The notes under the pieces are model-generated. The model was not told the origin of the DNA. It searched no databases and worked only from the letters and a program-made list of their open reading frames with translations. Below are positions 1 through 64,000 of a stretch of 64,000 nucleotides of DNA, piece by piece. The first letter of the stretch is position 1; each line of letters begins with the position of its first letter. The stretch covers positions 302,067 through 366,066 of the forward strand of contig NZ_KQ948425.1 of assembly GCF_001514065.1 (NCBI RefSeq), in the 5' to 3' direction. A program made the translations under genes and the position numbers. Source of the DNA: Streptomyces antibioticus (GTDB lineage Bacteria; Actinomycetota; Actinomycetes; Streptomycetales; Streptomycetaceae).

Positions 1-314
1 GCGGCACGGCTTGTGGTCGACGTGTTCAGGTCACGCACACGCTTCTCGCCGGGGACGGTGACGGTCAGCGTGGCGCCGTCGCCCAGGTCGATCTTGTTCG
101 CCGCGATCTGCCGTCCGTCGTGGCGGGCAAGGTAGCGGTCCACCTTGGTCTGGAGAGCGTCGGCGTCCGCTCGGCTGAGGCCTGCGGCGCGGGCCTGTTG
201 GGCGAAGGCCGCCGGGCTGTGCGTCGTGTCCGCGGACGCCGGTCCCGCTACGCCCACCGACAACACGGCCACGACTGCGGCCGCGAGGGATGCGAAGCGT
301 TTTGTTTTGGACAT
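1..314 (-). CDS. Small secreted protein, 3' end beyond window
   Basis: The minus-strand frame opens at an ATG at 314 behind a good ribosome binding site (GGAAAGGAA) and runs off the left edge, so only the first about 104 residues are visible. It begins MSKTKRFASLAA and has a classical Sec signal peptide: basic start, hydrophobic core, and A-x-A cleavage near PASADT at about residue 29. The mature part (residues 35-95) is an acidic, helix-forming segment followed by a Gly-rich strand. It resembles the N-terminal half of Streptomyces secreted proteins often annotated as peptidase inhibitor family I36; that is from memory and the Cys-rich inhibitor part would lie outside the window. An upstream in-frame ATG does not exist; the nearby ATG at 319 is in another frame. 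Confidence 0.7.
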   Translation of the reverse strand, partial: MSKTKRFASLAAAVVAVLSVGVAGPASADTTHSPAAFAQQARAAGLSRADADALQTKVDRYLARHDGRQIAANKIDLGDGATLTVTVPGEKRVRDLNTSTTSRA

Positions 315-490
315 GACATTCCTTTCCCGAGGGATCAGGAGGCAATGAGAACTGGCCCGGACTCCGGCGCAGCCCCGGATGGTGCGGTCGTGATCCGCAA
401 GGGCACGACAGGGCCGTGCGGCGTGAGAGGAGCACTGCGGCGTTGAAGGGAACGTACTCGACCTGCAGCGCCACGCCATCCTGACAAATG

Positions 491-850
491 TCAGGGGCTC
501 GTCCGCCCCGGGCCGGACGCCCACCGCAGCGCTCTCGGGATCCGGAGCTCAGATGCTCGTGCACCGTCCTCCAGCCGCCGTCCCGTCGCACCATGACGTT
601 GCCGCCCCCCCTGGCCGGAGCGGGGTTCACCGTCGAGGACGTCAGTCCAGGCACACCGATGACGGCACAAAGCGATCTCGGCGGTGAGCACAACCCACTC
701 CATGTCCCGGACCCCGTACACCTCGTCGATGATGTTCGCGAACGTCCTCTCGATCGCGGACCGGACCTCGTCAATGCCCTGATGTGAGCCGTCCGAGAAC
801 CAGTACGGGGCATCCTCGGCGATGAACGGGATGACCTCGCTCGATGTCAT
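491..850 (-). pseudogene. SnoaL/NTF2-like protein, frameshifted
   Basis: Starting at the ATG at 850 the frame reads like a nuclear transport factor 2 / SnoaL-type small protein (SSEVIPFIAEDAPYWF, a helix, then a strand with WTDVLDGEPRSG). At about 605-611 there is a run of seven C on the plus strand. Beyond it the expected continuation NVMVRRDGGWRTVHEHLS is found one frame over. The two halves together make the usual about 110-residue fold. A one-base indel in the homopolymer therefore breaks the gene, either truly or through a sequencing error. Downstream of the final HEHLS motif the second frame has no stop until about position 31, so the original 3' end is also uncertain. Function is unknown; family members are small-ligand binders or isomerases. 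Confidence 0.6.
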
Positions 851-979
851 GGCTGGTTCGACCAGGTCAGTCCCGCAATCGATGAGCGGATGACGTCCAA
901 GCGGAACGCGATTGCCCTCTTTCGCCGGTCTTGCCCGATCTGCTTGAGCGGGCGCGGGGGTAACAGGCAGCATTCCTGA

Positions 980-1357
980 GTGGAGTTCACGATCCAGGTC
1001 ATGGCCGACACCCCGCAAACCGAAGCCCAGTCCCTGAGCTATCTGATGCGCAGGGACGGCCGGCTGCGGTCCACCGAGATAAGAGCAGCGGATTCAAGGT
1101 CGAGTCCGGACGAGATGAGCGCGCTGGGCGACGTGCTGCTGATCTCTTTCGGCGCCGGTGGCATCGGCATCGCCGTCGTCGAGCATGCCTTGGGCTGGCT
1201 CCAGTCCCGCAAACCGACCACGACGCTGGTCTTCCGCGTCGGTGGCATCGAGGTCGAGGCGACTGTGCGTTCGGTGCAGGACGCCACGGAACTGGCACAG
1301 CTGATCAACACGTTACGCACCGCACTGGGGGAGATCGCGAGTGATGAGGCTTCCTGA
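980..1357 (+). CDS. Effector-associated constant component EACC1
   Basis: A 125-residue protein starting at GTG 980. The body after residue 45 has the EACC1 signature: a Gly-rich transmembrane-like stretch (SFGAGGIGIAVVEHALGWL), then R-K-P, a hydrophobic strand, and a terminal VRSVQDATELAQLI helix. EACC1 is known from comparative genomics as an adaptor shared by actinobacterial NTP-dependent or caspase-based conflict systems, where it is linked to an effector next door. Here the stop overlaps the caspase-WD40 start by 17 bases, indicating one operon and translational coupling. A TTA leucine codon occurs in frame at 1313-1315, a rare codon in Streptomyces that would make translation depend on the bldA tRNA. 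Function beyond adaptor is inference. Confidence 0.8.
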   Translation: MEFTIQVMADTPQTEAQSLSYLMRRDGRLRSTEIRAADSRSSPDEMSALGDVLLISFGAGGIGIAVVEHALGWLQSRKPTTTLVFRVGGIEVEATVRSVQDATELAQLINTLRTALGEIASDEAS

Positions 1358-4300
1358 CCCTGCGCTCTCGCGCGCCGTGCTCGTCGGGACGACGACTTAC
1401 ACCGAGCTCACCAACCTTCCCTCAGTCGCGAACAATCTCGCCGATCTGAAGGATGCACTCACCGCACCCGACCTCTGGGGCCTGCCGGAAGAGCACTGCA
1501 CGGTCCTTCAGGACACCGACGAACCCGGTCGCATCCACTGGGCCTTGCACCGCGCGGCCCAGGAGGCTCAGGACCTGCTGCTGTTCTACTACGCGGGCCA
1601 CGGCCTCTTTCATGACAACCAGCTGGCCTTGTGCTTGCCCTCAACCACCTTGGACAACGCCTACTTCGCCGCCGTGCGCTACGAGACCATCCGCAGAGCC
1701 GTCAACGAACGGCGGGCTCTGCATGCGGTCACTGTCCTGGACTGCTGCTACAGCGGACTGGCCCACACGCAAAGCGATGTGGCGTCCGCACTGGTCCCGA
1801 TGCTGGACGAGACGAAGGGCTTCACCCTCACTTCCTCCGACAGCAACACCGTCTCGCTGGCGCCGGCCGATCGCCGCAACACCGCCTTCACCGAGGAATT
1901 GCTGCAGGCGATCACTCTGGGCGTGGCCTCGTCCTCGGAGCTCCTGTCGACGAGGGAAATTTCCGAGGCAGTCCGCGATGGGCTTCGGGCTCGCGGAATG
2001 CCCCCGCCGACCACCGGCCACGTCAACAGCGGGGACCAACTCCCTCTCGTGCGCAACCGCGCCTGGAGACCCGCGCGCACGTCCGCTGCATCACCCGATC
2101 CGCGCCTCGATCTGGACAGCTTGCCGCCAGGTGAACGTCTGCGCCCGCTGGCGGACGCAGTGCGCCAACTGGTCAGCGCGGCACCGCCGTTCGAACCGCT
2201 CCTCCAGGCCCTCGCCCTCGCACCCGAGTCAGGTGTCGCGACGACCGACCGGGTGCTGGCCGTCATGGGCGGGGCGATTGCGGGCACCACACCCGCCGAC
2301 CAGCACACCGTCTCGGAGTTCCTCACCCTCGCCGCGCCTCTGCTGGAGGAGGCTGACCGTTTCGGACAGCCTCATCTGCGTCTGCGCCACCCCGAGACAC
2401 GGCGGCTTACCGGGATCGACACGACCTCCGCCGCGCGCCTGCACCTGCGCGTCGTCGACGCCCTTGTCGACCTCGCGGAGAAATCGTCCGGGGCAGCCCT
2501 CAACCCGTATGTGGCACGCGAGTTGGGTCACCACTGCCTGCTCGCCGGAGCACGGGCCTGGCAACGCCTGGCCGACCACGAGGACCTGCTGGACCGCCTC
2601 GAACCGGTCACCACAGGCCAGTACGCCTGGCAGGCCCTCAGCTTCACGGGCCAACGACTGCCCGCCGAGATCCTCGGCCTACTCGGAGCCGCTCACATCG
2701 ACTGCCCTCCGGCCGACCGCCAGGTGCCTCGCCGGATGGCCATGGCCCGGCACAACGGAACCCGGACCTTTCCCACCGTCCCCTTCGGCGACAGGTGGCA
2801 GGTGTCTATGGCACGACTCACCGCCGAACCCGTGGAACTCGACATCCTTTCTGGTAAGGACTTGCACTGCGTCGCCGTCCTGCGCCGCGACAACACCAGT
2901 GCCCTAGTGGCCACGGCGGGAACCGACGGAGACATCCACCTCTTCGACCCCTTCTCCGCCGTCGTTCACCCCCAGGTCATGCGCGGCCACGAACGGCTGG
3001 TCACCTCCCTCTGCCCCGTTCGAACCGACCAGGGTCTACGAGCGGCGTCGTCGAGCTTCGACGGAACGATCCGGCTGTGGGACCTGGACACCGGCACCCA
3101 GGTCGGAGACCCACTGCGGGGCCACACCAGCGAGGTGCTCGCTGTCTACGCACTGCCCGCGCGTCCCGGGTTGGACCGGCTGTGCTCTGTTGGGGCCGAC
3201 GGGACCATCCGCTTCTGGGATCCGGGCACCTGGACCGAGTCGCAACCGCCGTTCACGCTGTGGACGAGCCCCGACGCTGTCTGCTCTCTCGCGATGCCCG
3301 ACGGCCAAGTCCTTTTCGCCATCGGTGATATGGAGGGCGAACTGCGGCTGTGGGACACCGCCACCGGCCGCTACACGGCGCGACTCGTCGGACACACCGA
3401 TGAAATCCGGTCACTGGCCGCGGTACCCACCCCCAACGGCCGCCCACTGCTCGTCTCCGCCTCCGACGACGCGACCGTGCGATGCTGGGATCCCGTCACC
3501 GGCCGACCGGCGAGCCGCACACTGGAGCCCGACGAATTCCTCAACGGGCTGTGCCCGATGCCCTCCTCCGCCGACCGTGTGCTCATGGCCGGGTGCAGGG
3601 TGCCGGGCTCGCTGTATCTCTTCGACATGTCCAACCGCGGCCTGCTGCGCACTCTCAGCACCGGACCGGGTGATGTGGACGCGGCGAACGCCATATGCGT
3701 GACCGACCCGGGCGGAGCGACGCTGCTGGTCGTCGTCGGCGAAGGCGGCGTCCGCCTGATCCGCGATCCCCTGGCCGACCAGCACGGCAACAGCCGTACG
3801 CGCGACGTCGACGCCACCTGCGCCGTCGCGCTGCCCACCACCTCCGGGCCGCCCCTGCTGGCCACCGCCAACCTGGGTGGAACGGTGCGCCTGTGGGACA
3901 ACCTGACGGGCAACTCCATCGGCCCCGAACTCGCCTGGGAGTTCAAAGGGCACGCAGAACACCTGCGCATCCACCAGCAGGCTGAGGGACCCCTGTTGCT
4001 GGCCGTCGGCCACCGCGCGGGCGTCGTCCGGTTCTGGGACGCCGCCGAATGCGAGCCGCTCGGACAGTACGCAGAGATCCCTGGCGACGACGTGCTGTGG
4101 GGCATGTGCTTCATCACCGACGCCCAGGGCCGTATCCGCCTGGCCACCAGCGACAGTTCCGGCCACATCCGGCTGTGGAACGCCCCGGAGGGAACGCCGG
4201 GAGGGCCTGTCATCAAGGCGCACCGGCAACCGGTGGACGCAGTGTGCTCCTGGACCGGCCCCCACTCCGCGCCCCGGCTTCTCAGCAGCACCCGCGAAGG

Positions 4301-4712
4301 CTCTCTGATGGTGTGGGACCCGGACACCGGCACTCGCCTGGCCACACAACACACCGGTGAGGAGGTGTCAGACCTGGCAGCGTTCCGACTCGCCGACGGT
4401 CGGGAAGTGGTGGCCGTACTCAGCGAAAGCGGCGGGAGCCTCCAGGTGTGGGACCCGGCCACCGCCAGACGGATCGGCCCCATGGCAGCAGGGGGTTTCA
4501 CGCGGCCGGTGTGCCCGCTCAAGTCCGCGGACGGCCGGACGCTCCTCGCGGTCCACGGCAAAGCGGGCCTCCATCTCTTCGACACACAGACCATGACTCC
4601 GGTACGCCCGCCGCTCGACCTTCCCTTCAACGTCTGGAGCACGGCCCCAGTCGGTGACCACATAGCAGTGGTCGGCCAGACCGGCATCGTGCTGCTCTTG
4701 CCTCCCATCTGA
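1341..4712 (+). CDS. Caspase-like protease with C-terminal WD40 propeller(s)
   Basis: A 1123-residue protein. Residues 10-240 form a caspase/metacaspase (C14) domain with the catalytic His in YYAGHG (His87) and Cys in DCCYSG (Cys136), and the N-terminal LVGTTTY strand typical of bacterial caspases. Residues about 250-490 are a helical linker without a Walker A or B motif. From about 500 to the end come repeated blade signatures such as GTIRLWDLDTG, ATVRCWDPVTG and GTVRLWDNLTG, roughly 40-50 residues apart, enough for two seven-bladed propellers. Known members couple a sensor propeller to a suicidal protease that is activated during stress or phage attack. Unlike many relatives this one lacks a STAND NTPase, so activation may be direct. 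It is translated together with the EACC1 protein upstream. Confidence 0.9.
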   Translation: MMRLPDPALSRAVLVGTTTYTELTNLPSVANNLADLKDALTAPDLWGLPEEHCTVLQDTDEPGRIHWALHRAAQEAQDLLLFYYAGHGLFHDNQLALCLPSTTLDNAYFAAVRYETIRRAVNERRALHAVTVLDCCYSGLAHTQSDVASALVPMLDETKGFTLTSSDSNTVSLAPADRRNTAFTEELLQAITLGVASSSELLSTREISEAVRDGLRARGMPPPTTGHVNSGDQLPLVRNRAWRPARTSAASPDPRLDLDSLPPGERLRPLADAVRQLVSAAPPFEPLLQALALAPESGVATTDRVLAVMGGAIAGTTPADQHTVSEFLTLAAPLLEEADRFGQPHLRLRHPETRRLTGIDTTSAARLHLRVVDALVDLAEKSSGAALNPYVARELGHHCLLAGARAWQRLADHEDLLDRLEPVTTGQYAWQALSFTGQRLPAEILGLLGAAHIDCPPADRQVPRRMAMARHNGTRTFPTVPFGDRWQVSMARLTAEPVELDILSGKDLHCVAVLRRDNTSALVATAGTDGDIHLFDPFSAVVHPQVMRGHERLVTSLCPVRTDQGLRAASSSFDGTIRLWDLDTGTQVGDPLRGHTSEVLAVYALPARPGLDRLCSVGADGTIRFWDPGTWTESQPPFTLWTSPDAVCSLAMPDGQVLFAIGDMEGELRLWDTATGRYTARLVGHTDEIRSLAAVPTPNGRPLLVSASDDATVRCWDPVTGRPASRTLEPDEFLNGLCPMPSSADRVLMAGCRVPGSLYLFDMSNRGLLRTLSTGPGDVDAANAICVTDPGGATLLVVVGEGGVRLIRDPLADQHGNSRTRDVDATCAVALPTTSGPPLLATANLGGTVRLWDNLTGNSIGPELAWEFKGHAEHLRIHQQAEGPLLLAVGHRAGVVRFWDAAECEPLGQYAEIPGDDVLWGMCFITDAQGRIRLATSDSSGHIRLWNAPEGTPGGPVIKAHRQPVDAVCSWTGPHSAPRLLSSTREGSLMVWDPDTGTRLATQHTGEEVSDLAAFRLADGREVVAVLSESGGSLQVWDPATARRIGPMAAGGFTRPVCPLKSADGRTLLAVHGKAGLHLFDTQTMTPVRPPLDLPFNVWSTAPVGDHIAVVGQTGIVLLLPPI

Positions 4713-5213
4713 CGAGGCGTGCTCGGCCGATTCCGGGCGCACGATGACCACCGGCCACATGAATCCAGCGCAGCGGGACATCGGCCAGCCGTTCCTGGCG
4801 GTCCAGGGCTTGGGACTTCGGCCGCTCGGACGACATCGACAGGACCAACCCATGCAATACGCACGGCCGTTAGGGCTGGGTCGGCTGCCCGAGCACAGCG
4901 GCGCACACCATCCCAGCCGTCGATGCGGTCACCATCCTGCTGACTCAGGTGGCAGCGATGGGTCCCGTGCCGACACCGGTGATCAGGGTGTTCTGGCAGT
5001 ACGCGGCGTACGCATGACGCATTCCCTGCACAGAATTTGGCGGCTACCGGCGGTTCCGGGCACGGAGATGGGCATCCGGCTCAGCAACTGGTGCATGACT
5101 GCCACCGTCGCAAGAAGGCTGCGCAGGTCGGCCGAGTCTCAAGGGTCGAGGCAGGGGCCTCTGCTGTGTCGCCGCTTGCCTCCCAGACTCCGCTCGGCCT
5201 GCCGGGCCCGCGC
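4713..5213. other. No gene recognised
   Basis: About 500 bases after the caspase-WD40 gene. Open frames exist on both strands but are Arg/Pro/His-rich frames typical of GC-rich DNA and match no family I know. I see no clear ribosome binding site, promoter or terminator. It probably consists of decayed sequence like the fragments just downstream. Confidence 0.4.
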
Positions 5214-5277
5214 CGGCCAGCCGGACGCCGAAGGAGCCACCGGTGGCCCCCGCACCGAGGAACAGGATGCGTGTCAT
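5214..5277 (-). pseudogene. 5' scrap of a ketopantoate reductase (ApbA/PanE) gene
   Basis: From an ATG at 5277 the minus strand encodes MTRILFLGAGATGGSFGVRL, the exact nucleotide-binding start (GxGxxG) expected of ketopantoate reductase family proteins. Similarity stops after about 22 residues, and the frame ends at 5044 as low-complexity sequence. The start lies 61 bases after the AtuA fragment, as in an operon, so both look like survivors of one lost operon. Too short to function. Confidence 0.55.
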
Positions 5278-5338
5278 GTCTGGTGTCCTTCGCTGTGTTG
5301 CCGGGGCGAGGGCTCCAGCAGTTGTGAGGGCGGGTGTT

Positions 5339-5690
5339 TCAGCGCGGTTGCGCGGGGCCGGCCGCCCAGTTTCGGGTGGCGCGCGTGCGGTGCTCCGAGG
5401 GCACGGAGGCCAGCAGGAGCGCCAGGGAGGTGTAGTCGTCGGCAGGGACGTAGCGGGCGCCGCGGACCCGGACCGTCTGCTCGTCGACCGTCTCGTAGGT
5501 GGCGTTGGTCGTGTCCAGGACGCCGGAGGGTTCGGCGATGTGGAACGGGTCGGCGTTCTCGTACAGGGTGTGCGCGGCGATGGAGCGCGGGGTGAGGCGG
5601 CTGCCGGTGGCGAGGGTGGTGACGTCGAAGTGGTCCTCGCGCAGGGTGACGAGCGGGCCGTTGGCGGACGGCGGGATGGCCGCACGCTGC
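5339..5690 (-). pseudogene. 3' fragment of acyclic terpene utilization AtuA-type gene
   Basis: One minus-strand frame ending with TGA at 5339-5341 encodes about 115 residues (…GPLVTLREDHFDVTTL…, TPRSIAAHTLYENADPF, PSGVLDTTNATYETV, VRVRGARYVPAD) that match the C-terminal part of AtuA family proteins as I remember them. There is no start codon with a ribosome site and no similarity upstream of about 5690, so the N-terminal three quarters are missing. AtuA proteins belong to citronellol/geraniol catabolism in Pseudomonas. Here the gene is dead, with the ketopantoate reductase scrap just downstream. Confidence 0.6.
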
Positions 5691-6024
5691 GCCGCACTCG
5701 ATGGTCTTGGACATGTGCCAGGTCAGGGCACTCGCCAGCCGGTCACTGGGCCCGCGAAGCACGGTCGGCCTGTGTGGTCTCACAGAGTGCGCCCCCGACA
5801 ACGGTCCACCCCGTGCGTAACTACGGGCAACTGGCTCTGCCTCCGATCGAGTTCGCGCCGCGACCTGCTCTTCCGGGGGCGGCCACGGGGGCTCGGCCAG
5901 GCCCCCTTCGTCGACGGGTGGGCGGTGGCCATTCCCGGCATGCCGGCCCTGAACCGCCACCTGAAGGCGAACCCTCTACGTGAGGGCGTCCATGACCCTC
6001 GAGCCGGAATTTCCCGCGCGGACG
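5691..6024. other. No gene recognised between remnants and AfsA-like gene
   Basis: About 330 bases. No frame in this stretch shows a domain, a convincing start or a codon pattern like its neighbours. It lies downstream of the AfsA-like gene, and I could not see a clear stem-loop terminator. Confidence 0.35.
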
Positions 6025-6963
6025 TCACTGCCGCAGCAGTCCCACGGAGCCCGTGGCCATGACCTCGCCGACGACGTGCACGGCGAAGCGGGCCCCGCTG
6101 TGGTCCCGCGCCACCTCGACGACGGCACCCGCGCTCGGGACGGGTGCCCGGAGGGCGACCTGCAGGCCCACCACCGCGCGGCCTGTCAGGCCCGAGGACA
6201 GCAGCACCGCCTGGCGTCCCGCCTCCAGGACGGCGGGCGCCGGCAGCCGGCTGGGCCCGCCGGGCAGGAGAACGGGGTGAGCCGCATCGCGCGGGAGGAT
6301 CTCCAGTCGCCCCTGCGGCCCCCTGGCCAGCAGAACGTCCGGGTCAGCGGCCGCGCCCACCGCCGCCGCGACGGGATGCAGCAGCCCTGGCCGCGGCACG
6401 GCGACAGTCGCCTCGCCCGGCCTCTCCTCCAGCGCGGCGAAGGTCATGGTGCAGGTCGCGAACGGCTGCCCCCGGTGCAGAAACTCGGCCGTGACACGGA
6501 ACGAGACCACCGCCCCGCCCTCCCCCCGCACGACATCGCTCAGCACGACCCGGACCGGGACATGGGTGGCGCTGCCGCCCTCCACCGGCTGCCCGGCCGG
6601 GGACAGCCCCAGGTTCACCGAGGTCATCTCCAACGCCTTGTCCCCGGCGAGGAGCAGGTGCCGGTACTGGACGGCCACTGCGAGTTGTCGGGTGGACTCG
6701 ACGGCGATCAAGGGGTGATGCACCACGGCGGTGTCGCGTTCGTTCAGAGGATGTGTACGGGGCCACTGGCACAGCCCTTCGAAGAACCGGTCCCCGAGCC
6801 GGCTCAGTGACACCACCAGCAAGGACGCCATGGTCTCCAGGCCCAGGCCGTCCCAGGTCAGCGGGCCGTCCGTACCCTCCCTTTCCGGTGCCGGTACGAC
6901 ACGGGAAAGCGTGCCGAAAGACTCCTCGGAAAGGGCCACTTCCCGCACTGCGCCGTCAAGCAC
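6025..6963 (-). CDS. AfsA/ScbA-like hotdog protein (gamma-butyrolactone synthase family)
   Basis: A 312-residue protein read from GTG 6963, chosen over an upstream ATG at 7056 because GAGGAGG sits 5 bases before it. The protein contains two AfsA-type hotdog repeats. The first, residues about 70-190, has HHPLIAVESTRQLAVAV and DKALEMTSVNL. The second, residues about 240-310, has the PAPAVLEAGRQAVLL helix. AfsA enzymes condense an acyl thioester with dihydroxyacetone phosphate to start A-factor-type signal synthesis. No butenolide reductase or ArpA-type TetR receptor lies beside it, which is unusual for a signalling locus. It may instead serve as an orphan synthase or a related acyl-transfer enzyme. 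Confidence 0.75.
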   Translation of the reverse strand: MLDGAVREVALSEESFGTLSRVVPAPEREGTDGPLTWDGLGLETMASLLVVSLSRLGDRFFEGLCQWPRTHPLNERDTAVVHHPLIAVESTRQLAVAVQYRHLLLAGDKALEMTSVNLGLSPAGQPVEGGSATHVPVRVVLSDVVRGEGGAVVSFRVTAEFLHRGQPFATCTMTFAALEERPGEATVAVPRPGLLHPVAAAVGAAADPDVLLARGPQGRLEILPRDAAHPVLLPGGPSRLPAPAVLEAGRQAVLLSSGLTGRAVVGLQVALRAPVPSAGAVVEVARDHSGARFAVHVVGEVMATGSVGLLRQ

Positions 6964-7065
6964 GGAACCTCCTCGATACGGGGAGCGGCCGCCCGCACTG
7001 TCGAGCGGACCATGCAGACAATTCGGGCCGGCACCCCCTGCCGGATGCACCGCCACCCGGGGCTG

Positions 7066-7299
7066 TCACACGCTCCGGCCCCCGTCACGCAGGAGACGCC
7101 TGGACGACGAGCAACGCCACCACACTCCCGGGCCCCCGCCGCAGTCGTCGTCGTCACACCCGCTTGCCCGTAGGCGCCCCGACAGCGTGAACCCCACGGC
7201 GTCTGCTGTGACCGACTGCGAATCGGTCACAGCCACACTCGGCTCCGCGTCGCAGCCCAGCTTCTCGCGGAGCCGGTCAAGGCACTCCTTGACCGGCAA
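7066..7299 (-). pseudogene. IS5-type transposase fragment
   Basis: On the minus strand about 45 residues (CLDRLREKL…PSVAVTDSQSVTADAVG) match the characteristic start of the catalytic core of IS5-family transposases, where DSQSV carries the first acidic catalytic residue. Neither the upstream helix-turn-helix nor the rest of the catalytic domain is present, and I found no terminal inverted repeats. The flanking bases 6964-7497 otherwise hold nothing recognisable. A scrap of an old insertion. Confidence 0.5.
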
Positions 7300-7497
7300 G
7301 TGGCAGGCACCCCGAGGCCTGGCAGACGCTGCTCACCGTCCGGGACGCTCTCGCGGCACTGACAGTCCGCTCCACTTCGAGGCCACGGCCGCACTTGCTG
7401 CCCTCAACACCCGAGACGGCGCCTCCGCCACCGGCTGAGCCCGAAGGGTCATGAGCCGGGGGCCCGCGGAACCCGTGCAGGCGAGGGACCGTGCGCC

Positions 7498-8055
7498 CTA
7501 CGACCCGGCGTCGGGCAGCGGGCCCGGGAGTGCCGCGGTCGGGGAGGTCGTCGCAGCCGCTGCCCGGCGCCGGGCCAGCGACTCCCGGGCGGCCTGGCGC
7601 GGGTGGCGGCGGCGCCAGTACGGGTTGTCGTGGGACAGCTTGCTGCTGACCCGGCCGTACATGCCGAAGGTCAGGATCACCAGGCCCATGATGAAGCTGA
7701 ACATGACGTTGGTCATGCCGAAGTCCAGGAAGTTCGCGGACTTGTCGAGGACGAAGATGTGCCAGAAGCCGCTGAGCAGGAACAGCGTTCCGACCGTCAT
7801 GTTCAGGGTGGAGGCGAAGTTCCCGCCGACCACGCCGCCGGCGATCAGCGCCAGCCCGACGACGACGGAGACCAGGCTCAAGGCCCCGTTGGTCGTCATA
7901 CCGGCGACGGTGTCGCCGTCGGTGTTGAAGGGGCTGAGCTGGTCGGCGAAGCCGAGGATGCCGAAGATCAGCAGGACCACGCCGCAGAAGGCGGCACCGT
8001 ACCGGTAGACGGTGCCGAGCTGATGGTCGACGGGCAGTTCGTCACGCAGGTTCAT
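7498..8055 (-). CDS. DUF4383 membrane protein
   Basis: A 185-residue protein from ATG 8055 with four hydrophobic segments at about residues 22-42, 58-82, 88-108 and 118-138. The motifs HQLGTVYRYGAAF, FNTDGDTVAGM and NFLDFGMTNVMFS are typical of DUF4383 (a family often found beside stress genes in Streptomyces). A basic, Ala-rich cytoplasmic tail follows. No enzymatic residues are evident. It is in the same orientation as the crt genes, 78 bases beyond the Rieske gene, and may share their transcript. A role in membrane stress is inference only. Confidence 0.85.
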   Translation of the reverse strand: MNLRDELPVDHQLGTVYRYGAAFCGVVLLIFGILGFADQLSPFNTDGDTVAGMTTNGALSLVSVVVGLALIAGGVVGGNFASTLNMTVGTLFLLSGFWHIFVLDKSANFLDFGMTNVMFSFIMGLVILTFGMYGRVSSKLSHDNPYWRRRHPRQAARESLARRRAAAATTSPTAALPGPLPDAGS

Positions 8056-8133
8056 GGAGAGCGACCCTTCGCGAGATGGGCGTTTTACCCCTCTTTCTCC
8101 GATTGAGGCCTCCTTGGTTGCACCGGGCGTCGC

Positions 8134-9195
8134 TCAGCCGGGGAAGCGGCCTGTCGAGCGCAGCTGCCAGCGGCGTTCGGCGTAGGCGAGGTCGTCGCGC
8201 CACAGGCGCCCGGCGGCGGTCCGCATCAGGGGCCGCAGCAGCGGCGTCATCCTGCGGGCCACGGAGAAACCGGGCCGGTCGGATGCGGCGACGACCGCTT
8301 CGATGACGGCTGTCCGGGGCCTGCCGTGCTCGTCGGGGCCGAGCGGTGTCGCGTGGGTCTCGACCACGGAACCAGCGCCCTCGCCCCGGGTGATGCGCAT
8401 CAGGACGGTACGGGGCTCGGGTGCGGTGAACACCGCGCGCACCGGCACGACGAGTCGCCCGGCGACCTTGAAGGACACGTCCACGGTGAACGCGTCCTCG
8501 TCCACCGGCTCGCCCTCGTGCGCAGCGCCGCCCTCGTCGTGCTTCACCCGCTCGTCCTCCACGGCGGCCGTGTCGACGACGGCCAGGTCGACGAAGGAGT
8601 ACGGATGGAACCAGGCCCCGTGCCACGGGTCGAGCCGGTTGGCGACCACGTCCTCGGGTTCGCAGGTTCCGACGCCGATGTACACCGCGGACAGCGCCCG
8701 CGTCGGAGCGGGTCGGACGGGCACCACGGGAGCCTCCAGAGGAGTCTCCCCGCCCACGGCGTCCAGGCGTACCCAGACCAGCACCCCGTCGTCGTGCACG
8801 GGCAGCGGTTCCCAGCCCGCGAAGGCGGTTCCCCGCAGGCTCAGACCGTGCCAGTGGCACACGAGGGTGCCGCAGCGCACCGGGCTGTCCCGCAGGGGTG
8901 CGCCCAGATGAGGGCAGACACCGGGTCCCGCGACCAGCTGGCCCGCGGCATCCCGCCAGACGACCAGCTCCTGTCCGGCGACCGTCCGTGCCAACGGCCG
9001 GTCGTCCCGTACGTCCTGGGACGCGCCCACGACGAACCAGTTGCCGGACGGCCGCGCCTGCGCACGTTTCAGCGCACGGGCGATCACCGCCGGCCGTGCC
9101 TCGCGCCAGGTCGGCTGCTGCCGCTCCCAGGCCACGGCGTTCCGGCGCAGCGACAGCGGGTACCGCCCTCGGCGGACGGGCCGGTCGGGGCTCAC
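8134..9195 (-). CDS. Rieske [2Fe-2S] / DUF5914 protein of the carotenoid cluster
   Basis: A 353-residue protein starting at GTG 9195, which overlaps the crtB stop as GTGA. Residues about 45-150 form a Rieske domain with cluster ligands in CPHLG (C-x-H) and CHWHG (C-x-x-H). The remaining 200 residues are a DUF5914 region with [12 protein letters not shown], resembling the ligand-binding half of ring-hydroxylating oxygenases. In Streptomyces griseus the fourth gene of this operon is crtV, annotated as a methylesterase-like gene; here the position is occupied by this oxygenase-like gene. A role in oxidising the aromatic carotenoid or an intermediate is inferred from position. No separate reductase or ferredoxin gene is nearby. 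Confidence 0.8.
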
Positions 9196-10250
9196 ATGGC
9201 CTCCTGGTGGAGGGAGTCGGCGGCCGAACCGGACGAGGCTCGCCCCTGGACGGTGGACACCGGTGGGACGGCCGGCAGGGGCGGGACGAGTGCCAGGTGG
9301 CCTTCGGGGCGCCGCCGCCGCGCGCTGATCCGGGCGGCCACCAGCCGTGCCGCCCCGTCGACGGCCACCGCGGCACGCCGTCGCCGGGGCACCGCGGACC
9401 TGCGGTGCAGCACCGTGTAGCCGTCGTCGGCGATGGCGTCCAGGATGCCGCCGTACAGGACGAAAGCCGTGCGGATGCAGGGGCGGGCGACCGGGTCGAG
9501 CAGGGCCAGGCCCGGTGCCGCGTCGCGGTAGACACGACGTGTGAGGTCCTCGGCGGCCCGGAACGCCTCGGTGATGCGCGGGTCACGGCCCCCCGTCGCG
9601 CGGCTCCAGGACAGCAGGTCCCGGTCGACGCCGTGGGCGCGTAGCAGGTCGGCGGGAAGGTAGACGCGGCCACGGTCGAGGTCCTCACCCACGTCACGCA
9701 GGAAGTTGGTCAGCTGGAAGGCGACGCCCAGGGCGGCGGCGTAGGGGGCGGCCTCCTCGCGTGGCACGACGGTGCCCAGGACGGGGAGCATCTGCAGCCC
9801 GATCACGGCCGCGGAACCGTGCATGTAGGCCCGCAGGTCGTCATAGGTGGGGTAGTCGGTCACGTCCAGGTCGCTGCGCATCGAAGCCATGAAGTCGCTG
9901 AAGTGGCGGTGGTCGATCTCGTAGCGCCGGGCGGTGTCGGCGAGGGCCCTGACCACGGGCTCCGGGCTGTCGCCGTCCTGGAGGCCCTGTTCCATGCGGT
10001 GGTGCAGGCGGGCCAGTTCGGTCGCGCGGCGGTGGGGCGGGACGGCGGGGTCGAGGGAGTCAACGATGTCGTCCGCCCACCGGGCGAAGCCGTACAGGGC
10101 GTGGACGGCCGGGCGGCGTTCGACGGGCAGCAACCGGGTGGCGAGGAAGTAGGTGCGGCCGTGCTGGGCGTTGAGCTGACGGCACTGGGTGTAGGCCTCG
10201 CGCAGCACCGGGTCGGTGATGCCCGCCGCGTCGAGTTCACGGCCGGTCAT
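9192..10250 (-). CDS. crtB: Phytoene synthase
   Basis: A 352-residue protein joining two GGPP molecules to phytoene. The two metal-binding aspartate motifs are visible: DDIVD at residues 60-64 and DVGED at 186-190, in the [11 protein letters not shown] context diagnostic of phytoene/squalene synthases. [11 protein letters not shown] near residue 32 is the conserved N-terminal substrate motif. The ATG at 10250 overlaps the crtI stop (ATGA), and the stop overlaps the Rieske gene start, so the four genes form one coupled operon. The last about 50 residues are a basic, Pro-rich extension beyond the usual enzyme length. Confidence 0.95.
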
Positions 10251-11848
10251 GTGGTGGTTCCCTTCGAGATGGCCGATGGAGCCGGAGGGGCCGCGGGGAC
10301 GGCGGTCGCCGTGGCCGGTGTGCCGGCCGCCGGGCCCCCGCGTGCGCGTCCTGGTACGGAAGCGGTGTGCCGGCCCGTGATCCGGGCCGCGGCGAGCTTG
10401 CCGGAGAGCAGCACGGTGGGCACGCCGACGCCCGGCGTCGTGCCGCAGCCGGCGAGGACGGCGTTGACGGTGCCCCGCACGAGGTTGCGCGGCCGGAACG
10501 GGCCGGTCTGAGGGAAAGTGTGGGCCGCGGAGAACGGAGTTCCCGCCGCGTGCCCCTGCGCCTGCCAGTCGGCCGGGGTGACGAGGGTCTCGTCCTGCAC
10601 GGCCTCGGCGATGCCTGCGAAGCCGCGCCGTTCCAGCTCCCGCAGCACGCTGTCGCGATAGCGCGGCCCGAGTTCGGCCCAGGTGGCGGCATCGGGCCCG
10701 AGGGCGGTGTTCGGGCACGGGGCGAGGATGTAGTGCAGGTGGCGGCCGGGCGGGGCGAGCGAGGGGTCAGTGGCGGTGGGACGGGTGATGAGCAGGGACG
10801 GGTCGCTCATCAGCTGCCCGGTACGGGTCAGTTCGTCGAACGTGCTGCGCCACTGCGCCCCGAACGACAGCGTGTGGTGGGCCAGTTCCGGCCAGGTCCG
10901 GTCGGTGCCCGCGTGCAGGACCACGGCCGACGGGGCATACCTGAGCCGGGTCGGGCGGCGCGGGGTGTGACCGAGGAGGCCGTAGGTGACCGGCAGGTCC
11001 GGGGTGAGGACCACGGCGTCGCAGGCGATCCGCTCCTGGTCCGTCACTACGGCCGTCACCCGCTCACCCGAGCGCTCCAGTCGGGTCACCTGCTGACCGA
11101 AGCGGAGATCGGCGCCCGCCTCGGCGGCGGCGTCCGCCATGGCCTGCGGCAGCGCGTGCATGCCGCCGCGCGGGAAGTACACACCGGCGACCGTGTCCAT
11201 GTAGGCGATCACGGCGTACGCGGCGAGGGCCCGCTCCGGGGGGACACCGGCGTACAAAGCCTGGAAGGAGAACACCCGGCGCACCCGCTCGTCACGCAGG
11301 TACCGGCCGATCCTGGCGTCCAGCCGCCCGAACCCGCCGAGTGCGGCGAGGCGCGCCAGGTCCGGGGTGAGCAGCGAGAAGGGCGAGTCGAAGTTGGCGT
11401 CGATGAAGTGCCGCATCTGGGTTCGGTACAGGTCGGTCAGCCAGGTCCTCAGCCGCCGGTAGCCCGCGGCCTCCTGGGGCCCGGCGAACCGTTCCAGCTC
11501 CGCAGCCATGGCGTCCGCGCCGGTGTGCACGTCGAGGCTGGAGCCGTCCGCGAAGAGCGCGCGGTATGCCGGGTGCAGGGGGATGAGGTCGACGCGAGCG
11601 CGCAGACTGTCGCCGATGGCGGCGAACGCCTCGTCCGCGAGGTCCGGCATGGTGAGCACGGTGGGGCCGGTGTCGATGCGGTATCCGTGACGGTCGAGTC
11701 GACCGGCCCGGCCGCCGGGCAGCAGATCGCGCTCCACCAGCGTCACCCGCCGGCCCGCACCGAGCAGATGCAGCGCGGCGGACAGGCCGGACAGGCCGGC
11801 GCCGACCACCACCACGTGATCGGTGCGCCCAGGAATGGTCGTGGTCAT
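10247..11848 (-). CDS. crtI: Phytoene desaturase
   Basis: A 533-residue FAD enzyme converting phytoene to lycopene. Residues 12-22 carry the Rossmann motif [12 protein letters not shown]. The central region shows [13 protein letters not shown] and [11 protein letters not shown], both typical of CrtI, and the C-terminal cofactor motif appears as [16 protein letters not shown]. The start chosen is ATG 11848, overlapping the crtE stop by 4 bases; a longer open frame to 12526 is only a shadow of crtE. The last about 30 residues are an Ala/Pro tail. Confidence 0.95.
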
Positions 11849-13110
11849 CGTGTCGCCCCTTCGACGGCGGCGCTGAGCACCAGGGAGACGGGCAGGCCGT
11901 CGTCGGCTGCGGCGTGGTCCGGTTCGGGCGGGACAGCGGAGGCAGTACCGGCCGCGGCTACGAGCAGCTCCCGCAGCGGCAGCCGGCCTTCCGGCTCCAG
12001 CGGGACCGATTCCAGATAGCGGGTGGCGTGACCGGCCAGCCGCTCGATCCTCGCCTCGACGACGTCCCGCGCACCGGTGGCGACCAGCACGTCGCGGACC
12101 TCGGCGAGACGGCTCTCGGACAGGTCGGCGCGGCCGAGCGACCGCCGCAGGACGGTCAGGGCGTGCCGGTCGCCCGCCGCCTCCGCCCGCGCATGCGCCA
12201 CGGCCACGAGATACGTCGGCTTGCCCGCCCGGATGTCGCCTCCGACGGGCTTGCCAGTGTGCCGGGGGTCCCCGAAGAGGTCGATGAGGTCGTCGCGGAG
12301 CTGGAAGGCGATCCCGACGCAGCGGCCCGCCGAGCACAGAGCCTGCGTGCGCGCGGCGTCCGCGCCCGCCAGGGCCGCGCCGAGTGCCAGCGGGCGTTCC
12401 ACCGAGTACAGAGCGCTCTTGAGGCAGGCGGCGCGGATCGCGCGGGTCATGGACCGCAAGGAGGTCGCCTGCCCCTGGATGTCGAGATACTGCCCGGCCA
12501 CCATCTCGGTGCGCATGGCGCTCCACAGATCACGCACGGCACGGACCCGGGACCGGGGCGCGTCGAGGTCCGCGACGATGTCGTCCGCCCAGGCCAGGGC
12601 GAGGTCCCCGGCGAGGATCGCCGCGGACTCGCCGAACCCCAGACCGGCGTCGGCGGGCACGCGGTCGGCGTACTGGGCGGCGAGGTCCGCGTGAAGCGCC
12701 GGCCTGCCGCGGCGCACGGCGGAGCCGTCCATGACGTCGTCGTGCACGAGGGCGCAGGTCTGGATGAGTTCCAGCGCGGCCCCCACCCGCAGGGCCGCCT
12801 CGGCCTCGGCGGGTCCTCCCCCGCAGGCGCGCAGCGCCCACCACACGAACCGGGACCGTGTGCGCTTGCCGCCCTCCAGGGTGAAGCGCATGACGCGCAC
12901 GGCGATGTCGCGGCCGAAGTCCGGGTCCAGAGCCATGGCGCGCTCCGCGTGGTCCGCCAGCACGCTCTCCAGCACCCGTCCCACGGCCGCGGGCACGTCG
13001 CGGTCCACGACCCGCAGCCCCCCGTCGTCCGACGGGAATCGCAGGGGAACGCGGCCATGGCCGGCTGCCGTCGCGGCCACGGGGTGATCCTTCGCCTCGT
13101 TGCGGCGCAT
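11845..13110 (-). CDS. crtE: Geranylgeranyl diphosphate synthase
   Basis: A 421-residue polyprenyl diphosphate synthase supplying GGPP to crtB. The first aspartate-rich motif is DDVMD at residues 124-128 and the second is in FQLRDDLIDLFGD near residue 277. GGKRTRSRF at about 80 is the conserved substrate-binding motif. ATG 13110 is preceded by GGAGAGGAA. The open frame continues upstream to 13383 without a ribosome site, so I did not use it. It is the first gene of the minus-strand operon and is divergent from crtY. Confidence 0.93.
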   Translation of the reverse strand: MRRNEAKDHPVAATAAGHGRVPLRFPSDDGGLRVVDRDVPAAVGRVLESVLADHAERAMALDPDFGRDIAVRVMRFTLEGGKRTRSRFVWWALRACGGGPAEAEAALRVGAALELIQTCALVHDDVMDGSAVRRGRPALHADLAAQYADRVPADAGLGFGESAAILAGDLALAWADDIVADLDAPRSRVRAVRDLWSAMRTEMVAGQYLDIQGQATSLRSMTRAIRAACLKSALYSVERPLALGAALAGADAARTQALCSAGRCVGIAFQLRDDLIDLFGDPRHTGKPVGGDIRAGKPTYLVAVAHARAEAAGDRHALTVLRRSLGRADLSESRLAEVRDVLVATGARDVVEARIERLAGHATRYLESVPLEPEGRLPLRELLVAAAGTASAVPPEPDHAAADDGLPVSLVLSAAVEGATR

Positions 13111-13400
13111 CCCGGTTCCTCTCCTGTTGCTCGCGCATCCTCCTGACGGAAGTCCTTCCGCGCGGGACGCCCGCGCGGATGCGCCCGGGACGACAAGAAG
13201 CGATCTTTCGTGGCGTCCGATGTCCACGAGTGCAGCCCGATACCGGCACCACCGCACGTCGCCCGCGCCGCGCCCTGCGCCAAATGGCCGTCCGGCTCCG
13301 CCTGCATCCGCCGTGGCCGGTCGGAGGGAAGAAGTCCGTCGGGTCACTGGCCGGACCACCCCGCGAGGAGCCGGGGTGCGCACAGGGAGGGAGAACGCAC
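13111..13400. promoter_or_regulatory. Divergent control region of the two crt operons
   Basis: The 290 bases between the starts of crtE (minus) and crtY (plus) must hold both promoters. Ribosome sites are clear at each end (GGAGAGGAA for crtE, AGGGAGGGAG for crtY). I see no obvious consensus vegetative promoter or long palindrome. In S. griseus and S. coelicolor this arrangement is read by a stress/light-induced sigma factor (CrtS/LitS); no such sigma gene lies beside it here. Confidence 0.5.
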
Positions 13401-14594
13401 GTGTGGGAGGCCGAGGTGGCCATCGTGGGCGCGGGAGCCGCAGGACTGTCCCTGACCCACCGTCTCGCCCGACCCGCTCCCGGTGCCCGCCGGGTCACCA
13501 CCGTCCTGCTGGACGCCCCGCCGGGCCCGCTCCGCCCACCCGAACGCACCTGGTGCTTCTGGGAGAAGGGCTCCGGCCACTATGACGCCGCGCTGACCGC
13601 GTCCTGGCGGCGGCTGCGCGTCCACAGTCCCGATGGGCGCCCGATGGACCGCTCCATCTCCCCCCTCGCGTACAAGATGATCCGCTCCGCCGACTTCGAA
13701 CGCCTGGTCGCACGGGAGGTGGCGGAGAGCCCGGACGTGCGCCGGCTGGAAGCCGTCGTGGAGTCGGTGGACCCCGTCGCCGAGGGAGCCGTGATCCGTG
13801 CGCGGGACGAACGGGGGCGCCCCGTCACCGTGCGGGCCCGCTGGGTCTTCGACTCCCGGCCGCTGGGCAGCCTTCCCGCGGCGCGGACCACTCTGCTCCA
13901 GCACTTCCACGGCTGGTTCGTCCGCACCGAGCGGCCGGTGTTCGACCCGGGCGCAGTGGAGTTCATGGACTTCCGGGTGCCCCAGCCGCCCCGCGGCCTC
14001 GCGTTCGGCTATGTGCTGCCCACCGGCCGGCGCGAGGCACTGGTGGAGTACACGCGCTTCTCCGGCTCCGTGCTGTCCCTGCCCGCGTACGAGGAGGCGT
14101 TGCGGCACTACACCGCGGACCTGCTGCGTCTGGGGGACTTCGAGGTCGTGTCGACCGAGACCGGCGTCATCCCGATGACCGACGCGCGTTTCGCCCGCCG
14201 CTCGGCACCCTCGGTCTTCCGGATCGGAGCAGCGGGCGGCGCCACCCGGCCCGCGACCGGCTACGCCTTCTCCGCCGTCCAACGACAGACGACGGCGATC
14301 GCGCGGGCCCTGCACGCGCGGCGCACCCCGGAGCCTCCGCCCGCCCACTCGGCCCGCTCACGCGCCATGGACGCGGTCCTGCTCCGGGCGCTGGACAGCG
14401 GACGGGTCGACGGGGCGGAGTTCTTCACCCGCCTCTTCTCCCGGGTGCCGACGGTTCGGCTGCTGCGCTTCCTCGACGGCCGGACCCGGCTCGGCGAAGA
14501 CCTCGGCCTGGGCTTGCGCACGCCCGTGCTGCCGATGCTCCACTCCGCCGCGGAGCTGCTCTGGTTGCCCCGCACCCCCTTTCCCCACCCGTGA
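13401..14594 (+). CDS. crtY: Lycopene beta-cyclase
   Basis: A 397-residue flavoprotein that cyclises lycopene to beta-carotene. It begins at GTG 13401 with VWEAEVAIVGAGAAGLSL (dinucleotide-binding GxGxxG). Other family signs are RTWCFWEKG at about residue 50, QHFHGWFVRTE and EFMDFRVPQ in the middle, LVEYTRFSG, and GGATRPATGYAF near residue 280. AGGGAGGGAG precedes the GTG; earlier in-frame ATGs lack a ribosome site. It heads the crtYTU operon and its stop is close to the crtT start. Confidence 0.93.
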   Translation: MWEAEVAIVGAGAAGLSLTHRLARPAPGARRVTTVLLDAPPGPLRPPERTWCFWEKGSGHYDAALTASWRRLRVHSPDGRPMDRSISPLAYKMIRSADFERLVAREVAESPDVRRLEAVVESVDPVAEGAVIRARDERGRPVTVRARWVFDSRPLGSLPAARTTLLQHFHGWFVRTERPVFDPGAVEFMDFRVPQPPRGLAFGYVLPTGRREALVEYTRFSGSVLSLPAYEEALRHYTADLLRLGDFEVVSTETGVIPMTDARFARRSAPSVFRIGAAGGATRPATGYAFSAVQRQTTAIARALHARRTPEPPPAHSARSRAMDAVLLRALDSGRVDGAEFFTRLFSRVPTVRLLRFLDGRTRLGEDLGLGLRTPVLPMLHSAAELLWLPRTPFPHP

Positions 14595-14614
14595 TCCCGG
14601 CACGAAGGAGTCCC

Positions 14615-15370
14615 GTGCAACCCGACCGAGGTGACCATATGACCCTGCTGCGCGACGAGGATCTGGCCGTGGCCTTCGACCACGCCTCCCGCAGTTACGA
14701 CGCGCTGGTGGCCGCCAACCCCGGCTACCACGCCCACCTGCGCCGCTCCGCGCGCCGCCTCGGCCTCTCCGACCGGACCGAGGGGCTGCGCGTCCTGGAC
14801 CTCGGCTGCGGCACCGGCGCCTCGACAGCCGCGCTCGCCGAGGCGCTGCCCGGCGCGGAGATCGTCGCGGTGGACGCATCCGCGGGGATGCTGGAGCGGG
14901 CGGCGGCCAAACGATGGCCGCAGGGGGTGACCTTCGTGCAGTCCTCCGCGGAGCGGCTGGCGCAGGCCGGTGTGCGCGGGCCGTTCGACGCGGTCTTCGC
15001 CGCCTATCTCTTCCGCAACGTCGCCGACCCGGATGCCGTGCTGGGAGCGGTGCGCGCCGCACTGGTCCCCGGGGGCCGACTGGCCGTGCACGAGTACACG
15101 CTCAGCGGACGGGCCGTCGACCGCGCGGTGTGGACGGGCGTGTGCCGGGGCTTCGTCCTGCCCGTCGCGACCCTGCTCGGCGACGGTGACCTGTACCGCC
15201 ATCTGTGGCGCAGCGTCGTGGAGTTCGACACGGCGGGCGACTTCGCCCGCCGGGTCCGTCGCGCCGGTTTCACCGACGTCCGGGTGCTGCCGCTGCCGGG
15301 CTGGCAGACGGGCATCACCCACACCGTCGTCGCCCGCCGCCCGGGCGAGGATACCGAGGTGGGCCGGTGA
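14615..15370 (+). CDS. crtT: SAM-dependent methyltransferase of the carotenoid cluster
   Basis: A 251-residue class I methyltransferase of the UbiE/CrtT type. The SAM-binding motif I is VLDLGCGTG (residues 60-68), motif II is in EIVAVDASAGML, and the post-motif region RNVADPDAVLGAVRAALVPGG is typical of UbiE-like enzymes. I chose GTG 14615 because GAAGGAG lies just upstream; an earlier GTG at 14591 overlaps the crtY stop and an internal ATG at 14639 is also possible. The gene always sits between crtY and crtU in Streptomyces clusters, but its substrate has not been settled as far as I know. Confidence 0.88.
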   Translation: MQPDRGDHMTLLRDEDLAVAFDHASRSYDALVAANPGYHAHLRRSARRLGLSDRTEGLRVLDLGCGTGASTAALAEALPGAEIVAVDASAGMLERAAAKRWPQGVTFVQSSAERLAQAGVRGPFDAVFAAYLFRNVADPDAVLGAVRAALVPGGRLAVHEYTLSGRAVDRAVWTGVCRGFVLPVATLLGDGDLYRHLWRSVVEFDTAGDFARRVRRAGFTDVRVLPLPGWQTGITHTVVARRPGEDTEVGR

Positions 15371-16935
15371 GCGCGCTCGGGCGGCCGCCCGGCGCCCGGC
15401 GCGGCAGGGACCGCCGCGCCCGCACCATCCTGCCGGTGCCCGGCGCGCCGCGACTGAGCGAAGACCGGACCCTGACGACCGCGGTCATCGGCGGCGGCAT
15501 CGCCGGCCTCGCCGCCGCGACGGCCTTGGCCGAGCGGGGCGTCCGGGTCACGCTCTACGAACGCGAGCCCGCCCTCGGCGGGCGGCTCGCGGGCCGCAAA
15601 ACCAACCTCGCGGACGGCTCCACCGTCACCATGAGCCGCGGCTTCCACGCGTTCTTCCGCCAGTACTACAACCTCCGCGGACTGCTCCGGCGTACCGACC
15701 CGGGCCTGGAGCGCCTGCGCGCGCTGCCCGACTACCCGCTGTGGCACGCCGACGGTATGCAGGACAGCTTCCGGCACGTCCCGCGCACCCCGCCATGGAG
15801 CGCCCTCGGATTCGTCGCCCTGAGCCCCACCTTCACCCTGCGCGACCTGCTCCGCATGAACCCGGTCGCCGCCCTGCCGCTGCTGGATGTGCGCGTCCCG
15901 GACGTCCACACCCGGCTCGACGACGTCAGCGCCCACGACTTCCTGGCGTCGATCCGTTTCCCGGAGGCCGCGCACCACCTGGCGTTCGAGGTGTTCTCCC
16001 GCAGCTTCTTCGCCGACCCGCGCCACCTGTCCGCGGCGGAAATGGCGCTGATGTTCCACATCTACTTCCTCGGCTCGTCCGAAGGATTGCTCTTCGACGT
16101 GCCCGACGAACCCTTTCCCACCGCCCTGTGGGATCCGCTCGCCGGCTATCTCGACGGCCACGGCGTCGACCTGCGCACCGACACCCCGGTCGAGTCGGTC
16201 GAGCCCACCGCGTCGGGCGGCTTCCGCGTCGCCGCCGGCACCGGCGAACACCACCACGACACGGTCGTCCTCGCCCTCGACGCGGCCGGCCTGCGCACGC
16301 TCGTGGAGCGTTCCCCACGCCTCGCCGACGCCGCGTGGCGCGAACGCATCGCCCGGCTGCGCAACGCGCCGCCGTTCCTCGTCTCCCGGCTCTGGCTGGA
16401 CCGCCCCGTGTCAGCCGGCCGTCCCGGCTTCCTCGGCACCAGCGGCTACGGCACCCTCGACAACGTCAGTGTGCTGGACCGCTGGGAGGGCGAGGCGGCG
16501 CGCTGGGCGTCACGCACCGGAGGCTCCGTGGTGGAACTGCACGCCTACGCCCTGGGCGAGGGCGCTTCCCAGGACGTCGAGCAGAAGCGCCTGATCGAGC
16601 AGCTGCACCAGGTGTACCCGGAGACCCGCACGGCCACCGTCGTCGACGCTCGGCACGAATGGCGGGCCGACTGCCCGCTGTTTTCGGTCGGCGGATACAC
16701 GGACCGGCCGACGGTCCGCACGAGCGACCCCGCACTCGTGGTCGCCGGTGACCTGGTGCGCACACAGCTGCCGGTGGCCCTCATGGAGCGGGCCGCCACG
16801 AGCGGCTTCCTCGCGGCCAACGCGCTCCTGGAGCGGCGCGGGGTCAGGGGCCAAACCCTTTGGACGGTGCCGGACGGCGGTCGCGGCGCACTGCTGCGGC
16901 GCCTCGCGCGCACGGCGTCCGTGCACCGGACGTAG
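15367..16935 (+). CDS. crtU: Carotenoid desaturase/methyltransferase forming aromatic rings
   Basis: A 522-residue FAD protein converting beta-carotene to an aromatic carotenoid (isorenieratene type) by desaturation with methyl migration. The start GTG overlaps the crtT stop (GTGA). After a 40-residue basic leader comes TTAVIGGGIAGLAAA (about residues 38-52), then TMSRGFHAFFRQYYNL, EVFSRSFFADP and the C-terminal VVAGDLVRTQLPVALMERAATSG, which match CrtU-type desaturases. It is the last gene of the operon. The 30 bases after it contain no obvious terminator, though an inverted repeat GCCGGCTT…AAGCCGGC spans about 16963-17005. Confidence 0.92.
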   Translation: MSALGRPPGARRGRDRRARTILPVPGAPRLSEDRTLTTAVIGGGIAGLAAATALAERGVRVTLYEREPALGGRLAGRKTNLADGSTVTMSRGFHAFFRQYYNLRGLLRRTDPGLERLRALPDYPLWHADGMQDSFRHVPRTPPWSALGFVALSPTFTLRDLLRMNPVAALPLLDVRVPDVHTRLDDVSAHDFLASIRFPEAAHHLAFEVFSRSFFADPRHLSAAEMALMFHIYFLGSSEGLLFDVPDEPFPTALWDPLAGYLDGHGVDLRTDTPVESVEPTASGGFRVAAGTGEHHHDTVVLALDAAGLRTLVERSPRLADAAWRERIARLRNAPPFLVSRLWLDRPVSAGRPGFLGTSGYGTLDNVSVLDRWEGEAARWASRTGGSVVELHAYALGEGASQDVEQKRLIEQLHQVYPETRTATVVDARHEWRADCPLFSVGGYTDRPTVRTSDPALVVAGDLVRTQLPVALMERAATSGFLAANALLERRGVRGQTLWTVPDGGRGALLRRLARTASVHRT

Positions 16936-17266
16936 CTGGACAGCACCGTCTCGGCGGGCAAGGCCGGCTTACAGGGACCTTTCGCAGGCGTCCGAGAGGA
17001 AGCCGGCTCCCGTCGTTTCATCGCGAGATACGCAGGTGCCTGGTTCCAGGGGTGCGTTGGCCGCAGGGGAGCTCGATGCCGAGGGTGGCTGCCTGTTCAA
17101 GGAAGATGCGGCCGGCGGTGGGGTCCTGAACGCCGGCCGCGGCGACCAGGACCGCAAGCAGCAGGCAGGGGGATGGCGGCGCCGGCCTTACCGCCGGCGC
17201 ACGAACTCAGGATCGCGCTCATGATCTCTCGCGGGTCGTGCCGCACAGCACCCTGACGGCCGGCCC
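16936..17266. other. Degenerate sequence after crtU
   Basis: No complete gene. A minus-strand frame at about 17035-17190 reads like a genuine protein C terminus (…VAAAGVQDPTAGRIFLEQ, ending GTRHLRISR and a stop), but I cannot name the family and no start or upstream domain exists. This is probably the first of a series of gene scraps continuing to 18 kb. Confidence 0.35.
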
Positions 17267-17440
17267 GTGTGCTCAGACTACGGCGCATCCGAGCCGCTGC
17301 CGGTGTCGCCTGCCGACCTTCGCACGCTTGCCGTCGACGCCTTGGACCGAGTGGTCGCCGACCGGTCTGAGATGGCAGAGCTGTGGGACGAGGCAGCAGG
17401 CGGGGCGAAATTGCGCCGAGGTGTCGCCCGCCTTCGGGGT
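17267..17440 (+). pseudogene. C-terminal fragment of a DUF4259-type gene
   Basis: A plus-strand stretch of about 55 residues (DLRTLAVDALDRVVADRSEM, AELWDEAAGG, VARLRG) matches the last third of small DUF4259 proteins, in which a W/E-rich N-terminal half precedes this segment. That half is missing. Similarity stops abruptly near 17440, exactly where the similarity of the opposite-strand LysR remnant stops too, so the two scraps meet at a recombination joint. Confidence 0.5.
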
Positions 17441-17905
17441 ACGCGGTTGTCTCGATCTCGATGAAGGACCGGATCAACGGGTTGGTGTCGCCCTCGTTCC
17501 ATACCGCCACCACTCGGCTCGGCGGCATGGCGATCAGCGGCACCACGGTCAGCTCCGCGGGCAGGTCGTGTCCGAGCGGGGCCAGACCGACCGTGCCGTT
17601 CCACAACACGGCGTGCAGGCTTCCTGCACGGCCCGCACCACAGGGCCCTCGCGCTGCCTGCCGCCGTTCCAGTACGACTGCCAGATGGGGTCGGTGCCCT
17701 GCGGGAACTGAAACCAGCGGCGGTCAATCAGGTCGGCCAGCCGCTGCCCACCGCGGGGGGCCAGTGGATCGTCGGCACGCAGGACCATGCCGACCGGATC
17801 GGTCCGCAGTGCACGCACCGTCAGGGCAGTCTCGTCGAACGGCGCCCGAGTCAGAGCGACGTCGACCAGTCCGGCGTGCAGCCCGCAAGTCAGGTCCGCG
17901 TCATC
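17441..17905 (-). pseudogene. LysR regulator remnant (effector-binding half), frameshifted
   Basis: On the minus strand the sequence reads GLVDVALTRAPFDETALTVRAL, RTDPVGMVLRADDPLA, then RRWFQFPQGTDPIWQSYW and, after a one-base shift at about 17612, LHAVLWNGTVGLAPLG, ending with VVAVWNEGDTNPLIRSF. This is the C-terminal co-inducer domain of a LysR-type regulator. The helix-turn-helix half is absent beyond about 17905, and the frameshift kills the rest. An intact but different LysR gene lies 1 kb away. Confidence 0.7.
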
Positions 17906-18096
17906 GGCCCCCCAGGCACCGCCGAGACCGAACCGGATCGTTTCGTCACTAACAGATCATCTCTCCAGCCACTGACAACACGTTCGATCGTCCGCTCACG
18001 CCACACCTCAGGCATGCGCGCCATGCGGAAACGCCTAGGCACGCCGACTCGTTCGACGCGAGCCTGTGGCGGGACGGTCGCTGTGGTCTCGGTTGG

Positions 18097-18879
18097 TCAT
18101 CCTGCTGTCGGGCTCTGCGGGACCTGCGCTCGCGCGAACCCGTTGCTCCGTTCCACTTTCGCCACGTGCAGCGTGTAGTTCCGGTACCACTGGGCTCGCC
18201 CGCGGTTTTGCGCCGCGCGGTGCTCGACGTTGGCCTGCCACTCCGTGAGGGCGTTGGCATCACGGAAGTAGCTGACGGTGATCCCCAGCCCGCCAGGAGT
18301 CTGCGCGTGGTCCATCCCCAGGTACCCGGGAACGTCCTTCACCAGGTCTTCCAAGTGTGCGCTGGTCTCGCTGTAGTCGCTCTGGTCCTGGGTCCGCACC
18401 GTAGTGAAGACGGCCGCGTAGTAGGGGGGCTCATGGGCCTGGACGGGCACGACAGGCGCTTCCGAGTGATCGCTCCTGGCGCCACCGCAAGGCGGGATGC
18501 GACGCCGCGCGTACACCTCTATTTCGATCTTCATCCGCGGGTCGGCGAGACCGCACATGAGCATCGTGGCGGCCGGCTGAACGTCGCCGAAGTAGCGGCG
18601 CAGGACCGGCCAGCAGAGTTCGAAGTCTTCGCGGTCGGGCAGGAGGTAGCGCACGCGCACCACGTCGGCGAAGGTGCACTGCGCCTCGGCCAGTGCGGCC
18701 TCGATGTTGCGCAGGCACTGCTCGGCCTGCTCCACCACGTCGTCGGAGATCGTCATGGTGGCGTAGTCGAACCCGGTCGTCCCGGACACATGCACCCAGT
18801 CGCCGTCAACCACAGCACGGGCATAGCCGATCTGCTCCTCAAAGGCCGAGCCGCTGAGGATCGCGCGTCGCTCTGTCAT
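18097..18879 (-). CDS. RidA-domain protein fused to an ABM monooxygenase-like domain
   Basis: A 260-residue protein. Residues about 5-128 are a RidA/YjgF/UK114 domain (VDGDWVHVSGTTGFDYAT, CLRNIEAALAEAQC, VVRVRYLLPDREDF, KIEIEVYARRRIP), a family that removes reactive enamines. Residues about 150-245 resemble the antibiotic biosynthesis monooxygenase dimeric barrel: YYAAVFTTVRTQDQSDYSE, YLGMDHAQTPGGLGITVSYF, WQANVEHRAAQNRG. The fusion implies linked detoxification steps, but no substrate can be named. The gene is divergent from a LysR regulator whose start is 72 bases away, the usual arrangement for LysR control of its target. Confidence 0.85.
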   Translation of the reverse strand: MTERRAILSGSAFEEQIGYARAVVDGDWVHVSGTTGFDYATMTISDDVVEQAEQCLRNIEAALAEAQCTFADVVRVRYLLPDREDFELCWPVLRRYFGDVQPAATMLMCGLADPRMKIEIEVYARRRIPPCGGARSDHSEAPVVPVQAHEPPYYAAVFTTVRTQDQSDYSETSAHLEDLVKDVPGYLGMDHAQTPGGLGITVSYFRDANALTEWQANVEHRAAQNRGRAQWYRNYTLHVAKVERSNGFARAQVPQSPTAG

Positions 18880-18951
18880 GCGCCGGACGCTAAATGAACA
18901 GCACTGATACGTCTAATACGGCCACATGCATGGTCTGATATCTCTGGGCGT
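18880..18951. promoter_or_regulatory. Divergent promoter/LysR target region
   Basis: The 72 bases between the RidA-ABM and LysR starts are clearly A/T richer than the surroundings. The hexamer CTGATA occurs twice in the same orientation (18904-18909 and 18935-18940), 31 bases or about three helical turns apart, flanking the palindrome ATGCAT. This spacing on one face of the helix suits LysR tetramer binding. No experimental support. Confidence 0.4.
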
Positions 18952-19860
18952 ATGGAGCGCCCCGAACTCCCCCTGCCGCAGCTGCACGCCTTCGTCGTGC
19001 TCGCAGAGGAACTACACTTCGGCCACGCGGCCGCCCGCCTGGGCATCGCCCAGCCGCCACTGAGCCAGCAGATCCGCCGCCTGGAGGACAAGGTCGGCCA
19101 CGCGCTGTTCACCCGCGCCCCGGGAAAGATCACCCTGACCCCGGCCGGCAGGGAACTGCTGCCCGCCGCTCGGCGGGCACTCACCGACCTCGCGGCCGGC
19201 CTGGCCACAGCCCGGGCCGTCGGCAGCGGCCAGGCAGGCCGCCTACGGATCGGCTTCGCCGCCTCCCTCGCCCTGACGATCCTGCCTGGCCTGCTGCGCA
19301 CCTTCCGTCACCAGTTTCCCGGCGTGCACCTGGACATCCATGAGATGACCACCGCTCCACAGATTGCCGCCCTGCACGACAAGACCATCGACGTCGGTCT
19401 GCTGCGCGAACCCCCCACCGACGAGACAGAGCTCGGCTTCAGGACGGTACTCAGCGAGCCCTTCGTGGCCGTGCTGCCGTTCACTCATCCTCTGGCTACC
19501 CAACGGACCGTAGAGCTTGCACAGTTGGCGGACTCGCCCTTCGTGCTGCTGCCCCGCTCGGTCGGCCCGACACTGCACGACCAGATCGTCGGCCTGTGCA
19601 CCGCAGCAGGGTTCACACCGCAGATAGTCCAGCACGCGGTGGAGTGGCAAACCGTGTGCGCCCTCGTGGAAACCGGCCTGGGCGTCTCCCTGGCCCCGGC
19701 GAGCATCCGACGCATCCGTCTGAAAGGCGTCGCCTTCCGCAGGATCGAACCCGGCGCCGCCCGCACACGAGTGGCCGTCGCCTGGCGCGAGAACGACCAT
19801 AATCCCCTGGTCAAACGCCTGCTGGCGACCATCAGCCAAGATCCCTCGGACAGGCCCTAA
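18952..19860 (+). CDS. LysR-family transcriptional regulator
   Basis: A 302-residue regulator. The winged helix-turn-helix is at residues 8-67 (ELHFGHAAARLGIAQPPLSQ, the classical LysR recognition region). The effector domain runs from about 92 to 295 and includes RIGFAASLALTILPGLLR and DVGLLREPPTDE, giving it a CatR/BenM-like flavour. It is divergent from the RidA-ABM gene, its probable target. A strong stem-loop follows at 19989-20018. Confidence 0.92.
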   Translation: MERPELPLPQLHAFVVLAEELHFGHAAARLGIAQPPLSQQIRRLEDKVGHALFTRAPGKITLTPAGRELLPAARRALTDLAAGLATARAVGSGQAGRLRIGFAASLALTILPGLLRTFRHQFPGVHLDIHEMTTAPQIAALHDKTIDVGLLREPPTDETELGFRTVLSEPFVAVLPFTHPLATQRTVELAQLADSPFVLLPRSVGPTLHDQIVGLCTAAGFTPQIVQHAVEWQTVCALVETGLGVSLAPASIRRIRLKGVAFRRIEPGAARTRVAVAWRENDHNPLVKRLLATISQDPSDRP

Positions 19861-19988
19861 TCAAGTCGTCCGTTTTCAGCTTGAGTCATTCTCTTCGGTG
19901 GCCCGCGCCGACGGAGTGAGGGTGCACAGACCGGGCTCGGCTTCGACGAGATGTCCGGCAGAACCTGACGCCGTCCCTTGGGCGGGCC

Positions 19989-20018
19989 GGGCGGGCCCGG
20001 ACGAACTCGGGCCCGCCC
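19989..20018 (+). terminator. Stem-loop terminator after the LysR gene
   Basis: GGGCGGGCCCG and its exact complement CGGGCCCGCCC are separated by the 8-base loop GACGAACT, giving an 11-bp perfect GC stem 130 bases after the LysR stop. There is no U-run, as is common for Streptomyces terminators. It could act bidirectionally for the ABM gene ending at 20107. Confidence 0.65.
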
Positions 20019-20106
20019 ACGTACGGTTACGGCGACATCCCCCGCCGGTTCGGCTTCGAGCCCCCTGCGGAGACTTGAACCCACGGCCCTTTGTGCACCC
20101 GTGCAG

Positions 20107-20430
20107 TCAGCGCAGCGCGGCCTTGTCGCCCGTGCCGTAGCCGAGCGGGCTGATGACGCGGATCTCGGGTTCGGCGGCGAGCAGTTCTCCCACCCGGCTC
20201 ATCGCTTCGGTGAGAAAGGGGGCCTGGCTGTGTATGTCGATGGCCTGCTGTGAGGTCCACTTCTCGACCAGCACCATGGTGAGCGGATCGGCGGCGTCCT
20301 CGTGTGCCGCGTAGGTGAGGCAGCCCGCGTCCTCGTGGGTTTGCGAGACCACCGACGCGATGACCTTCCGGGCCTCGTCCGCCCGCTCGGCGCGCAGACG
20401 CAGGGTACTGATCACGACTATGGATTCCAC
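20107..20430 (-). CDS. ABM-family (putative quinol) monooxygenase
   Basis: A 107-residue single-domain protein, starting at GTG 20430 with AGGAGG 7 bases upstream. VVISTLRLRAERADEARKVI, HEDAGCLTYAAHEDAADP, VLVEKWTSQQAIDIHSQ and APFLTEAMSRV are the hallmarks of the antibiotic biosynthesis monooxygenase / YgiN fold. Relatives oxidise quinols or polyketide aromatics without cofactor. The in-frame extension to 20832 has no ribosome site and was not used. No operon partner is visible. Confidence 0.85.
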   Translation of the reverse strand: MESIVVISTLRLRAERADEARKVIASVVSQTHEDAGCLTYAAHEDAADPLTMVLVEKWTSQQAIDIHSQAPFLTEAMSRVGELLAAEPEIRVISPLGYGTGDKAALR

Positions 20431-20976
20431 CGCTGGTCCTCCTCGCTGTACGCACCGGAAGATCCGGCGCGCAGCCACTGAAGCACGCATGCAGGTGTGC
20501 GCGGAACCCGCGTTATCGCAGGGTGGAAAAGGCCTGACCGGCTTGGCACGGCCATGGGCCTTGCCCCCGAAGACTGGACGCCTGTTCGTGTCGTTATGCG
20601 GCAAGCGCCTGGAAGGCTGACCGCTGCTCATAGGCGATCGGTGACTCCCGTCCGTTCGCCGAGTGCCGTCGCCGGTGCTGTAGCCAGTGGTCCAACGGAG
20701 AACCGGCAGGCGGCAGGCTCGGGCACCGTCGAAGCGGCGGGCGTCCCGAAGGGGCTCGCGTTTGAGGGTGGCATTGAGCACGACTCGGCGAGTGCACGCC
20801 CTGCCCCACAACGCCACCGGGAAGATCCCCAAGGCCCGCCCGCGCAGCCAGTACGGCTACATTCCGACCCGAGGCGTTCCCGGGGGCGGCGCGCCGTCGG
20901 CGGACCCGGCGCTGCTGGAGCGGCCCCTTCACGAGCGGCTCTCCGGCCACGGCCGACGCTCAAGGCGTGAGGCTGC
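20431..20976. other. Gap with gene scraps
   Basis: About 545 bases without an intact gene. It holds the transposase fragment listed at 20594-20695. A short plus-strand stretch near 20800-20850 (VHALPHNATGKIPKA) resembles the lysine loop near the end of AMP-forming acyl-CoA synthetases, but it is only about 20 residues long. Confidence 0.4.
20594..20695 (-). pseudogene. C-terminal fragment of an IS3-type transposase
   Basis: The minus strand encodes SPLDHWLQHRRRHSANGRES followed by PIAYEQRSAF and a stop. The RRRHSxxG..SP..YE signature is the end of the integrase core of IS3-family transposases. Nothing upstream in the frame belongs to the element and no inverted repeats are evident. A similar scrap from another part of such a transposase lies at 22.5 kb. 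Confidence 0.55.
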
Positions 20977-21825
20977 TCAGACGGTTTGCGGGAACAACGC
21001 GGTCGCGCTGCCCCACAGCGCCCCCGGGTTGAGACGCTCCGGGAACTTCTGCAGCATCGCGTTGAAGAACCCCAAGGCGTTGTCCTCCTGCGCGAGCAAC
21101 TCTGCCGCTGCATCCAGGTACGCGCGCGTCTCGGCAATTGCACGGTCCGCGTCGTCGTCGAGCTCTTTGTTCTTGTGGCCGGTGACGATGTGCCGCGGCT
21201 CGAGGGCGGCGACGATGTCAATGGCTTCGTGCCACTGCTTGATGCCGTCGCCGGCGGCTTCACGCAGGAACTGGTGCACGCCGTTGTAGAGGACGTCGCC
21301 GGCGATGACCAGGCCGAGCGCGGGCACATGCAGGACGCTGGTGTCCTCGGTATCGGAGTGCCCGACTTCGATGACGCGGAGCTTGTGTCCCTCCAGTTCG
21401 ATGACGCCGTGCACGGCACGGACGGCCGTCACGTCGGTCTGTGGAATCTGTCCGGGGAACAGCGCGTCCCAGAAGACCGGCCTCATTGCGACGTTCAGCT
21501 TCATCTGTTCGATGGTCCCCGGCGTAGCGACGAACCTTGCGCCGAAGCGCTCGGCCAGCTCTGCGCCGCCGAACCAGTGGTCGCCGTGACCGTGGGTGGC
21601 GAAGATGTGGGTCAGGTTCTTCCCGCTCGCCTCGACCCAGTCGCCGACCTGCTTGGTCTGCTCGATCGTCATAGGCGGGTCGACGAGTACGGCGTCCTCC
21701 TCTCCTGATACGAGGGTGATCGAGAGCGGAGAGAACATCCGCCTGTCGCCGTTGGGGACCAGCTCTCGGACGTTCTGCGGGATGGGCTCGGCGACGAACA
21801 CGTCGTACGTCAGCGGTGACGGCAT
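20977..21825 (-). CDS. MBL-fold metallo-hydrolase
   Basis: A 282-residue zinc hydrolase. The metal motif HGHGDHWFG is at residues 78-86, and further ligands are expected at GHSDTEDTS and TGHKNKELDD. FSPLSITLVSGEEDAVLVDP is the usual first strand pair. ATG 21825 is preceded by GAGGAGAAG. Relatives include lactonases and hydrolases of aromatic pollutants, but the substrate cannot be read from the sequence. It is divergent from an HxlR regulator across a region with an exact palindrome, so redox or xenobiotic induction through HxlR is likely. Confidence 0.9.
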   Translation of the reverse strand: MPSPLTYDVFVAEPIPQNVRELVPNGDRRMFSPLSITLVSGEEDAVLVDPPMTIEQTKQVGDWVEASGKNLTHIFATHGHGDHWFGGAELAERFGARFVATPGTIEQMKLNVAMRPVFWDALFPGQIPQTDVTAVRAVHGVIELEGHKLRVIEVGHSDTEDTSVLHVPALGLVIAGDVLYNGVHQFLREAAGDGIKQWHEAIDIVAALEPRHIVTGHKNKELDDDADRAIAETRAYLDAAAELLAQEDNALGFFNAMLQKFPERLNPGALWGSATALFPQTV

Positions 21826-21920
21826 GGCTGCTTCTCCTCGGGATGGTCCTGATCGACGCCGCCGTGGCCTGCGACCGTACGGCGACCCCTGGCTTCACTA
21901 TTTGACGCTAGCACGCTGGA

Positions 21921-21933
21921 TTCAAACTTTGAA
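21921..21933. promoter_or_regulatory. Palindromic operator between MBL hydrolase and HxlR genes
   Basis: TTCAAACTTTGAA is an exact inverted repeat around a central C, centred between the two divergent starts. A looser copy (TTCACTATTTGA) lies at 21896-21907. For the MBL gene a plausible minus-strand promoter, TTGAAT then 17 bases then AATAGT, overlaps the palindrome, so bound HxlR would block it. HxlR proteins bind similar AT-rich repeats. Confidence 0.55.
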
Positions 21934-21951
21934 GCCAGGTAAGCTCGTCGC

Positions 21952-22398
21952 ATGGATGCAATGCTGTTGCCGGCGAACAAGGCCTGCCCGATCGCGGGCA
22001 CCCTCACCGTCCTCGGTCAGAAGTGGAACCTGCTGCTTCTTCGAGAGGCCTTCCTGGGGAGCGCGAGATTCGCGGAGTTTCAGCGCATCGGCATCCCGAC
22101 GGCAACGCTGGGTGGGCGGCTGGAGGCATTGGTGGCTGCTGGACTCCTCGAGCGCTGGGCGTACCGGGACGAGGGGGAGCGCACGCGCGAGGAGTACCGA
22201 CTGACCCAAGCCGGGCGTGACGCGCTCCCCATCCTGGCCGCGTTGGCGCAGTGGGGTGAGACGCACCTGGAACTCGGCGACAGCCCCCAGGTCGGATTCG
22301 TCTCCGCGTCGAGCGGCCGCCGGGCGCGCCTGGAGTTCGTCGACGACAATGGTGACCTTGTCGAGGCCGATGACGTCCGTGTCGCCCGTGCCGAATAG
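21952..22398 (+). CDS. HxlR-family winged-helix regulator
   Basis: A 148-residue regulator with the HxlR pattern: an N-terminal Cys (KACPIAGTLTVLGQKWNLLL, Cys12), LREAFLGSARFAEFQRIGIP, LGGRLEALVAAGLLER and the wing REEYRLTQAGR. The single N-terminal cysteine is the usual redox or aldehyde sensor in this family. The C-terminal 40 residues extend beyond the basic domain, as often seen in actinobacteria. It probably represses the divergent MBL hydrolase gene. Confidence 0.92.
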   Translation: MDAMLLPANKACPIAGTLTVLGQKWNLLLLREAFLGSARFAEFQRIGIPTATLGGRLEALVAAGLLERWAYRDEGERTREEYRLTQAGRDALPILAALAQWGETHLELGDSPQVGFVSASSGRRARLEFVDDNGDLVEADDVRVARAE

Positions 22399-22695
22399 AC
22401 GACAGTTGACCGGATGCGCCGACTGGCATGTCAACCCATGCGGAGCACCTGCACACCGAAGAGAGCCGCACCGCGATCGGTAGCGTCGGCGACGCCTACG
22501 GCAACGCACTCATGGACATGACCATGGGCCGATACGAGACCGAGTGCATCCGCAGCAGCAACTTCCCTTCCTTGCGCTCACGCCCCACTGCCCGGCGGAC
22601 ACGCCACCCCAGCGGTCTGGACTCCCGGCCGACCAGCGGGGGCACGGGGTCTGACACCAGAACTCGACTGCTTCCGGCGAAGAAAGTGCTCACCT
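22399..22695. other. Gap holding a transposase scrap and the broken end of a regulator
   Basis: No intact gene. Besides the IS3-type fragment at 22452-22560, the remaining bases show no recognisable coding signal. The missing DNA-binding part of the adjacent ArsR-type pseudogene should lie here and has been replaced. Confidence 0.4.
22452..22560 (+). pseudogene. IS3-type transposase fragment (catalytic core)
   Basis: The plus strand encodes SRTAIGSVGDAYGNALMDM followed by YETECIRSSNFP, matching the conserved IS3 segment around GSVGDxYDNALAES.IGLYKTE. One catalytic-region residue has changed (YGN for YDN). It is only about 35 residues long and abuts the truncated ArsR-type gene, suggesting an insertion that cut it and then decayed. 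Confidence 0.6.
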
Positions 22696-23526
22696 TGCTG
22701 CATCCGCCGACGGCCGTCCTGAGCACCGCAGCCCTGGTGCGTCCCAGCAGGTCGTCAAGTGACTGCGCGGTGGGCTGGCCGACGCCCTCCCACAGCACGG
22801 TGTCGAGCGAGGTCCCGCTCAGGCTGGGGACGGCCAGGGTGGGTGCCCGGTCCGGGTCCAGTGGCGGAGACAGAAGTTGAATCTGCGGTGTGGAGAACAT
22901 CGTCGGCGCGATGACAAGACCTCGCCCGTTCAGGTGGATGTCCTCATCATGCCGGTGGGCCACCTCGAGCACAGGCGGGCGCCAGCGGACCAACGGGCCG
23001 CAGGCTGTGGTGAAGAGCTGCTCGACCCCGCCGTCGGCCATCATGCTCACGAACGCGCTACGGACCTCGCTCAGATGGGAGCGCACCCTGCTCCAGTAGG
23101 GGCGACGGTGACGCTGTGGCAGGCTCGCAGTGCCGCGGCGACTTGGAGGCGAGCTTCCCGGTCGCCGTCCATCAGATTGCGGGCCCAGGAACGGTGGGTG
23201 GGATGGAAGGCGAGGTTCTCCAGTTCGAGGCGCATCAGGGCCCGGGGAGCCGCCATCAGGTTGTCCACGGCCTCGTCGACGGATGCCGTGTCACCCATCA
23301 GGCTCATCGCGTCGATCAGCGGACCGCGCATGGGCATCAACGCGGCCAGCGGGCCGGCCTGTTCGCCCAGCCTGCCCTGCGCCGACGCCCGCCAGCGACG
23401 GAATACGAGACGGGCGTCGCGGTCCTTCAACAGCCGCACACTGTCAAACGTCTCCGCCGCCACGCCGATCGTCGTGGCCACGCGAGTCCGCGCCAGGTCC
23501 TCCGCCGTGAAGTGAATGCGTTTCAC
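22680..23526 (-). pseudogene. ArsR-type (DUF5937) regulator, frameshifted and truncated
   Basis: From GTG 23526 the minus strand encodes VKRIHFTAEDLARTRVATT…, a helical N-terminal region (DUF5937-like). At about 23096 a one-base deletion shifts VTVAP(Y) into another frame; the continuation WSRVRSHLSEVRSAF leads on with RWRPPVLEVAHRHDEDIHL, GRGLVIAPTMFS and DDLLGRTRAAVLRTAV. Intact relatives then have an ArsR winged helix, but similarity stops near 22690. The gene is thus dead twice over: frameshift and loss of the DNA-binding domain. Confidence 0.7.
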
Positions 23527-24046
23527 CGAGCGTCCCGTCGTCGCGTCACTGTCTGGCCCCAGCGGTCTCAGCCCGGCTCGGCAATCACACAACGATCGAT
23601 CAGGCCGCAGCCGGTCGGCCCTGGGTGGGTGCAGCTCCTGCAGATCGCGTGATCGCCGTGCGCCTGACCGGCGAAGACCGCCGCATCATCCTCAACATCG
23701 GGCTCCTCGCCACCGCGGCTGTGACCGTCTGGCGGGCCACCGGACGGTGACCGGCCCCCTCGTCGCAGACCGGTGGTGCTGAGGATCCGATGAGTCCGGC
23801 TCGCCGGCAGCGCGAGATGGGCAGCAGTGGTGTTGTCCACGACCTGAGGATCAGGATCGCAGAGAACCTGTTCCAGCAACGCCTGCGTGATGTGGGGGCG
23901 TATGCCTCCTCCAGGTGGTCGACGCCGATCGGCACCTCGCGGTCGCCCCTTTCGCGGACGAAGTGGGCGTGAGCATCGCGGATGGCCGGACCGGAACCGT
24001 CTGCCGTCCTGTTCCGCATCCGTTTGCCGCCGAATTGCGCCGCCCG
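23527..24046. other. Degenerate stretch without intact gene
   Basis: Several long frames exist on both strands but none has a start with ribosome site and a recognisable domain. A plus-strand piece near 23640-23750 (VIAVRLTGEDRRIILNIGLL…VTVWRATGR, then stop) has amphipathic, natural-looking composition, and a minus-strand piece near 23820-23930 (HITQALLEQVLCDPDPQVVD) likewise. I cannot assign either. Probably eroded genes. Confidence 0.35.
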
Positions 24047-24835
24047 TCATACGAGTTGGTAGCCGCGCAGGTTGCTGAGTTGCAGATAGCAGTTCTGCAG
24101 GGAGCCCGAAGTGTCGCCCAGGGAGCGGTAGATGCCCCACTTGGGGCGCACGCGGTCGGCGAGGAAGGTGTCGATGCCGGTGCGGGACTTGTCGATGACG
24201 GTGGTCGAGCCGTTCTTGAGGATCCAGCGCAGGGAGCCCGCCGAGCCGTTGCCGATCTTGATCTGGAAGTCCACGTCGATCCAGCGGTCCTGGAGGGGTT
24301 CCAGTTCGGTGCGGCCGACGAGGATGTCGTCGGTGAATTGCTTGAGTTCGATGGTCTGCACGCCGTTCACGCGGCGCAAGGACTGCACGACGATGGGCGA
24401 GGAGCCGGTGCCGGGCTGTTTCATCTGCATGATGTGAGTGAAGCTCGTGGTTGCCTTCAGGGAGCTCGGTATGTACATCGAGTATGTGAGGCGCCACGAC
24501 TGGCCTTCAGTCCACCGGAGGTAGTTGCTGCCGCTGCCGAGGCGCAGGCCGGTGACCTCGTGGCGCTGCCGGTCGGTGGAGGTGTCGCGGTCGACGGTGT
24601 GCATGGTGAAGCGCCAGTTGTTGCCCGTGGTGTAGATGTGCGGGGCGCCGGAGGGGTGGGAGCCGGCGCGGTCGTCCTCGACGGTCTCGAAGGCGCCGAG
24701 TCCGTCGCCGCTCGCCGAGGGAGACCACTTCAGCTGCCAGGAGGCGGCGTGCGCGGGAGCGGCGGGGAGGCCGACCGTCGCGGCGGCCGCGCCGCCGAGT
24801 GCGTAGCCGAGGAGCTTCCTTCGCGTGGTGCTCAT
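24047..24835 (-). CDS. Tat-exported polysaccharide-lyase-like protein
   Basis: A 262-residue exported protein. The N terminus MSTTRRKLLGYALGGAAAAT is a twin-arginine signal with cleavage near PAHAAS at about residue 31. The mature 230 residues have alternating strands and aromatic-rich motifs (WQLKWSPSASGDGLGAF, NYLRWTEGQSWRLTYSMYIP, TSFTHIMQMKQPGTG, WIDVDFQIKIG) that recall the concanavalin-like jelly roll of heparinase-I/alginate-lyase-type polysaccharide lyases. The family assignment is from fold-level impression; catalytic residues are not certain. No sugar transporter is adjacent. Confidence 0.7.
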   Translation of the reverse strand: MSTTRRKLLGYALGGAAAATVGLPAAPAHAASWQLKWSPSASGDGLGAFETVEDDRAGSHPSGAPHIYTTGNNWRFTMHTVDRDTSTDRQRHEVTGLRLGSGSNYLRWTEGQSWRLTYSMYIPSSLKATTSFTHIMQMKQPGTGSSPIVVQSLRRVNGVQTIELKQFTDDILVGRTELEPLQDRWIDVDFQIKIGNGSAGSLRWILKNGSTTVIDKSRTGIDTFLADRVRPKWGIYRSLGDTSGSLQNCYLQLSNLRGYQLV

Positions 24836-25122
24836 GAGCGTTCACCTCGTCGTGAGCCGGGGGGTGGCGGTGCGCGGGGACGCGGGAGGGTCACCTACCC
24901 AACACGTTCAGGTATGTGACGGTCGTTCAGTCACACGTCCGTCGACGGGCTTCAGGGTGCCGTCATGACGGGTCCGGGTCAATGGTCCAGACCGATCGGC
25001 ACACACCCCGGGGTTCACTTCCGGCCAACCGCTCCTCGCCGCAGCACCGTTGAGGCGGGGCGTCTTCCGTGCCCCGCCCCGGCCGGTTCAGCCCTCCGCG
25101 CACCGGCGGGCGCCACGCCCTG
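24836..25122. other. Intergenic, probable promoter of the secreted protein
   Basis: 287 bases with no coding signal. Directly upstream of the Tat protein start lies a weak ribosome site (GAGGTGAACG). Repeats of CACACGTCCGTC-like sequence are not convincing operators. Confidence 0.3.
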
Positions 25123-25422
25123 TCACTTCTCGTCCGGGTAGTCCCAGTTCAGGTCGATGCGGGCCTTCGGCGCGACGGCGCCGATCGACTGGGTGACGTC
25201 GGACTCGAACTGCTCGGACCATCTCCCGAACCGGGTGATGATGATCGGTCCGTACTCACTGCTCGTCAGAACCTTGGGCGGGTCATGGAAAACACCCACA
25301 TACATCCACGACTCGATCCCGTGCTCCTTGAACAGTTCTTCCAATGTCGCCCCCACCGCGTCGGCTTCCTCGGCGGAGGCAAGGTTCTCGATGTCGAGGT
25401 AGAGATGGATGTTCACAGACAT
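25123..25422 (-). CDS. Small conserved-looking protein of unknown function
   Basis: A 99-residue acidic protein starting MSVNIHLYLDIENLASAEEA with the codon bias of neighbouring genes. It alternates strands and helices (NIHLYLDIENL, AVGATLEELFKEHG, WMYVGVFHDPP, GPIIITRFGRWSEQFESDV). The size and acidity resemble immunity or adaptor proteins, but I recognise no family. No toxin gene is beside it, and it stands alone between the secreted protein and a dead TetR gene. Confidence 0.6.
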   Translation of the reverse strand: MSVNIHLYLDIENLASAEEADAVGATLEELFKEHGIESWMYVGVFHDPPKVLTSSEYGPIIITRFGRWSEQFESDVTQSIGAVAPKARIDLNWDYPDEK

Positions 25423-25572
25423 ACGCCCACCCTAAAGGTGGCCGGACAGCGACTCGTCGGGCCCCAGAGGTAAAGATCCACGAGGCCACTGAAAGCCAAG
25501 GAGAGCAGCGCGGCGGGCCGACCACGTGAGCCGATCCGCGTCCGCCACCCCAGCCGGCCAAACCGATCAACC

Positions 25573-26218
25573 CCGGGCCGGCAGAGCGCGAGAGCGCCCA
25601 CCATCTCCGGGTCGACGCCGCGCAAGGCGCAGCAGACCCGAAGCGCCCTGGCCGCCGCGGCGGCGGAGCTGATCCTGGAACACAGGCTGACAGCCACCAC
25701 GGTCGAGGCGATCGCGGAGCGGGCCGACGTCACCCACCGCACCTTCAGCCGGCACTTCTCCGGCAAGGACGCTGCCGCCTTCGACTTCGCCCGGGGTGAC
25801 GGCGACCGCATCAATGCCCTGCTGCGCGGCCGACCGGCGGCCGAGCCGACACTGCTCGCGTACCGGCGGGCTGTACGCGCGCGGCTCGCCGACCAGGAAA
25901 ACCCCGCCCGCCATCCGCGCCCACGCATACGGCAGCTGCTGCCTGGTGGACACCGAGCCCGACCTCTTCGCCGCCTACGAACGCATCTGGGCCGACGCCC
26001 AGGAGGAGTCGACGCCCGTCGCCGTGGACACGGCCGCCGGAGGCCTCACCGCCGCGCTGCGCGTCCGGGCGCGTGGCGGACGAGGCCACGACTCGGCAGC
26101 AGTGGACCTGGCCGCCCTGGTGGACTGGGCCTACGATCCCCGGATCTCGGAGGCCGCCACTGCGGTCGCCGAACCCCCTCTCGAACAGTGCGAACAGCAA
26201 CAGCACATGAGCACCATC
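25573..26218 (+). pseudogene. TetR-family regulator, frameshifted
   Basis: The plus strand encodes a TetR helix-turn-helix (KAQQTRSALAAAAAELILEH, VEAIAERADVTHRTFSRHF) from about 25615. At about 25943 the frame shifts by one base: the expected LVDTEPDLFAAYERIWADAQEE continues in another frame to EPPLEQCEQQQ near 26205. No start codon with a ribosome site is evident upstream, and the frameshift separates DNA-binding and ligand domains. Its former target is unknown. Confidence 0.65.
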
Positions 26219-26820
26219 GAGAACACTGAACTCACCCCGGTCCGCACCCTCTACGCCGCGCCGTCGACCCCCGCGTCACCTCGCGGTCGCGAGATCCTCG
26301 CGCGTGCGATGAGACGCCCGGGTGTACGACATCGGCGAGAACGGCGATTGTTCGGTGGGCGCGCTGATCTGGGACAGCACCGCGGATCTTGTCAGCGCCG
26401 TCGGCCAGTGGCCGCACGCCAAGGCGTCCTTCGCCACACAACGAGTCAAGCAGGAAGCCGCCGCGGACGTCATCGTGTTGCCCCACAGCGAGGACCTGCA
26501 CCAGGTCAACCTCGGCTGGCATCCCCGCGCCGAGGACCTGCTGTGGCAGCCCGAGCTGCAACCGGGCAAGCGCTCACAGAAGGGCGCCGCCAACGTCCGC
26601 TACCGCAATCCCGTCAAAGCCGCAGCCATGCACACCTGCGTGGACTCCTCAGTACCCATGTGCCGTGACTTCGGGTGGGTTACGCGTTCTCAGACCTACG
26701 GCCGCTCTCGCCCTGCGGGGGCAGGGATCCTTCACTGTCTCGAGGACCCCTGCCCCACAAGGACCGGCCTTGCAGGCGACGCCTGCTCAGCACGAGGGCG
26801 CCGACCGATGAACGGTACGG
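26219..26820. pseudogene. Unidentified coding remnant
   Basis: A plus-strand frame from about 26322 to 26660 (YDIGENGDCSVGALIWDSTA, VIVLPHSEDLHQVNLGWHP) has protein-like composition but lacks a start and matches nothing I can name. Just before it, at 26207, MSTIENTELTPVRTLYAA looks like the beginning of another small protein that loses frame within 20 residues. I treat the 600 bases as eroded genes. Confidence 0.35.
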
Positions 26821-26976
26821 TCACCAATAGTGGCGTCGACCGGCGACCGCGTGCCCCATGGAACCCATGACCCAGAAAGCGGCGCCGACCACGGCAAGAA
26901 TGATGCCGAGGGTCCACAGGATCGATATGCCGGTGAGGAAACCGACGATAAGAAGAATGATGCCGAGCGCGATCAT
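26821..26976 (-). CDS. DUF6131 small hydrophobic protein
   Basis: A 51-residue protein beginning at ATG 26976 behind the strong ribosome site CAGGAGGTAG. Sequence MIALGIILLIVGFLTGISIL then a second hydrophobic segment LGIILAVVGAAFWVMG and a basic tail ending GRRHYW. Two transmembrane helices with the GRRH(Y/W) end are typical of DUF6131 proteins common in actinobacteria. Function unknown. It is intact among pseudogenes. Confidence 0.85.
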   Translation of the reverse strand: MIALGIILLIVGFLTGISILWTLGIILAVVGAAFWVMGSMGHAVAGRRHYW

Positions 26977-27225
26977 GATCTACCTCCTGACGTGACCTGA
27001 CGTAGCTCCCGAATGCCCCGATCCAGCCTGATCACGCCAACTGGCCGAACTCGCCGCTCGCCCTCGAGGGCGGCCAGGTCCCGGGCCGCACGGTCCGCGC
27101 TGCGGCGGGCACTGCGGGTGGTCGGGGCGGCCGTCCGTCACCGCGGTGCCCGCCCGGCCGACCTCCTCGGCAGCTTCGGCACTCCGCTGTGCCCGTGGTG
27201 CACGGCCGCCGCCCGCCGGGACGCG
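26977..27225. other. Short region with possible remnant
   Basis: A plus-strand frame near 27100-27230 (ADLLGSFGTPLCPWCTAAAR) contains a CPWC pair like thiol or zinc proteins, but there is no start and the frame runs into the opposite-strand amidohydrolase gene. No support for a gene. Confidence 0.3.
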
Positions 27226-28350
27226 TCAGACCTTTATTCCGAACAGTTTTTCCGCATTTCGGAACGCAATCTTTTCCTTGGCTTCGCGCGGCAAAGCCAC
27301 TGCCCGGAACCAGTCGGTTTGAGTTTTCATGTTCGCAAACGGATAGTCGGTTGCGAACATCACTCGATCCACACTTATGTACTTCAGCAGGAGATCGAGC
27401 AGTTCAGTCTGGGGGAATGCGCTGGTTGTGAACCAGAAATTGTCGTGGAAATACTGCTCGAACGGCTTTTCCAGGCTCTTCTCGGTCACTTCGCTCATCT
27501 TCTCCACGACGCGTCCGTAGAAGAACGGGAGACCTTCTCCCATATGGCCGATGATGATCTGGAGCTTGGGATGCCTGTCGAATACCCCCGAAGTGATCAT
27601 TCGGAGGCACTGGGTAACGACTTCCTGATGCCATCCATACGCAGAGATGCTGAGAACCTGATCCTGGAATTCCTTCTGATATTCCGGACGCATATTGCTG
27701 TAGTAGATTTGGAAAACCTCGTCAGGCGGCAGACCAGGATGGATGTATATCGGCACATCAAGGAATTCGGCGCGCGCCAGCAGGGGCTCAAAGTCGGGAT
27801 GGTCAAGGAATTTCTTCCCGATGATCCCATTGGTCAGACATCCCAGGAAGCCATCTTCCCGAACTGTGCGTTCCAGTTCGTCTGCCGAGGCTTCTGGGCT
27901 CTGCAGCGGCAAGGTTGCAAATGCCTGAAACCGCTTCGGGTGGGTGGCCATTGGTCCATCGACGAGCGTCTTGTTGAGACGGTACGCAAAATCGATGCCC
28001 TTCCGACCTTTAACATTCTGCACACCTGGCGTATGTGCGGAGAGGATTTGAATGTTGAGCCCCGCCTCGTCCATTGCACCGAGACGGCGCTTGCCGAGCT
28101 CGGCAAGACCGGTGTCCTCGAGGAACAGCCTATCGTTCAGCACCATCAACTCATGGGTGGAAAAGGTCTCTTCCGTGCCGATGAAGGGCAGGTCCTGGTC
28201 TCGCTGTGAAAAATCCGTAGTATCGTCCGCTTCCGCACGAGAGGCAATGACATGCGTGGACAAGCCGGCACCAATGCCAAGCGCCGTGCCGGCCAGGAAG
28301 CCGCGGCGTCCCATCGTTAGCTGCTTCAGAGGGTTTTCATTGGACCTCAT
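27226..28350 (-). CDS. Tat-exported amidohydrolase (ACMSD/dihydroxybenzoate decarboxylase-like)
   Basis: A 374-residue protein with a twin-arginine leader (GRRGFLAGTALGIGAGL, residues 14-30). The mature part is an amidohydrolase_2 TIM barrel: PFIGTEETFSTHELMVLND at the metal-binding strand 1, IYIHPGLPPD, LQIIIGHMGEGLPFF and RVMFATDYPF with the catalytic Asp. The usual EExH/EEHF motif reads EETF, a variant seen in some secreted members. ATG 28350 follows GAGGAG. Base composition is strikingly lower than the rest of the window (one 60-base line I counted is 52% GC) with many A/T third positions, so the gene was probably acquired recently from a different genus. Confidence 0.88.
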   Translation of the reverse strand: MRSNENPLKQLTMGRRGFLAGTALGIGAGLSTHVIASRAEADDTTDFSQRDQDLPFIGTEETFSTHELMVLNDRLFLEDTGLAELGKRRLGAMDEAGLNIQILSAHTPGVQNVKGRKGIDFAYRLNKTLVDGPMATHPKRFQAFATLPLQSPEASADELERTVREDGFLGCLTNGIIGKKFLDHPDFEPLLARAEFLDVPIYIHPGLPPDEVFQIYYSNMRPEYQKEFQDQVLSISAYGWHQEVVTQCLRMITSGVFDRHPKLQIIIGHMGEGLPFFYGRVVEKMSEVTEKSLEKPFEQYFHDNFWFTTSAFPQTELLDLLLKYISVDRVMFATDYPFANMKTQTDWFRAVALPREAKEKIAFRNAEKLFGIKV

Positions 28351-28399
28351 GTCAGTTTCTCCTCAGGTGTTTATGTGGTGCTGCATCCGCCAGGAAGAC

Positions 28400-28690
28400 A
28401 CTTCAGATCGACACTTCGTCGTCACCAGGCGTGCCCAGGTGTCCACCCACGCCGCGTCTTCCTCGTCGACCACGACACCGGCCACGTCGAAACACGGCCA
28501 GCCGTGGCCAGGGGTCTTCGCGTCTTGCTCGCGCACACCGCGGCAGCGCCGCCCGGCGGCACCGCGTACACGACGGCGTGGTGCGCGACGGCAACGTTCT
28601 CCGGTGCGAATTGGATCCCGGTCTGGAACGCCGTCTCGGTCAGGACCGGATCGGTCATCCGGCACCGGTACTCGTCCGAGCCGCCGCCCT
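28400..28690 (-). pseudogene. Ascorbate-dependent copper monooxygenase-like remnant
   Basis: Minus-strand frames give MTDPVLTETAFQTGIQFAPE then NVAVAHHAVVYAVPPGG and, after a shift, DAKTPGHGWPCFDVAGVVVD. The VAHHAV motif with paired histidines and the GWPCF motif match the copper-binding N-terminal domain of PHM/DBM-like (ascorbate-dependent) monooxygenases of Streptomyces, as I recall them. The piece is about 95 residues, frameshifted, with neither signal peptide nor C-terminal domain. Confidence 0.5.
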
Positions 28691-29428
28691 TCTACGGCGC
28701 GGGCATGTAAGCCTCGGCCACCCACAGGTCGAGGAACCGAGCACTGTGCAAGCCGGCCGCGGTGAGCCCCGCGGCGTTGCCGGTGTGCGACCCGCGGGCG
28801 ACGACAGCACCATGGTGGCCGCGCCCGAACCTCAACCGCCCGGGCGGCGCCTTCCCTGACGGCGCCGCGTCACCTGCCATCACCAGCCTCCTACATACAA
28901 GTTGCACCGCTTGTCTGGATGCCGACTTCCTACCGAGCGAACCTGAGACGACTGTTAATGCGGTGCTCAGACGGGTTGGCCGAACCATGAGCCAACCCAC
29001 GCACCAACCTGGTGGCGTCAGGCACGCTGGTCCGTATGCGGGCCGGGGGACGGCTTCCCTCCGTACGCCGCGCTGGGCGGTCTGGCAGAGCAGATCGATG
29101 AAGTACGTGTCGGGTGCGAAGTAGGCGGTGGCGAGCCGATTGCAGGACCCGGTCGCCCACACGCCGGGCTACTCCTTTCCCTCCGGCCACGCCAAGACGG
29201 CCACCATGTCGTGCCGATGCGGGACGGCGCCAGGAGACGCTTCTCCTACGTGATCGGGCGCGGTACGGATTGGTCTTCTCGCACGCTGGGCCCTGAAGGG
29301 CGCTCTTGCGGGGCCGGGCGGGTGATCGGCGCATCCGGGCAAGGTGTGCGGAGGGAAGAACCTCGGTACGCGTACGTGGCTGCCGATCCGGCCGCCCCGG
29401 CGCCGCCGGACACGCCAAGGAGGCTTCT
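28691..29428. other. Long gap with one phosphatase scrap
   Basis: About 740 bases. Apart from the PAP2 fragment at 29135-29230 I see no domain. Bases 29401-29428 include the ribosome site AAGGAGG of the next gene. The stretch is part of the broken-gene zone starting at 17 kb and marks its right end. Confidence 0.35.
29135..29230 (+). pseudogene. PAP2 phosphatase fragment
   Basis: About 30 residues on the plus strand (DPVAHTPGYSFPSGHAKTAT) carry the central PSGH motif of type 2 phosphatidic acid phosphatases. The upstream KxxxxxxRP motif and the downstream SRxxxxxHxxxD motif are missing. An intact PAP2 gene exists at 42.3 kb, but this fragment is different in sequence. Confidence 0.45.
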
Positions 29429-30676
29429 GTGCCCGCGTCCCCGAACATCCCCGACGCCCTGGTCATCGGCGCAGGCGTGGCCGGACTGGCCTGCGCGCAG
29501 GACCTCCTGGCGGCCGGGCTGGACGTCCAGGTCGTGGAGGCGTCCGACGCCGTGGGCGGCCGGATGCGCTCCGACCAGGTCGACGGCTTCGTCGTGGACC
29601 TGGGCTTTCAGGTGTTCAACACCTCCTATCCGCAGGCGCGCCGCAGGCTGGCGCTGCGCGAACTACGGCTGCGGCCCTTCACGGCCGGCGTCCTGGTACA
29701 CACCGCCGGGCAGGGCATCCTGCGCTTTCAGGACCCGACCCGGCGGCCGTACGCCTGGTCAACGCTGCTGCCGGGACGGCTCGCGGGTCCCCGCGACCTC
29801 GCGGCGCTCTGCCTGCTCTCAGCCCGCGACGCGTTCGGCCCGGTCAGCCGCGTGAAGGCGGGACGGGACCGCACCACCCGCACCGCACTGGCCGATGCGG
29901 GATTCTCCGACGAGTTCGTCGAACGCTTCTTCCGGCCGTTCCTGTCCGGGGTCTTCCTGGAAGACGAGCTGGAGACCTCCAGCCGCTTCTTCCACCTCGT
30001 CTGGCGCAGCATGCTGCGCGGCACCTTGTGTCTGCCGAGCGCCGGAATCGGCGCCGTCCCCGCAGCGCTCGCCGCCGCGCTGCCCTCGGGGACGGTCCGC
30101 CTGGAGACCGCCGTGAGCGCCCTCACCGACGAGGGCGCCGTCACGGACACCGGGGAGGAACTACCCGCGCGGGCCGTCGTGGTGGCCACCGGTCCCGGCC
30201 CCGCGGGGCGGCTGCTCCCGGACCTGAAGGTGCCCGACTGCCGCGTGGTGACCACGTACTACCACGTCGCAGCGCGGTCACCGCTGGCTGAACCGACTCT
30301 CCTCGTCGACGAGAGCCGCCGCTTCTTGAACACATGTGTCCTGAGCCAGGTGGTGCCCGGACACGCCCCGGACGGCTACGCCCTCGTGGGCACCTCGGTG
30401 CTCGGTGCAGACACCGACGGAAGGGAAAAGACCGTGCGCGCCGCGCTGGCACAGGCGTACGGGACGGACACCGCGGGATGGGATCTCCTCACCGTCCGCA
30501 CGATCGTCGACGCGCTGCCGGTCATGCCGCCGCCACTGCCGCTGAGCCGGACCACCCGGGTGGGGCCGGGACGTCACGTGTGCGGCGATCACCGGGCCAC
30601 GGGATCGGTCCAGGGGGCCCTGGCCTCCGGCGCCCGGGCTGCCCGCGAAGTACTCCGGGAACGCTTCCGTCACTGA
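29429..30676 (+). CDS. NAD(P)/FAD-dependent oxidoreductase (amine-oxidase/desaturase type)
   Basis: A 415-residue flavoprotein from GTG 29429 with AAGGAGG upstream. Residues about 8-22 are the FAD motif LVIGAGVAGLACAQDL, followed by VVEASDAVGGRMRSDQ. The middle shows FFRPFLSGVFLEDELETSSR and the C terminus VCGDHRATGSVQGALASGARA closing the FAD fold. The family includes protoporphyrinogen oxidases and carotenoid-modifying desaturases. With the photolyase 360 bases downstream it may belong to a light-response set, but the substrate is unknown. Confidence 0.88.
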   Translation: MPASPNIPDALVIGAGVAGLACAQDLLAAGLDVQVVEASDAVGGRMRSDQVDGFVVDLGFQVFNTSYPQARRRLALRELRLRPFTAGVLVHTAGQGILRFQDPTRRPYAWSTLLPGRLAGPRDLAALCLLSARDAFGPVSRVKAGRDRTTRTALADAGFSDEFVERFFRPFLSGVFLEDELETSSRFFHLVWRSMLRGTLCLPSAGIGAVPAALAAALPSGTVRLETAVSALTDEGAVTDTGEELPARAVVVATGPGPAGRLLPDLKVPDCRVVTTYYHVAARSPLAEPTLLVDESRRFLNTCVLSQVVPGHAPDGYALVGTSVLGADTDGREKTVRAALAQAYGTDTAGWDLLTVRTIVDALPVMPPPLPLSRTTRVGPGRHVCGDHRATGSVQGALASGARAAREVLRERFRH

Positions 30677-31032
30677 CTTCGGCTCATCAGGGTGACGTCC
30701 GCATGTCGATGGTGAGGCCGGTTCCGGCGATGAAGCCAACGGGGAGCTCGGGACCGTACGGAAGGCGACGCGACCGTTCACAGCGCCGACGAGACTGCGG
30801 CACTCCCCCACCGCACGCGCCACCAAAATCACCTTCACCGGTACGGCAGGCATCCGTGCATGCCTCACCGAGCGAATGAGTTGTACGTACTGACCTCAGC
30901 AGCCCGGAGACGCCCTGTGTTTCATGCCCCGCCCCTTTCCCGCGGCGGCCTCTACCTGTCACACCGCCCCGACACATGGCAGTGCCCACTCGGACGACAC
31001 CCACGGCACCGAACGCAGCGGTGGAGGCGGGC
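30677..31032. other. Intergenic region before the photolyase
   Basis: About 355 bases. A minus-strand frame ends with LPVGFIAGTGLTIDMRTSP near 30690, which looks protein-like but has no start or family. The promoter of the photolyase gene is expected near 30900-31000; no consensus element stands out. Confidence 0.35.
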
Positions 31033-32538
31033 ATGACGACGTACCACTGGCTCTTCGGTGATCAGCTCGGACCGCACCACCTCAGCCCCGGTCCGCACGG
31101 CCCGGGTCGCGACACACCTGTCGTGATCATCGAGGCGTTGTCGGTCTTCCGGCGCCGCCGCTTCCACCGGGCCAAAGCCCATCTCGTGCTGTCCGCCATG
31201 CGCCATCGGGCCGCCGAACTCGGCGACCGCGTCGTCTACGTGAGGGCGGAAACGTACCGTGAAGGCCTGCGCAAGGCGACCGGCGGCGCACCCGTCACGG
31301 TCCATCACCCCACCTCTCGCGCCGCACTGCGTCTGGTCAACGCGATCGACGGCGTACGCGTCCTGCCGGCGCGTGGTTTCCTCGTGGCGCACGAGGACTT
31401 CCGCGCCTGGGCCGACGGCCGCGGCGGGCAGCGGCTTCGCCAGGAGGACTTCTATCGCTGGGTGCGGCAGAACCACGACCTGCTCATGGACGGTGCGCAG
31501 CCCGCAGGCGGCCGGTGGAACCATGACCACGACAACCGGCAGCCCCCACCCCGGGACGGGGACCGCCTCGGTGCCCCGCCTCCTTACCGGCCACGTGAGG
31601 ACGACATCGACGACCAGGTACGCCACGACCTCGACCGCTGGGAGCGCTCCGGCGAAGTGACCTTCGTGGGACGCGACGGGCCGCGCCTCTTTCCCGCCTC
31701 CCGCCGCGAGGCGCTCGCCGCTCTGCGGCGCTTCGTGGCAGAGCGGCTCGCGGGCTTCGGTCCGCATGAGGACGCGATGATGGCGGCTGATCCCGTGATG
31801 AGCCACAGCCTGCTGTCCTCGTCCCTGAACCTGGGACTGCTCGACCCGCACGAGTGCGTCGAACTCGCCGAGCAGGCCTGGCGCAGCGGTGACGCACCGG
31901 TCAACAGCGTGGAAGGCTTCGTGCGACAGGTCGCCGGCTGGCGCGAGTACGTCTGGCAGCTCTACTGGTACTTCGGCGAGGACTACCGCCATCGCAACGC
32001 GCTCCGCCACCATGCGCCCCTGCCGAACTGGTTCCTGGAACTCGATGCCGAGGCGGTCACCGCGCGCTGTCTCTCGGTGGTTCTCGCCCAGGTCCGTGAC
32101 ACCGGCTGGACGCATCACATCCCGCGGCTGATGCTGCTGGGCAGCCACGCCCTCCAGCGCGGCTGGGACCCTGAAGCCGTGACCGACTGGTTCCACCGCT
32201 GTTTCATCGACGGCTACGACTGGGTGATGCTGCCCAACGTGGTCGGCATGTCGCAATACGCGGACGGCGGCCTCATGACCACCAAGCCCTACACCTCGGG
32301 CGGCGCTTACGTGCAGAGGATGAGCGACTTCTGCCGTCCCTGTGCCTTTCGACCCACCGTACGGGTGGGCGAGACCGCCTGCCCTTTCACGGCGGGCTAC
32401 TGGGCCTTTCTGCAACGCCATCGCACCTGCTTGGAAGGCAACCCGCGGATGGCCCAGGCAGTTCGAGGACTGGACCGCCTCACTGACCTCGACGCCCTCC
32501 TCGAACAAGAACGGGGGCGAGGCGACGGCCCACCGTGA
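31033..32538 (+). CDS. Fe-S cryptochrome/prokaryotic (6-4) photolyase
   Basis: A 501-residue FAD protein of the FeS-BCP group, which repairs (6-4) photoproducts or senses light. Four cysteines of the [4Fe-4S] site are present at residues about 346, 434, 437 and 450. Their spacings (88, 3 and 13) equal those of the characterised PhrB enzyme. The N-terminal MTTYHWLFGDQLGPHHL is the antenna-domain start, and YDWVMLPNVVGMSQYADGG is the FAD-domain signature. I start at ATG 31033 (GGTGGAGG upstream) rather than at ATG 30976. Adjacent to a FAD oxidoreductase and not far from the crt genes, it fits a photoprotection role. Confidence 0.93.
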   Translation: MTTYHWLFGDQLGPHHLSPGPHGPGRDTPVVIIEALSVFRRRRFHRAKAHLVLSAMRHRAAELGDRVVYVRAETYREGLRKATGGAPVTVHHPTSRAALRLVNAIDGVRVLPARGFLVAHEDFRAWADGRGGQRLRQEDFYRWVRQNHDLLMDGAQPAGGRWNHDHDNRQPPPRDGDRLGAPPPYRPREDDIDDQVRHDLDRWERSGEVTFVGRDGPRLFPASRREALAALRRFVAERLAGFGPHEDAMMAADPVMSHSLLSSSLNLGLLDPHECVELAEQAWRSGDAPVNSVEGFVRQVAGWREYVWQLYWYFGEDYRHRNALRHHAPLPNWFLELDAEAVTARCLSVVLAQVRDTGWTHHIPRLMLLGSHALQRGWDPEAVTDWFHRCFIDGYDWVMLPNVVGMSQYADGGLMTTKPYTSGGAYVQRMSDFCRPCAFRPTVRVGETACPFTAGYWAFLQRHRTCLEGNPRMAQAVRGLDRLTDLDALLEQERGRGDGPP

Positions 32539-32682
32539 GTCACGGCACGGGCGCCCCTTCGAGAACCACTTGCGAAGACATGAATCGGGCGAGGAGCAAC
32601 TCATGAGCAGTACGGACATCGGGCTGCGGGCAGGCGGTCCGCAGGGGCGCGATGCAGCACGCAGCCGGACAGGTGCTCAGCG

Positions 32683-33480
32683 ATGACGAGATGGACGCCC
32701 CGACACGATGGCGGACGGCCGTCCGGCAAGCACTGCTCCCATACATGGACAGGCGATCCCGCGCCGCTGAGCGAGACGTGTCTGCCATGCGAGGCGCGCG
32801 GACGCGTGCCGGGTGACCTGCTGTTGTGCCTGACGTGCGGGCACGTGGGGTGCAGCGACAGCTCCCCCGGCGCCCACGCCACAGCGCACTTCGACCACAG
32901 CGATCACCCCGCGGCGCGGACGTTGACGGCGGGCCGGACATGGGCCTGGTGCTACGAGGACGAGGTGTACCTCGAGCCGCTGGGCGACCACCAGTCGCCT
33001 ACCGCTCCGCGCCCTGCCGAGTCCGTCTGGGACTACCCACGGCCACCAGCCCTCCAGGACGAGGCCCGCCTCGTACGCGTCGAATGCGCCGGGCAGGTCG
33101 TGGCCGAGACCCGCAGCGCGATCCGGGTGCTGGAGACCAGCCATCCCCCTGTCTTCTACATCCCTGCCGAGGACATCCGCACCGAGTTTGTGATCCCCGC
33201 CGTCTCGGGCCGGACCTGGTGCGAGTGGAAGGGAGCTGCCCGTTACTGGGACGTCGTTGTCGGAAACGACGTACGGGCTCGCGCCGCCTGGAGCTACCCG
33301 CACCCCGAACCCGGCTACACGGCCATCACGGACTTCCTGGCCTTCTATCCGAGTCGCATGGACCGGTGCACCGTCGCCGGAGAAGAGGTCACCGCCCAGG
33401 AAGGCGACTTCTACGGAGGCTGGATCACCGCGGAGGTGCGAGGCCCCTTCAAGGGCCCACCCGGCACCAACCAATGGTGA
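32683..33480 (+). CDS. UBP-type zinc finger fused to DUF427
   Basis: A 265-residue protein. Residues 17-85 form a ubiquitin-hydrolase-type zinc finger with ligands CSH, CLPC, CLTCGHVGC and several histidines (AHFDHSDHP), ending in TWAWCYEDEVYL. Residues about 120-255 are a DUF427 beta barrel (VECAGQVVAETRSAIRVLE, PVFYIPAEDIRTEF, WCEWKGAARYWDV, DFYGGWITAEVRGPFKG). Each domain occurs alone in Streptomyces; the fusion is less common. The start is uncertain because no strong ribosome site precedes ATG 32683. The biochemical role is unknown in bacteria without ubiquitin. Confidence 0.85.
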   Translation: MTRWTPRHDGGRPSGKHCSHTWTGDPAPLSETCLPCEARGRVPGDLLLCLTCGHVGCSDSSPGAHATAHFDHSDHPAARTLTAGRTWAWCYEDEVYLEPLGDHQSPTAPRPAESVWDYPRPPALQDEARLVRVECAGQVVAETRSAIRVLETSHPPVFYIPAEDIRTEFVIPAVSGRTWCEWKGAARYWDVVVGNDVRARAAWSYPHPEPGYTAITDFLAFYPSRMDRCTVAGEEVTAQEGDFYGGWITAEVRGPFKGPPGTNQW

Positions 33481-33524
33481 ACCGGCAAGGGGCTTGTAGC
33501 TCTTCGTCCGGCCCGCTCCAGTGC

Positions 33525-35594
33525 TCACGTGCAGCGCTGCAACGCGGCGTACTCCGCGGTGAGTTCGTTTGCCATGCGGGTCACCGAGAAGCGCTCCTTG
33601 ACCAGCTTCCCGCCCGCGGTCGCGTACCGGCGGCGCTCGTCGGCGCTGATGCGCGCGAGGCGTCGTAGGGCGCGTTTGAGGCCGGTCGGGCCGGAGGTGT
33701 CCATCAGGATTCCGTTCACCCCGTCGCGCAGGTAATGGGCGACACCCCCGTTCCGCGGTCCTGCGGCGGGAAGGCCCGCCTCCATCGCCTCGAGTATCGC
33801 GATCCCGAACTCCTCCTTGGCGCTGGGGCAGACGTACCAGCAGGTCGCCTGCTGCGAGCGAGCCACCAGGGCCCGCTGGAGACGGCGTACGTCGGCGTTG
33901 GACAGTGCGGGCATCAGGGCGAACCGCCGGGACGCCTGGGGGAAACCGGCAAGCAGGGCGTCGATGCGGCGCCGCATGTCGGTCTCGGCCTCAGTGGCGG
34001 TGTGCGGGCTCCCTCCGATGAGCACCAGCGTGCTGGTGCCGTACCCGCCGGTCTCGAGCCAGGCCCGCACCAGGAGGTCCTGCTGCTTGACCGGGTGAAG
34101 GCGACCGACGGACAGCAGCAGCGGGAGATCGCGGTCCTCCGCGTCGAGACCGTCGGGGCGTGCGCCGTCCTGGTACAGGTTCGTGAGTGCCTGGCGCTGC
34201 CGATCGTGCTCGTCGGGGGCGGGCCGGTAGGGGGCGATGCCTTCGGGCGGGGCACTGGGCCCCTTGCCTCCGGCGAGGCGTGCCAGATGGGGGTAATGGC
34301 GGACCAGCTCCCGGGTCCCGCCGCGACCGGGGATGCCCACGACCGTGTCCGCGCGCTCCACGAGCCGGTCGGCCACGAACACCCTGTGCAGTTCGTGCCG
34401 CAGCGCCTGGGCGGCCCGTGGGTCGCCGGGGTCGCTTGCGGCGTGACGCTCGGCGAGTCCGCGATGCGGGTCCGGGGTGGCGGTGAACACCGAGGCGGCC
34501 CCCAGCCGTTCGGCGGCGTCGGCGAGTGCCAGGCTCGCGTCGTCGGCGTATCGGACGTGCATGACGTCCAGAGGCCGCGGCATGCCGCCCAGCAGTCGCA
34601 CCGCCCACCAGGCCAGCGCGGTGCGATGTCGATGCGTCTGTGTCGGGACGAGTGACCGGGGCGTGTCGACGGGCAACTTCAGCACCCAGTGCCCAGGACG
34701 TCGTTCGAGGGCCAGCCGGTCGTCAGCCGCCAGGTCCTCGTGTCCGGCCGTCACGACCGTGATCACACCGGCGATCCCCTCGGTCTCGGCGAGCGTGTCG
34801 CCGAGACCGCCGAGCAGGACCGCCATGCCCCCGCTCAGTCCCTGTCCCGGCGTGTCCAGGCCGCCCATCAGCATGGTCTGCGCGACCACCCGGCCCTCGC
34901 GCTCGCCTTCTCGCGGCCCCAGCACAGGGGCCGGCGGGTCCAGAAGCAGCCGCTCGTAGGCGTCCGAGGCCACGGAGAGGTCCGGCAAGTGGGGCGTACC
35001 GCCGGGGAGTTGGTGCAGGTAACGCCACGCGGCGTGACGTACGGCCCGGTCGGTGTGCCGCCCCTCGGGCGCGGCCTCGGCCGGTGTCAGGGGGGCCAGC
35101 CCGGTCGTCACGGCGAGGTCCAGGAGGTGACCGGTCGTGGTGGTGTCGGGCGCTTCGGTGATCGCCGTCCGCAGGGCTTCCTCCGCATGGCGGTGGCCGT
35201 ACCAGCGCACGGTCTCCGGCCACAGCTCGGCCAGCACCGCCCACAGCCACGGGCCGCCCTCGCGGTGGACGAGCAGGGCCTCCGGGGTCAGCGGCACGCC
35301 GAGACGGGCGGCGCGGCGCAGGGCCGCCACGACCGCGTCCTCGCGTCCGGCGCCGAGCCCGTCCCCGGGTGGCAGCGCGCGCGGCCGCACCCCGTACTCG
35401 GCCTCCAGCAGCCGGACCAGGAGGTCCTGCGGGCATCCGGTGGCGTTGCACCCGGCGGTGTGTCCGCTCCATCGGGTACCGCTGAAGAAGGCGGCCCGGG
35501 CGGCCACCAGGGGGTCACGGTCGTGAGTGCCGACGGCGGCGCGTCGTCCTGTGCTCTCGGTCGCCCGGGTAGGTGCGAAGGCGGCGGCGGTCAC
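33525..35594 (-). CDS. Family 4 glycosyltransferase, sucrose-synthase-like
   Basis: A 689-residue protein from GTG 35594 (AGGAGA upstream). The N-terminal about 230 residues are an uncharacterised helical region. From about 245 comes MGGLDTPGQGLSGGMAVLLGGLGD, the acceptor-side start of a GT-B enzyme, and the donor half (residues about 490-680) has LLLSVGRLHPVKQQDLL and the EEFGIAILEAMEAGLP motif with the catalytic glutamates. Relatives include sucrose-phosphate and glucosyl transferases. It diverges from the GT1 gene at 35772, so the two may act on the same product. Confidence 0.82.
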   Translation of the reverse strand: MTAAAFAPTRATESTGRRAAVGTHDRDPLVAARAAFFSGTRWSGHTAGCNATGCPQDLLVRLLEAEYGVRPRALPPGDGLGAGREDAVVAALRRAARLGVPLTPEALLVHREGGPWLWAVLAELWPETVRWYGHRHAEEALRTAITEAPDTTTTGHLLDLAVTTGLAPLTPAEAAPEGRHTDRAVRHAAWRYLHQLPGGTPHLPDLSVASDAYERLLLDPPAPVLGPREGEREGRVVAQTMLMGGLDTPGQGLSGGMAVLLGGLGDTLAETEGIAGVITVVTAGHEDLAADDRLALERRPGHWVLKLPVDTPRSLVPTQTHRHRTALAWWAVRLLGGMPRPLDVMHVRYADDASLALADAAERLGAASVFTATPDPHRGLAERHAASDPGDPRAAQALRHELHRVFVADRLVERADTVVGIPGRGGTRELVRHYPHLARLAGGKGPSAPPEGIAPYRPAPDEHDRQRQALTNLYQDGARPDGLDAEDRDLPLLLSVGRLHPVKQQDLLVRAWLETGGYGTSTLVLIGGSPHTATEAETDMRRRIDALLAGFPQASRRFALMPALSNADVRRLQRALVARSQQATCWYVCPSAKEEFGIAILEAMEAGLPAAGPRNGGVAHYLRDGVNGILMDTSGPTGLKRALRRLARISADERRRYATAGGKLVKERFSVTRMANELTAEYAALQRCT

Positions 35595-35771
35595 ACGCTC
35601 TCCTGTCTCGGGAACGGCTCTGACCTTGGTGATTCTCGAAGCGAGGCGCTCACGGATGCACCCCGCTTACGTGGTGATCGTCATGCCGTTCGCACCGCCC
35701 GGACGCGGCTACGATGCGCTGGCCCGGTCCGGACGGACCGTGGCCGCAGGACATCTGGCCGAAGGGTTCGC

Positions 35772-37109
35772 ATGCCGCGTGTAGTTGTCGTCAGCCCCCC
35801 GTTCCTGTCCCACGCCCAGCCCCTGTCCGTCCTGGCCGGTGCCCTGCGCGGCCGGGGCGCGGAGGTCCACTTCGCGTGTGCGCCGGCGTTCGAGCACCTG
35901 GCACAACAGGCGGGAACGGGGTTCGTACCGCTGTCCGTGACCCGCAACGCCAACACCGGGGTGGCCGAGGCGACCCGGCAGGACGCCCGGGAGGCGGAGC
36001 GGCTGCGGGAGTTCCTCGACGCGACCCGGGAGGGCGCCGTCGCCGCGCTGCTCGCCCAGGCCCGACACCGGCGCGCGGACATGCTCGCGGACCCCGAGGG
36101 AGTTCTGGAGGCGCTGCGCGCGACGGACCGGCGGCTGCGGCCCGACTGGTACGTCGTGGACCAGCTCAGCTACCCGGTCACCCTGGCCCTGCACTGCCTG
36201 GGCCTGCCGTACGCGACGTTCTGCCCCGGACACCCCAGTTACGTGCTGTCGGGGCCCGACGCGTGGTTCGGCGTCCCGTACGCCTGGCCGGACGCCGTAC
36301 GCCCCGATCCGGCCGCCCTGGAGGAGCTGTCCGGGGCCGCCCGGGCCAACGACGAGGCTTTCACGGCGCTGTTCGCCGCCTTCGCCCGCGAGCACGCCCC
36401 CTCCCGGCCCGCTCCGGGCAGGGCCTTCGCCCTCAGCTCTCCGCACGCCGTCGTGCACGCCTATCCGGAGCTGCCGTGGCTGCCCACGCCGCCGCAAGGG
36501 CCCGTGCGGCTGTTCACGGGGCACATGGCCGCACCGGCGGCGGCGCTGGACGCGCAGTGGGAGGCGCGGCTCAAGGGGCTGCGCGGCGCTGCCGCGCGGG
36601 TCGTCCTGGTCGCGCTCGGCACGTTCCTGTCCGCGCGTGACGACGTCCTGCGCACCGTGGTCACGGGGGTGCTGAAGGGCCTGCGGGACACCGCCGTGGT
36701 GGTCGCCGCGGGTGAGCGTACGGGGGCCCTGGCCGATCTGGCGGGTGAGCGGGCCGTGGTGGTCCCCTCGGTGCCGCAGCAGGCGCTGCTGGAGCACGTG
36801 GACGCCATGGTGCATCACGGGGGCGGCAATTCCTTCACCGAATGCCTCCGGGCGGGTGTGCCCGCGCTGGTGCTGCCGTTCTCCAGCGACCAGTTCTCCG
36901 TGGCCTACGACGCGCAGCGCTCGGGCGCGGGCGTGGTGCGCGACCCGAACACGCTGGCGTCTGATGACGTGCCCTCCACTCTGGAGACCCTGTGGGCGGA
37001 CGCGGGCCCACGTCTTCCCGGGCTGTCCGGCACGGTACGGGAACGTGGGCCGGGCTGGGCCGCCGGAGAGCTGCTCGCCGCAATGAACGGGCGCGCGGCG
37101 GGGGGCTGA
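35772..37109 (+). CDS. Family 1 glycosyltransferase (MGT/CrtX-like)
   Basis: A 445-residue UDP-sugar-type GT-B enzyme beginning MPRVVVVSPPFLSHAQPLSV, the usual acceptor-domain N terminus with His13-type catalytic histidine (SHAQP). The nucleotide-sugar motif HHGGGNSFTECLRAGVPALV is at about residue 345. CrtX carotenoid and macrolide transferases share this arrangement. Being within the photolyase/carotenoid neighbourhood, glycosylation of a hydroxylated carotenoid or lipid is a reasonable guess but unproven. An open frame extends upstream to 34689 but only as the GT4 shadow. Confidence 0.85.
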   Translation: MPRVVVVSPPFLSHAQPLSVLAGALRGRGAEVHFACAPAFEHLAQQAGTGFVPLSVTRNANTGVAEATRQDAREAERLREFLDATREGAVAALLAQARHRRADMLADPEGVLEALRATDRRLRPDWYVVDQLSYPVTLALHCLGLPYATFCPGHPSYVLSGPDAWFGVPYAWPDAVRPDPAALEELSGAARANDEAFTALFAAFAREHAPSRPAPGRAFALSSPHAVVHAYPELPWLPTPPQGPVRLFTGHMAAPAAALDAQWEARLKGLRGAAARVVLVALGTFLSARDDVLRTVVTGVLKGLRDTAVVVAAGERTGALADLAGERAVVVPSVPQQALLEHVDAMVHHGGGNSFTECLRAGVPALVLPFSSDQFSVAYDAQRSGAGVVRDPNTLASDDVPSTLETLWADAGPRLPGLSGTVRERGPGWAAGELLAAMNGRAAGG

Positions 37110-37241
37110 GCCCGCCCCGCGGATGCAGCCGGCCTGCGCGGGCCGGGGCGCTGAGGCCGCCGTCCCGGACGCGGCCGGCCCCGCGCGCGGCCCGGGAGTG
37201 CCCCTCCGCCGCGGACGCGGCCGCCGCTCACACGAGGGTGC

Positions 37242-38030
37242 TCAGAGAGTCGGCAGACGCAGCGGCGTGCCAAAGCGCACCGGGAGACCTGGCGCGTACA
37301 GGACGCTGACGGGCTCGCCTTGCGGCTTCGGCAGTCCCGCCGCCGGGACCAGGCCGTCCTCCCAGTCCAGCAGGGTGCAGGTACGGAAGGTCCAGGCGGG
37401 GTGGGCGTTCGGGAGGTAGTAGGTGCGTCCGCCGAGGCGTTCGTGCAGTCCCCAACGACAGGTGAGGAACTCCTCCAGTGGTCCGGGGGCGAGGGGCGTG
37501 TCCTCGATGTGCAGCCACGCCTGTGCTCCGGGGCGGCCGTCGCCGCGGCGGCTGGTGGTGTACAGCAGACGGTTGTCGAACCACCGGGTGCTGATGCGGG
37601 ACCACTGGTACGGCAGCCCGAATCCGGCGCGGGCCGTCAGGACCGGCAGCAGTCTGTCGCAGTCGAGGGAGCGGAACACCACGCCGCGGCGGCCCAGGGC
37701 GTCGCGGCTGTAGAGGCACACGTTGACCTCTCCGAAGGAGCCCAGGTACGGAAGGGGTGGCAACCCACCGAAGGCAAGGTTCTCCATGCGGAAGAAGACC
37801 AATCCGACATAGGTGCGCCCCTGGTGGAGGTCGGGCACGGTACCGGGAGGCAGCAGCCCGGCCACCCGGAACGGGTCGGCGGGCCAATGCAGAAACACCA
37901 GGTCACGCCAGTGCTGGCGGAACAGCACCCGTCGCAGTGGCCTGGGCGGCAGCGGGGTCAGGTCCTCGGCCGGGCGCTGCCAGGCTGCGCGGCCGGGCGG
38001 CGGGGTGGCGGGGTGGGGTCTTCCCGGCAT
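37242..38030 (-). CDS. YqjF/DUF2071 family protein
   Basis: A 262-residue protein with the DUF2071 pattern: FRQHWRDLVFLHWPADPFRV, QGRTYVGLVFFRMENLAFGG, LGSFGEVNVCLYSRDALGRR, GVVFRSLDCDRLL. The function of the family is unknown; it forms an acetoacetate-decarboxylase-like fold in structures of relatives. It starts three bases after the SDR stop, so both are one operon. Confidence 0.85.
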   Translation of the reverse strand: MPGRPHPATPPPGRAAWQRPAEDLTPLPPRPLRRVLFRQHWRDLVFLHWPADPFRVAGLLPPGTVPDLHQGRTYVGLVFFRMENLAFGGLPPLPYLGSFGEVNVCLYSRDALGRRGVVFRSLDCDRLLPVLTARAGFGLPYQWSRISTRWFDNRLLYTTSRRGDGRPGAQAWLHIEDTPLAPGPLEEFLTCRWGLHERLGGRTYYLPNAHPAWTFRTCTLLDWEDGLVPAAGLPKPQGEPVSVLYAPGLPVRFGTPLRLPTL

Positions 38031-38033
38031 GTC

Positions 38034-38735
38034 CTACCGGACCACTTCGAGCGGGGTTGCGGTGCCGGGCCGGATGAGGCGGGCGCCGTCGGACAGTGCT
38101 GCGACGACCGCCCGCACCGCTTCCTCGACGGGCAGTCCTGGCGCCAACCCCGGTGGTTCACCCTGTACGGCCCGGTCGGCGAAGCGCGTGTCCATGTGCG
38201 GGAGGTTGATCTCGAGCACGTTCACGCCGCGGCGCCGCTGTTCCCGGCGGACCGCGGTGAGCCAGGCGGCCAGCGCGGCTTTGGCAGCGGCGTAGTCCGC
38301 CATCCGGGCCGGAGCCGCCTCGGCGACGACACCCGTGACGGCGGCGAGGACCCCGCCCGTGTCGACGCGTGGCGCGGCGGCCCGCAGGAACGCCATGGGG
38401 GCAAGCGCGTTGACCGTGGCCAGATGTTCGGCGACCGCGTCGCTCACCTCGGGGGCCGGACCGAACGCGGCGACGCCGACGCACACCACGACGCCGTCCA
38501 GGCCGCCCAGCTCGCTCGATGCCCAGTCGACGGTCTGCGCGCAGGCGTCGAGGTCCCACGCGTCGAACGTCCTGGCGGGCGCACCTGCACAGGACGCCGA
38601 CACCTGAGCCAGCCGGTCGGCGTCGCGGCCTGCGAGTGCCGGGCGGGCGCCGAGCGCATGCAGGCGGGTGACCAGGGCTGCACCGATCTGCCCGGTGGCG
38701 CCGGGGACCAGGATCCGAGCACCACGCAACTCCAT
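38034..38735 (-). CDS. Short-chain dehydrogenase/reductase
   Basis: A 233-residue SDR. ATG 38735 has CGGAGG upstream. The cofactor loop GATGQIGAALVTRL (residues about 12-25) is a GxxGxxG variant; the active-site YAAAKAALAAWL (Y-x-x-x-K) is near residue 158. LDGVVVCVGVAAFG matches the NNAG region with substitutions. Substrate unknown. It is the first gene of a two-gene operon with DUF2071 and is divergent from a SRPBCC gene. Confidence 0.88.
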   Translation of the reverse strand: MELRGARILVPGATGQIGAALVTRLHALGARPALAGRDADRLAQVSASCAGAPARTFDAWDLDACAQTVDWASSELGGLDGVVVCVGVAAFGPAPEVSDAVAEHLATVNALAPMAFLRAAAPRVDTGGVLAAVTGVVAEAAPARMADYAAAKAALAAWLTAVRREQRRRGVNVLEINLPHMDTRFADRAVQGEPPGLAPGLPVEEAVRAVVAALSDGARLIRPGTATPLEVVR

Positions 38736-38976
38736 GCCGCACCTCCGCGACTCCGACTCCGACTGTGATCGTTCGTCTCGTGTCTGCTTCGGTGGCCGGT
38801 GGCCGACCGGATGCAGGTCACGAACTGCTCCGCGTCGGAGGCGAGCAGCGAGCGCGGAAGCGGAGGGGTGCGAAATACGCACTGCGAAGCGCGCCTCGGC
38901 GTGCATCCGTCAGGCCCGCCAGCAGGGAAATACGCACGCCGGGACAAGTGGTCGAACGACCCGAACGGAGAGCCTT

Positions 38977-39444
38977 GTGATCGAAGTCGAGCGTCTGATG
39001 GTGCTGGATCATCCACTGACCGACGTCGTGGGTTTTCTCTCCGACTTCGCGAACACCGAAATGTGGGACCCGGGGACAGTCACCTGTGACCGCGTCGACA
39101 GCGGACCGGTGGCCGTGGGATCCGAGTGGCGCAACGTCTCCGTGTTCCGGGGGCGCCGCACCGAACTGCGGTACCGACTGGCCCGTTTCGACCCCGACCA
39201 TCTGATCTTCGTCGGACAGAACAAGACAGCCACCTCCACCGACGACCTGCGCTTCGAGAACGACGGTGGGCGAACCCGGCTCACCTACCGGGCGCGGATC
39301 GAGTTCGGGGGGCTCGCCCGGCTGGCCACTCCCCTGCTGAAGCGGGAGTTCGAGCGGCTCGGCGACGAGGTGAGCGAGCGACTGCCCCTGGCTGTCGACC
39401 ACGCCCTCGGTGCCTCGCCGTCCGGAGGCACCCGCCCCTTGTGA
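38977..39444 (+). CDS. SRPBCC/START-like ligand-binding protein
   Basis: A 155-residue protein from GTG 38977 (CGGAG upstream). The helix-grip fold is shown by VERLMVLDHPLTDVVGFLSD, WDPGTVTCDRVDSG, GSEWRNVSVFRGRRTELRYR and the long C-terminal helix LLKREFERLGDEVSERL. These proteins bind hydrophobic ligands. It lies divergent to the SDR-DUF2071 pair and may work with it. A 7-bp stem-loop follows at 39459. Confidence 0.85.
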   Translation: MIEVERLMVLDHPLTDVVGFLSDFANTEMWDPGTVTCDRVDSGPVAVGSEWRNVSVFRGRRTELRYRLARFDPDHLIFVGQNKTATSTDDLRFENDGGRTRLTYRARIEFGGLARLATPLLKREFERLGDEVSERLPLAVDHALGASPSGGTRPL

Positions 39445-39801
39445 ACCCTGGCTGCGCAGCGACCACGCACTGGTCGCAGGGTGGCGAGCGGAAGAACGGC
39501 CTGGCCCCGCTTCTGACCGGTTCGACGGGGTGGCCAGGAGCCACGCCCCGGACGACGCGAACTTCGCGAACTTGAGGGACGGCGAGCGGCTGGTGAAGGC
39601 GACGCGCACTGCGGCGGCACCCCTTTCCCGGACCCCCATCGGGCTCCTGCACGCGACCGCCCGACAGACTGCTGTGCCGCTGGCCGGCATGGGAACCGGG
39701 GCAGCGCCGCGGATGACGGGCCCCCGCAACGGTCCCAGCGCGACCCCGGCAGGTGGATGGACGGGGCGATAGGGTGGCCGCACTGGTGATCGAGACGGGT
39801 G
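39445..39801. other. Intergenic region
   Basis: About 355 bases with no recognisable gene on either strand apart from the stem-loop at 39459-39477. It probably contains the promoter of the ANTAR gene. Confidence 0.35.
39459..39477 (+). terminator. Probable terminator after the SRPBCC gene
   Basis: GCGACCA and TGGTCGC form a 7-bp perfect stem around the loop CGCAC, 15 bases after the stop codon. No U-run follows. Confidence 0.5.
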
Positions 39802-39807
39802 ATGGCG

Positions 39808-40497
39808 ATGGAGTGGCGGGACTTCGCCGAAGCGATGGCCCAGCTCGCGCGGAACCTGCTCGCGCAGGATTCCCTACAGGGGACACTGGACGAGATCGCG
39901 GCGTCGGCGGTGCAGCTGGTGGAGGGTTGCGACGCGGCCGGCATTCTGGCGATCCGCAAGGGCCGGGCGGTCACGCTGTCCTCCTGCGGCGAGATGGTCG
40001 AGGCGTCCGACCGGCTCCAGGGCGAGCTGGCGGAAGGGCCGTGCTTCGATCTGGCCCGCCGCAAGAAGGGCGCGGACGGGGAGCGGGTGTTCCGCATCGA
40101 GGACCTCACCGCACCGCAGCCGACCTGGCCGCGGTTCGCCGCGGCGGCCCTCGATCTCGGTATCGGCAGCATGACCGGGGTTCTGCTCTACACCCATGAC
40201 GACGACTTCGGTGCGCTGAACCTGTACGCCCGCCGCCCCGGCACCTTCGGCAAGGACATCGAGACAGCCGGCTGGCTGCTCGCTTCGCACGCCGCTGTTG
40301 CCCTGGCGGATGCCCGCACCATCGACCAGCTTGAGGACGCCATGAAAACCCGGCACGCCATCGGCGAGGCCATGGGCATCCTCATGGAACGCCACAAGCT
40401 GTCCGAGGACGACGCGTTCAACGTGCTGCGCCGTATCTCCCAGCAGCACAACGTCAAACTGCGCGACGTGGCCCAACGAGTCCGCGGCGAGGGATGA
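39808..40497 (+). CDS. GAF-ANTAR regulator
   Basis: A 229-residue protein. A GAF sensor domain covers residues about 15-155 (DEIAASAVQLVEGCDAAGIL, LDLGIGSMTGVLLYTHDD, GWLLASHAAVALADA). A C-terminal ANTAR domain at about 170-228 (KTRHAIGEAMGILMERHKLS, EDDAFNVLRRISQQHNVKL) binds paired RNA hairpins to stop termination. GTG 39799 and ATG 39802 are also possible starts; ATG 39808 has the best spacing to GACGGG. No histidine kinase is nearby. Targets unknown. Confidence 0.9.
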   Translation: MEWRDFAEAMAQLARNLLAQDSLQGTLDEIAASAVQLVEGCDAAGILAIRKGRAVTLSSCGEMVEASDRLQGELAEGPCFDLARRKKGADGERVFRIEDLTAPQPTWPRFAAAALDLGIGSMTGVLLYTHDDDFGALNLYARRPGTFGKDIETAGWLLASHAAVALADARTIDQLEDAMKTRHAIGEAMGILMERHKLSEDDAFNVLRRISQQHNVKLRDVAQRVRGEG

Positions 40498-40632
40498 CCG
40501 AGCGGCCACCGCGCTTCCCCAAAAGGCGAACTGCCAGGTCAAGGGTGTTTGTTTCGCGCATACGGGCGCCTTCGCACGGGTGTCGATGATCACTGTGGTG
40601 TCGGGGCCGTCGCCGCTGCCGACGACGCCCGG

Positions 40633-42039
40633 TCAGGGGTGTTTGCGCTGCTCGGCCTGTTGCGCCGCATCGCTCCGGCCCGGCCCGCTGCCGCCCTTGC
40701 TCTTGCTGTGTCCTGGCCGGTCGTCGGCCGCCTTCGTCTTACCCGGGGCGGCGGGTGTGTGGGCATGCGTGGGGGTGCGCAGGGATTGCGCGGATTCGGC
40801 GGCCGGCAGCCTGCCGGCGCCGGCCGCGCGCTGCCCCGCCGCGGTGTCAGTGGGTGTGCGCGGCGCATCCGGCTGTTCCTCGGCGGGCGAGGCGCCTGCC
40901 GCCGTGGGGGTGTCCTCGACCTGCGTGTGCGGCTTGGCCGGGGCGCTCTGTTCACTCCCCGTGGTGAATCCGGCGGTGCCCTCGGTGACGGCGACCGCGC
41001 AGACGGCCGCGGCGAAGGCCACAGCCGCCCCCGCCATCCGCACGCGGCGGCGCGCGGGTGCGGCCGCCGACCTCTTGGAAGCGGCCGTCGACCTGTTGTC
41101 CGACTGCGCAGCCTCCGGTGCCGGGACGAGGCCTGTGCCGCTCGCCGGCACGGGCGCCGTGACTCCTCGCAGCCCCGGCACAGGCGAGGCCGCCTCTGTT
41201 GCGGGGCCGCTGCTCGCGGCTATGAGGGCCAGCTGCCGGGCGCAGTACTCGGCCGGGGGCCGTGCGTACTCGTCCAGGTCGGTCATGTCCCTCAGCAGGG
41301 CCGCGAAGTCCGCGGGCACGTCGGTGGGTATGGCGGGTGGGCGGTACAGCCGCGCGATGGCGGCCTCCAGCGGTCCGCCGTCGTACTCGACTCTGCCGGT
41401 GAGGCATTCGACGAGCACCAGCCCCAGGGCGTAGACGTCCGCGGGCAGGCCGACCGGCCTGCCCGTCACCTGCTCGGGGGACAAGTAGGCAGCCGTGCCC
41501 GTCAGGGTTCCGGTGGCGGTGCGAGTGGTGGCGTCCAGCAGGCGGGAGATGCCGAAGTCGCTCAAGTGAGGACGCCCAGAAGCGTCCAGGAGGATGTTCG
41601 ACGGCTTCACGTCCCGATGGAGGACCCCCGCACCGTGCGCGTGGGCGAGCGCGTCGGCCAACCCGGCGCCCAGCACCGCCACCGACCGGCACGGCAAGGG
41701 GCCTTCGGCGATGCGGGCCTTCAAGGTCGGACCGTCGACCAGCTGCATGACGAGGTAGCCGTCGCCGCCGTGCCGACCGGCGTCGTAGGCGCTGACCACT
41801 CCCGGATGCTCCAGCCGGGCCAGGATCTCCGCTTCACCGCGGAAGTCCTCCTCGGTGTCGAAGCCGGTTCCGGGCCGGAAGACCTTCACCGCGACCGGGC
41901 GGCGCAGTCGCAGGTCGAAGCCTCGGTGGACATCGGCGCAGCCACCGGTTCCGATCACCGCGTCCAGACGGTAGCGGCCCGCCACCACTGGAGCGCTGGC
42001 ATGGGAAACCAGGGCAAGGCCCGACTCGACGAAACCCAC
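40633..42039 (-). CDS. Membrane Ser/Thr protein kinase
   Basis: A 468-residue PknB-type kinase. The Gly loop is IGTGGCADV (residues 29-37), the ATP lysine VAVKVF (Lys52), the catalytic loop HRDVKPSN (141-148) and DFGISR (161-166). After the kinase domain a Pro/Ala linker leads to one transmembrane helix (about residues 335-355, VRMAGAAVAFAAAVCAVAV) and a 110-residue outer part rich in Ala, Pro, Thr and Lys with no PASTA repeats. It may sense the cell wall by its disordered tail. GTG start at 42039. Confidence 0.93.
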   Translation of the reverse strand: MGFVESGLALVSHASAPVVAGRYRLDAVIGTGGCADVHRGFDLRLRRPVAVKVFRPGTGFDTEEDFRGEAEILARLEHPGVVSAYDAGRHGGDGYLVMQLVDGPTLKARIAEGPLPCRSVAVLGAGLADALAHAHGAGVLHRDVKPSNILLDASGRPHLSDFGISRLLDATTRTATGTLTGTAAYLSPEQVTGRPVGLPADVYALGLVLVECLTGRVEYDGGPLEAAIARLYRPPAIPTDVPADFAALLRDMTDLDEYARPPAEYCARQLALIAASSGPATEAASPVPGLRGVTAPVPASGTGLVPAPEAAQSDNRSTAASKRSAAAPARRRVRMAGAAVAFAAAVCAVAVTEGTAGFTTGSEQSAPAKPHTQVEDTPTAAGASPAEEQPDAPRTPTDTAAGQRAAGAGRLPAAESAQSLRTPTHAHTPAAPGKTKAADDRPGHSKSKGGSGPGRSDAAQQAEQRKHP

Positions 42040-42294
42040 TTGTGTGCCCCCTGCCTCATCGGACCTGTCCGGCCGCAGCCGTCGCGACCATCCGCACCTG
42101 AGTACCCAGGGAGGCCTCCTCTATCTCCCATCCGACCAGCAGGCCCGGTTCCTCAGATGGCGGGGGTCGCGATGCCGCCGGCCTCTCGGCACGTCGTGGC
42201 TCGACTGACGCTCAGCCACATGCTGCCGCCCGGCCCGGACGAGGACGTCGTCCCTCTCCCCTCCCCCACCGTCACCCGAACCCGAGCGGAACGC

Positions 42295-42843
42295 CTAGAG
42301 CCCGTAGCGGCGCAGCAGGCGTGGGGCCCGGCACGTGGTCCAGGCGCCGGCCAGACCGATGGCTGCGCCGGCAGCGACGTCGCTCGGGTAGTGGGCGCCG
42401 CTTTGCACACGCTCGAGCGCCACCATGACGGCGGGCACCGCGCACACAGCACTGACGACCGGCCAGGACGGCGCGACAGCGGCGGTGAAGGCCACCGCGG
42501 CGGCCGTGTGCCCGGAGGGAAAGGAGGACGAGTCGGGACGGTCCCTGACCTCGTCGTGGGGAAACCACTCCTCCGGCGGCCGGGACCGGTCGGCCAGCTG
42601 CTTGCACACTCCGTTCGACGCCAGCTGGGCCATGACCAGGGCGGTCAGGCCGGCGGCCGCCGCTCTACGGCCGCGCCACCCGCCCAGCCCTGCCATGGCG
42701 ACGGCCGCGCCGCACCACAGCTTGGTGCTCTCCGCGGCCTCCTCCACGGCCGAGAGCACCTTGCCGGCGGTCTTCGGAATCCGGGCGGCCGTCTGTCGGG
42801 TCAGTGACCGGTCAACGTCGTACACCTCTGCCGGAACCCTCAT
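42295..42843 (-). CDS. PAP2-superfamily phosphatase
   Basis: A 182-residue membrane phosphatase. The three motifs are intact: KQLADRSRP (residues 81-89), PSGH (109-112) and ERVQSGAHYPSD with the R-H-D relay (about 142-155). Hydrophobic segments at about 43-55, 62-76, 113-130 and 133-145. Relatives dephosphorylate phosphatidate or undecaprenyl pyrophosphate. It stands alone, 110 bases from the predicted regulatory sites of the RpiR gene. Confidence 0.9.
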   Translation of the reverse strand: MRVPAEVYDVDRSLTRQTAARIPKTAGKVLSAVEEAAESTKLWCGAAVAMAGLGGWRGRRAAAAGLTALVMAQLASNGVCKQLADRSRPPEEWFPHDEVRDRPDSSSFPSGHTAAAVAFTAAVAPSWPVVSAVCAVPAVMVALERVQSGAHYPSDVAAGAAIGLAGAWTTCRAPRLLRRYGL

Positions 42844-42967
42844 GGCGAGCAGGTATCCCGCACGTCACGGACTTATGCGCAAGGTCATCACTCGATCGGT
42901 CAGGCCTCGTCCGGGCGGCATCGGCCCCCGTAACAGGCGGTACATTGAATCCCAGCATTGGCATCGT

Positions 42968-42976
42968 TGTATCGTC
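42968..42976. promoter_or_regulatory. Candidate RpiR operator upstream of the regulator gene
   Basis: TGTATCGTC, 72 bases before the rpiR-type start, is identical to the sequence at 49309-49317 in the divergent transporter/cyanophycinase promoter region. A looser inverted partner (GTACATTG) lies about 30 bases upstream. The shared 9-mer suggests one regulator acting on both places, including autoregulation. Confidence 0.5.
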
Positions 42977-43048
42977 TGCGGGCAGGTGAGTCGCTGTCCT
43001 CGCGCGTCGGGACGCCGTGACTCGACGAGTTCTGGGAGGACCCACGCC

Positions 43049-43924
43049 ATGAGCGGCACGCTGGCCGACGACATCCGCAGTCGACTGGGCGATCTCAGTC
43101 CCGCCGAGCGCAAGGTCGCCCGCGTGCTGCTCGCGGGATACCCCGCCGCCGTCTTCGAGACGGTGGCGACGATCGCGGAGCGTGCGGCGGTGTCGACCCC
43201 CACCGTGCTGCGCTGCGCCTCGCGGCTCGGATACCGGGGGTTTCCCGATCTCCAGGCCGCGTTGCGTGCGGAGCTCGATGCCCGCAACGCCTCCCCCATC
43301 ACCTTGTACGAGTCGGCGGAACCCGCGCCGGGCAAGGGCACGGGTGACGCCGAGGACGGCGAGGGGCGGTTGCAGCCCCGGCTGGCACTGCTGCAACAGG
43401 CGTTGGCCCAGACGTTCCACGAAGTGTCGCCGCACGAGTTCGAGACGGCGGCGGAGTTTCTGAGCGATGCCCGCCGCCGGGTGCACCTGGCAGGCGGCCG
43501 GTTCACCCACCTGCTGGCGCACTACCTCGGCCTGCATCTGATGCAGGTCCGTGATCAGGTCTCCTTCCTTCCGGACCGGGATGTGGAGCGGACGTCCTAC
43601 CTCACCCAGCTGGCGCGCCGCGACGTCACGGTGATCTTCGACTACCGGCGTTACGAGGAGGACTTGACCGTCATCGCGGAACTCGCCCGCGAGCGGGGCG
43701 GAAAGGTCGTCGTCTTCACCGACCCCTGGCTGTCCCCCGCGTCCGCGCACGCCGACGTCGTCCTCATCAACCACGTGGCCTCCGGTTCGCCCTACGACAG
43801 CCTCACCCCGACGCTCGCCCTGATCGAGACGTTGATCTCCGCGGTGCTCGACCGGCTCGGACCTGACGCGCACCAGCGGATGAAGGCCGGGGAGGACATC
43901 GCCCGGCGTACCGGGCTGCTGTGA
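43049..43924 (+). CDS. MurR/RpiR-family regulator
   Basis: A 291-residue regulator with ATG 43049 behind GGGAGGA. The N-terminal helix-turn-helix is in residues about 1-80 (LSPAERKVARVLLAGYPAAV, ERAAVSTPTVLRCASRLGYR). A SIS domain follows at about 130-270 (RRVHLAGGRFTHLLAHYLG, ARRDVTVIFDYRRYEEDL, GGKVVVFTDPWLSP). SIS domains usually bind phosphosugars, but here the genes served are for peptides or amino acids; some RpiR members in such loci respond to other ligands. It converges with the exported cyanophycinase gene (22-base gap). Confidence 0.92.
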   Translation: MSGTLADDIRSRLGDLSPAERKVARVLLAGYPAAVFETVATIAERAAVSTPTVLRCASRLGYRGFPDLQAALRAELDARNASPITLYESAEPAPGKGTGDAEDGEGRLQPRLALLQQALAQTFHEVSPHEFETAAEFLSDARRRVHLAGGRFTHLLAHYLGLHLMQVRDQVSFLPDRDVERTSYLTQLARRDVTVIFDYRRYEEDLTVIAELARERGGKVVVFTDPWLSPASAHADVVLINHVASGSPYDSLTPTLALIETLISAVLDRLGPDAHQRMKAGEDIARRTGLL

Positions 43925-43945
43925 GCGGGCCGCTTCGAGCGGTGT

Positions 43946-45235
43946 TCAGCGCGGGGCGATGGTGACGCTCAGGCCGACGAGGGTGTCGGCGGTGCTGCCG
44001 TCCACGCTCCACGCGGTGAACGTGTCGGACTTGATGAAGGTGACGGCGAATCGCGGAGCGGCTTCGAACGTCGTGGCGCTCGCGGCGAGTTGGACACGGG
44101 TCTGCGCGAGGGCGCGCGCCGTGCCGCGCAGGGAGTAGGCCTTGCCGTCGGGGTTGGCGGCGGAACAGAAGGCGTCCGTGTTCGCGGGCACGGGTGCGGT
44201 GTTGCCCGGTGCCAGGCGGAGCTTGTCCGCGGCGGGGCGCACCCGCCAGGTGTGAGCGTCGTACCGGTCGTGGTCGGTGAGATAGGTGTAGCGGGCGCCG
44301 CGCAGCGTCCAGCCGGCCGGCGTGGTGGTGGCGCGGGCTTGGCGCAGGTCGAGGACGGCGGCGCCGTTGGGGCCCAGCACGGTGAGCTGCTCGTGCGTGG
44401 TGCCAGGGTGGTCGACGACGACGGCGGTGTTCTCGTCGAGGGCGTAGACACGGTCGTGACCGGTGTCGGCGGCCAGGCGGTAGGCGCGGCCCTCACGTCC
44501 GTAGGCGCCGGTGTGGGTGTCGATGAGGGCCGAGCGCAGGAAGCCGAAACCGCCGCGCGGGAGGTGGCCGAGGCGGGTGGGGTCGTCGAAATAGCCGGGG
44601 GCGCTGCCGTCGCGCAGAGCTTGGTAGGACTCGCCGCCGGTGACCATGTCGGGCCCTGAGGCGATCTGGGCGCCGGCGGAGGATCCGGCGATCACGGCGC
44701 CGTGGCTGAGTTTGGCGCGGATCGCGGCCAGGACCTTCGAGTCGCGTTGCCGGGGGCCGCGCAGCAGGGTCTGGACGTAGCGGTACTGGTCGCCTCCGCC
44801 GAAGAAGAAGCCGGTCATGGAGTCGACCTGGGCGACGACGGCGTCGGAGTCGGCGTTGGCGATGTGGTCGAGGTCGATGGGGATCCACTGGGCGTCGGCC
44901 GCGCCGTGCTTCTTGAACAGCGCGGCGTAATAGGCGCCGTTGCAGGCGGAGTTGCTGCACCGGTCGGGGTCTGCGGCGTCGGGGTCCTGGCTCTCGGGCA
45001 CGGAGGCGGCGGTGATGACCCCGATGCGGGCACCCGACCCACCGGCCCGGTCGATGATCTCGCCGTAGATCTCAGTGTTGGTGTCCTTGAGCGCGCCGCC
45101 GACCAGCACGAGGGAACCGTCTCGGGCAGGACGCTGCTCGCTGGTGGCGTGTGCGACGGGTGCGGTGGCCACGAGGGTGAGGGTGATGCCGGCGGCGAGG
45201 GCCGCGCGGCGGGTCGGGCCGTGGGATACGCGCAT
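43946..45235 (-). CDS. Exported cyanophycinase-like peptidase (S51)
   Basis: A 429-residue protein with a Sec/Tat-like signal peptide (RRAALAAGITLTLVATAPVA, cleavage near AHAT at about 31). The catalytic nucleophile is Ser186 in GSSAGAQ, preceded by TGFFFGGGDQYRYVQTL, the pocket motif of cyanophycinases and peptidase E. The first 270 residues are the S51 fold; the last about 120 residues form an extra beta-rich domain. Cyanophycinases cut multi-L-arginyl-poly-aspartate to beta-Asp-Arg dipeptides. Export means an external polymer is the target. It is downstream of the M20 gene in the same direction, 92 bases apart. Confidence 0.85.
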   Translation of the reverse strand: MRVSHGPTRRAALAAGITLTLVATAPVAHATSEQRPARDGSLVLVGGALKDTNTEIYGEIIDRAGGSGARIGVITAASVPESQDPDAADPDRCSNSACNGAYYAALFKKHGAADAQWIPIDLDHIANADSDAVVAQVDSMTGFFFGGGDQYRYVQTLLRGPRQRDSKVLAAIRAKLSHGAVIAGSSAGAQIASGPDMVTGGESYQALRDGSAPGYFDDPTRLGHLPRGGFGFLRSALIDTHTGAYGREGRAYRLAADTGHDRVYALDENTAVVVDHPGTTHEQLTVLGPNGAAVLDLRQARATTTPAGWTLRGARYTYLTDHDRYDAHTWRVRPAADKLRLAPGNTAPVPANTDAFCSAANPDGKAYSLRGTARALAQTRVQLAASATTFEAAPRFAVTFIKSDTFTAWSVDGSTADTLVGLSVTIAPR

Positions 45236-45327
45236 GGGCTCTCCAAGGAGTCGGGAAAAAAGGGTGGGTGGGAAGCGGCCGGGAAGGTGGGAAGGAGGCT
45301 TTCTGCGCCTGTGCCGGCTGAGCCGGG

Positions 45328-46548
45328 TCAGAGACAGGCCCCGGAGCCATGGCCGAGCGCCGCCACGAGCGCGGCCAGGACGGCGACGCGCTGCGGCACG
45401 CTGGTGGTGTCGAGCCATTCCTGTGGGGTGTGGTCGGCTCCGCCGACGGGGCCGAGGCCGTCCAGGGTGGCCACCCCCGTTCCGGCGATCAGGTTGGCGT
45501 CGCCGACTCCGCCAGTAGTGGTTGCGGCGAAGGTCCCACCGACGGCTCGTGCGGCCTGTCGAGCCAGGTCGAGCATGTGGCGTGAGGCGTCGGTGACCTC
45601 CATGGGCGGGCAGAGGTCGAGTTGTTCGACGGTGATGCTGGTGCCGGGGACGGCGGGCCGGTCGGCGACCTCCCGGATGGCCCGCTCCGCGTGCTGGACG
45701 TCGGCGGTGGTGGCCGCCCGGACCTCCACCCGCAGTTCGGCGTCGGCGCAGACGATGTTGGCCCGGCTGCCTGCTCTGATGGTTCCGACGTTGACGGTGA
45801 CGTCTTCCCAGCGTCCGTTGAGGGCTTGCAGGTCGACGACGAGGTGGGCGGCCGTGAGAGCGGCGTTGGCGCCGCGCTCGGGTTCGATGCCTGCGTGGGC
45901 GGCGCGGCCGGTGACGGTGATGTGGAAGTCGGCCACGCCCTTGCGGCCGATGACGAGGTCACCGTTCTCACGGGCGCACTCCAGGCCGAGGGCGTGGTGC
46001 ATGCCGCGGGCGGTCGCTTCGATGAGCGGCCGACTGGCGGGTGAGCCGATCTCCTCGTCCGGGGTGGCGAGCAGGACCAGTTCGTCGTACGCCGTCCACC
46101 CGTGCGCGTCCAGGATCTCCAGGGCCGTCAGTCCGGCGAGCAGGCCGCCCTTGTCGTCGCTGACGCCGGGGCCATGGGCGAGGTGGCCGCGCAGGGTGAA
46201 CGGCCGTGCCAGCGCGGTGCCTTGGTCGAAGACGGTGTCCATGTGGCCGGCGAGCAGGATTCTGCGGCCGCCTTCCGTGGCGGGCAGGGTGCCCTTTTTG
46301 CGCGCGACCAGGGCGTCACCGGTCCGGACACGGCCGCCGGCGGCGAGGCGGACGCGTTCGACGGTGAAGCCGAGCAGGCGCAGGCGCCGCTGCATCCAGT
46401 CGGCGACCCGGTTGACGCCGTCGGCGTCGTAGGAGCCGGAGTCGATGGAGACCAGCTCGCGCAGGTCGTCCAGGTAACGGGAGTGGCGGGAGCGGGCCAG
46501 GTCGAGCAGGTCCGCGGCGAGTTCCTGCCGGCGGGTCGGCGCGCTCAC
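45328..46548 (-). CDS. M20-family metallopeptidase
   Basis: A 406-residue peptidase from GTG 46548, which overlaps the ABC ATPase stop (GTGA). Metal and catalytic motifs: [21 protein letters not shown] (bridging Asp), [12 protein letters not shown] (catalytic Glu pair) and [10 protein letters not shown] near the end. A dimerisation domain with [16 protein letters not shown] lies between. The protein has no signal peptide and so works in the cytoplasm, after uptake. Closest in pattern to glutamate carboxypeptidase/ArgE-type enzymes. In this context it may cleave the imported Asp-Arg dipeptide, which is an inference. Confidence 0.9.
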
Positions 46549-47309
46549 AGGACCTTGGACAGGAAGGCACGGGTGCGGTCCTGCTCCGGGTCGACGAGAA
46601 CGCGGCGGGGATCGCCGGCTTCGACGACGACGCCGTCGTCCATGAACACGGCCGTGTCGCCGACTTCCCGGGCGAAGCCGATCTCGTGGGTGACGACGAC
46701 CATGGTCATGCCGTCGGCGGCCAGTTGGCGCATCACGTCCAGTACGTCGCCGACGAGTTCGGGGTCGAGAGCGGAGGTCGGCTCGTCGAAGAGCATCAGC
46801 TTGGGCTGCATGGCCAGGGCGCGGGCGATGGCGACGCGCTGCTGCTGCCCGCCGGAGAGTTCCGCGGGGTAATGATGGCCCCGGTCTGCCAGCCCGACCT
46901 GCGCGAGCAACTGCTGCGCCCGTTCGTGGGCCTCGTTCCTCGGGACGGCACCGACCTTGACGGGGGCTTCCATGACGTTCTGCAGGGCCGTCATGTGGGG
47001 GAAGAGGTTGAAGCGCTGGAAGACCATGCCGATGTCGCGGCGGCGCTGGGCGACTTCTCGTTCGCGCAGTTCGTGCAGCTTGGTGCCGTGCTGGCGGTAG
47101 CCGACGAGTTCGCCGTCGACGGTGAGCCTGCCGCCGTCGACCTTCTCCAGGTGGTTGATGCAGCGCAGGAAGGTCGACTTGCCCGAGCCGGAGGGGCCCA
47201 GCAGGCAGCAGACCTGTCCGCGTTCGACGGTGAGGTCGATGCCCTTGAGCACCTCCAGTCCGCCGAAGTGCTTGCGGACCCCTTCGGCCCGCACCATGGC
47301 CGCGGTCAT
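46545..47309 (-). CDS. Polar amino-acid ABC transporter ATPase
   Basis: A 254-residue ATPase of the GlnQ/HisP class: Walker [10 protein letters not shown] (about residues 38-46), signature LSGGQQQR, Walker [13 protein letters not shown] and the switch VVVTHE. The Q-loop reads [14 protein letters not shown]. It overlaps the permease gene by 4 bases and the M20 gene by 4 bases. With the permease and binding protein it completes one importer for a basic or acidic amino acid or small peptide. Confidence 0.95.
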
Positions 47310-48268
47310 CGGCCGTCCTCCTTGTTCTTCTTGCCGACGAGCCGCGCGGTGCCGCCGAACATCCGCTGCAGGGGCGAGGCGTGTGCGCCGCGCGCGGTGC
47401 CGCGTCCGTAGCGGCGCTCCAGCCACGCCTGGGGGACGCTGAGCACGCTGACCAGAGCCAGGTACCACAGGCTCGCCACCACGAGCATGGGGATGACCTG
47501 GTAGTTCTGGGCGTAGACGTCCTGGATGTTGGACATGAGGTCATGCGCGGAGATGACGGAGACGAGCGCGGTCATCTTGAGCATGTTGATGGTCTCGTTG
47601 CCCATCGGCGGGATGATGACCCGCATCGCCTGGGGCAGGACGATCCGGCGCATGGTCAGCGCGGGCCGCATGCCGAGCGAGTGGGCTGCCTCGGTCTGGC
47701 CGGGGTCGACGGACTGGATGCCGGCGCGGACGATCTCGGAGGCGTAGGCCGCCTCGTTCAGTCCGAGCGCGAGAAGCGCGGCGACGGCAGGGGTGAGCAA
47801 GGTGTTGGTCTCGGTCTGGAAGAACGTGATGTCGGTGAAGGGGACACCGATCTTGACGAACTTGTACAGGGCGCCGGCGTATCCCCAGAAAATGATCTGG
47901 ACGAGCAGCGGAGTGCCGCGGAATACCCAGACGAACGCGGTGGCGATGCCGTACAGCACCGGGCTGGAGGACAACCGCATGACGGCGAGCAGGGTGCCCA
48001 GTCCCAGGCCCAGGGCCATCGCCGCGGCGGTCAGCCACAGCGTGGTGCCCAGCCCGTCGAAGATGAGGTCCGCGAAGAGGTAGTCGCCGACGACGTCCCA
48101 GTGCAGGTTGTCGTTCTTGGCGAGCGAGCCGATGAGCCCGACGAGCGCGAGCACGCTGATGACCGCGGCGGTCCAGCGCCCGTAGTTGCGCACCGGGACC
48201 ACGTCGAGCTCCGGTGCGCGGGGACCGCCGGCGGGCGGCGCGCCCAGGGCGTCCTTGGTGACGGTCAT
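47306..48268 (-). CDS. Polar amino-acid ABC transporter permease
   Basis: A 320-residue permease with an N-terminal helix at about 35-52 and a HisM/GlnP-type core: [40 protein letters not shown], and the EAA loop region [20 protein letters not shown]. An extra 30-residue basic tail follows. Only one permease gene is present, so it probably forms a homodimer. It starts two bases after the binding-protein stop. Confidence 0.95.
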
Positions 48269-48270
48269 GG

Positions 48271-49218
48271 TTAGTCCACCGCCGCGTTCTTGGTGGCCTC
48301 CCGCACGGCGATCGAGGCCACGCCGTAGCTGTCGTAGATCTTGGTGACGGTGCCGTCGTCGATCAGGGCCTGCAGCGCCTTCTGGATGGCGTCGGTGAGC
48401 CCGGGCAGCTGCTTGCTGACGGCGATGCCGTTGGGTGAGGCGTGGTAACCGCCGGGCGCCTTGGGGTCCTCGACGAGGTCGAAGACCTTGCCGTCGTCGG
48501 CGGTCTTGGCGACCCAGCCGGCGGCGGGCTTGGTCAGCACCTGTGCGACGACCTTGCCGGAACGCAGGGCCAGCTGGGCGTCGGAGTCCTTGGGGAAGGT
48601 CTGAATGTCGATCTTCGCCTGGCCCGCGGCGGAACAGTCGCCCTGGTGCTCCTTGAGCAGGTCGAGCTGGTTGGTGGCGGCCTGCACGGCGACCTTCCGC
48701 CCGCACAGGGCGTCGAGGTCGGTGATCTTCTCGGGGTTGCCGTCGGCGACGAGGATGCCCGACCCGGACTGGGAGTAGTCGACGAAGTCGACGACCTGCT
48801 GGCGCTCCTTGTTGTCGGTGATGGCCGACATCGCGGCGTCGAACTTGCCGGCCTGGATGGCCGGGACGATCCCGTCGAACTTCTGCGGGGTGAACGCGAA
48901 GGTCACCCCGAGTTTGCCGCCCAGCGCCTGGCCGAGGTCGTGGTCGAGGCCGGTCAGCTCGCTCTCCCCCTCCTTCACGAACATCTCGAAGGGCGGGTAG
49001 GGCACGTCGGTGGCCACCCGGACCTTGCCGGCCTTCTTGATCTGGTCCGGGAGCAGGTCGTGCAGGGCCTGGTCCTTGGTGATCTCCACGCCGGCGACCG
49101 TGACCTTCCCGCTCGCGGCGGGCGCCGTGTCGTCGCCGTCTTGGCAGGCGGTGAGCGTGGTGAGGGCCAGGGCTGCCGTGGCGGCGAGCGCCGTACGCCG
49201 GGCGAGACGAGCATTCAT
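48271..49218 (-). CDS. Amino-acid/dipeptide-binding lipoprotein
   Basis: A 315-residue solute-binding protein with lipobox LTACQ (Cys25). The family 3 fold shows KVRVATDVPYPPFEMFVKEG, LTGLDHDLGQALGGKLGVTF, FDGIVPAIQAGKFDAAMSAI and TNQLDLL. It is similar to arginine/glutamine-type binding proteins but its ligand cannot be read directly. It is the first gene of the operon SBP-permease-ATPase-M20 and probably -cyanophycinase. The upstream region carries a perfect inverted repeat. Confidence 0.93.
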   Translation of the reverse strand: MNARLARRTALAATAALALTTLTACQDGDDTAPAASGKVTVAGVEITKDQALHDLLPDQIKKAGKVRVATDVPYPPFEMFVKEGESELTGLDHDLGQALGGKLGVTFAFTPQKFDGIVPAIQAGKFDAAMSAITDNKERQQVVDFVDYSQSGSGILVADGNPEKITDLDALCGRKVAVQAATNQLDLLKEHQGDCSAAGQAKIDIQTFPKDSDAQLALRSGKVVAQVLTKPAAGWVAKTADDGKVFDLVEDPKAPGGYHASPNGIAVSKQLPGLTDAIQKALQALIDDGTVTKIYDSYGVASIAVREATKNAAVD

Positions 49219-49285
49219 CGTGGTGGAACCTCTCAAGATCTCCGCCGACGGACCCCTGCCGTCGGCAACACAGCAGGAAGTTACA

Positions 49286-49314
49286 GATACATCGATTGCT
49301 TGGCTAGATGTATC
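49286..49314. promoter_or_regulatory. Inverted-repeat operator in the divergent cyanophycin-locus promoter
   Basis: GATACATC and GATGTATC form perfect 8-base arms separated by 13 bases. The right arm extends as TGTATCGTC, the same 9-mer as upstream of the rpiR-type gene. Lying 70-95 bases upstream of the transporter operon start, it suits a dimeric HTH regulator such as RpiR. Confidence 0.65.
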
Positions 49315-49423
49315 GTCCGTTACGTTGAGGTAAAGCGGATCGAAGGCCCCGCCCAGGCACACAAGGACGGGCCATCTGCCTTCTTGAGAGGTCCGGCGAG
49401 CCCACACTGCGCGACAGGACGGC

Positions 49424-49458
49424 AATACATCTTTCGCACTATCGGATCTACTTGTATC
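49424..49458. promoter_or_regulatory. Second ATACA/TGTAT repeat near the exported S51 gene
   Basis: AATACATC at 49424-49431 and TTGTATC at 49452-49458 repeat the half-sites of the operator at 49286, with a longer 20-base spacer. It lies 78 bases before the GTG of the second cyanophycinase-like gene, so both divergent units may be controlled by one protein. The bases between 49219 and 49535 hold no gene. Confidence 0.45.
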
Positions 49459-49535
49459 TTCCGCTACTAACCCGATTGGCCGACTGTCGTCGCCGTCGCC
49501 CGGACACGCGCCTACTGCCAACCTCAGGAGTCCTT

Positions 49536-50963
49536 GTGACGCACCGTCATGCCCGCAAAGCCGGCCGCACCGTCGTGGCCCTGTGCACCCTGGCCCTGGC
49601 GATCACTGCCGCGCAGCCCGCCCACGCGGCAGCCGACCGGATCAGACTCGGCAGCGCCACCGACGCCAGCCGCACCTCCTGGAACGGCCCCGCTTTCACC
49701 ATGAACGGCGCCGGAGCCGTGGTGGCCGCCTCCATGACCCGGGCCATCGACGAGATCCGCGGGGGCACCGGAAGTCTCGACGTCGTCGTGCTGGCCGGAT
49801 CCGCTCCCACCTCGGGCAGCAGGACACCCGAGTGCGACACCGTCATGACCCTCGCCGGCGTCAACTCCTGCACCACCTGGACTCTCACCACCGCCGCCGA
49901 CGGCAACAACAGTCAGGTCAACACCGACATCCGCAACGCCGAGTTCGTCTACTTCGCCGGCGGTGACCAGTGCCGCTACGCCGCCTGGAAGGGCACCGCG
50001 CTGGAAGCGTCCGTGGAGTCGGTCGTGGCCAAGGGAGGCGGATCAGGAGGCGGAAGCGCCGGCCACCACATCAACAGCCCCGTCGTCTACGACGCCTGCA
50101 ACGGCAGCGTGACCAGCAGCGAGGCGCTCGCCAACCCCTACGATCGTGCCGTCACCTTCACCACCGGCATGTTCCAGTGGGCCGACTACGGCAGTGTCAT
50201 CAACGACTCCCACTTCGTCACCCGCGACCGGATGGGCCGCACCATGGCGTTCCTGGCGCGGGCGGTCAAGGACGGTCTCACCGCCGGCGGCGCGGCATGG
50301 GGCGTGGGTGTCGAGGAGGGCGGCGGCTCCCTGTTCATCGACCGCAACGGCCTGGGCACCCAGTACGGCAAGGACGCCTACGTCGTCCTGGCGGACCACC
50401 AGCCCGAGCAGGCCGTTGACCGCAAGCCGCTGACGTACTCCGGCTTCAAGATCTGGCGGCTGACGCCGGGCACCACTTTCGACTTCCGACACCGCCCCAC
50501 CTGCGGCTACTACCTGCGCAGCGTCACCGGAGGCGTACCCGACGCCAACCTCTACAGCGGCACGCCCGTCACCGACTGCGGCCCGAGCGGCGGTACCGCG
50601 CTGATCGAGAGCGAGCCGAACGACACCCGCGATACTGCGGACGACGCCACCGCGCTCCCCTCCACCGCGACGATCACCGGGTCCATGAAGTCCACCAGTG
50701 ACCGCGACTACTTCAAGATCTCTCTCACCTCGGGGTCGACCGCGTCACTCAACTGCGCCGTTCCGACCGCCTACGACGCGGACCTGTACGTGCTCGACTC
50801 CACCGGCAGCACCCTGCAACGCTCCGTCAACGACGGCGCGGGCACCGACGAGGCCCTCACCTTCACCCGCACCACCGCCGGCCCGGCCACCTACTACGTC
50901 GAGGTCGAGGCCTACAGCGGATCCGGCACCGCCCCTTACACCTGCGCCCTCAGCACGACCTGA
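49536..50963 (+). CDS. Secreted cyanophycinase-like protein with pre-peptidase C-terminal domain
   Basis: A 475-residue exported protein from GTG 49536 (AGGAG upstream, 5-base spacing). Signal peptide: KAGRTVVALCTLALAITAAQ with cleavage after HAA. The S51-like core has NAEFVYFAGGDQCRYAAW and the nucleophile motif GGGSAGHH (Ser174), different from GSSAGA of the other copy. Residues about 385-475 are a PPC domain (EPNDTRDTADDATALP, DRDYFKISLTSGS), typical of secreted hydrolases and used for substrate or wall contact. The two S51 proteins are too different to be recent duplicates. Confidence 0.82.
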   Translation: MTHRHARKAGRTVVALCTLALAITAAQPAHAAADRIRLGSATDASRTSWNGPAFTMNGAGAVVAASMTRAIDEIRGGTGSLDVVVLAGSAPTSGSRTPECDTVMTLAGVNSCTTWTLTTAADGNNSQVNTDIRNAEFVYFAGGDQCRYAAWKGTALEASVESVVAKGGGSGGGSAGHHINSPVVYDACNGSVTSSEALANPYDRAVTFTTGMFQWADYGSVINDSHFVTRDRMGRTMAFLARAVKDGLTAGGAAWGVGVEEGGGSLFIDRNGLGTQYGKDAYVVLADHQPEQAVDRKPLTYSGFKIWRLTPGTTFDFRHRPTCGYYLRSVTGGVPDANLYSGTPVTDCGPSGGTALIESEPNDTRDTADDATALPSTATITGSMKSTSDRDYFKISLTSGSTASLNCAVPTAYDADLYVLDSTGSTLQRSVNDGAGTDEALTFTRTTAGPATYYVEVEAYSGSGTAPYTCALSTT

Positions 50964-51168
50964 CCCAGCGTCATAAACCGCGCAAATCCCTCTCTTCAGC
51001 GGCCAGGCATTGCGTCTCGCCGAAAACCTTCGGGCCCTGCCTGGTCGATTCCCGCCATGGCCCGGCCTCACGGCCCGGCGCAGCCCTACGCTCACTTCCG
51101 GCCCCGCCCGCGCGCGGAGCGGTACGGCGGATGCCTGCCCCGACACGAAGAAAGGACATGCCGATTTC

Positions 51169-51465
51169 ATGAGCAAGGCGGCGGGCAGGAGAAGGGCCGA
51201 CCGGCTCAGGAATCTGTACAGGCGCTACCTCGCGTGGCGCGCACCGTTCCCCCGGTGGGCGCGCATTCTGTACGACATCACGATGACCGTCATCGCCGCA
51301 GCGACGGCATACGTCGCTGTAGGCGCCCTGTGCGGAATGGTCCTCGTCCTGCTGCCCCTGCTCGGGTTCCTCGGCCTCGCAAAAAGCAAGGATCACGACG
51401 ACGGCATCGACTGGAGCGACGACCGGATGGGTGGTCAGCCCAGAAATCCGGGCCCGAAGCTCTGA
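51169..51465 (+). CDS. Small membrane protein of unknown function
   Basis: A 98-residue protein with a basic N terminus (SKAAGRRRADRLRNLYRRY), a pair of hydrophobic helices (YDITMTVIAAATAYVAVGAL and MVLVLLPLLGFLGLA) and a short acidic tail. GAAAGGA lies 13 bases upstream, a rather long spacing. I recognise no family. Confidence 0.55.
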   Translation: MSKAAGRRRADRLRNLYRRYLAWRAPFPRWARILYDITMTVIAAATAYVAVGALCGMVLVLLPLLGFLGLAKSKDHDDGIDWSDDRMGGQPRNPGPKL

Positions 51466-51877
51466 ACCACCGACGGCGACCGGGGCAAGGACGCGACGAT
51501 GAGCGTCGGCGAAGGAGACAGGCCGGAAAGACGCCCACGTGGTGCCCCAGCTCCTGCGCCGGCTCCGCCTCGGCAATGACCTTCCCCGGCTCGACGAGGA
51601 CGACCCGCGCCCTCGGCGCGTAGCGACCTGGAAGATCCGTGCGACGGCGGCGGGGTCTATGCTCCCGCGGTTTCGACCTCCTCCTTTCCGTGGAGATCGG
51701 TCAGGACTGCCAGCCGGCCCAGCAGTTCCAGGAAGCCGCTTCGGCCAAGGCCGCTGAGCTGCGCGACCGACACCCCGCGACGCGCGTTCCCGCGCTGGTT
51801 TCCTCGCGACCAGGACCAATCCGCCGCCACAGCAGCATCGGATTACGTCCGGAGATGTCCCAGCAGCGGAGGCCCCC
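51466..51877. other. Intergenic region before the sigK-type gene
   Basis: About 410 bases; no frame with a domain. It ends with the ribosome site GGAGG five bases before the sigma factor start and presumably contains its promoter. I could not match an ECF consensus. Confidence 0.35.
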
Positions 51878-52462
51878 GTGAAAGAAGCCGTGCATATCGG
51901 CAGAAATCCATCGTCGAAACCGGATCTGGAGGAGTTGGTGAGCCGCGTGGCCTTGGGGGACGAGGATGCGTTCACCGGCGTCTATGACGCCGTGGCCGGC
52001 TCCGTCCTGGGGGTCGCACGTGCCGTGCTGCGTGATCAGGCGCAGTCGGAGGAGGTGGCCCAAGAGGTGCTGGTGGAGGTGTGGCGCACCGCCCCTCGCT
52101 TCCGGCCCGAGCGTGGGACGGCGGTCAACTGGATCCTCACCCTCGCGCACCGCCGCGCGGTGGACCGGGTCCGCTCCGTGGAGGCCGCCGCCGCCCGCGA
52201 CCACCAGGCCGCGCTGCTGGAGCGGACGCCCGAGTTCGACGAGGTGACCGAGCAGGTCGAAGCCAGGCTGGAACGGGAACAGGTACGACGGTGCCTGCGC
52301 ACGCTGACCGAGATCCAGCGTCAGGCCGTCACTCTCGCCTACTACCGCGGGCTGACCTACAGCCAGGTGGCCGAGGCACTGACGCTTCCGCTGGGCACCG
52401 CGAAGACCCGGCTGCGGGACGGGCTCATCCGCCTGCGCGACTGCCTGGGGGTGACGGTATGA
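51878..52462 (+). CDS. sigK: ECF sigma factor, SigK type
   Basis: A 194-residue sigma factor starting at GTG 51878. Region 2 includes DEDAFTGVYDAVAGSVLGVA and QEVLVEVWRTAPRF, with the SigK-type loop GTAVNWILTLAHRRAVDRVR. Region 4 has EIQRQAVTLAYYRGLTYSQV and LPLGTAKTRLRDGLIRLRD. In mycobacteria SigK controls fasciclin lipoproteins MPB70/83 and is held by RskA in the membrane; here an RskA-type gene follows by ATGA overlap. Confidence 0.92.
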   Translation: MKEAVHIGRNPSSKPDLEELVSRVALGDEDAFTGVYDAVAGSVLGVARAVLRDQAQSEEVAQEVLVEVWRTAPRFRPERGTAVNWILTLAHRRAVDRVRSVEAAAARDHQAALLERTPEFDEVTEQVEARLEREQVRRCLRTLTEIQRQAVTLAYYRGLTYSQVAEALTLPLGTAKTRLRDGLIRLRDCLGVTV

Positions 52463-53214
52463 CCGGCATCGTCGATCTGCACCGTCTGACCGGGGCCTAC
52501 GCCCTGCATGCCCTGTCCGAGGACGAACTGCGCACGTTCGAGCGTCACCTGGCGGGCTGCGAACCGTGCACGCAGGAGGCCGCCGAGCTGTCGGCGACCG
52601 CGGCCCGGCTGGGACTGGCCGCCACCGTGACACCGCCGGCGGCCATGCGCGAGCAGGTCCTGCACTGCGTCTCGTCCGTCCGGCAGGAGGCGCCGGGCGG
52701 ACGGACGGCCGGCCGTGCCGGGCGCGCCTCGTCGCGTACCCGGCTGCTGTCCCGGTGGGCCCTGGCCGCCTGCCTCGCCGCAGCCGCCGCGCTCGGGGGC
52801 ACCACGGTCTGGCAGCATCAGCGGGCCGAGGACGCCCTGAGTCAGGCGCACCGCGCGCAGCGCGGGACCGAGGAGATCGCCGCCGTACTGGCCGCGCCGG
52901 ACGCCAGGACACGCGCCGCCATGCTGGGCGGCGGCGCCACCGGCACGGTCGTGGTCTCCCGGGCCCGGGACAAGGCCGTGTTCGTCGTGTCGGGGATGGC
53001 CCGGCCCGCCGAGGGCAAGGTCTATCAGCTGTGGTTCAACGACGACGGCACCATGCGCTCCGCCGGCCTGATGGATCCCGGCCGCACGGACCAGGCCGTG
53101 CTCCTGCAAGGCGGAGTCGACGGGGCTTCAGGCGTGGGGGTCACCGTCGAACCGGCCGGCGGTTCGACGGAGCCGACCTCCGCACCGGTCGCTCTGCTGG
53201 GTTTCCCGGCCTGA
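52459..53214 (+). CDS. rskA: Anti-sigma-K factor (RskA-like)
   Basis: A 251-residue anti-sigma factor. The N-terminal zinc-type motif HLAGCEPC (His30, Cys34, Cys37) lies in the helical anti-sigma domain. One transmembrane helix is at about residues 97-115 (RWALAACLAAAAALGGTTVW). The outer RskA domain has VVVSRARDKAVFVVSGMARP, KVYQLWFNDDG and SAGLMDPG. The gene overlaps the sigma gene, so both are coexpressed. Confidence 0.93.
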   Translation: MTGIVDLHRLTGAYALHALSEDELRTFERHLAGCEPCTQEAAELSATAARLGLAATVTPPAAMREQVLHCVSSVRQEAPGGRTAGRAGRASSRTRLLSRWALAACLAAAAALGGTTVWQHQRAEDALSQAHRAQRGTEEIAAVLAAPDARTRAAMLGGGATGTVVVSRARDKAVFVVSGMARPAEGKVYQLWFNDDGTMRSAGLMDPGRTDQAVLLQGGVDGASGVGVTVEPAGGSTEPTSAPVALLGFPA

Positions 53215-53315
53215 GGGCACCCGCAGCCGGGCCGGGGCAGGGGCGCGCATTGGTCCATCGGGGTGCAAAGAGCGACGGAGAGTAACAGGGATGACGTGCG
53301 GGTTGTCATACGGTC

Positions 53316-53900
53316 ATGACACTCATCGCTCGGGCGCAGCAGCCCATGCCCTCCCATCCCCGCCGCCGTGACGGCAAGACGCCCCTGCCCGTCCCCGAGG
53401 AGTGTGCCCGGCTGCGCCGGGCCTGGGGTCTGAGCGTGGAACACGTGGCCGGGGCGTTCGGCGTGACCACCGCGACCGTGAGGTCCTGGGAGGCGGGCCG
53501 CACCGCGCCGACCGGTCTGCGCCGGGCCGCGTACGCGGCGTTCCTCAGTGGCCTGGCCCAGGGCCTGGTGCCGGCCCCTGGCCAGGCCGGCGCGGCGGTG
53601 TCCCCGCGAACGGGAAGCGGCCGGCGCCGACGCCCCGTACCCACCGCGACAGCACGGCCTGCCGCTTCTGCGGTGCTGGGTGAGGTGCGGGCTGAAGTGC
53701 CGGCCGCCCGGCCCGCTCGTGTCGTGTCGGCAGTCCTGACGACGCGAACAGCCGGCGAGGCGCGTCATCTGCCGGTGGGACCCGGGCCTGACCCGGTCAC
53801 TCCGGCGCGCCGTCGACGGCTGCGGACCGTGGCGCTCGCGGCGGGTGTGTGGACGGCCTTCCTTCATCTGATGACGACCATGCCCGTGCCGCACCCGTAG
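53316..53900 (+). CDS. HTH protein with C-terminal membrane segment
   Basis: A 194-residue protein. A helix-turn-helix at about residues 28-70 (CARLRRAWGLSVEHVAGAFG, VTTATVRSWEAGRTAPTGLR) is of the XRE type found in Streptomyces WhiJ-like proteins. A long Pro/Arg/Ala linker follows and ends with a hydrophobic C-terminal segment (RTVALAAGVWTAFLHLMTT). A membrane-tethered DNA-binding protein is plausible. Target unknown. Confidence 0.65.
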   Translation: MTLIARAQQPMPSHPRRRDGKTPLPVPEECARLRRAWGLSVEHVAGAFGVTTATVRSWEAGRTAPTGLRRAAYAAFLSGLAQGLVPAPGQAGAAVSPRTGSGRRRRPVPTATARPAASAVLGEVRAEVPAARPARVVSAVLTTRTAGEARHLPVGPGPDPVTPARRRRLRTVALAAGVWTAFLHLMTTMPVPHP

Positions 53901-53914
53901 GGCGCGGCAGCGGC

Positions 53915-54271
53915 TCAGACCTGGCCGGTGATCGTCACGGTCACCCGGGAGCCCGGCCGTCCGGGGAAGCGGACGGCCAGGTCCTGCTCGACGGCGCGGC
54001 GGACGGCACGGGCCACCTCCACCGCGCGGGCCTGGCGCACCACGACCACCTGGACGTCGACGTGCCAGCCTGCGGCGGCGTGCGGTCCGGGCGTCAGCCG
54101 TACTCCGGCGGTGGACGGCCCGCCGGTGCCGGCGCCGGCCCGGCCCAGCGCCGAACGGAGCCGCGCGGCCAGCCCGGGTTTCAGGAAGGCGACGCCCGGC
54201 ACGCCTTCCACGACCCTGGCCACATCCTCGATCAGCACGGCCTGTGCGGCGGACGGCATGGACGCGCTCAT
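53915..54271 (-). CDS. Asp23/Gls24-like protein
   Basis: A 118-residue protein with the Asp23 (alkaline shock) core: AVLIEDVARVVEGVPGVAFL, GVRLTPGPHAAAGWHVDVQV and ARAVEVARAVRRAVEQDL, ending in VTVTITGQV. Members attach to the membrane through AmaP and help envelope stability. ATG 54271 overlaps the stop of the upstream zinc-motif Asp23 gene (ATGA). Confidence 0.75.
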   Translation of the reverse strand: MSASMPSAAQAVLIEDVARVVEGVPGVAFLKPGLAARLRSALGRAGAGTGGPSTAGVRLTPGPHAAAGWHVDVQVVVVRQARAVEVARAVRRAVEQDLAVRFPGRPGSRVTVTITGQV

Positions 54272-54885
54272 GCGGTGTCCCCTTCCCGGTTCTCGGCCCC
54301 GCTGTCGACGAGGTCGGTGACGCGGATGTCCACGGACGCTATGACCATGCCCAGTTCCCGGTCGGCGGCCTCCCGCACCCGCCGGCGTACCCGCTCCGCG
54401 AGCTCCTGCAGTCCGACGTGAGCGGGCGCATGGATGTCCAGACGGACCTCGACGCCCGCGGCTGGACCGTCGGCGTCCACAATGCGGCACGAACCCGCGC
54501 TGACCCCCTCGACCGACTCGGCCGCCGAACGGAGGGCGCGCGCGGCGACCGTCTCCATGATCCACAGGTCTTCGGCGGGTTCACCCAGGGGCAGCGGGCG
54601 GCCGGGCCGCAGTTCGAGGCGGACGAGATCCATCACCCGCCGGGTCAGCGGCTCGGCGTCGTAGGCGGAGGTCTCCGGGGTCTCCTCGCGCAAGCCGGCC
54701 ACGGCGGTCTCCAGCTGTTCGAGGTCGCGTACGGCATGCCGGCAGTGCGGGCAGGTGGCCGAGTGCGGGTCGGACACCTGCCGTTCCCAGTCGTCCCAGA
54801 CCTGGGACAACGGGCGTCCGCACGGCAGTCGCTCGTCGTCCCCATCGGCTCGGGTGCCCTCGGGCGGGTCGGTGTGGGTGGTCAT
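54268..54885 (-). CDS. Asp23-type protein with N-terminal anti-sigma-like zinc motif
   Basis: A 205-residue fusion. Residues 20-65 include C22 and HSATCPHC (His41, Cys45, Cys48), the H-x3-C-x2-C pattern of zinc anti-sigma factors, followed by an amphipathic helix. Residues about 80-195 are an Asp23/Gls24 domain (IMETVAARALRSAAESVEGV, GVEVRLDIHAPAHVGLQELA, MVIASVDIRVTDLV). It overlaps the ECF sigma gene by 4 bases, the standard arrangement for a sigma/anti-sigma pair. It has no transmembrane helix; membrane contact could come from the Asp23 part. Confidence 0.8.
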   Translation of the reverse strand: MTTHTDPPEGTRADGDDERLPCGRPLSQVWDDWERQVSDPHSATCPHCRHAVRDLEQLETAVAGLREETPETSAYDAEPLTRRVMDLVRLELRPGRPLPLGEPAEDLWIMETVAARALRSAAESVEGVSAGSCRIVDADGPAAGVEVRLDIHAPAHVGLQELAERVRRRVREAADRELGMVIASVDIRVTDLVDSGAENREGDTA

Positions 54886-55505
54886 CGCCAGGCCCCCAGT
54901 GCTTGTGTCAGACAGCGGCGTGCGCGGAAGACGCGGGCGCGGACGGCCTCCTGGCTGATGCCGACCGCGTCCGCGATGAACTCGTAGGACCGGCCGTCCA
55001 GTTCGCGCAGCACCCAGCAGGCGCGCTGTTCGGCCGAGAGGAGATCGAGGGCCTCACGCAGTTCACGCACAGCGTCACGGGCCTCGGTGATGCGGGCCGG
55101 GGAGGTGGCGTGTTCGGCCGCCGGCATCTCCCCTGCCGCCTCCAGGGGCACAACCGGTCTGCGGGCGCGCAGGACGTTCAGACAGCGGTTGGTGACGATG
55201 CGGTACATCCACGTCGCGAAGGACGCCTGCCCGTGGAACTCCGGCAATCGGCGCCATGCGCTGAGGAAGGCGTCCTGCACCGCGTCCTCCGCCTCCGCCA
55301 CGGTGCCCAGCAGCCGGGTGGCCAGCCGGATCAGAACCGGCGCATGGCCTTGCACCAGGGCCGCGAAGGCGTCCTCGTCGCCCTCCGCGGCCCGGACCAC
55401 CAGCAGGGTGTCGCCGGTGTCGTGCCCGGCGTCCGGTGGTGCGGTCAGTCTGCGGGCCCCCGCCACTGAGCGGCTCCTCTCGTCCGGTGTCTTCAGGTTG
55501 GACAC
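54882..55505 (-). CDS. ECF RNA polymerase sigma factor
   Basis: A 207-residue sigma factor starting at about GTG 55505 (weak ribosome site; an ATG about 60 bases upstream at MARGSLPVG is possible). Region 2: DEDAFAALVQGHAPVLIRLA, EAEDAVQDAFLSAWRRLPEF, ATWMYRIVTNRCLNVLRAR. Region 4: LDLLSAEQRACWVLRELDGR, YEFIADAVGISQEAVRARVF. It heads an operon with two Asp23-type genes. Confidence 0.9.
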   Translation of the reverse strand: MSNLKTPDERSRSVAGARRLTAPPDAGHDTGDTLLVVRAAEGDEDAFAALVQGHAPVLIRLATRLLGTVAEAEDAVQDAFLSAWRRLPEFHGQASFATWMYRIVTNRCLNVLRARRPVVPLEAAGEMPAAEHATSPARITEARDAVRELREALDLLSAEQRACWVLRELDGRSYEFIADAVGISQEAVRARVFRARRCLTQALGAWR

Positions 55506-55680
55506 GCGCGGGGCGTGCCTGTGACGCACCACTTCGCCGACTGGGAGGGAGCCCCTCGCCATTCCGGTGCGTATTTTCTTTGAATCCGGAGCAGAACACC
55601 CCGCGGATTGGTGCGGAAAAAACATTCACCCGTTCGAGGGGACGACCAATCCGGCACCGGTCCGGAACCGGATTCCCCAC

Positions 55681-57282
55681 GTGACCGACAACGACAACAA
55701 ACCACGCAGGCCGAACGGCGCGCTCCGCCTCGCCGCGGGTGCGCTGGCCGGCGTGGTGAGTGGATTCGCCGCGCTCGCCGTGGCCGAGCTGGTGTCGACC
55801 GCGGTCCGTCCGCAGGCGGGCCCGGTGGTCGCGGTGGGAGGGGCGGCGATCGACCGCACCCCGGCCGCGGTGAAGGACTGGGCGGTGCGGAATTTCGGTA
55901 CCGACGACAAACTCGTTCTCCAACTCGGAATTCTCGCCGTACTCGCCCTTTTCGCGGTGGCACTGGGAATTGCCGTGCTGCGATTCCGGCGCATCGGAGC
56001 GGCCGGTGTGCTGGTCGTCGGCGCGGTCGGGGCGCTGGCGGCCGCCACACGTCCCGACACGCAGGGCTTCACCGACTCGCTGCCCTCACTCGTGGGCGCC
56101 GGTACCGGGGCGGTCCTGCTGTACGTCCTGGCGGGCCGTCTCGAACGGCGGCCCGCGGCACAGCCCGCGACGGCCGTTGGGCCGGTGGCCGACTGGGACC
56201 GGCGCGGCTTCGTCGTGGTGGCGTCCGCCGCAGCTCTGGCCTCCGCGGGAGCCGGTGTCCTGGGCAGGTCCCTGAACTCGGCGAGCGGGCGGAACGCGGT
56301 CGCCTCCCGCGACCGGCTGGTGCTGCCGGCCCCCGCCGCTCCCGCAGCGGCCGCCCCGCGGGGAGCCGGGCTGCGGATTCCCGGCGCCGTCCCCTTCATC
56401 ACCCCGAACAGCGCCTTCTACCGGGTGGACACCGCGCTGGTGGTCCCCAAGGTCGACGCGACCACCTGGCGGCTGCGCATCCACGGCGAGAGCGTCCCCC
56501 GCCCGCTCACGCTCTCCTTCGACGACCTGCTGCGACGCGAGCTGGTCGAACGCGACATCGCCCTCACCTGCGTCTCCAACGAGGTCGGCGGCCCCTACGT
56601 CGGCAACGCCCGCTGGATCGGGGTACGCCTGGCCGATCTGCTGACCGAGTGCGGCGTGAAGGCGCCCTCGAAGGGCGGCCGCGCCGACCAGCTGGTGGCG
56701 CGCTCGGTGGACGGCATGACGATCGGGAGCCCGGTCGAGGACGTGATGGACGGCCGCGACGCCCTCCTGGCCCTCGGTATGAACGGCGAACCGCTGCCCT
56801 TCGCGCACGGCTTCCCGGTCCGCATGGTGGTGCCCGGCCTGTACGGGTTCGTCTCCGCCTGCAAGTGGATCAAGGACATCGAGCTCACCACCTTCGACGC
56901 CTACGACGCCTACTGGGTCAAGCGCGGCTGGGCCCGCAAGGCGCCGATCAAGACGCAGTCGCGCATCGACACGCCCAAGCCGTTCGCCCGGCCGAGGGCG
57001 GGCACGGTGATGGTCGCCGGGGTCGCCTGGGCCCAGCACCGCGGCATCGACAAAGTCGAGGTCCGGGTCGACGACGGCCCCTGGCAGGAAGCCCGCCTCG
57101 CCGCTGAGGACACGGCCGACACCTGGCGCCAGTGGTCCTTCCCCTGGCAGGCCACCAAGGGCGGCCACACCCTCACCGTCCGCGCCACCGACCGCACCGG
57201 CCGGACGCAGACCGCGAAACGCGCCCGGACCATCCCCGACGGCGCCAGCGGATGGCACTCCGTCGTCGTCACCGTCGAGTGA
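55681..57282 (+). CDS. Membrane molybdopterin oxidoreductase (sulfite oxidase-like)
   Basis: A 533-residue protein. Four hydrophobic helices at about residues 15-37, 80-100, 105-125 and 135-155 are followed by a Tat-like stretch (DRRGFVVVASAAALASAG). From about 240 comes an oxidoreductase molybdopterin domain with the Mo-ligand Cys in ALTCVSNEVGGPYVGNARW and the GVRLADLLTECGVK motif, then a Mo-co dimerisation domain at about 440-530 (MVAGVAWAQHRGIDKVEVRV). It is paired with a fasciclin lipoprotein gene, as in SigK regulons. Confidence 0.92.
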   Translation: MTDNDNKPRRPNGALRLAAGALAGVVSGFAALAVAELVSTAVRPQAGPVVAVGGAAIDRTPAAVKDWAVRNFGTDDKLVLQLGILAVLALFAVALGIAVLRFRRIGAAGVLVVGAVGALAAATRPDTQGFTDSLPSLVGAGTGAVLLYVLAGRLERRPAAQPATAVGPVADWDRRGFVVVASAAALASAGAGVLGRSLNSASGRNAVASRDRLVLPAPAAPAAAAPRGAGLRIPGAVPFITPNSAFYRVDTALVVPKVDATTWRLRIHGESVPRPLTLSFDDLLRRELVERDIALTCVSNEVGGPYVGNARWIGVRLADLLTECGVKAPSKGGRADQLVARSVDGMTIGSPVEDVMDGRDALLALGMNGEPLPFAHGFPVRMVVPGLYGFVSACKWIKDIELTTFDAYDAYWVKRGWARKAPIKTQSRIDTPKPFARPRAGTVMVAGVAWAQHRGIDKVEVRVDDGPWQEARLAAEDTADTWRQWSFPWQATKGGHTLTVRATDRTGRTQTAKRARTIPDGASGWHSVVVTVE

Positions 57283-57351
57283 CCCCCAGAACCATCTCCC
57301 CTTCCCCTCTACAAGGCAGCACCCGCTGCCGTGACCTACAGGAGAAACACC

Positions 57352-58011
57352 ATGAACACCCGTATCCGCCGCATCGCCGTGACCGTGGCCGCCGCGGCCG
57401 TCCTGCCGCTGGCCCTGAGCGCCTGCTCCGACGACGGCGGTGACTCCACCAAGGCGGACTCCTCGTCGAAGGCTTCGGCGTCCGCCTCCGCGACGGACGA
57501 CGGCATGACGGACTCCGGCAGCACCACCGCGGCGGACCAGCCCTTCGGCTCCGCCTGTTCGGCCGTGCCCACCAGCGGCGCGGGCTCCTTCGACGGCATG
57601 GCCAAGGACCCGGTCGCCACGGCCGCCTCCAACAACCCGGCCCTGTCCACGCTGGTGACCGCGGTGAAGAAGGCCGGCCTGGTCGACACCCTCAACAACG
57701 CCCAGAACATCACCGTGTTCGCACCGACCAACGACGCCTTCGCGAAGATCCCCAAGGCCACCCTCGACAAGGTCCTCAACGACAAGGCCCAGCTGACGAA
57801 GATCCTCACCTACCACGTCGTCGGCCAGAAGCTCGCCCCGAAGGACCTGGAGAACGGCTCCTTCGACACCCTGGAGAAGTCGAAGCTCACCACCTCCGGT
57901 TCGGGCGAGTCCTACACCGTCAACGACTCCGCCAAGGTGGTCTGCGGCAACGTCAAGACCGCCAACGCCAACGTCTACATCATCGACACCGTCCTGATGC
58001 CGAGCTCCTGA
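57352..58011 (+). CDS. Fasciclin-domain lipoprotein
   Basis: A 219-residue lipoprotein with lipobox LSACS (Cys25) and a Ser/Ala/Asp-rich linker. Residues 75-217 are a fasciclin (FAS1) domain with both conserved boxes: NITVFAPTNDAFAKIP and the YHVV segment near residue 155. It resembles the mycobacterial antigens MPB83/MPB70, known SigK targets. CAGGAGA precedes ATG 57352. Ends before a strong terminator. Confidence 0.93.
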   Translation: MNTRIRRIAVTVAAAAVLPLALSACSDDGGDSTKADSSSKASASASATDDGMTDSGSTTAADQPFGSACSAVPTSGAGSFDGMAKDPVATAASNNPALSTLVTAVKKAGLVDTLNNAQNITVFAPTNDAFAKIPKATLDKVLNDKAQLTKILTYHVVGQKLAPKDLENGSFDTLEKSKLTTSGSGESYTVNDSAKVVCGNVKTANANVYIIDTVLMPSS

Positions 58012-58022
58012 CGGCCCATCAC

Positions 58023-58057
58023 GCGGGGGCCGGGACTGCTGTGGTCCCGGCCCCCGC
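58023..58057 (+). terminator. Strong stem-loop terminator after the fasciclin gene
   Basis: GCGGGGGCCGGGAC pairs perfectly with GTCCCGGCCCCCGC around a 7-base loop (TGCTGTG), a 14-bp GC stem starting 11 bases after the stop codon. It isolates the molybdopterin-fasciclin unit from the Asp23 operon. Confidence 0.85.
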
Positions 58058-58166
58058 CGACGTTCCCCGGGAAGTTTTCCGGGCATCCGCGTCACAGCGG
58101 CGCTCGGACCGGGTCGAAACGAGTACAGGCATCCGACGAAGCGTCACAGCAGGAAGGGACACCCTC

Positions 58167-58670
58167 ATGACCACACAGACCGCGGTAGCCGCCAAGGACA
58201 CCCCCGCGCCCCGGGCCGGCGCCAGGAGCGAGGGCACCACGGCCGTCTCCGGCGGCGCCACCGGCGCGGACCAGCCGGCCGCCGACCGTGGACGGACGTC
58301 GATCGCCGACCTCGTCGTCGTGAAGGTGGCCGGCATCGCCGCCCGCGAGATCCCCGGCGTGTACGACATGGGCGGCGGCCTGTCCCGCACCATCGGCGCC
58401 GTCCGTGACCGTGTGCCCGGCGGCCGCCCCAACGTCGGGCGCGGCGTGAAGGTCGAGGTGGGCGAACGGCAGACGGCCATCGACCTCGACCTCGTCGTCG
58501 AGTACGGCGTACCCATCACCGACGTGTCCCGGGACGTCCGCGAGAACGTGATCTCCGCGGTCGAACGCGTCACCGGCCTGGAGGTCGTCGAGGTGAACAT
58601 CACCGTCAACGACGTCCGGCTGCCCGACGACGAGGAACCCGCCACCTCCGCCGAGGCTCGTGTGGAGTAG
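58167..58670 (+). CDS. Asp23/Gls24 envelope stress protein
   Basis: A 167-residue protein with an unstructured 45-residue leader and a full Asp23 domain: SIADLVVVKVAGIAAREIPG, VYDMGGGLSRTIGAVRDRVP, GVKVEVGERQTAIDLDLVVE, VPITDVSRDVRENVISAVER. GGAAGGGA is just upstream of ATG 58167. It leads an operon with DUF2273, a second Asp23/DUF6286 protein and AmaP, the usual set in actinobacteria. Confidence 0.92.
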   Translation: MTTQTAVAAKDTPAPRAGARSEGTTAVSGGATGADQPAADRGRTSIADLVVVKVAGIAAREIPGVYDMGGGLSRTIGAVRDRVPGGRPNVGRGVKVEVGERQTAIDLDLVVEYGVPITDVSRDVRENVISAVERVTGLEVVEVNITVNDVRLPDDEEPATSAEARVE

Positions 58671-58727
58671 CGGTTCTCGGGTGTGAGCGGCCGGCAGTGG
58701 ATCCAGGTGGGAGGTAGGTGGACGGGT

Positions 58728-58913
58728 GTGAGCGCACCGTTCGTAGGCATGATCGCGGGGATGGCCCTGGCGTTCGCCGGATACTTCGGCGGCTTCGGCG
58801 CGTTCCTGCTCGTGGGAGCGCTCGGTGGCCTCGGCTGGGCGGCGGGCCGCTGGGTCGAGGGCGGTGGTGGCGTCCAGGACGTACGGGACGCGTTCGAGCG
58901 GAGCCGCCGATGA
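58728..58913 (+). CDS. DUF2273-type small membrane protein
   Basis: A 61-residue protein with two hydrophobic helices (FVGMIAGMALAFAGYFGGFG and AFLLVGALGGLGWAAGRWVE), a glycine-rich hinge and a charged tail. This is the layout of DUF2273 proteins following asp23 genes. An in-frame GTG at 58683 would add 15 residues but lacks a ribosome site; GTG 58728 follows GGAGG-rich sequence. Overlaps the next gene (ATGA). Confidence 0.8.
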   Translation: MSAPFVGMIAGMALAFAGYFGGFGAFLLVGALGGLGWAAGRWVEGGGGVQDVRDAFERSRR

Positions 58914-59863
58914 CCACCGCCGCGCAGCGGGGCACCACCGCCGTCACGGACCGGGCCGTGCGCAGGATCGCCGAGCGGGCCGCGGACGAGACCCTGACGG
59001 GCCAGGGGTCCAAGGCGACGGCGACCGTGCACGGGCGCCGGGCGCAGGTGGCCCTCGACGTGGCGCTCCCCTACCCGGCGCCGCTGAGCGAGACGGTCCG
59101 CGACCTCCAGGAGCATGTGGTGGGCCGTACAAGGGAGTTGACCGGGCTCGACGTGCCCACCGCGCACATCAGGGTCACTTCGCTCACCGCCGTGGCGGGC
59201 GCAGGCGGGGACACCGCGAAGCCGCAGGGTTCCGTCGGCCGTACGCCCCGGCGGGTGTGGTCCCGGCGTCGCGTTCCGGCGGCCGTGCAGGCCGCCTTGG
59301 CCGCCGTGGTCTGCGGCGCTCTCGCCGTGGATCTGGTCCGGGTGCACGCCGCGCACCGCCCGGCGGCCGTCTGGCGCGTCGAGGTCGTGCACTGGCTGTC
59401 GCAGCACGGACCGGGCGACCGGTCCGTGGTCGTCACCGGCGGTCTGACGGCGCTGCTCGGCCTGTGGATGGTCGTCCTCGCCGTCGCCCCCGGACTGCGC
59501 CGGCGGTCGACCGCGCAGGCCGCTGCTCCTCGGGTCGTCGCGGCGATCGACCGTTCGGCCGTCGAGGCTCTGGTGCGGGACGCGGTGGGCGAGGTGGCCG
59601 GCGTCGGTGGGGTGCGCGTGCGGGTCCGACGCAGGGTGTCGGTGCGGGCCGAGCTGCTGTTCGGGGAACGCGCGGAGGCTCGGGCCGAGGTGACTGCGGC
59701 CGCCGACGGAGCATTGAGGTCATGCGGTCTGCGGCGCTCGCACGGGCTACGGGTGCGCGTCGCCCCTGCGGCCGTCTGGCGGCCTCCGGCGCCGGAGTCG
59801 GAGTCGGAGACGCAGAAGCCGGCCGCACCCGCCGTCGGCCCGCGCCCGGAGGGAACCGCGTGA
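58910..59863 (+). CDS. Asp23-like / DUF6286 membrane protein
   Basis: A 317-residue protein. Residues 10-95 are an Asp23-like domain (TDRAVRRIAERAADETLTGQ, RRAQVALDVALPYPAPLSET). Two transmembrane helices at about 127-147 and 180-205 (VVVTGGLTALLGLWMVVLAV) are followed by a DUF6286 AmaP-like region (AVEALVRDAVGEVAGVGGVR). It combines the soluble and anchor functions found in separate proteins elsewhere. Confidence 0.85.
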   Translation: MTTAAQRGTTAVTDRAVRRIAERAADETLTGQGSKATATVHGRRAQVALDVALPYPAPLSETVRDLQEHVVGRTRELTGLDVPTAHIRVTSLTAVAGAGGDTAKPQGSVGRTPRRVWSRRRVPAAVQAALAAVVCGALAVDLVRVHAAHRPAAVWRVEVVHWLSQHGPGDRSVVVTGGLTALLGLWMVVLAVAPGLRRRSTAQAAAPRVVAAIDRSAVEALVRDAVGEVAGVGGVRVRVRRRVSVRAELLFGERAEARAEVTAAADGALRSCGLRRSHGLRVRVAPAAVWRPPAPESESETQKPAAPAVGPRPEGTA

Positions 59864-59936
59864 CGCGCCAGGGCGGTCCTTCCCGCTGCACCCGACGGCA
59901 CCGTGTACCCAGCGGCCTCCCGCAAGGAGATGTCTG

Positions 59937-60524
59937 ATGCGCCCATCCCGCTTGTTGGTCAACCGGTTGGTGCTGGGCGGCACCGGCCTGGTGCTCCTGC
60001 TCATGGGCGGTTGGCTTGCGGTCACCCGCACCGCCCTCGACCCCCAGCTGCCTGCCTGGTGGCCCGAGCCGCCGACCGGGCACCAAGTCCTGCTGGACAC
60101 AGCCCAGTTGGCGCGGCTGCGTGGCGAGGGATGGTGGACGCCGACCGTCATCGCGGGGGCGATCACGCTGAGCCTGCTCTTCGGGTGCTGGTGCCTCGCG
60201 CAGTTCCGTTCCGGGGCGGCCCGGCGGCTGCCGCTGGCCGCGCCGGGCGGCGCCGTGCGGGCGCAGGCACTGGCCGAGGCGCTGGCCGTGCGTGCGCGTG
60301 CGGTGCCCGGCGTCGCGCGCAGCCGTGCCCGTGTCCTGCCTCGCTCCCGGCGCCGCCTGGAGGTGCGGCTGCGGGTCTGGCTCAGGCCTGGAGTCGCGCC
60401 GCAGACCGTGCTGCCCGCCCTGTGCGCGGTGACCGACGAGGCCGATGCGTCCGCAGCGCCGTACACCACGCACACCTGCCTGCGTCTCAGCGCCGTCTCG
60501 CACCGCATGTCCCATGTCCGCTGA
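59937..60524 (+). CDS. amaP: AmaP-like alkaline shock membrane anchor
   Basis: A 195-residue protein with two transmembrane helices (about residues 9-29, RLVLGGTGLVLLLMGGWLAV, and 68-86, TVIAGAITLSLLFGCWCL) and a C-terminal Asp23-interacting region (LAEALAVRARAVPGVARSRA, RLEVRLRVWLRPGVAPQTVL). ATG 59937 follows AAGGAGA. The end overlaps the YihY gene by 11 bases. Confidence 0.85.
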   Translation: MRPSRLLVNRLVLGGTGLVLLLMGGWLAVTRTALDPQLPAWWPEPPTGHQVLLDTAQLARLRGEGWWTPTVIAGAITLSLLFGCWCLAQFRSGAARRLPLAAPGGAVRAQALAEALAVRARAVPGVARSRARVLPRSRRRLEVRLRVWLRPGVAPQTVLPALCAVTDEADASAAPYTTHTCLRLSAVSHRMSHVR

Positions 60525-61434
60525 CCCGTACGCCGGTGACGCCCGGCCCGCCGCCCGCCGCGCCGTCCTCATCAGGCCGCCAGCCACCTGGTGGCCGGCG
60601 CTGCGGCGCACGCCCGTGTCGCTGTGGAACGACGACATATCGGACTACGCGGCGGCCCTGACGTACTACGCGATCCTCTCGGTGCTGCCCGCCCTGCTGG
60701 TGACGGTCCTGGCCATCGGCCTGATCAGCCCGGGCACGGCACAGGCGTTCGTCACCCATGTCACCGCGTACGCGCCCGCCGAGTCGGCCGGTGACCTGCA
60801 CGCCGCGCTGTCCCGGATGCTGGGCGCGGACAGCGGCGCGTGGCCGCTGCTCCTGGCGGGCACCGTGAGCGCGCTGTGGTCCGCCTCCAGCTATCTCGCG
60901 GTCTTCCGCCGTGCCCTGCACCGCATGCACCGGGTCGAGGACCATCGTTCTCCCTGGCGCCGGGCCCCTCGCATCGTGCTCACCGCCCTCGTCCTGCTGG
61001 TCCTCCTGCTGACCGGCTCTCTCACCCTGCTGCTGACCGGACCGCTGGCGGAGGCTCTGGGCCGAGTCCTCGGGCTGGGCGCCACGGCGACCTGGGGGTG
61101 GAGCGTGCTGCGCTGGCCGCTGCTGCTGTGCCTGGTGGCGCTGCTGGTCCTCGTCGTCTTCCACACCGGTCCGGCCGGGGCCCGGCGGCGCGCGCACAGT
61201 CTGCCCGGCGGTGTCCTGGCGGCTGTGCTGTGGCTGGTCGTCTCCACCGGCTTCGCGCTGTACGCCTCCACGTTGAGCACGTACAGCAGGCTGTACGGCT
61301 CGCTCGCCGGCGTGGTCGTCTTCCTGATGTGGCTGTGGCTGTCCAACCTCGCCCTGCTCACCGGCGCGCAGTTCACCGCCGAGCTGGGCAAGAACTCAAC
61401 TGATCACAGCACCGGTACCGGACCCGCCTCGTAA
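60514..61434 (+). CDS. YihY/BrkB-family membrane protein
   Basis: A 306-residue polytopic protein with the YihY pattern: DDISDYAAALTYYAILSVLP near the N terminus, SALWSASSYLAVFRRALHRM, and GSLAGVVVFLMWLWLSNLAL near the end; six hydrophobic helices. The frame extends further upstream into amaP but ATG 60514 is the only sensible start. The family is of unknown transport or envelope function. Confidence 0.9.
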   Translation: MSADPYAGDARPAARRAVLIRPPATWWPALRRTPVSLWNDDISDYAAALTYYAILSVLPALLVTVLAIGLISPGTAQAFVTHVTAYAPAESAGDLHAALSRMLGADSGAWPLLLAGTVSALWSASSYLAVFRRALHRMHRVEDHRSPWRRAPRIVLTALVLLVLLLTGSLTLLLTGPLAEALGRVLGLGATATWGWSVLRWPLLLCLVALLVLVVFHTGPAGARRRAHSLPGGVLAAVLWLVVSTGFALYASTLSTYSRLYGSLAGVVVFLMWLWLSNLALLTGAQFTAELGKNSTDHSTGTGPAS

Positions 61435-61508
61435 CGACGACCCGACGCCCCGTCATGGGCTGCGGCAGTTCGCCGGGGGCCACCAGGGAGCCAGGGCCTG
61501 GTCGGGGG

Positions 61509-62312
61509 TCACTGCGGCCTCGGCGGGCGGGGGAAGAAGCCGCTGGTGCGCGCCACGTACGCGGCATAACCCGGCCGGTCGGCCATGTGCCGTTCCAGCA
61601 GCCGCTTTCCGCTGCCCTGGGTCAGCAGCAGGCTCATCACCACCGGGGAGACCAGCGACACGGCGGCGGCCTCCGGAGCGTCGCAGGTGAGCAGGAACAG
61701 GCCCCACCAGACGCAGAAATCGCCGAAGTAGTTGGGGTGCCGGGTCCAGGACCACAGGCCCTGGTCCATGATCCGTCCCTTGTTGGCGGGATCGGCCTTG
61801 AAGCGGGCGAGCTGGGCGTCCCCCACCGCCTCGAAGCCGACACCGAGCACCCACACGGCGACGCCGGCCCAGGTGAGGGCCGACGGCGGGCCGGACACGT
61901 ACTGCGCGGCCTGGACGGGCAGGGACACCAGCCACACCAGGCCACCTTGCAGCAGATAGACCATCCGCAGGGCGTACACGTTCCGGTTGCCGGGTGCCTT
62001 CGCGAGCATCGCCTCGTAGCGCGGGTCCTCACCATGGCCGCGTCCCCGGCGGGCGATGTGCACGGCCAGCCGCAGTCCCCAGACAGCTGTCAGCGCGGTC
62101 ATCAGCAACCGTCGTACGAGATCGCCCTCCCCGGCGGACACGGCGAGGCTGACGACGGCGACCGCGGTGAAGCCGATGCCCCAGGCGACATCCACGATCC
62201 GGTGCAGGCCCGTGCGCACCGCGACGGCGAAGGTGACCAGCATGACCGCGAGGGCCGCGCCGGCGGCCCAGGCGAGGTTCGCCGCGAACGCCTCCCAGGC
62301 GAACCCGTTCAC
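61509..62312 (-). CDS. DUF1295 membrane protein (ICMT/steroid-reductase fold)
   Basis: A 267-residue protein with about six transmembrane helices and the C-terminal motif SWTRHPNYFGDFCVWWGLFL, which is the cofactor-binding RHPNY signature of DUF1295. GTG 62312 overlaps the cyclopropane synthase stop (GTGA), indicating coupling. In actinobacteria DUF1295 genes accompany cfa genes, probably modifying membrane lipids using NADPH. Confidence 0.92.
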   Translation of the reverse strand: MNGFAWEAFAANLAWAAGAALAVMLVTFAVAVRTGLHRIVDVAWGIGFTAVAVVSLAVSAGEGDLVRRLLMTALTAVWGLRLAVHIARRGRGHGEDPRYEAMLAKAPGNRNVYALRMVYLLQGGLVWLVSLPVQAAQYVSGPPSALTWAGVAVWVLGVGFEAVGDAQLARFKADPANKGRIMDQGLWSWTRHPNYFGDFCVWWGLFLLTCDAPEAAAVSLVSPVVMSLLLTQGSGKRLLERHMADRPGYAAYVARTSGFFPRPPRPQ

Positions 62313-63622
62313 AGCCGCTCCAGCCCCTCGTACCACGGACGCGTGGTCATCGGCAGACCGCTGTCGCCCCCGGGGCCCGGCCGGGCGCTCAGGATCTGGT
62401 CGACGCCCATCCGCCCCTCCTCGAAGGCCAGCGCCCCGCCGACCAGATAGAGCCGCCACACCCGCGCGGTCTCCTCCCCCACCATGCCGACGAACTCCTC
62501 CCAGCGTTCCTCCAGCGTGTGGTGCCAGGCGCCGACGCTGCGGACGTAGTGCTCGCGCAGCGACTCGGTGTGCCGGACCTCCAGTCCCGCCTGCTCCAGC
62601 AGGGCCACGGTCTGTCCGAGTGGACGCATGTGCATGTCCGGGGCGATGTACGCCTCGATGAAGGCACCGCCGCCGGGGGCGCCCGGGCCGCGTGACATCT
62701 GCTGCACCAGTACGCGCCCGCACGGCCGGACGAGACGGTGCAGTGCGGCGGCGAAGGCCGGGTACTCGGCGTCGCCGACGTGCTCGCCCATCTCGATGGT
62801 GGAGACGGCGTCGTAGCCGCCGCCCTTGATGTCCCGGTAGTCCTGGCAGACCACTTCCACCCGTTCGGTCAGCCCGCGTTCGCGCACCCGCTCGCGCACG
62901 TACGCCGCCTGCTCCCGGGCCAGCGTCACGGCGGTGACGAGCGCCCCGTGCCGTTCGGCCGCGTGCAGGGTGAGCGAGCCCCAGCCGCAGCCGATGTCCA
63001 GCAGCCGGGCGCCGGGTTTCAGGGCGAGCTTGCGGCAGATCAGCTCCAGCTTGGCCCGCTGGGCGTCGGCGGGCGTGAAGCCGGGGTCGTCGACGGCCCA
63101 GTAGCCGCACGAGTAGGCCATCGTCTCGTCGAGGAGGAGGGCGTAGAAGTCGTTGGACAGGTCGTAGTGATGGCTGATGGCGGCCCGGTCGCGGGCCCGG
63201 CTGTGCAGTCCGCCGCGCAGGCGCGCCTGGGAGGCGGGGGCGGCGGGGCGGGGGCCGACCGCGCCGAGCCGTGCGGCGGTGGCCAGGGCGCGGACCCGGT
63301 CGACGGGGTTGAGGCGGGGCGGACGCAGGCCGCGCTCGCGCTGGGCGGCCCACACCGTCCGCAGACTCTGGGCGAGATCGCCCTCGAGGTCGAGTTCGCC
63401 GGTGACGTACGCCTGGGCCAGGCCCAGTTCGCCGGGCTGCCACAGGAGGCGGCGCAGCGCGCGCCGGGAGTGCAGGACGGCCACCGGAGCGTCGGCGGGG
63501 CCGGTCTCACTGCCGTCCCACGCCCGCAGCCGTACCGGCAGCGGGCCGCCGAGCAGGTCCTCGGCGAGGGCGGCGAGCCGGTGGGCGGCACCCGTGACCT
63601 TGCTGGGGGCGATGGTGCTCAT
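62309..63622 (-). CDS. Cyclopropane-fatty-acyl-phospholipid synthase family methyltransferase
   Basis: A 437-residue enzyme. The N-terminal about 130 residues form the lipid-binding region (LHSRRALRRLLWQPGELGLA). The catalytic domain begins with AISHHYDLSNDFYALLLDET and has MAYSCGYW, the SAM motif LLDIGCGWGSLTLHAAERHG, EMGEHVGDAEYPAF and the C-terminal YLVGGALAFEEGRMGVDQI. It adds methylene or methyl groups to unsaturated membrane lipids. Confidence 0.95.
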   Translation of the reverse strand: MSTIAPSKVTGAAHRLAALAEDLLGGPLPVRLRAWDGSETGPADAPVAVLHSRRALRRLLWQPGELGLAQAYVTGELDLEGDLAQSLRTVWAAQRERGLRPPRLNPVDRVRALATAARLGAVGPRPAAPASQARLRGGLHSRARDRAAISHHYDLSNDFYALLLDETMAYSCGYWAVDDPGFTPADAQRAKLELICRKLALKPGARLLDIGCGWGSLTLHAAERHGALVTAVTLAREQAAYVRERVRERGLTERVEVVCQDYRDIKGGGYDAVSTIEMGEHVGDAEYPAFAAALHRLVRPCGRVLVQQMSRGPGAPGGGAFIEAYIAPDMHMRPLGQTVALLEQAGLEVRHTESLREHYVRSVGAWHHTLEERWEEFVGMVGEETARVWRLYLVGGALAFEEGRMGVDQILSARPGPGGDSGLPMTTRPWYEGLERL

Positions 63623-64000
63623 CGGTCGGGGTTCTCCTTCGTGAACAGGTACTGCTGGACGTCGAGGTAACCGGCCCGGAAACCGGCCTCGGAGTAGGCC
63701 AGATAGAAGGTCCACAGGCGGCGGAAGGTCTCGTCGAAGCCCAGCGCCTCCACATCCGGGGCACGTTCGGTGAAGCGTTCCCGCCACAGGCGCAGCGTCT
63801 CGGCGTAGTGCGCGCCGAAGGCGTCGCGGCGGGCGGGACGCAGGCGGGTGTGGTCGCGGACCGTCTCCTCGATCGCCTGGGTGGACGGGATGAGGCCGCC
63901 GGGGAAGACGTACTTGTGGATCCAGGTGAAGGTGTCCCGGGATGCGAGCATCCGCTCGTGCGGCATGGTGATGGTCTGGAGCGCGACCCGGCCCCCCGGT
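63619..64000 (-). CDS. Cyclopropane synthase-like methyltransferase, 5' end beyond window
   Basis: The visible C-terminal about 126 residues read GGRVALQTITMPHERMLASR, TWIHKYVFPGGLIPSTQAIE, FDETFRRLWTFYLAYSEAGF and RAGYLDVQQYLFTKE, the last part of a Cfa/UfaA1-type methyltransferase. It overlaps the next gene by ATGA and is the upstream partner of the second cfa-type gene. The start lies outside the window to the right. Confidence 0.9.
   Translation of the reverse strand, partial: PGGRVALQTITMPHERMLASRDTFTWIHKYVFPGGLIPSTQAIEETVRDHTRLRPARRDAFGAHYAETLRLWRERFTERAPDVEALGFDETFRRLWTFYLAYSEAGFRAGYLDVQQYLFTKENPDR

Follow-up and report, generated by a model that had tools for sequence, protein, structure and literature searches.

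A candidate cyanophycin-foraging island with an M20 metallopeptidase, conserved in two actinomycete families

Seven genes spanning positions 43049-50963 of the window (the whole 64-kb stretch of DNA that was analysed, part of a 10.1 Mb genome) form a conserved island that is probably dedicated to cyanophycin foraging. In the proposed pathway, the exported hydrolase S51B (perhaps S51A as well) would cut cyanophycin of other organisms to beta-Asp-Arg dipeptides; an importer composed of a lipoprotein, a permease and an ATPase would take the dipeptides into the cell, and a cytoplasmic M20 metallopeptidase would split them into Asp and Arg. An RpiR-family regulator would bind TGTAAY-N4-RTTACA and control the operon and S51B from their shared divergent promoter region, as well as its own gene. 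The substrate, the enzyme activities and the ligands of the binding protein and RpiR are those that we infer.

The original prediction, made from the letters of the DNA, had already read the locus as a full foraging pathway. This reading is supported by clustering of the genes in two families, by the S51B pocket and by an element common to the operon and S51B; it is also supported by the window genome, where we found no IadA above cut-off, no IaaA, no PF04952 protein and no cyanophycin synthetase.

Gene layout and the two S51 proteins

The genes of the island are as follows.

43049..43924, plus strand: rpiR, RpiR-family regulator (HTH_6 + SIS), converging on the operon; start fixed from orthologs
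43946..45235, minus strand: S51A, exported cyanophycinase-like S51 hydrolase with a C-terminal extension and Tyr at the Arg178 position
45328..46548, minus strand: M20 metallopeptidase, cytoplasmic; proposed beta-Asp-Arg hydrolase
46545..47309, minus strand: ABC importer ATPase, polar amino acid type
47306..48268, minus strand: ABC importer permease, single gene
48271..49218, minus strand: lipoprotein binding protein, family 3; proposed beta-Asp-Arg receptor
49536..50963, plus strand: S51B, exported divergent S51 cyanophycinase-like hydrolase with a PPC C-terminal domain

Every gene named in the original prediction (two S51 proteins, importer, M20 and RpiR) was found where it had been placed, and the island is most like those of Streptomyces. 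The leftward operon has the order binding protein - permease - ATPase - M20 - S51A. Its importer and M20 genes are indeed tightly coupled, with 4-base overlaps between permease and ATPase and between ATPase and M20 and only 2 bases between the binding-protein and permease genes; 92 bases separate M20 from S51A. The gene of the regulator, on the plus strand, converges on one end of this minus-strand operon, as predicted. The description of two S51 genes flanking the operon holds for the divergent S51B; S51A is itself the last gene of the same-strand operon.

Domain searches agreed with these assignments. Both domains of the RpiR/MurR family scored above cut-off in the rpiR product (PF01418, 51.2 bits; PF01380, 65.2 bits), and the M20 peptidase has the M20 and dimerisation domains (PF01546, 101.5 bits; PF07687, 79.3 bits). 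The ATPase matched PF00005 (125.3 bits), with GlnQ as the closest NCBIfam model, below cut-off; the permease matched PF00528 (73.1 bits) and, above cut-off, TIGR01726 (72.8 bits); the binding protein matched PF00497 (108.5 bits). As read from the sequence, export signals are present in S51A, S51B and the binding protein (lipobox LTAC) and absent from M20.

The name 'cyanophycinase' proved good at the family level only, as both S51 proteins score below the curated cut-off of the cyanophycinase equivalog TIGR02069 (126.6 bits): S51A has 87.9 bits and S51B 45.1 bits. The S51A paralogues of loci L038 and L037 reach 121.4 and 111.5 bits. The Pfam S51 profile matches S51A and not S51B, which matches PF04151 (30.6 bits); neither protein has a match in PHROGs. 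In fold, S51A comes closest to cyanophycinases and not to peptidase E, and a profile search of PDB sequences with S51B found cyanophycinase 7uqv (E=1.3e-5). This search was used in place of a structure model of S51B (23 rows), which was set aside at pLDDT 50. Other S51 matches in the genome, L001 and L002 (above the Pfam cut-off) and L004 (below it), were also set aside; L001 and L002 have no export signal by reading.

The catalytic serines are those claimed in the original prediction, Ser186 of S51A (G-S-S-A-G) and Ser174 of S51B (G-G-S-A-G). Pocket residues of CphE and CphB were tied to cyanophycin cleavage (PMC3235067). S51B retains the Ser nucleophile, the His and the Gln101/Asp172/Arg178/Arg180/Arg183 pocket of that set in all 28 Streptomycetaceae rows and all 16 rows of a second actinomycete family (f37). 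The column of the triad Glu, taken from a weak alignment, has Glu in the window protein and in 24/28 and 14/16 rows, the remaining rows having Asp (3), Gln (2) or Arg (1). In three loci a paralogue holds the S51B slot, and it too has this Arg triad. The S51B genes of L032, L035 and L043, with no single open frame as extracted, were dropped.

The alignment sets the two S51 proteins apart, since one arginine of the pocket is missing from S51A. The window protein has Tyr in the Arg178 column, with the other pocket residues kept, and all 33 readable Streptomycetaceae rows are devoid of an Arg178 equivalent (28 Tyr, 5 others). Among the 16 f37 rows, eight have Arg178, the other eight are devoid of both Arg and the triad Glu, and in two more rows Gln replaces that Glu. 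This half of the pair may have another role or be inactive. The split S51A of G057 entered only the residue counts, as a fragment, and alignments A2 and A5 do not contain it.

Conservation of the gene set and shared promoter elements

The co-occurrence search proposed with the original prediction was run, and the clustering in related genomes, whose absence had been set beforehand as evidence against the pathway, was found in two actinomycete families. A pattern-based scan for M20, with one genome for each of 84,980 species, produced 31 loci. One of them, L044, was dropped as unrelated (M20 30% identical). The 30 island-type loci contain S51B in 25 cases, S51A in 27, rpiR in 28 and each importer gene in 29, several of the gaps being contig ends; at least one S51 gene lies beside M20 in 29/30 of these loci, which were picked by their M20. 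In 150 genomes sampled evenly from the genus, that of the window among them, the island M20 was present in 10 (66-100% identity; other M20 matches 44% or less), a clear S51A in 8 and S51B in 7, the successive sets being nested (Fisher p 8.6e-12 to 4.1e-10); G124 (E=4.9e-4) was not counted among the S51A carriers. At least one S51 gene stands beside M20 in eight of the ten genomes.

In f37, a close S51B was detected in 16 of 150 genomes, and all 16 hold the seven genes within 7 to 9.2 kb; chosen by S51B, these genomes say nothing on the frequency of M20 without S51B in that family. The 16 loci show six gene orders and orientations. Genes that stay together despite changing order very likely have a joint function, and these genes are kept together much more often than chance would allow. 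Of 394 genomes sampled from the class, only four had a close S51B, with 15 other matches of 20 to 45 bits; six of these 15 loci were inspected and had no other island gene, only weak ATPase matches.

Conserved elements were identified upstream of the genes.

42929..42944, plus strand: predicted RpiR operator before rpiR (autoregulation), TGTAAYN4RTTACA with 2 mismatches
49278..49312, minus strand: composite element TACATCT-N20-TGTAWNTT before the binding-protein operon
49309..49324, plus strand: predicted RpiR operator before the binding-protein operon, TGTAAYN4RTTACA with 2 mismatches
49426..49460, plus strand: composite element TACATCT-N20-TGTAWNTT before S51B

With up to two mismatches allowed in the 250 bases upstream, the palindrome was found before the binding-protein gene in 53/54 loci (37/38 in Streptomycetaceae and 16/16 in f37), where 0.40 and 0.05 are expected by chance (20 shuffles). 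The f37 loci also have it before S51B (15/16), S51A (10/16) and rpiR (1/16). In Streptomycetaceae, most S51B matches (23/28) are the binding-protein site read from the opposite side and so are not independent of it; the palindrome precedes S51A in 1/37 cases and the permease or M20 in 0/109. Of the 22 loci with rpiR converging on S51A, 21 have it before rpiR; of the 19 in which rpiR follows the operon or S51A is absent, none has it there. The 64-kb window has only two matches, both in the island, where 0.27 are expected and 5 of 100 shuffles have as many; this count proves little, so the conservation across genomes carries the case. Since the RpiR family uses TGTAA-type half sites (HexR), RpiR is likely to be the palindrome binder.

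The composite element, at fixed spacing, precedes the main binding-protein gene in 33/38 loci and S51B in 22/28; it was found before none of the five second binding-protein genes and none of 41 rpiR genes. Across 13 whole genomes the exact pattern matched 17 times, in 11 genomes, all at island promoters by coordinates, and the reversed pattern had no match; G057 and G337 gave no match to the element. A sigma-70 scan of 42700-51200 detected no promoter-like site.

In the SIS domain of RpiR, the motifs GGRF(T/S) and FD(Y/F/H)RRYE are present in the 41 f1 and 16 f37 rows (one row has L for F), in place of the phosphosugar-binding serine motifs usual in RpiR proteins.

The dipeptide importer and the last step

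The ligand column of the binding protein has Thr followed by Lys, whereas the solved homologs aligned (AncCDT-1 in two entries, AncQR, GlnH 8hnj and 4h5f) have Asp, which we take to be the alpha-amino anchor. Of the 38 main Streptomycetaceae rows, 37 keep Thr-Lys and one, from the S51-less locus L045, has Asp-Lys; 15/16 f37 rows have Thr-Lys or Thr-Arg. A ligand with a blocked amino group and an extra carboxylate, e.g. beta-Asp-Arg, would fit such a site. Five loci encode a second binding protein with an ordinary Asp-Glu there, perhaps for free arginine. The Asp of the 'ATDVPY' motif, which we assume to face the guanidinium, is Asp in 43/43 Streptomycetaceae rows and Asn in 16/16 f37 rows; the latter weakens a strict arginine reading.

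The M20 tree contains the window protein, 16 of the 38 Streptomycetaceae loci, every one of the 16 f37 loci and 17 paralogues from the genus, drawn from 17 selected regions. The island proteins of both families (33 rows) form a clade apart from the paralogues with branch support 100/100. The His/Asp/Glu metal-ligand columns are identical in the 33 island rows and the 17 paralogues. Column 313, which we take to align with the carboxypeptidase G2 Arg binding the glutamate side chain of the substrate, has Arg in 16/17 paralogues, and Cys, Thr or Ala in 33/33 island rows. Every island row also has Arg193 and Asn195, residues that none of the 17 paralogues shares. These changes fit a substrate shift away from C-terminal Glu. 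Carboxypeptidase G2 is the nearest solved structure (E=1.7e-53), and poly(aspartic acid) hydrolase 7ljh is among the matches (E=9e-8). M20 scores 293 bits with the glutamate carboxypeptidase model PRK06133, below the cut-off of 349. DapE-type M20 enzymes act on N-succinyl substrates similar to beta-Asp-Arg, so splitting of this dipeptide by M20 is plausible.

Searches of the window genome for known enzymes gave no IadA above cut-off (30.9 bits against 331), no match to IaaA and no match to PF04952, with profiles that each matched in control genomes. That a CphZ-like enzyme is missing is less certain, the PF04952 profile being a 76-position part that matched 1 of 14 controls. Twelve Streptomycetaceae island genomes, that of the window among them, gave no match to cyanophycin synthetase at E 1e-40. 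For the window genome, this agrees better with foraging than with use of a reserve of the cell's own; as IadA, IaaA and PF04952 proteins were not detected there either, M20 is a natural choice for the final cleavage. Of 28 island genomes, three, all from f37, carry cphA above cut-off, and a fourth genome, G623, has two adjacent partial matches. This rarity suggests that most of the polymer digested through the island comes from other organisms.

Alternative readings and known systems

The foraged material could be a different polymer, or a damage product, with isopeptide or beta-peptide links, and cyanophycin at most a side substrate; we consider this unlikely. It would agree with the scores of both S51 proteins below the cyanophycinase cut-off, the altered S51A pocket and the match of M20 to a poly(aspartic acid) hydrolase. 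However, S51B retains the pocket that PMC3235067 ties to cyanophycin cleavage, and the paralogue in the S51B slot of three loci has the same Arg triad. Lysine-rich cyanophycin, general beta-aspartyl peptides and poly-aspartate are examples of alternative substrates.

Somewhat less probable still is that importer and M20 work as a broad system for amino acids or dipeptides with a blocked N terminus, to which S51 enzymes are loosely linked add-ons. Three loci do keep the importer, M20 and rpiR without S51 genes (G103, G137 and Kitasatospora MAA4), and the closest solved relative of M20 is carboxypeptidase G2. Yet an S51 gene accompanies M20 in nearly all loci of the scan and most carriers of the genus sample, and the composite element is common to S51B and the operon. 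Moreover, the S51-less M20 rows are nested in the island clade, whose f37 branch has S51 genes (the exact place of L045 being uncertain), so loss of S51 is likelier than primitive absence; these loci are likely to be dipeptide scavengers that lost their S51 genes. It is very improbable that S51A and S51B act as peptidases of detoxification or immunity, e.g. against peptide-nucleotide antibiotics, instead of as nutrient enzymes. S51 peptidases giving microcin C resistance have been described (PMC9239234), but both proteins look exported by reading, they sit with an importer and a regulator, and S51A folds nearest to cyanophycinases, not to peptidase E. Cyanophycin foraging remains our preferred reading.

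The Pseudomonas CphZ/AotO system, with its aot operon, combines an importer with a specific beta-Asp-Arg hydrolase, as is proposed for the island. CphZ is of the AstE/AspA type, whereas the window genome has no PF04952 match, and we know of no extracellular cyanophycinase pair in the aot operon. CphZ is named in PMC12661447.

Clusters for scavenging cyanophycin that combine a cyanophycinase with iadA or iaaA and with transporters are already known (PMC10206079, which also cites the cyanophycin utilization locus of Ben Hania et al.). The island resembles them in having cyanophycinase genes, a dipeptide-splitting enzyme and a transporter in genomes without cphA1. Cyanophycinase-type genes and a transporter without cphA1 are found in the window genome as well; the iadA/iaaA-type definition of the locus does not apply there, in line with the searches above. 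The island differs by M20 in place of IadA/IaaA, by two unlike S51 types, by a family-3 ABC importer, by RpiR with its own predicted operator and by its actinomycete host. Pseudomonas CphE (PMC3235067) shares the export signal, the Ser and His and probably the Glu of the Ser-His-Glu triad, and the Gln/Asp/Arg pocket; S51A has Thr at what would be the position of CphE Thr223. As differences, S51B matches the family model only distantly (45 bits) and carries a PPC domain, and S51A is devoid of an Arg228 equivalent. Carboxypeptidase G2 and the glutamate carboxypeptidases also belong to M20, and the island enzymes have the metal-ligand columns of their paralogues; they differ by the absence of Arg at column 313 and by their invariant Arg193/Asn195. 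What is known, then, is the cyanophycin-scavenging cluster, and what differs is the final enzyme, transporter type, paired S51 genes, regulator and host group. In the open-licence literature searched we found no M20 peptidase tied to cyanophycin and no such cluster; the view that a link of M20, single-permease importer and RpiR had not been described agrees with this.

According to PMC10206079, many genomes with cyanophycin genes have no identifiable isoaspartyl dipeptidase, and some of these enzymes may have been overlooked; consortia dividing the two steps between members are also mentioned there. The M20 peptidase, a constant member of cyanophycinase-type clusters in two actinomycete families, is a concrete candidate for the missing dipeptidase. 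A broader account, to which we give an even chance of being right as a whole, would combine self-contained foraging in actinomycetes, an unrecognised class of M20 beta-Asp-Arg hydrolases, a cyanophycinase with a divergent S51 partner of altered specificity, an RpiR sensing dipeptide or amino acid and not phosphosugars, and S51-less operons that scavenge dipeptides of neighbours. If the island does act in this way, soil actinomycetes would join the consumers of cyanophycin, its enzymes could serve for converting cyanophycin to dipeptides and amino acids, and a single genus would offer a clean case of polymer cutters together with dipeptide scavengers.

A second binding protein

Five island loci carried, in or adjoining the island, a second family-3 binding protein:
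L029, 12810–13760
L032, 12863–13810
L070, 12827–13780
L038, 2823–3797
L040, 2818–3792
For these second binding proteins we observed 52–57% identity. At the site where the main binding protein of the importer has Thr-Lys, they have the ordinary Asp-Glu pair; their ligand may be free arginine.

Tandem rpiR genes and a putative sigma/anti-sigma factor pair

A tandem pair of rpiR genes, one co-directional and one convergent, was located 3′ of S51A in four loci (L017, L019, L036 and L041). The palindrome (predicted RpiR operator) was present only at the convergent gene in three of them (L017, L019, L041) and at neither gene in L036. In the window, ORFs at 51878–53214, adjoining the island, resemble, as read from sequence, an ECF sigma factor paired with an anti-sigma factor.

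Altered, decayed and absent S51 genes

Eight S51A proteins of f37, the second island-carrying family (L127–L133, L138), have neither Arg at the pocket column nor Glu at the triad column and may be inactive or binding partners. S51A of genome G057 is split over two frames (L066, 10830–12063), the gene being broken or the sequence erroneous; the S51B matches in G042 and G481 each include one stop read through by the search tool. A decayed S51B scrap (L038, 13689–13892) adjoins an island with an S51A paralogue in the S51B slot. Three loci (L063, L064, L045) have the operon and rpiR without an adjoining S51 gene; these are probably dipeptide scavengers.
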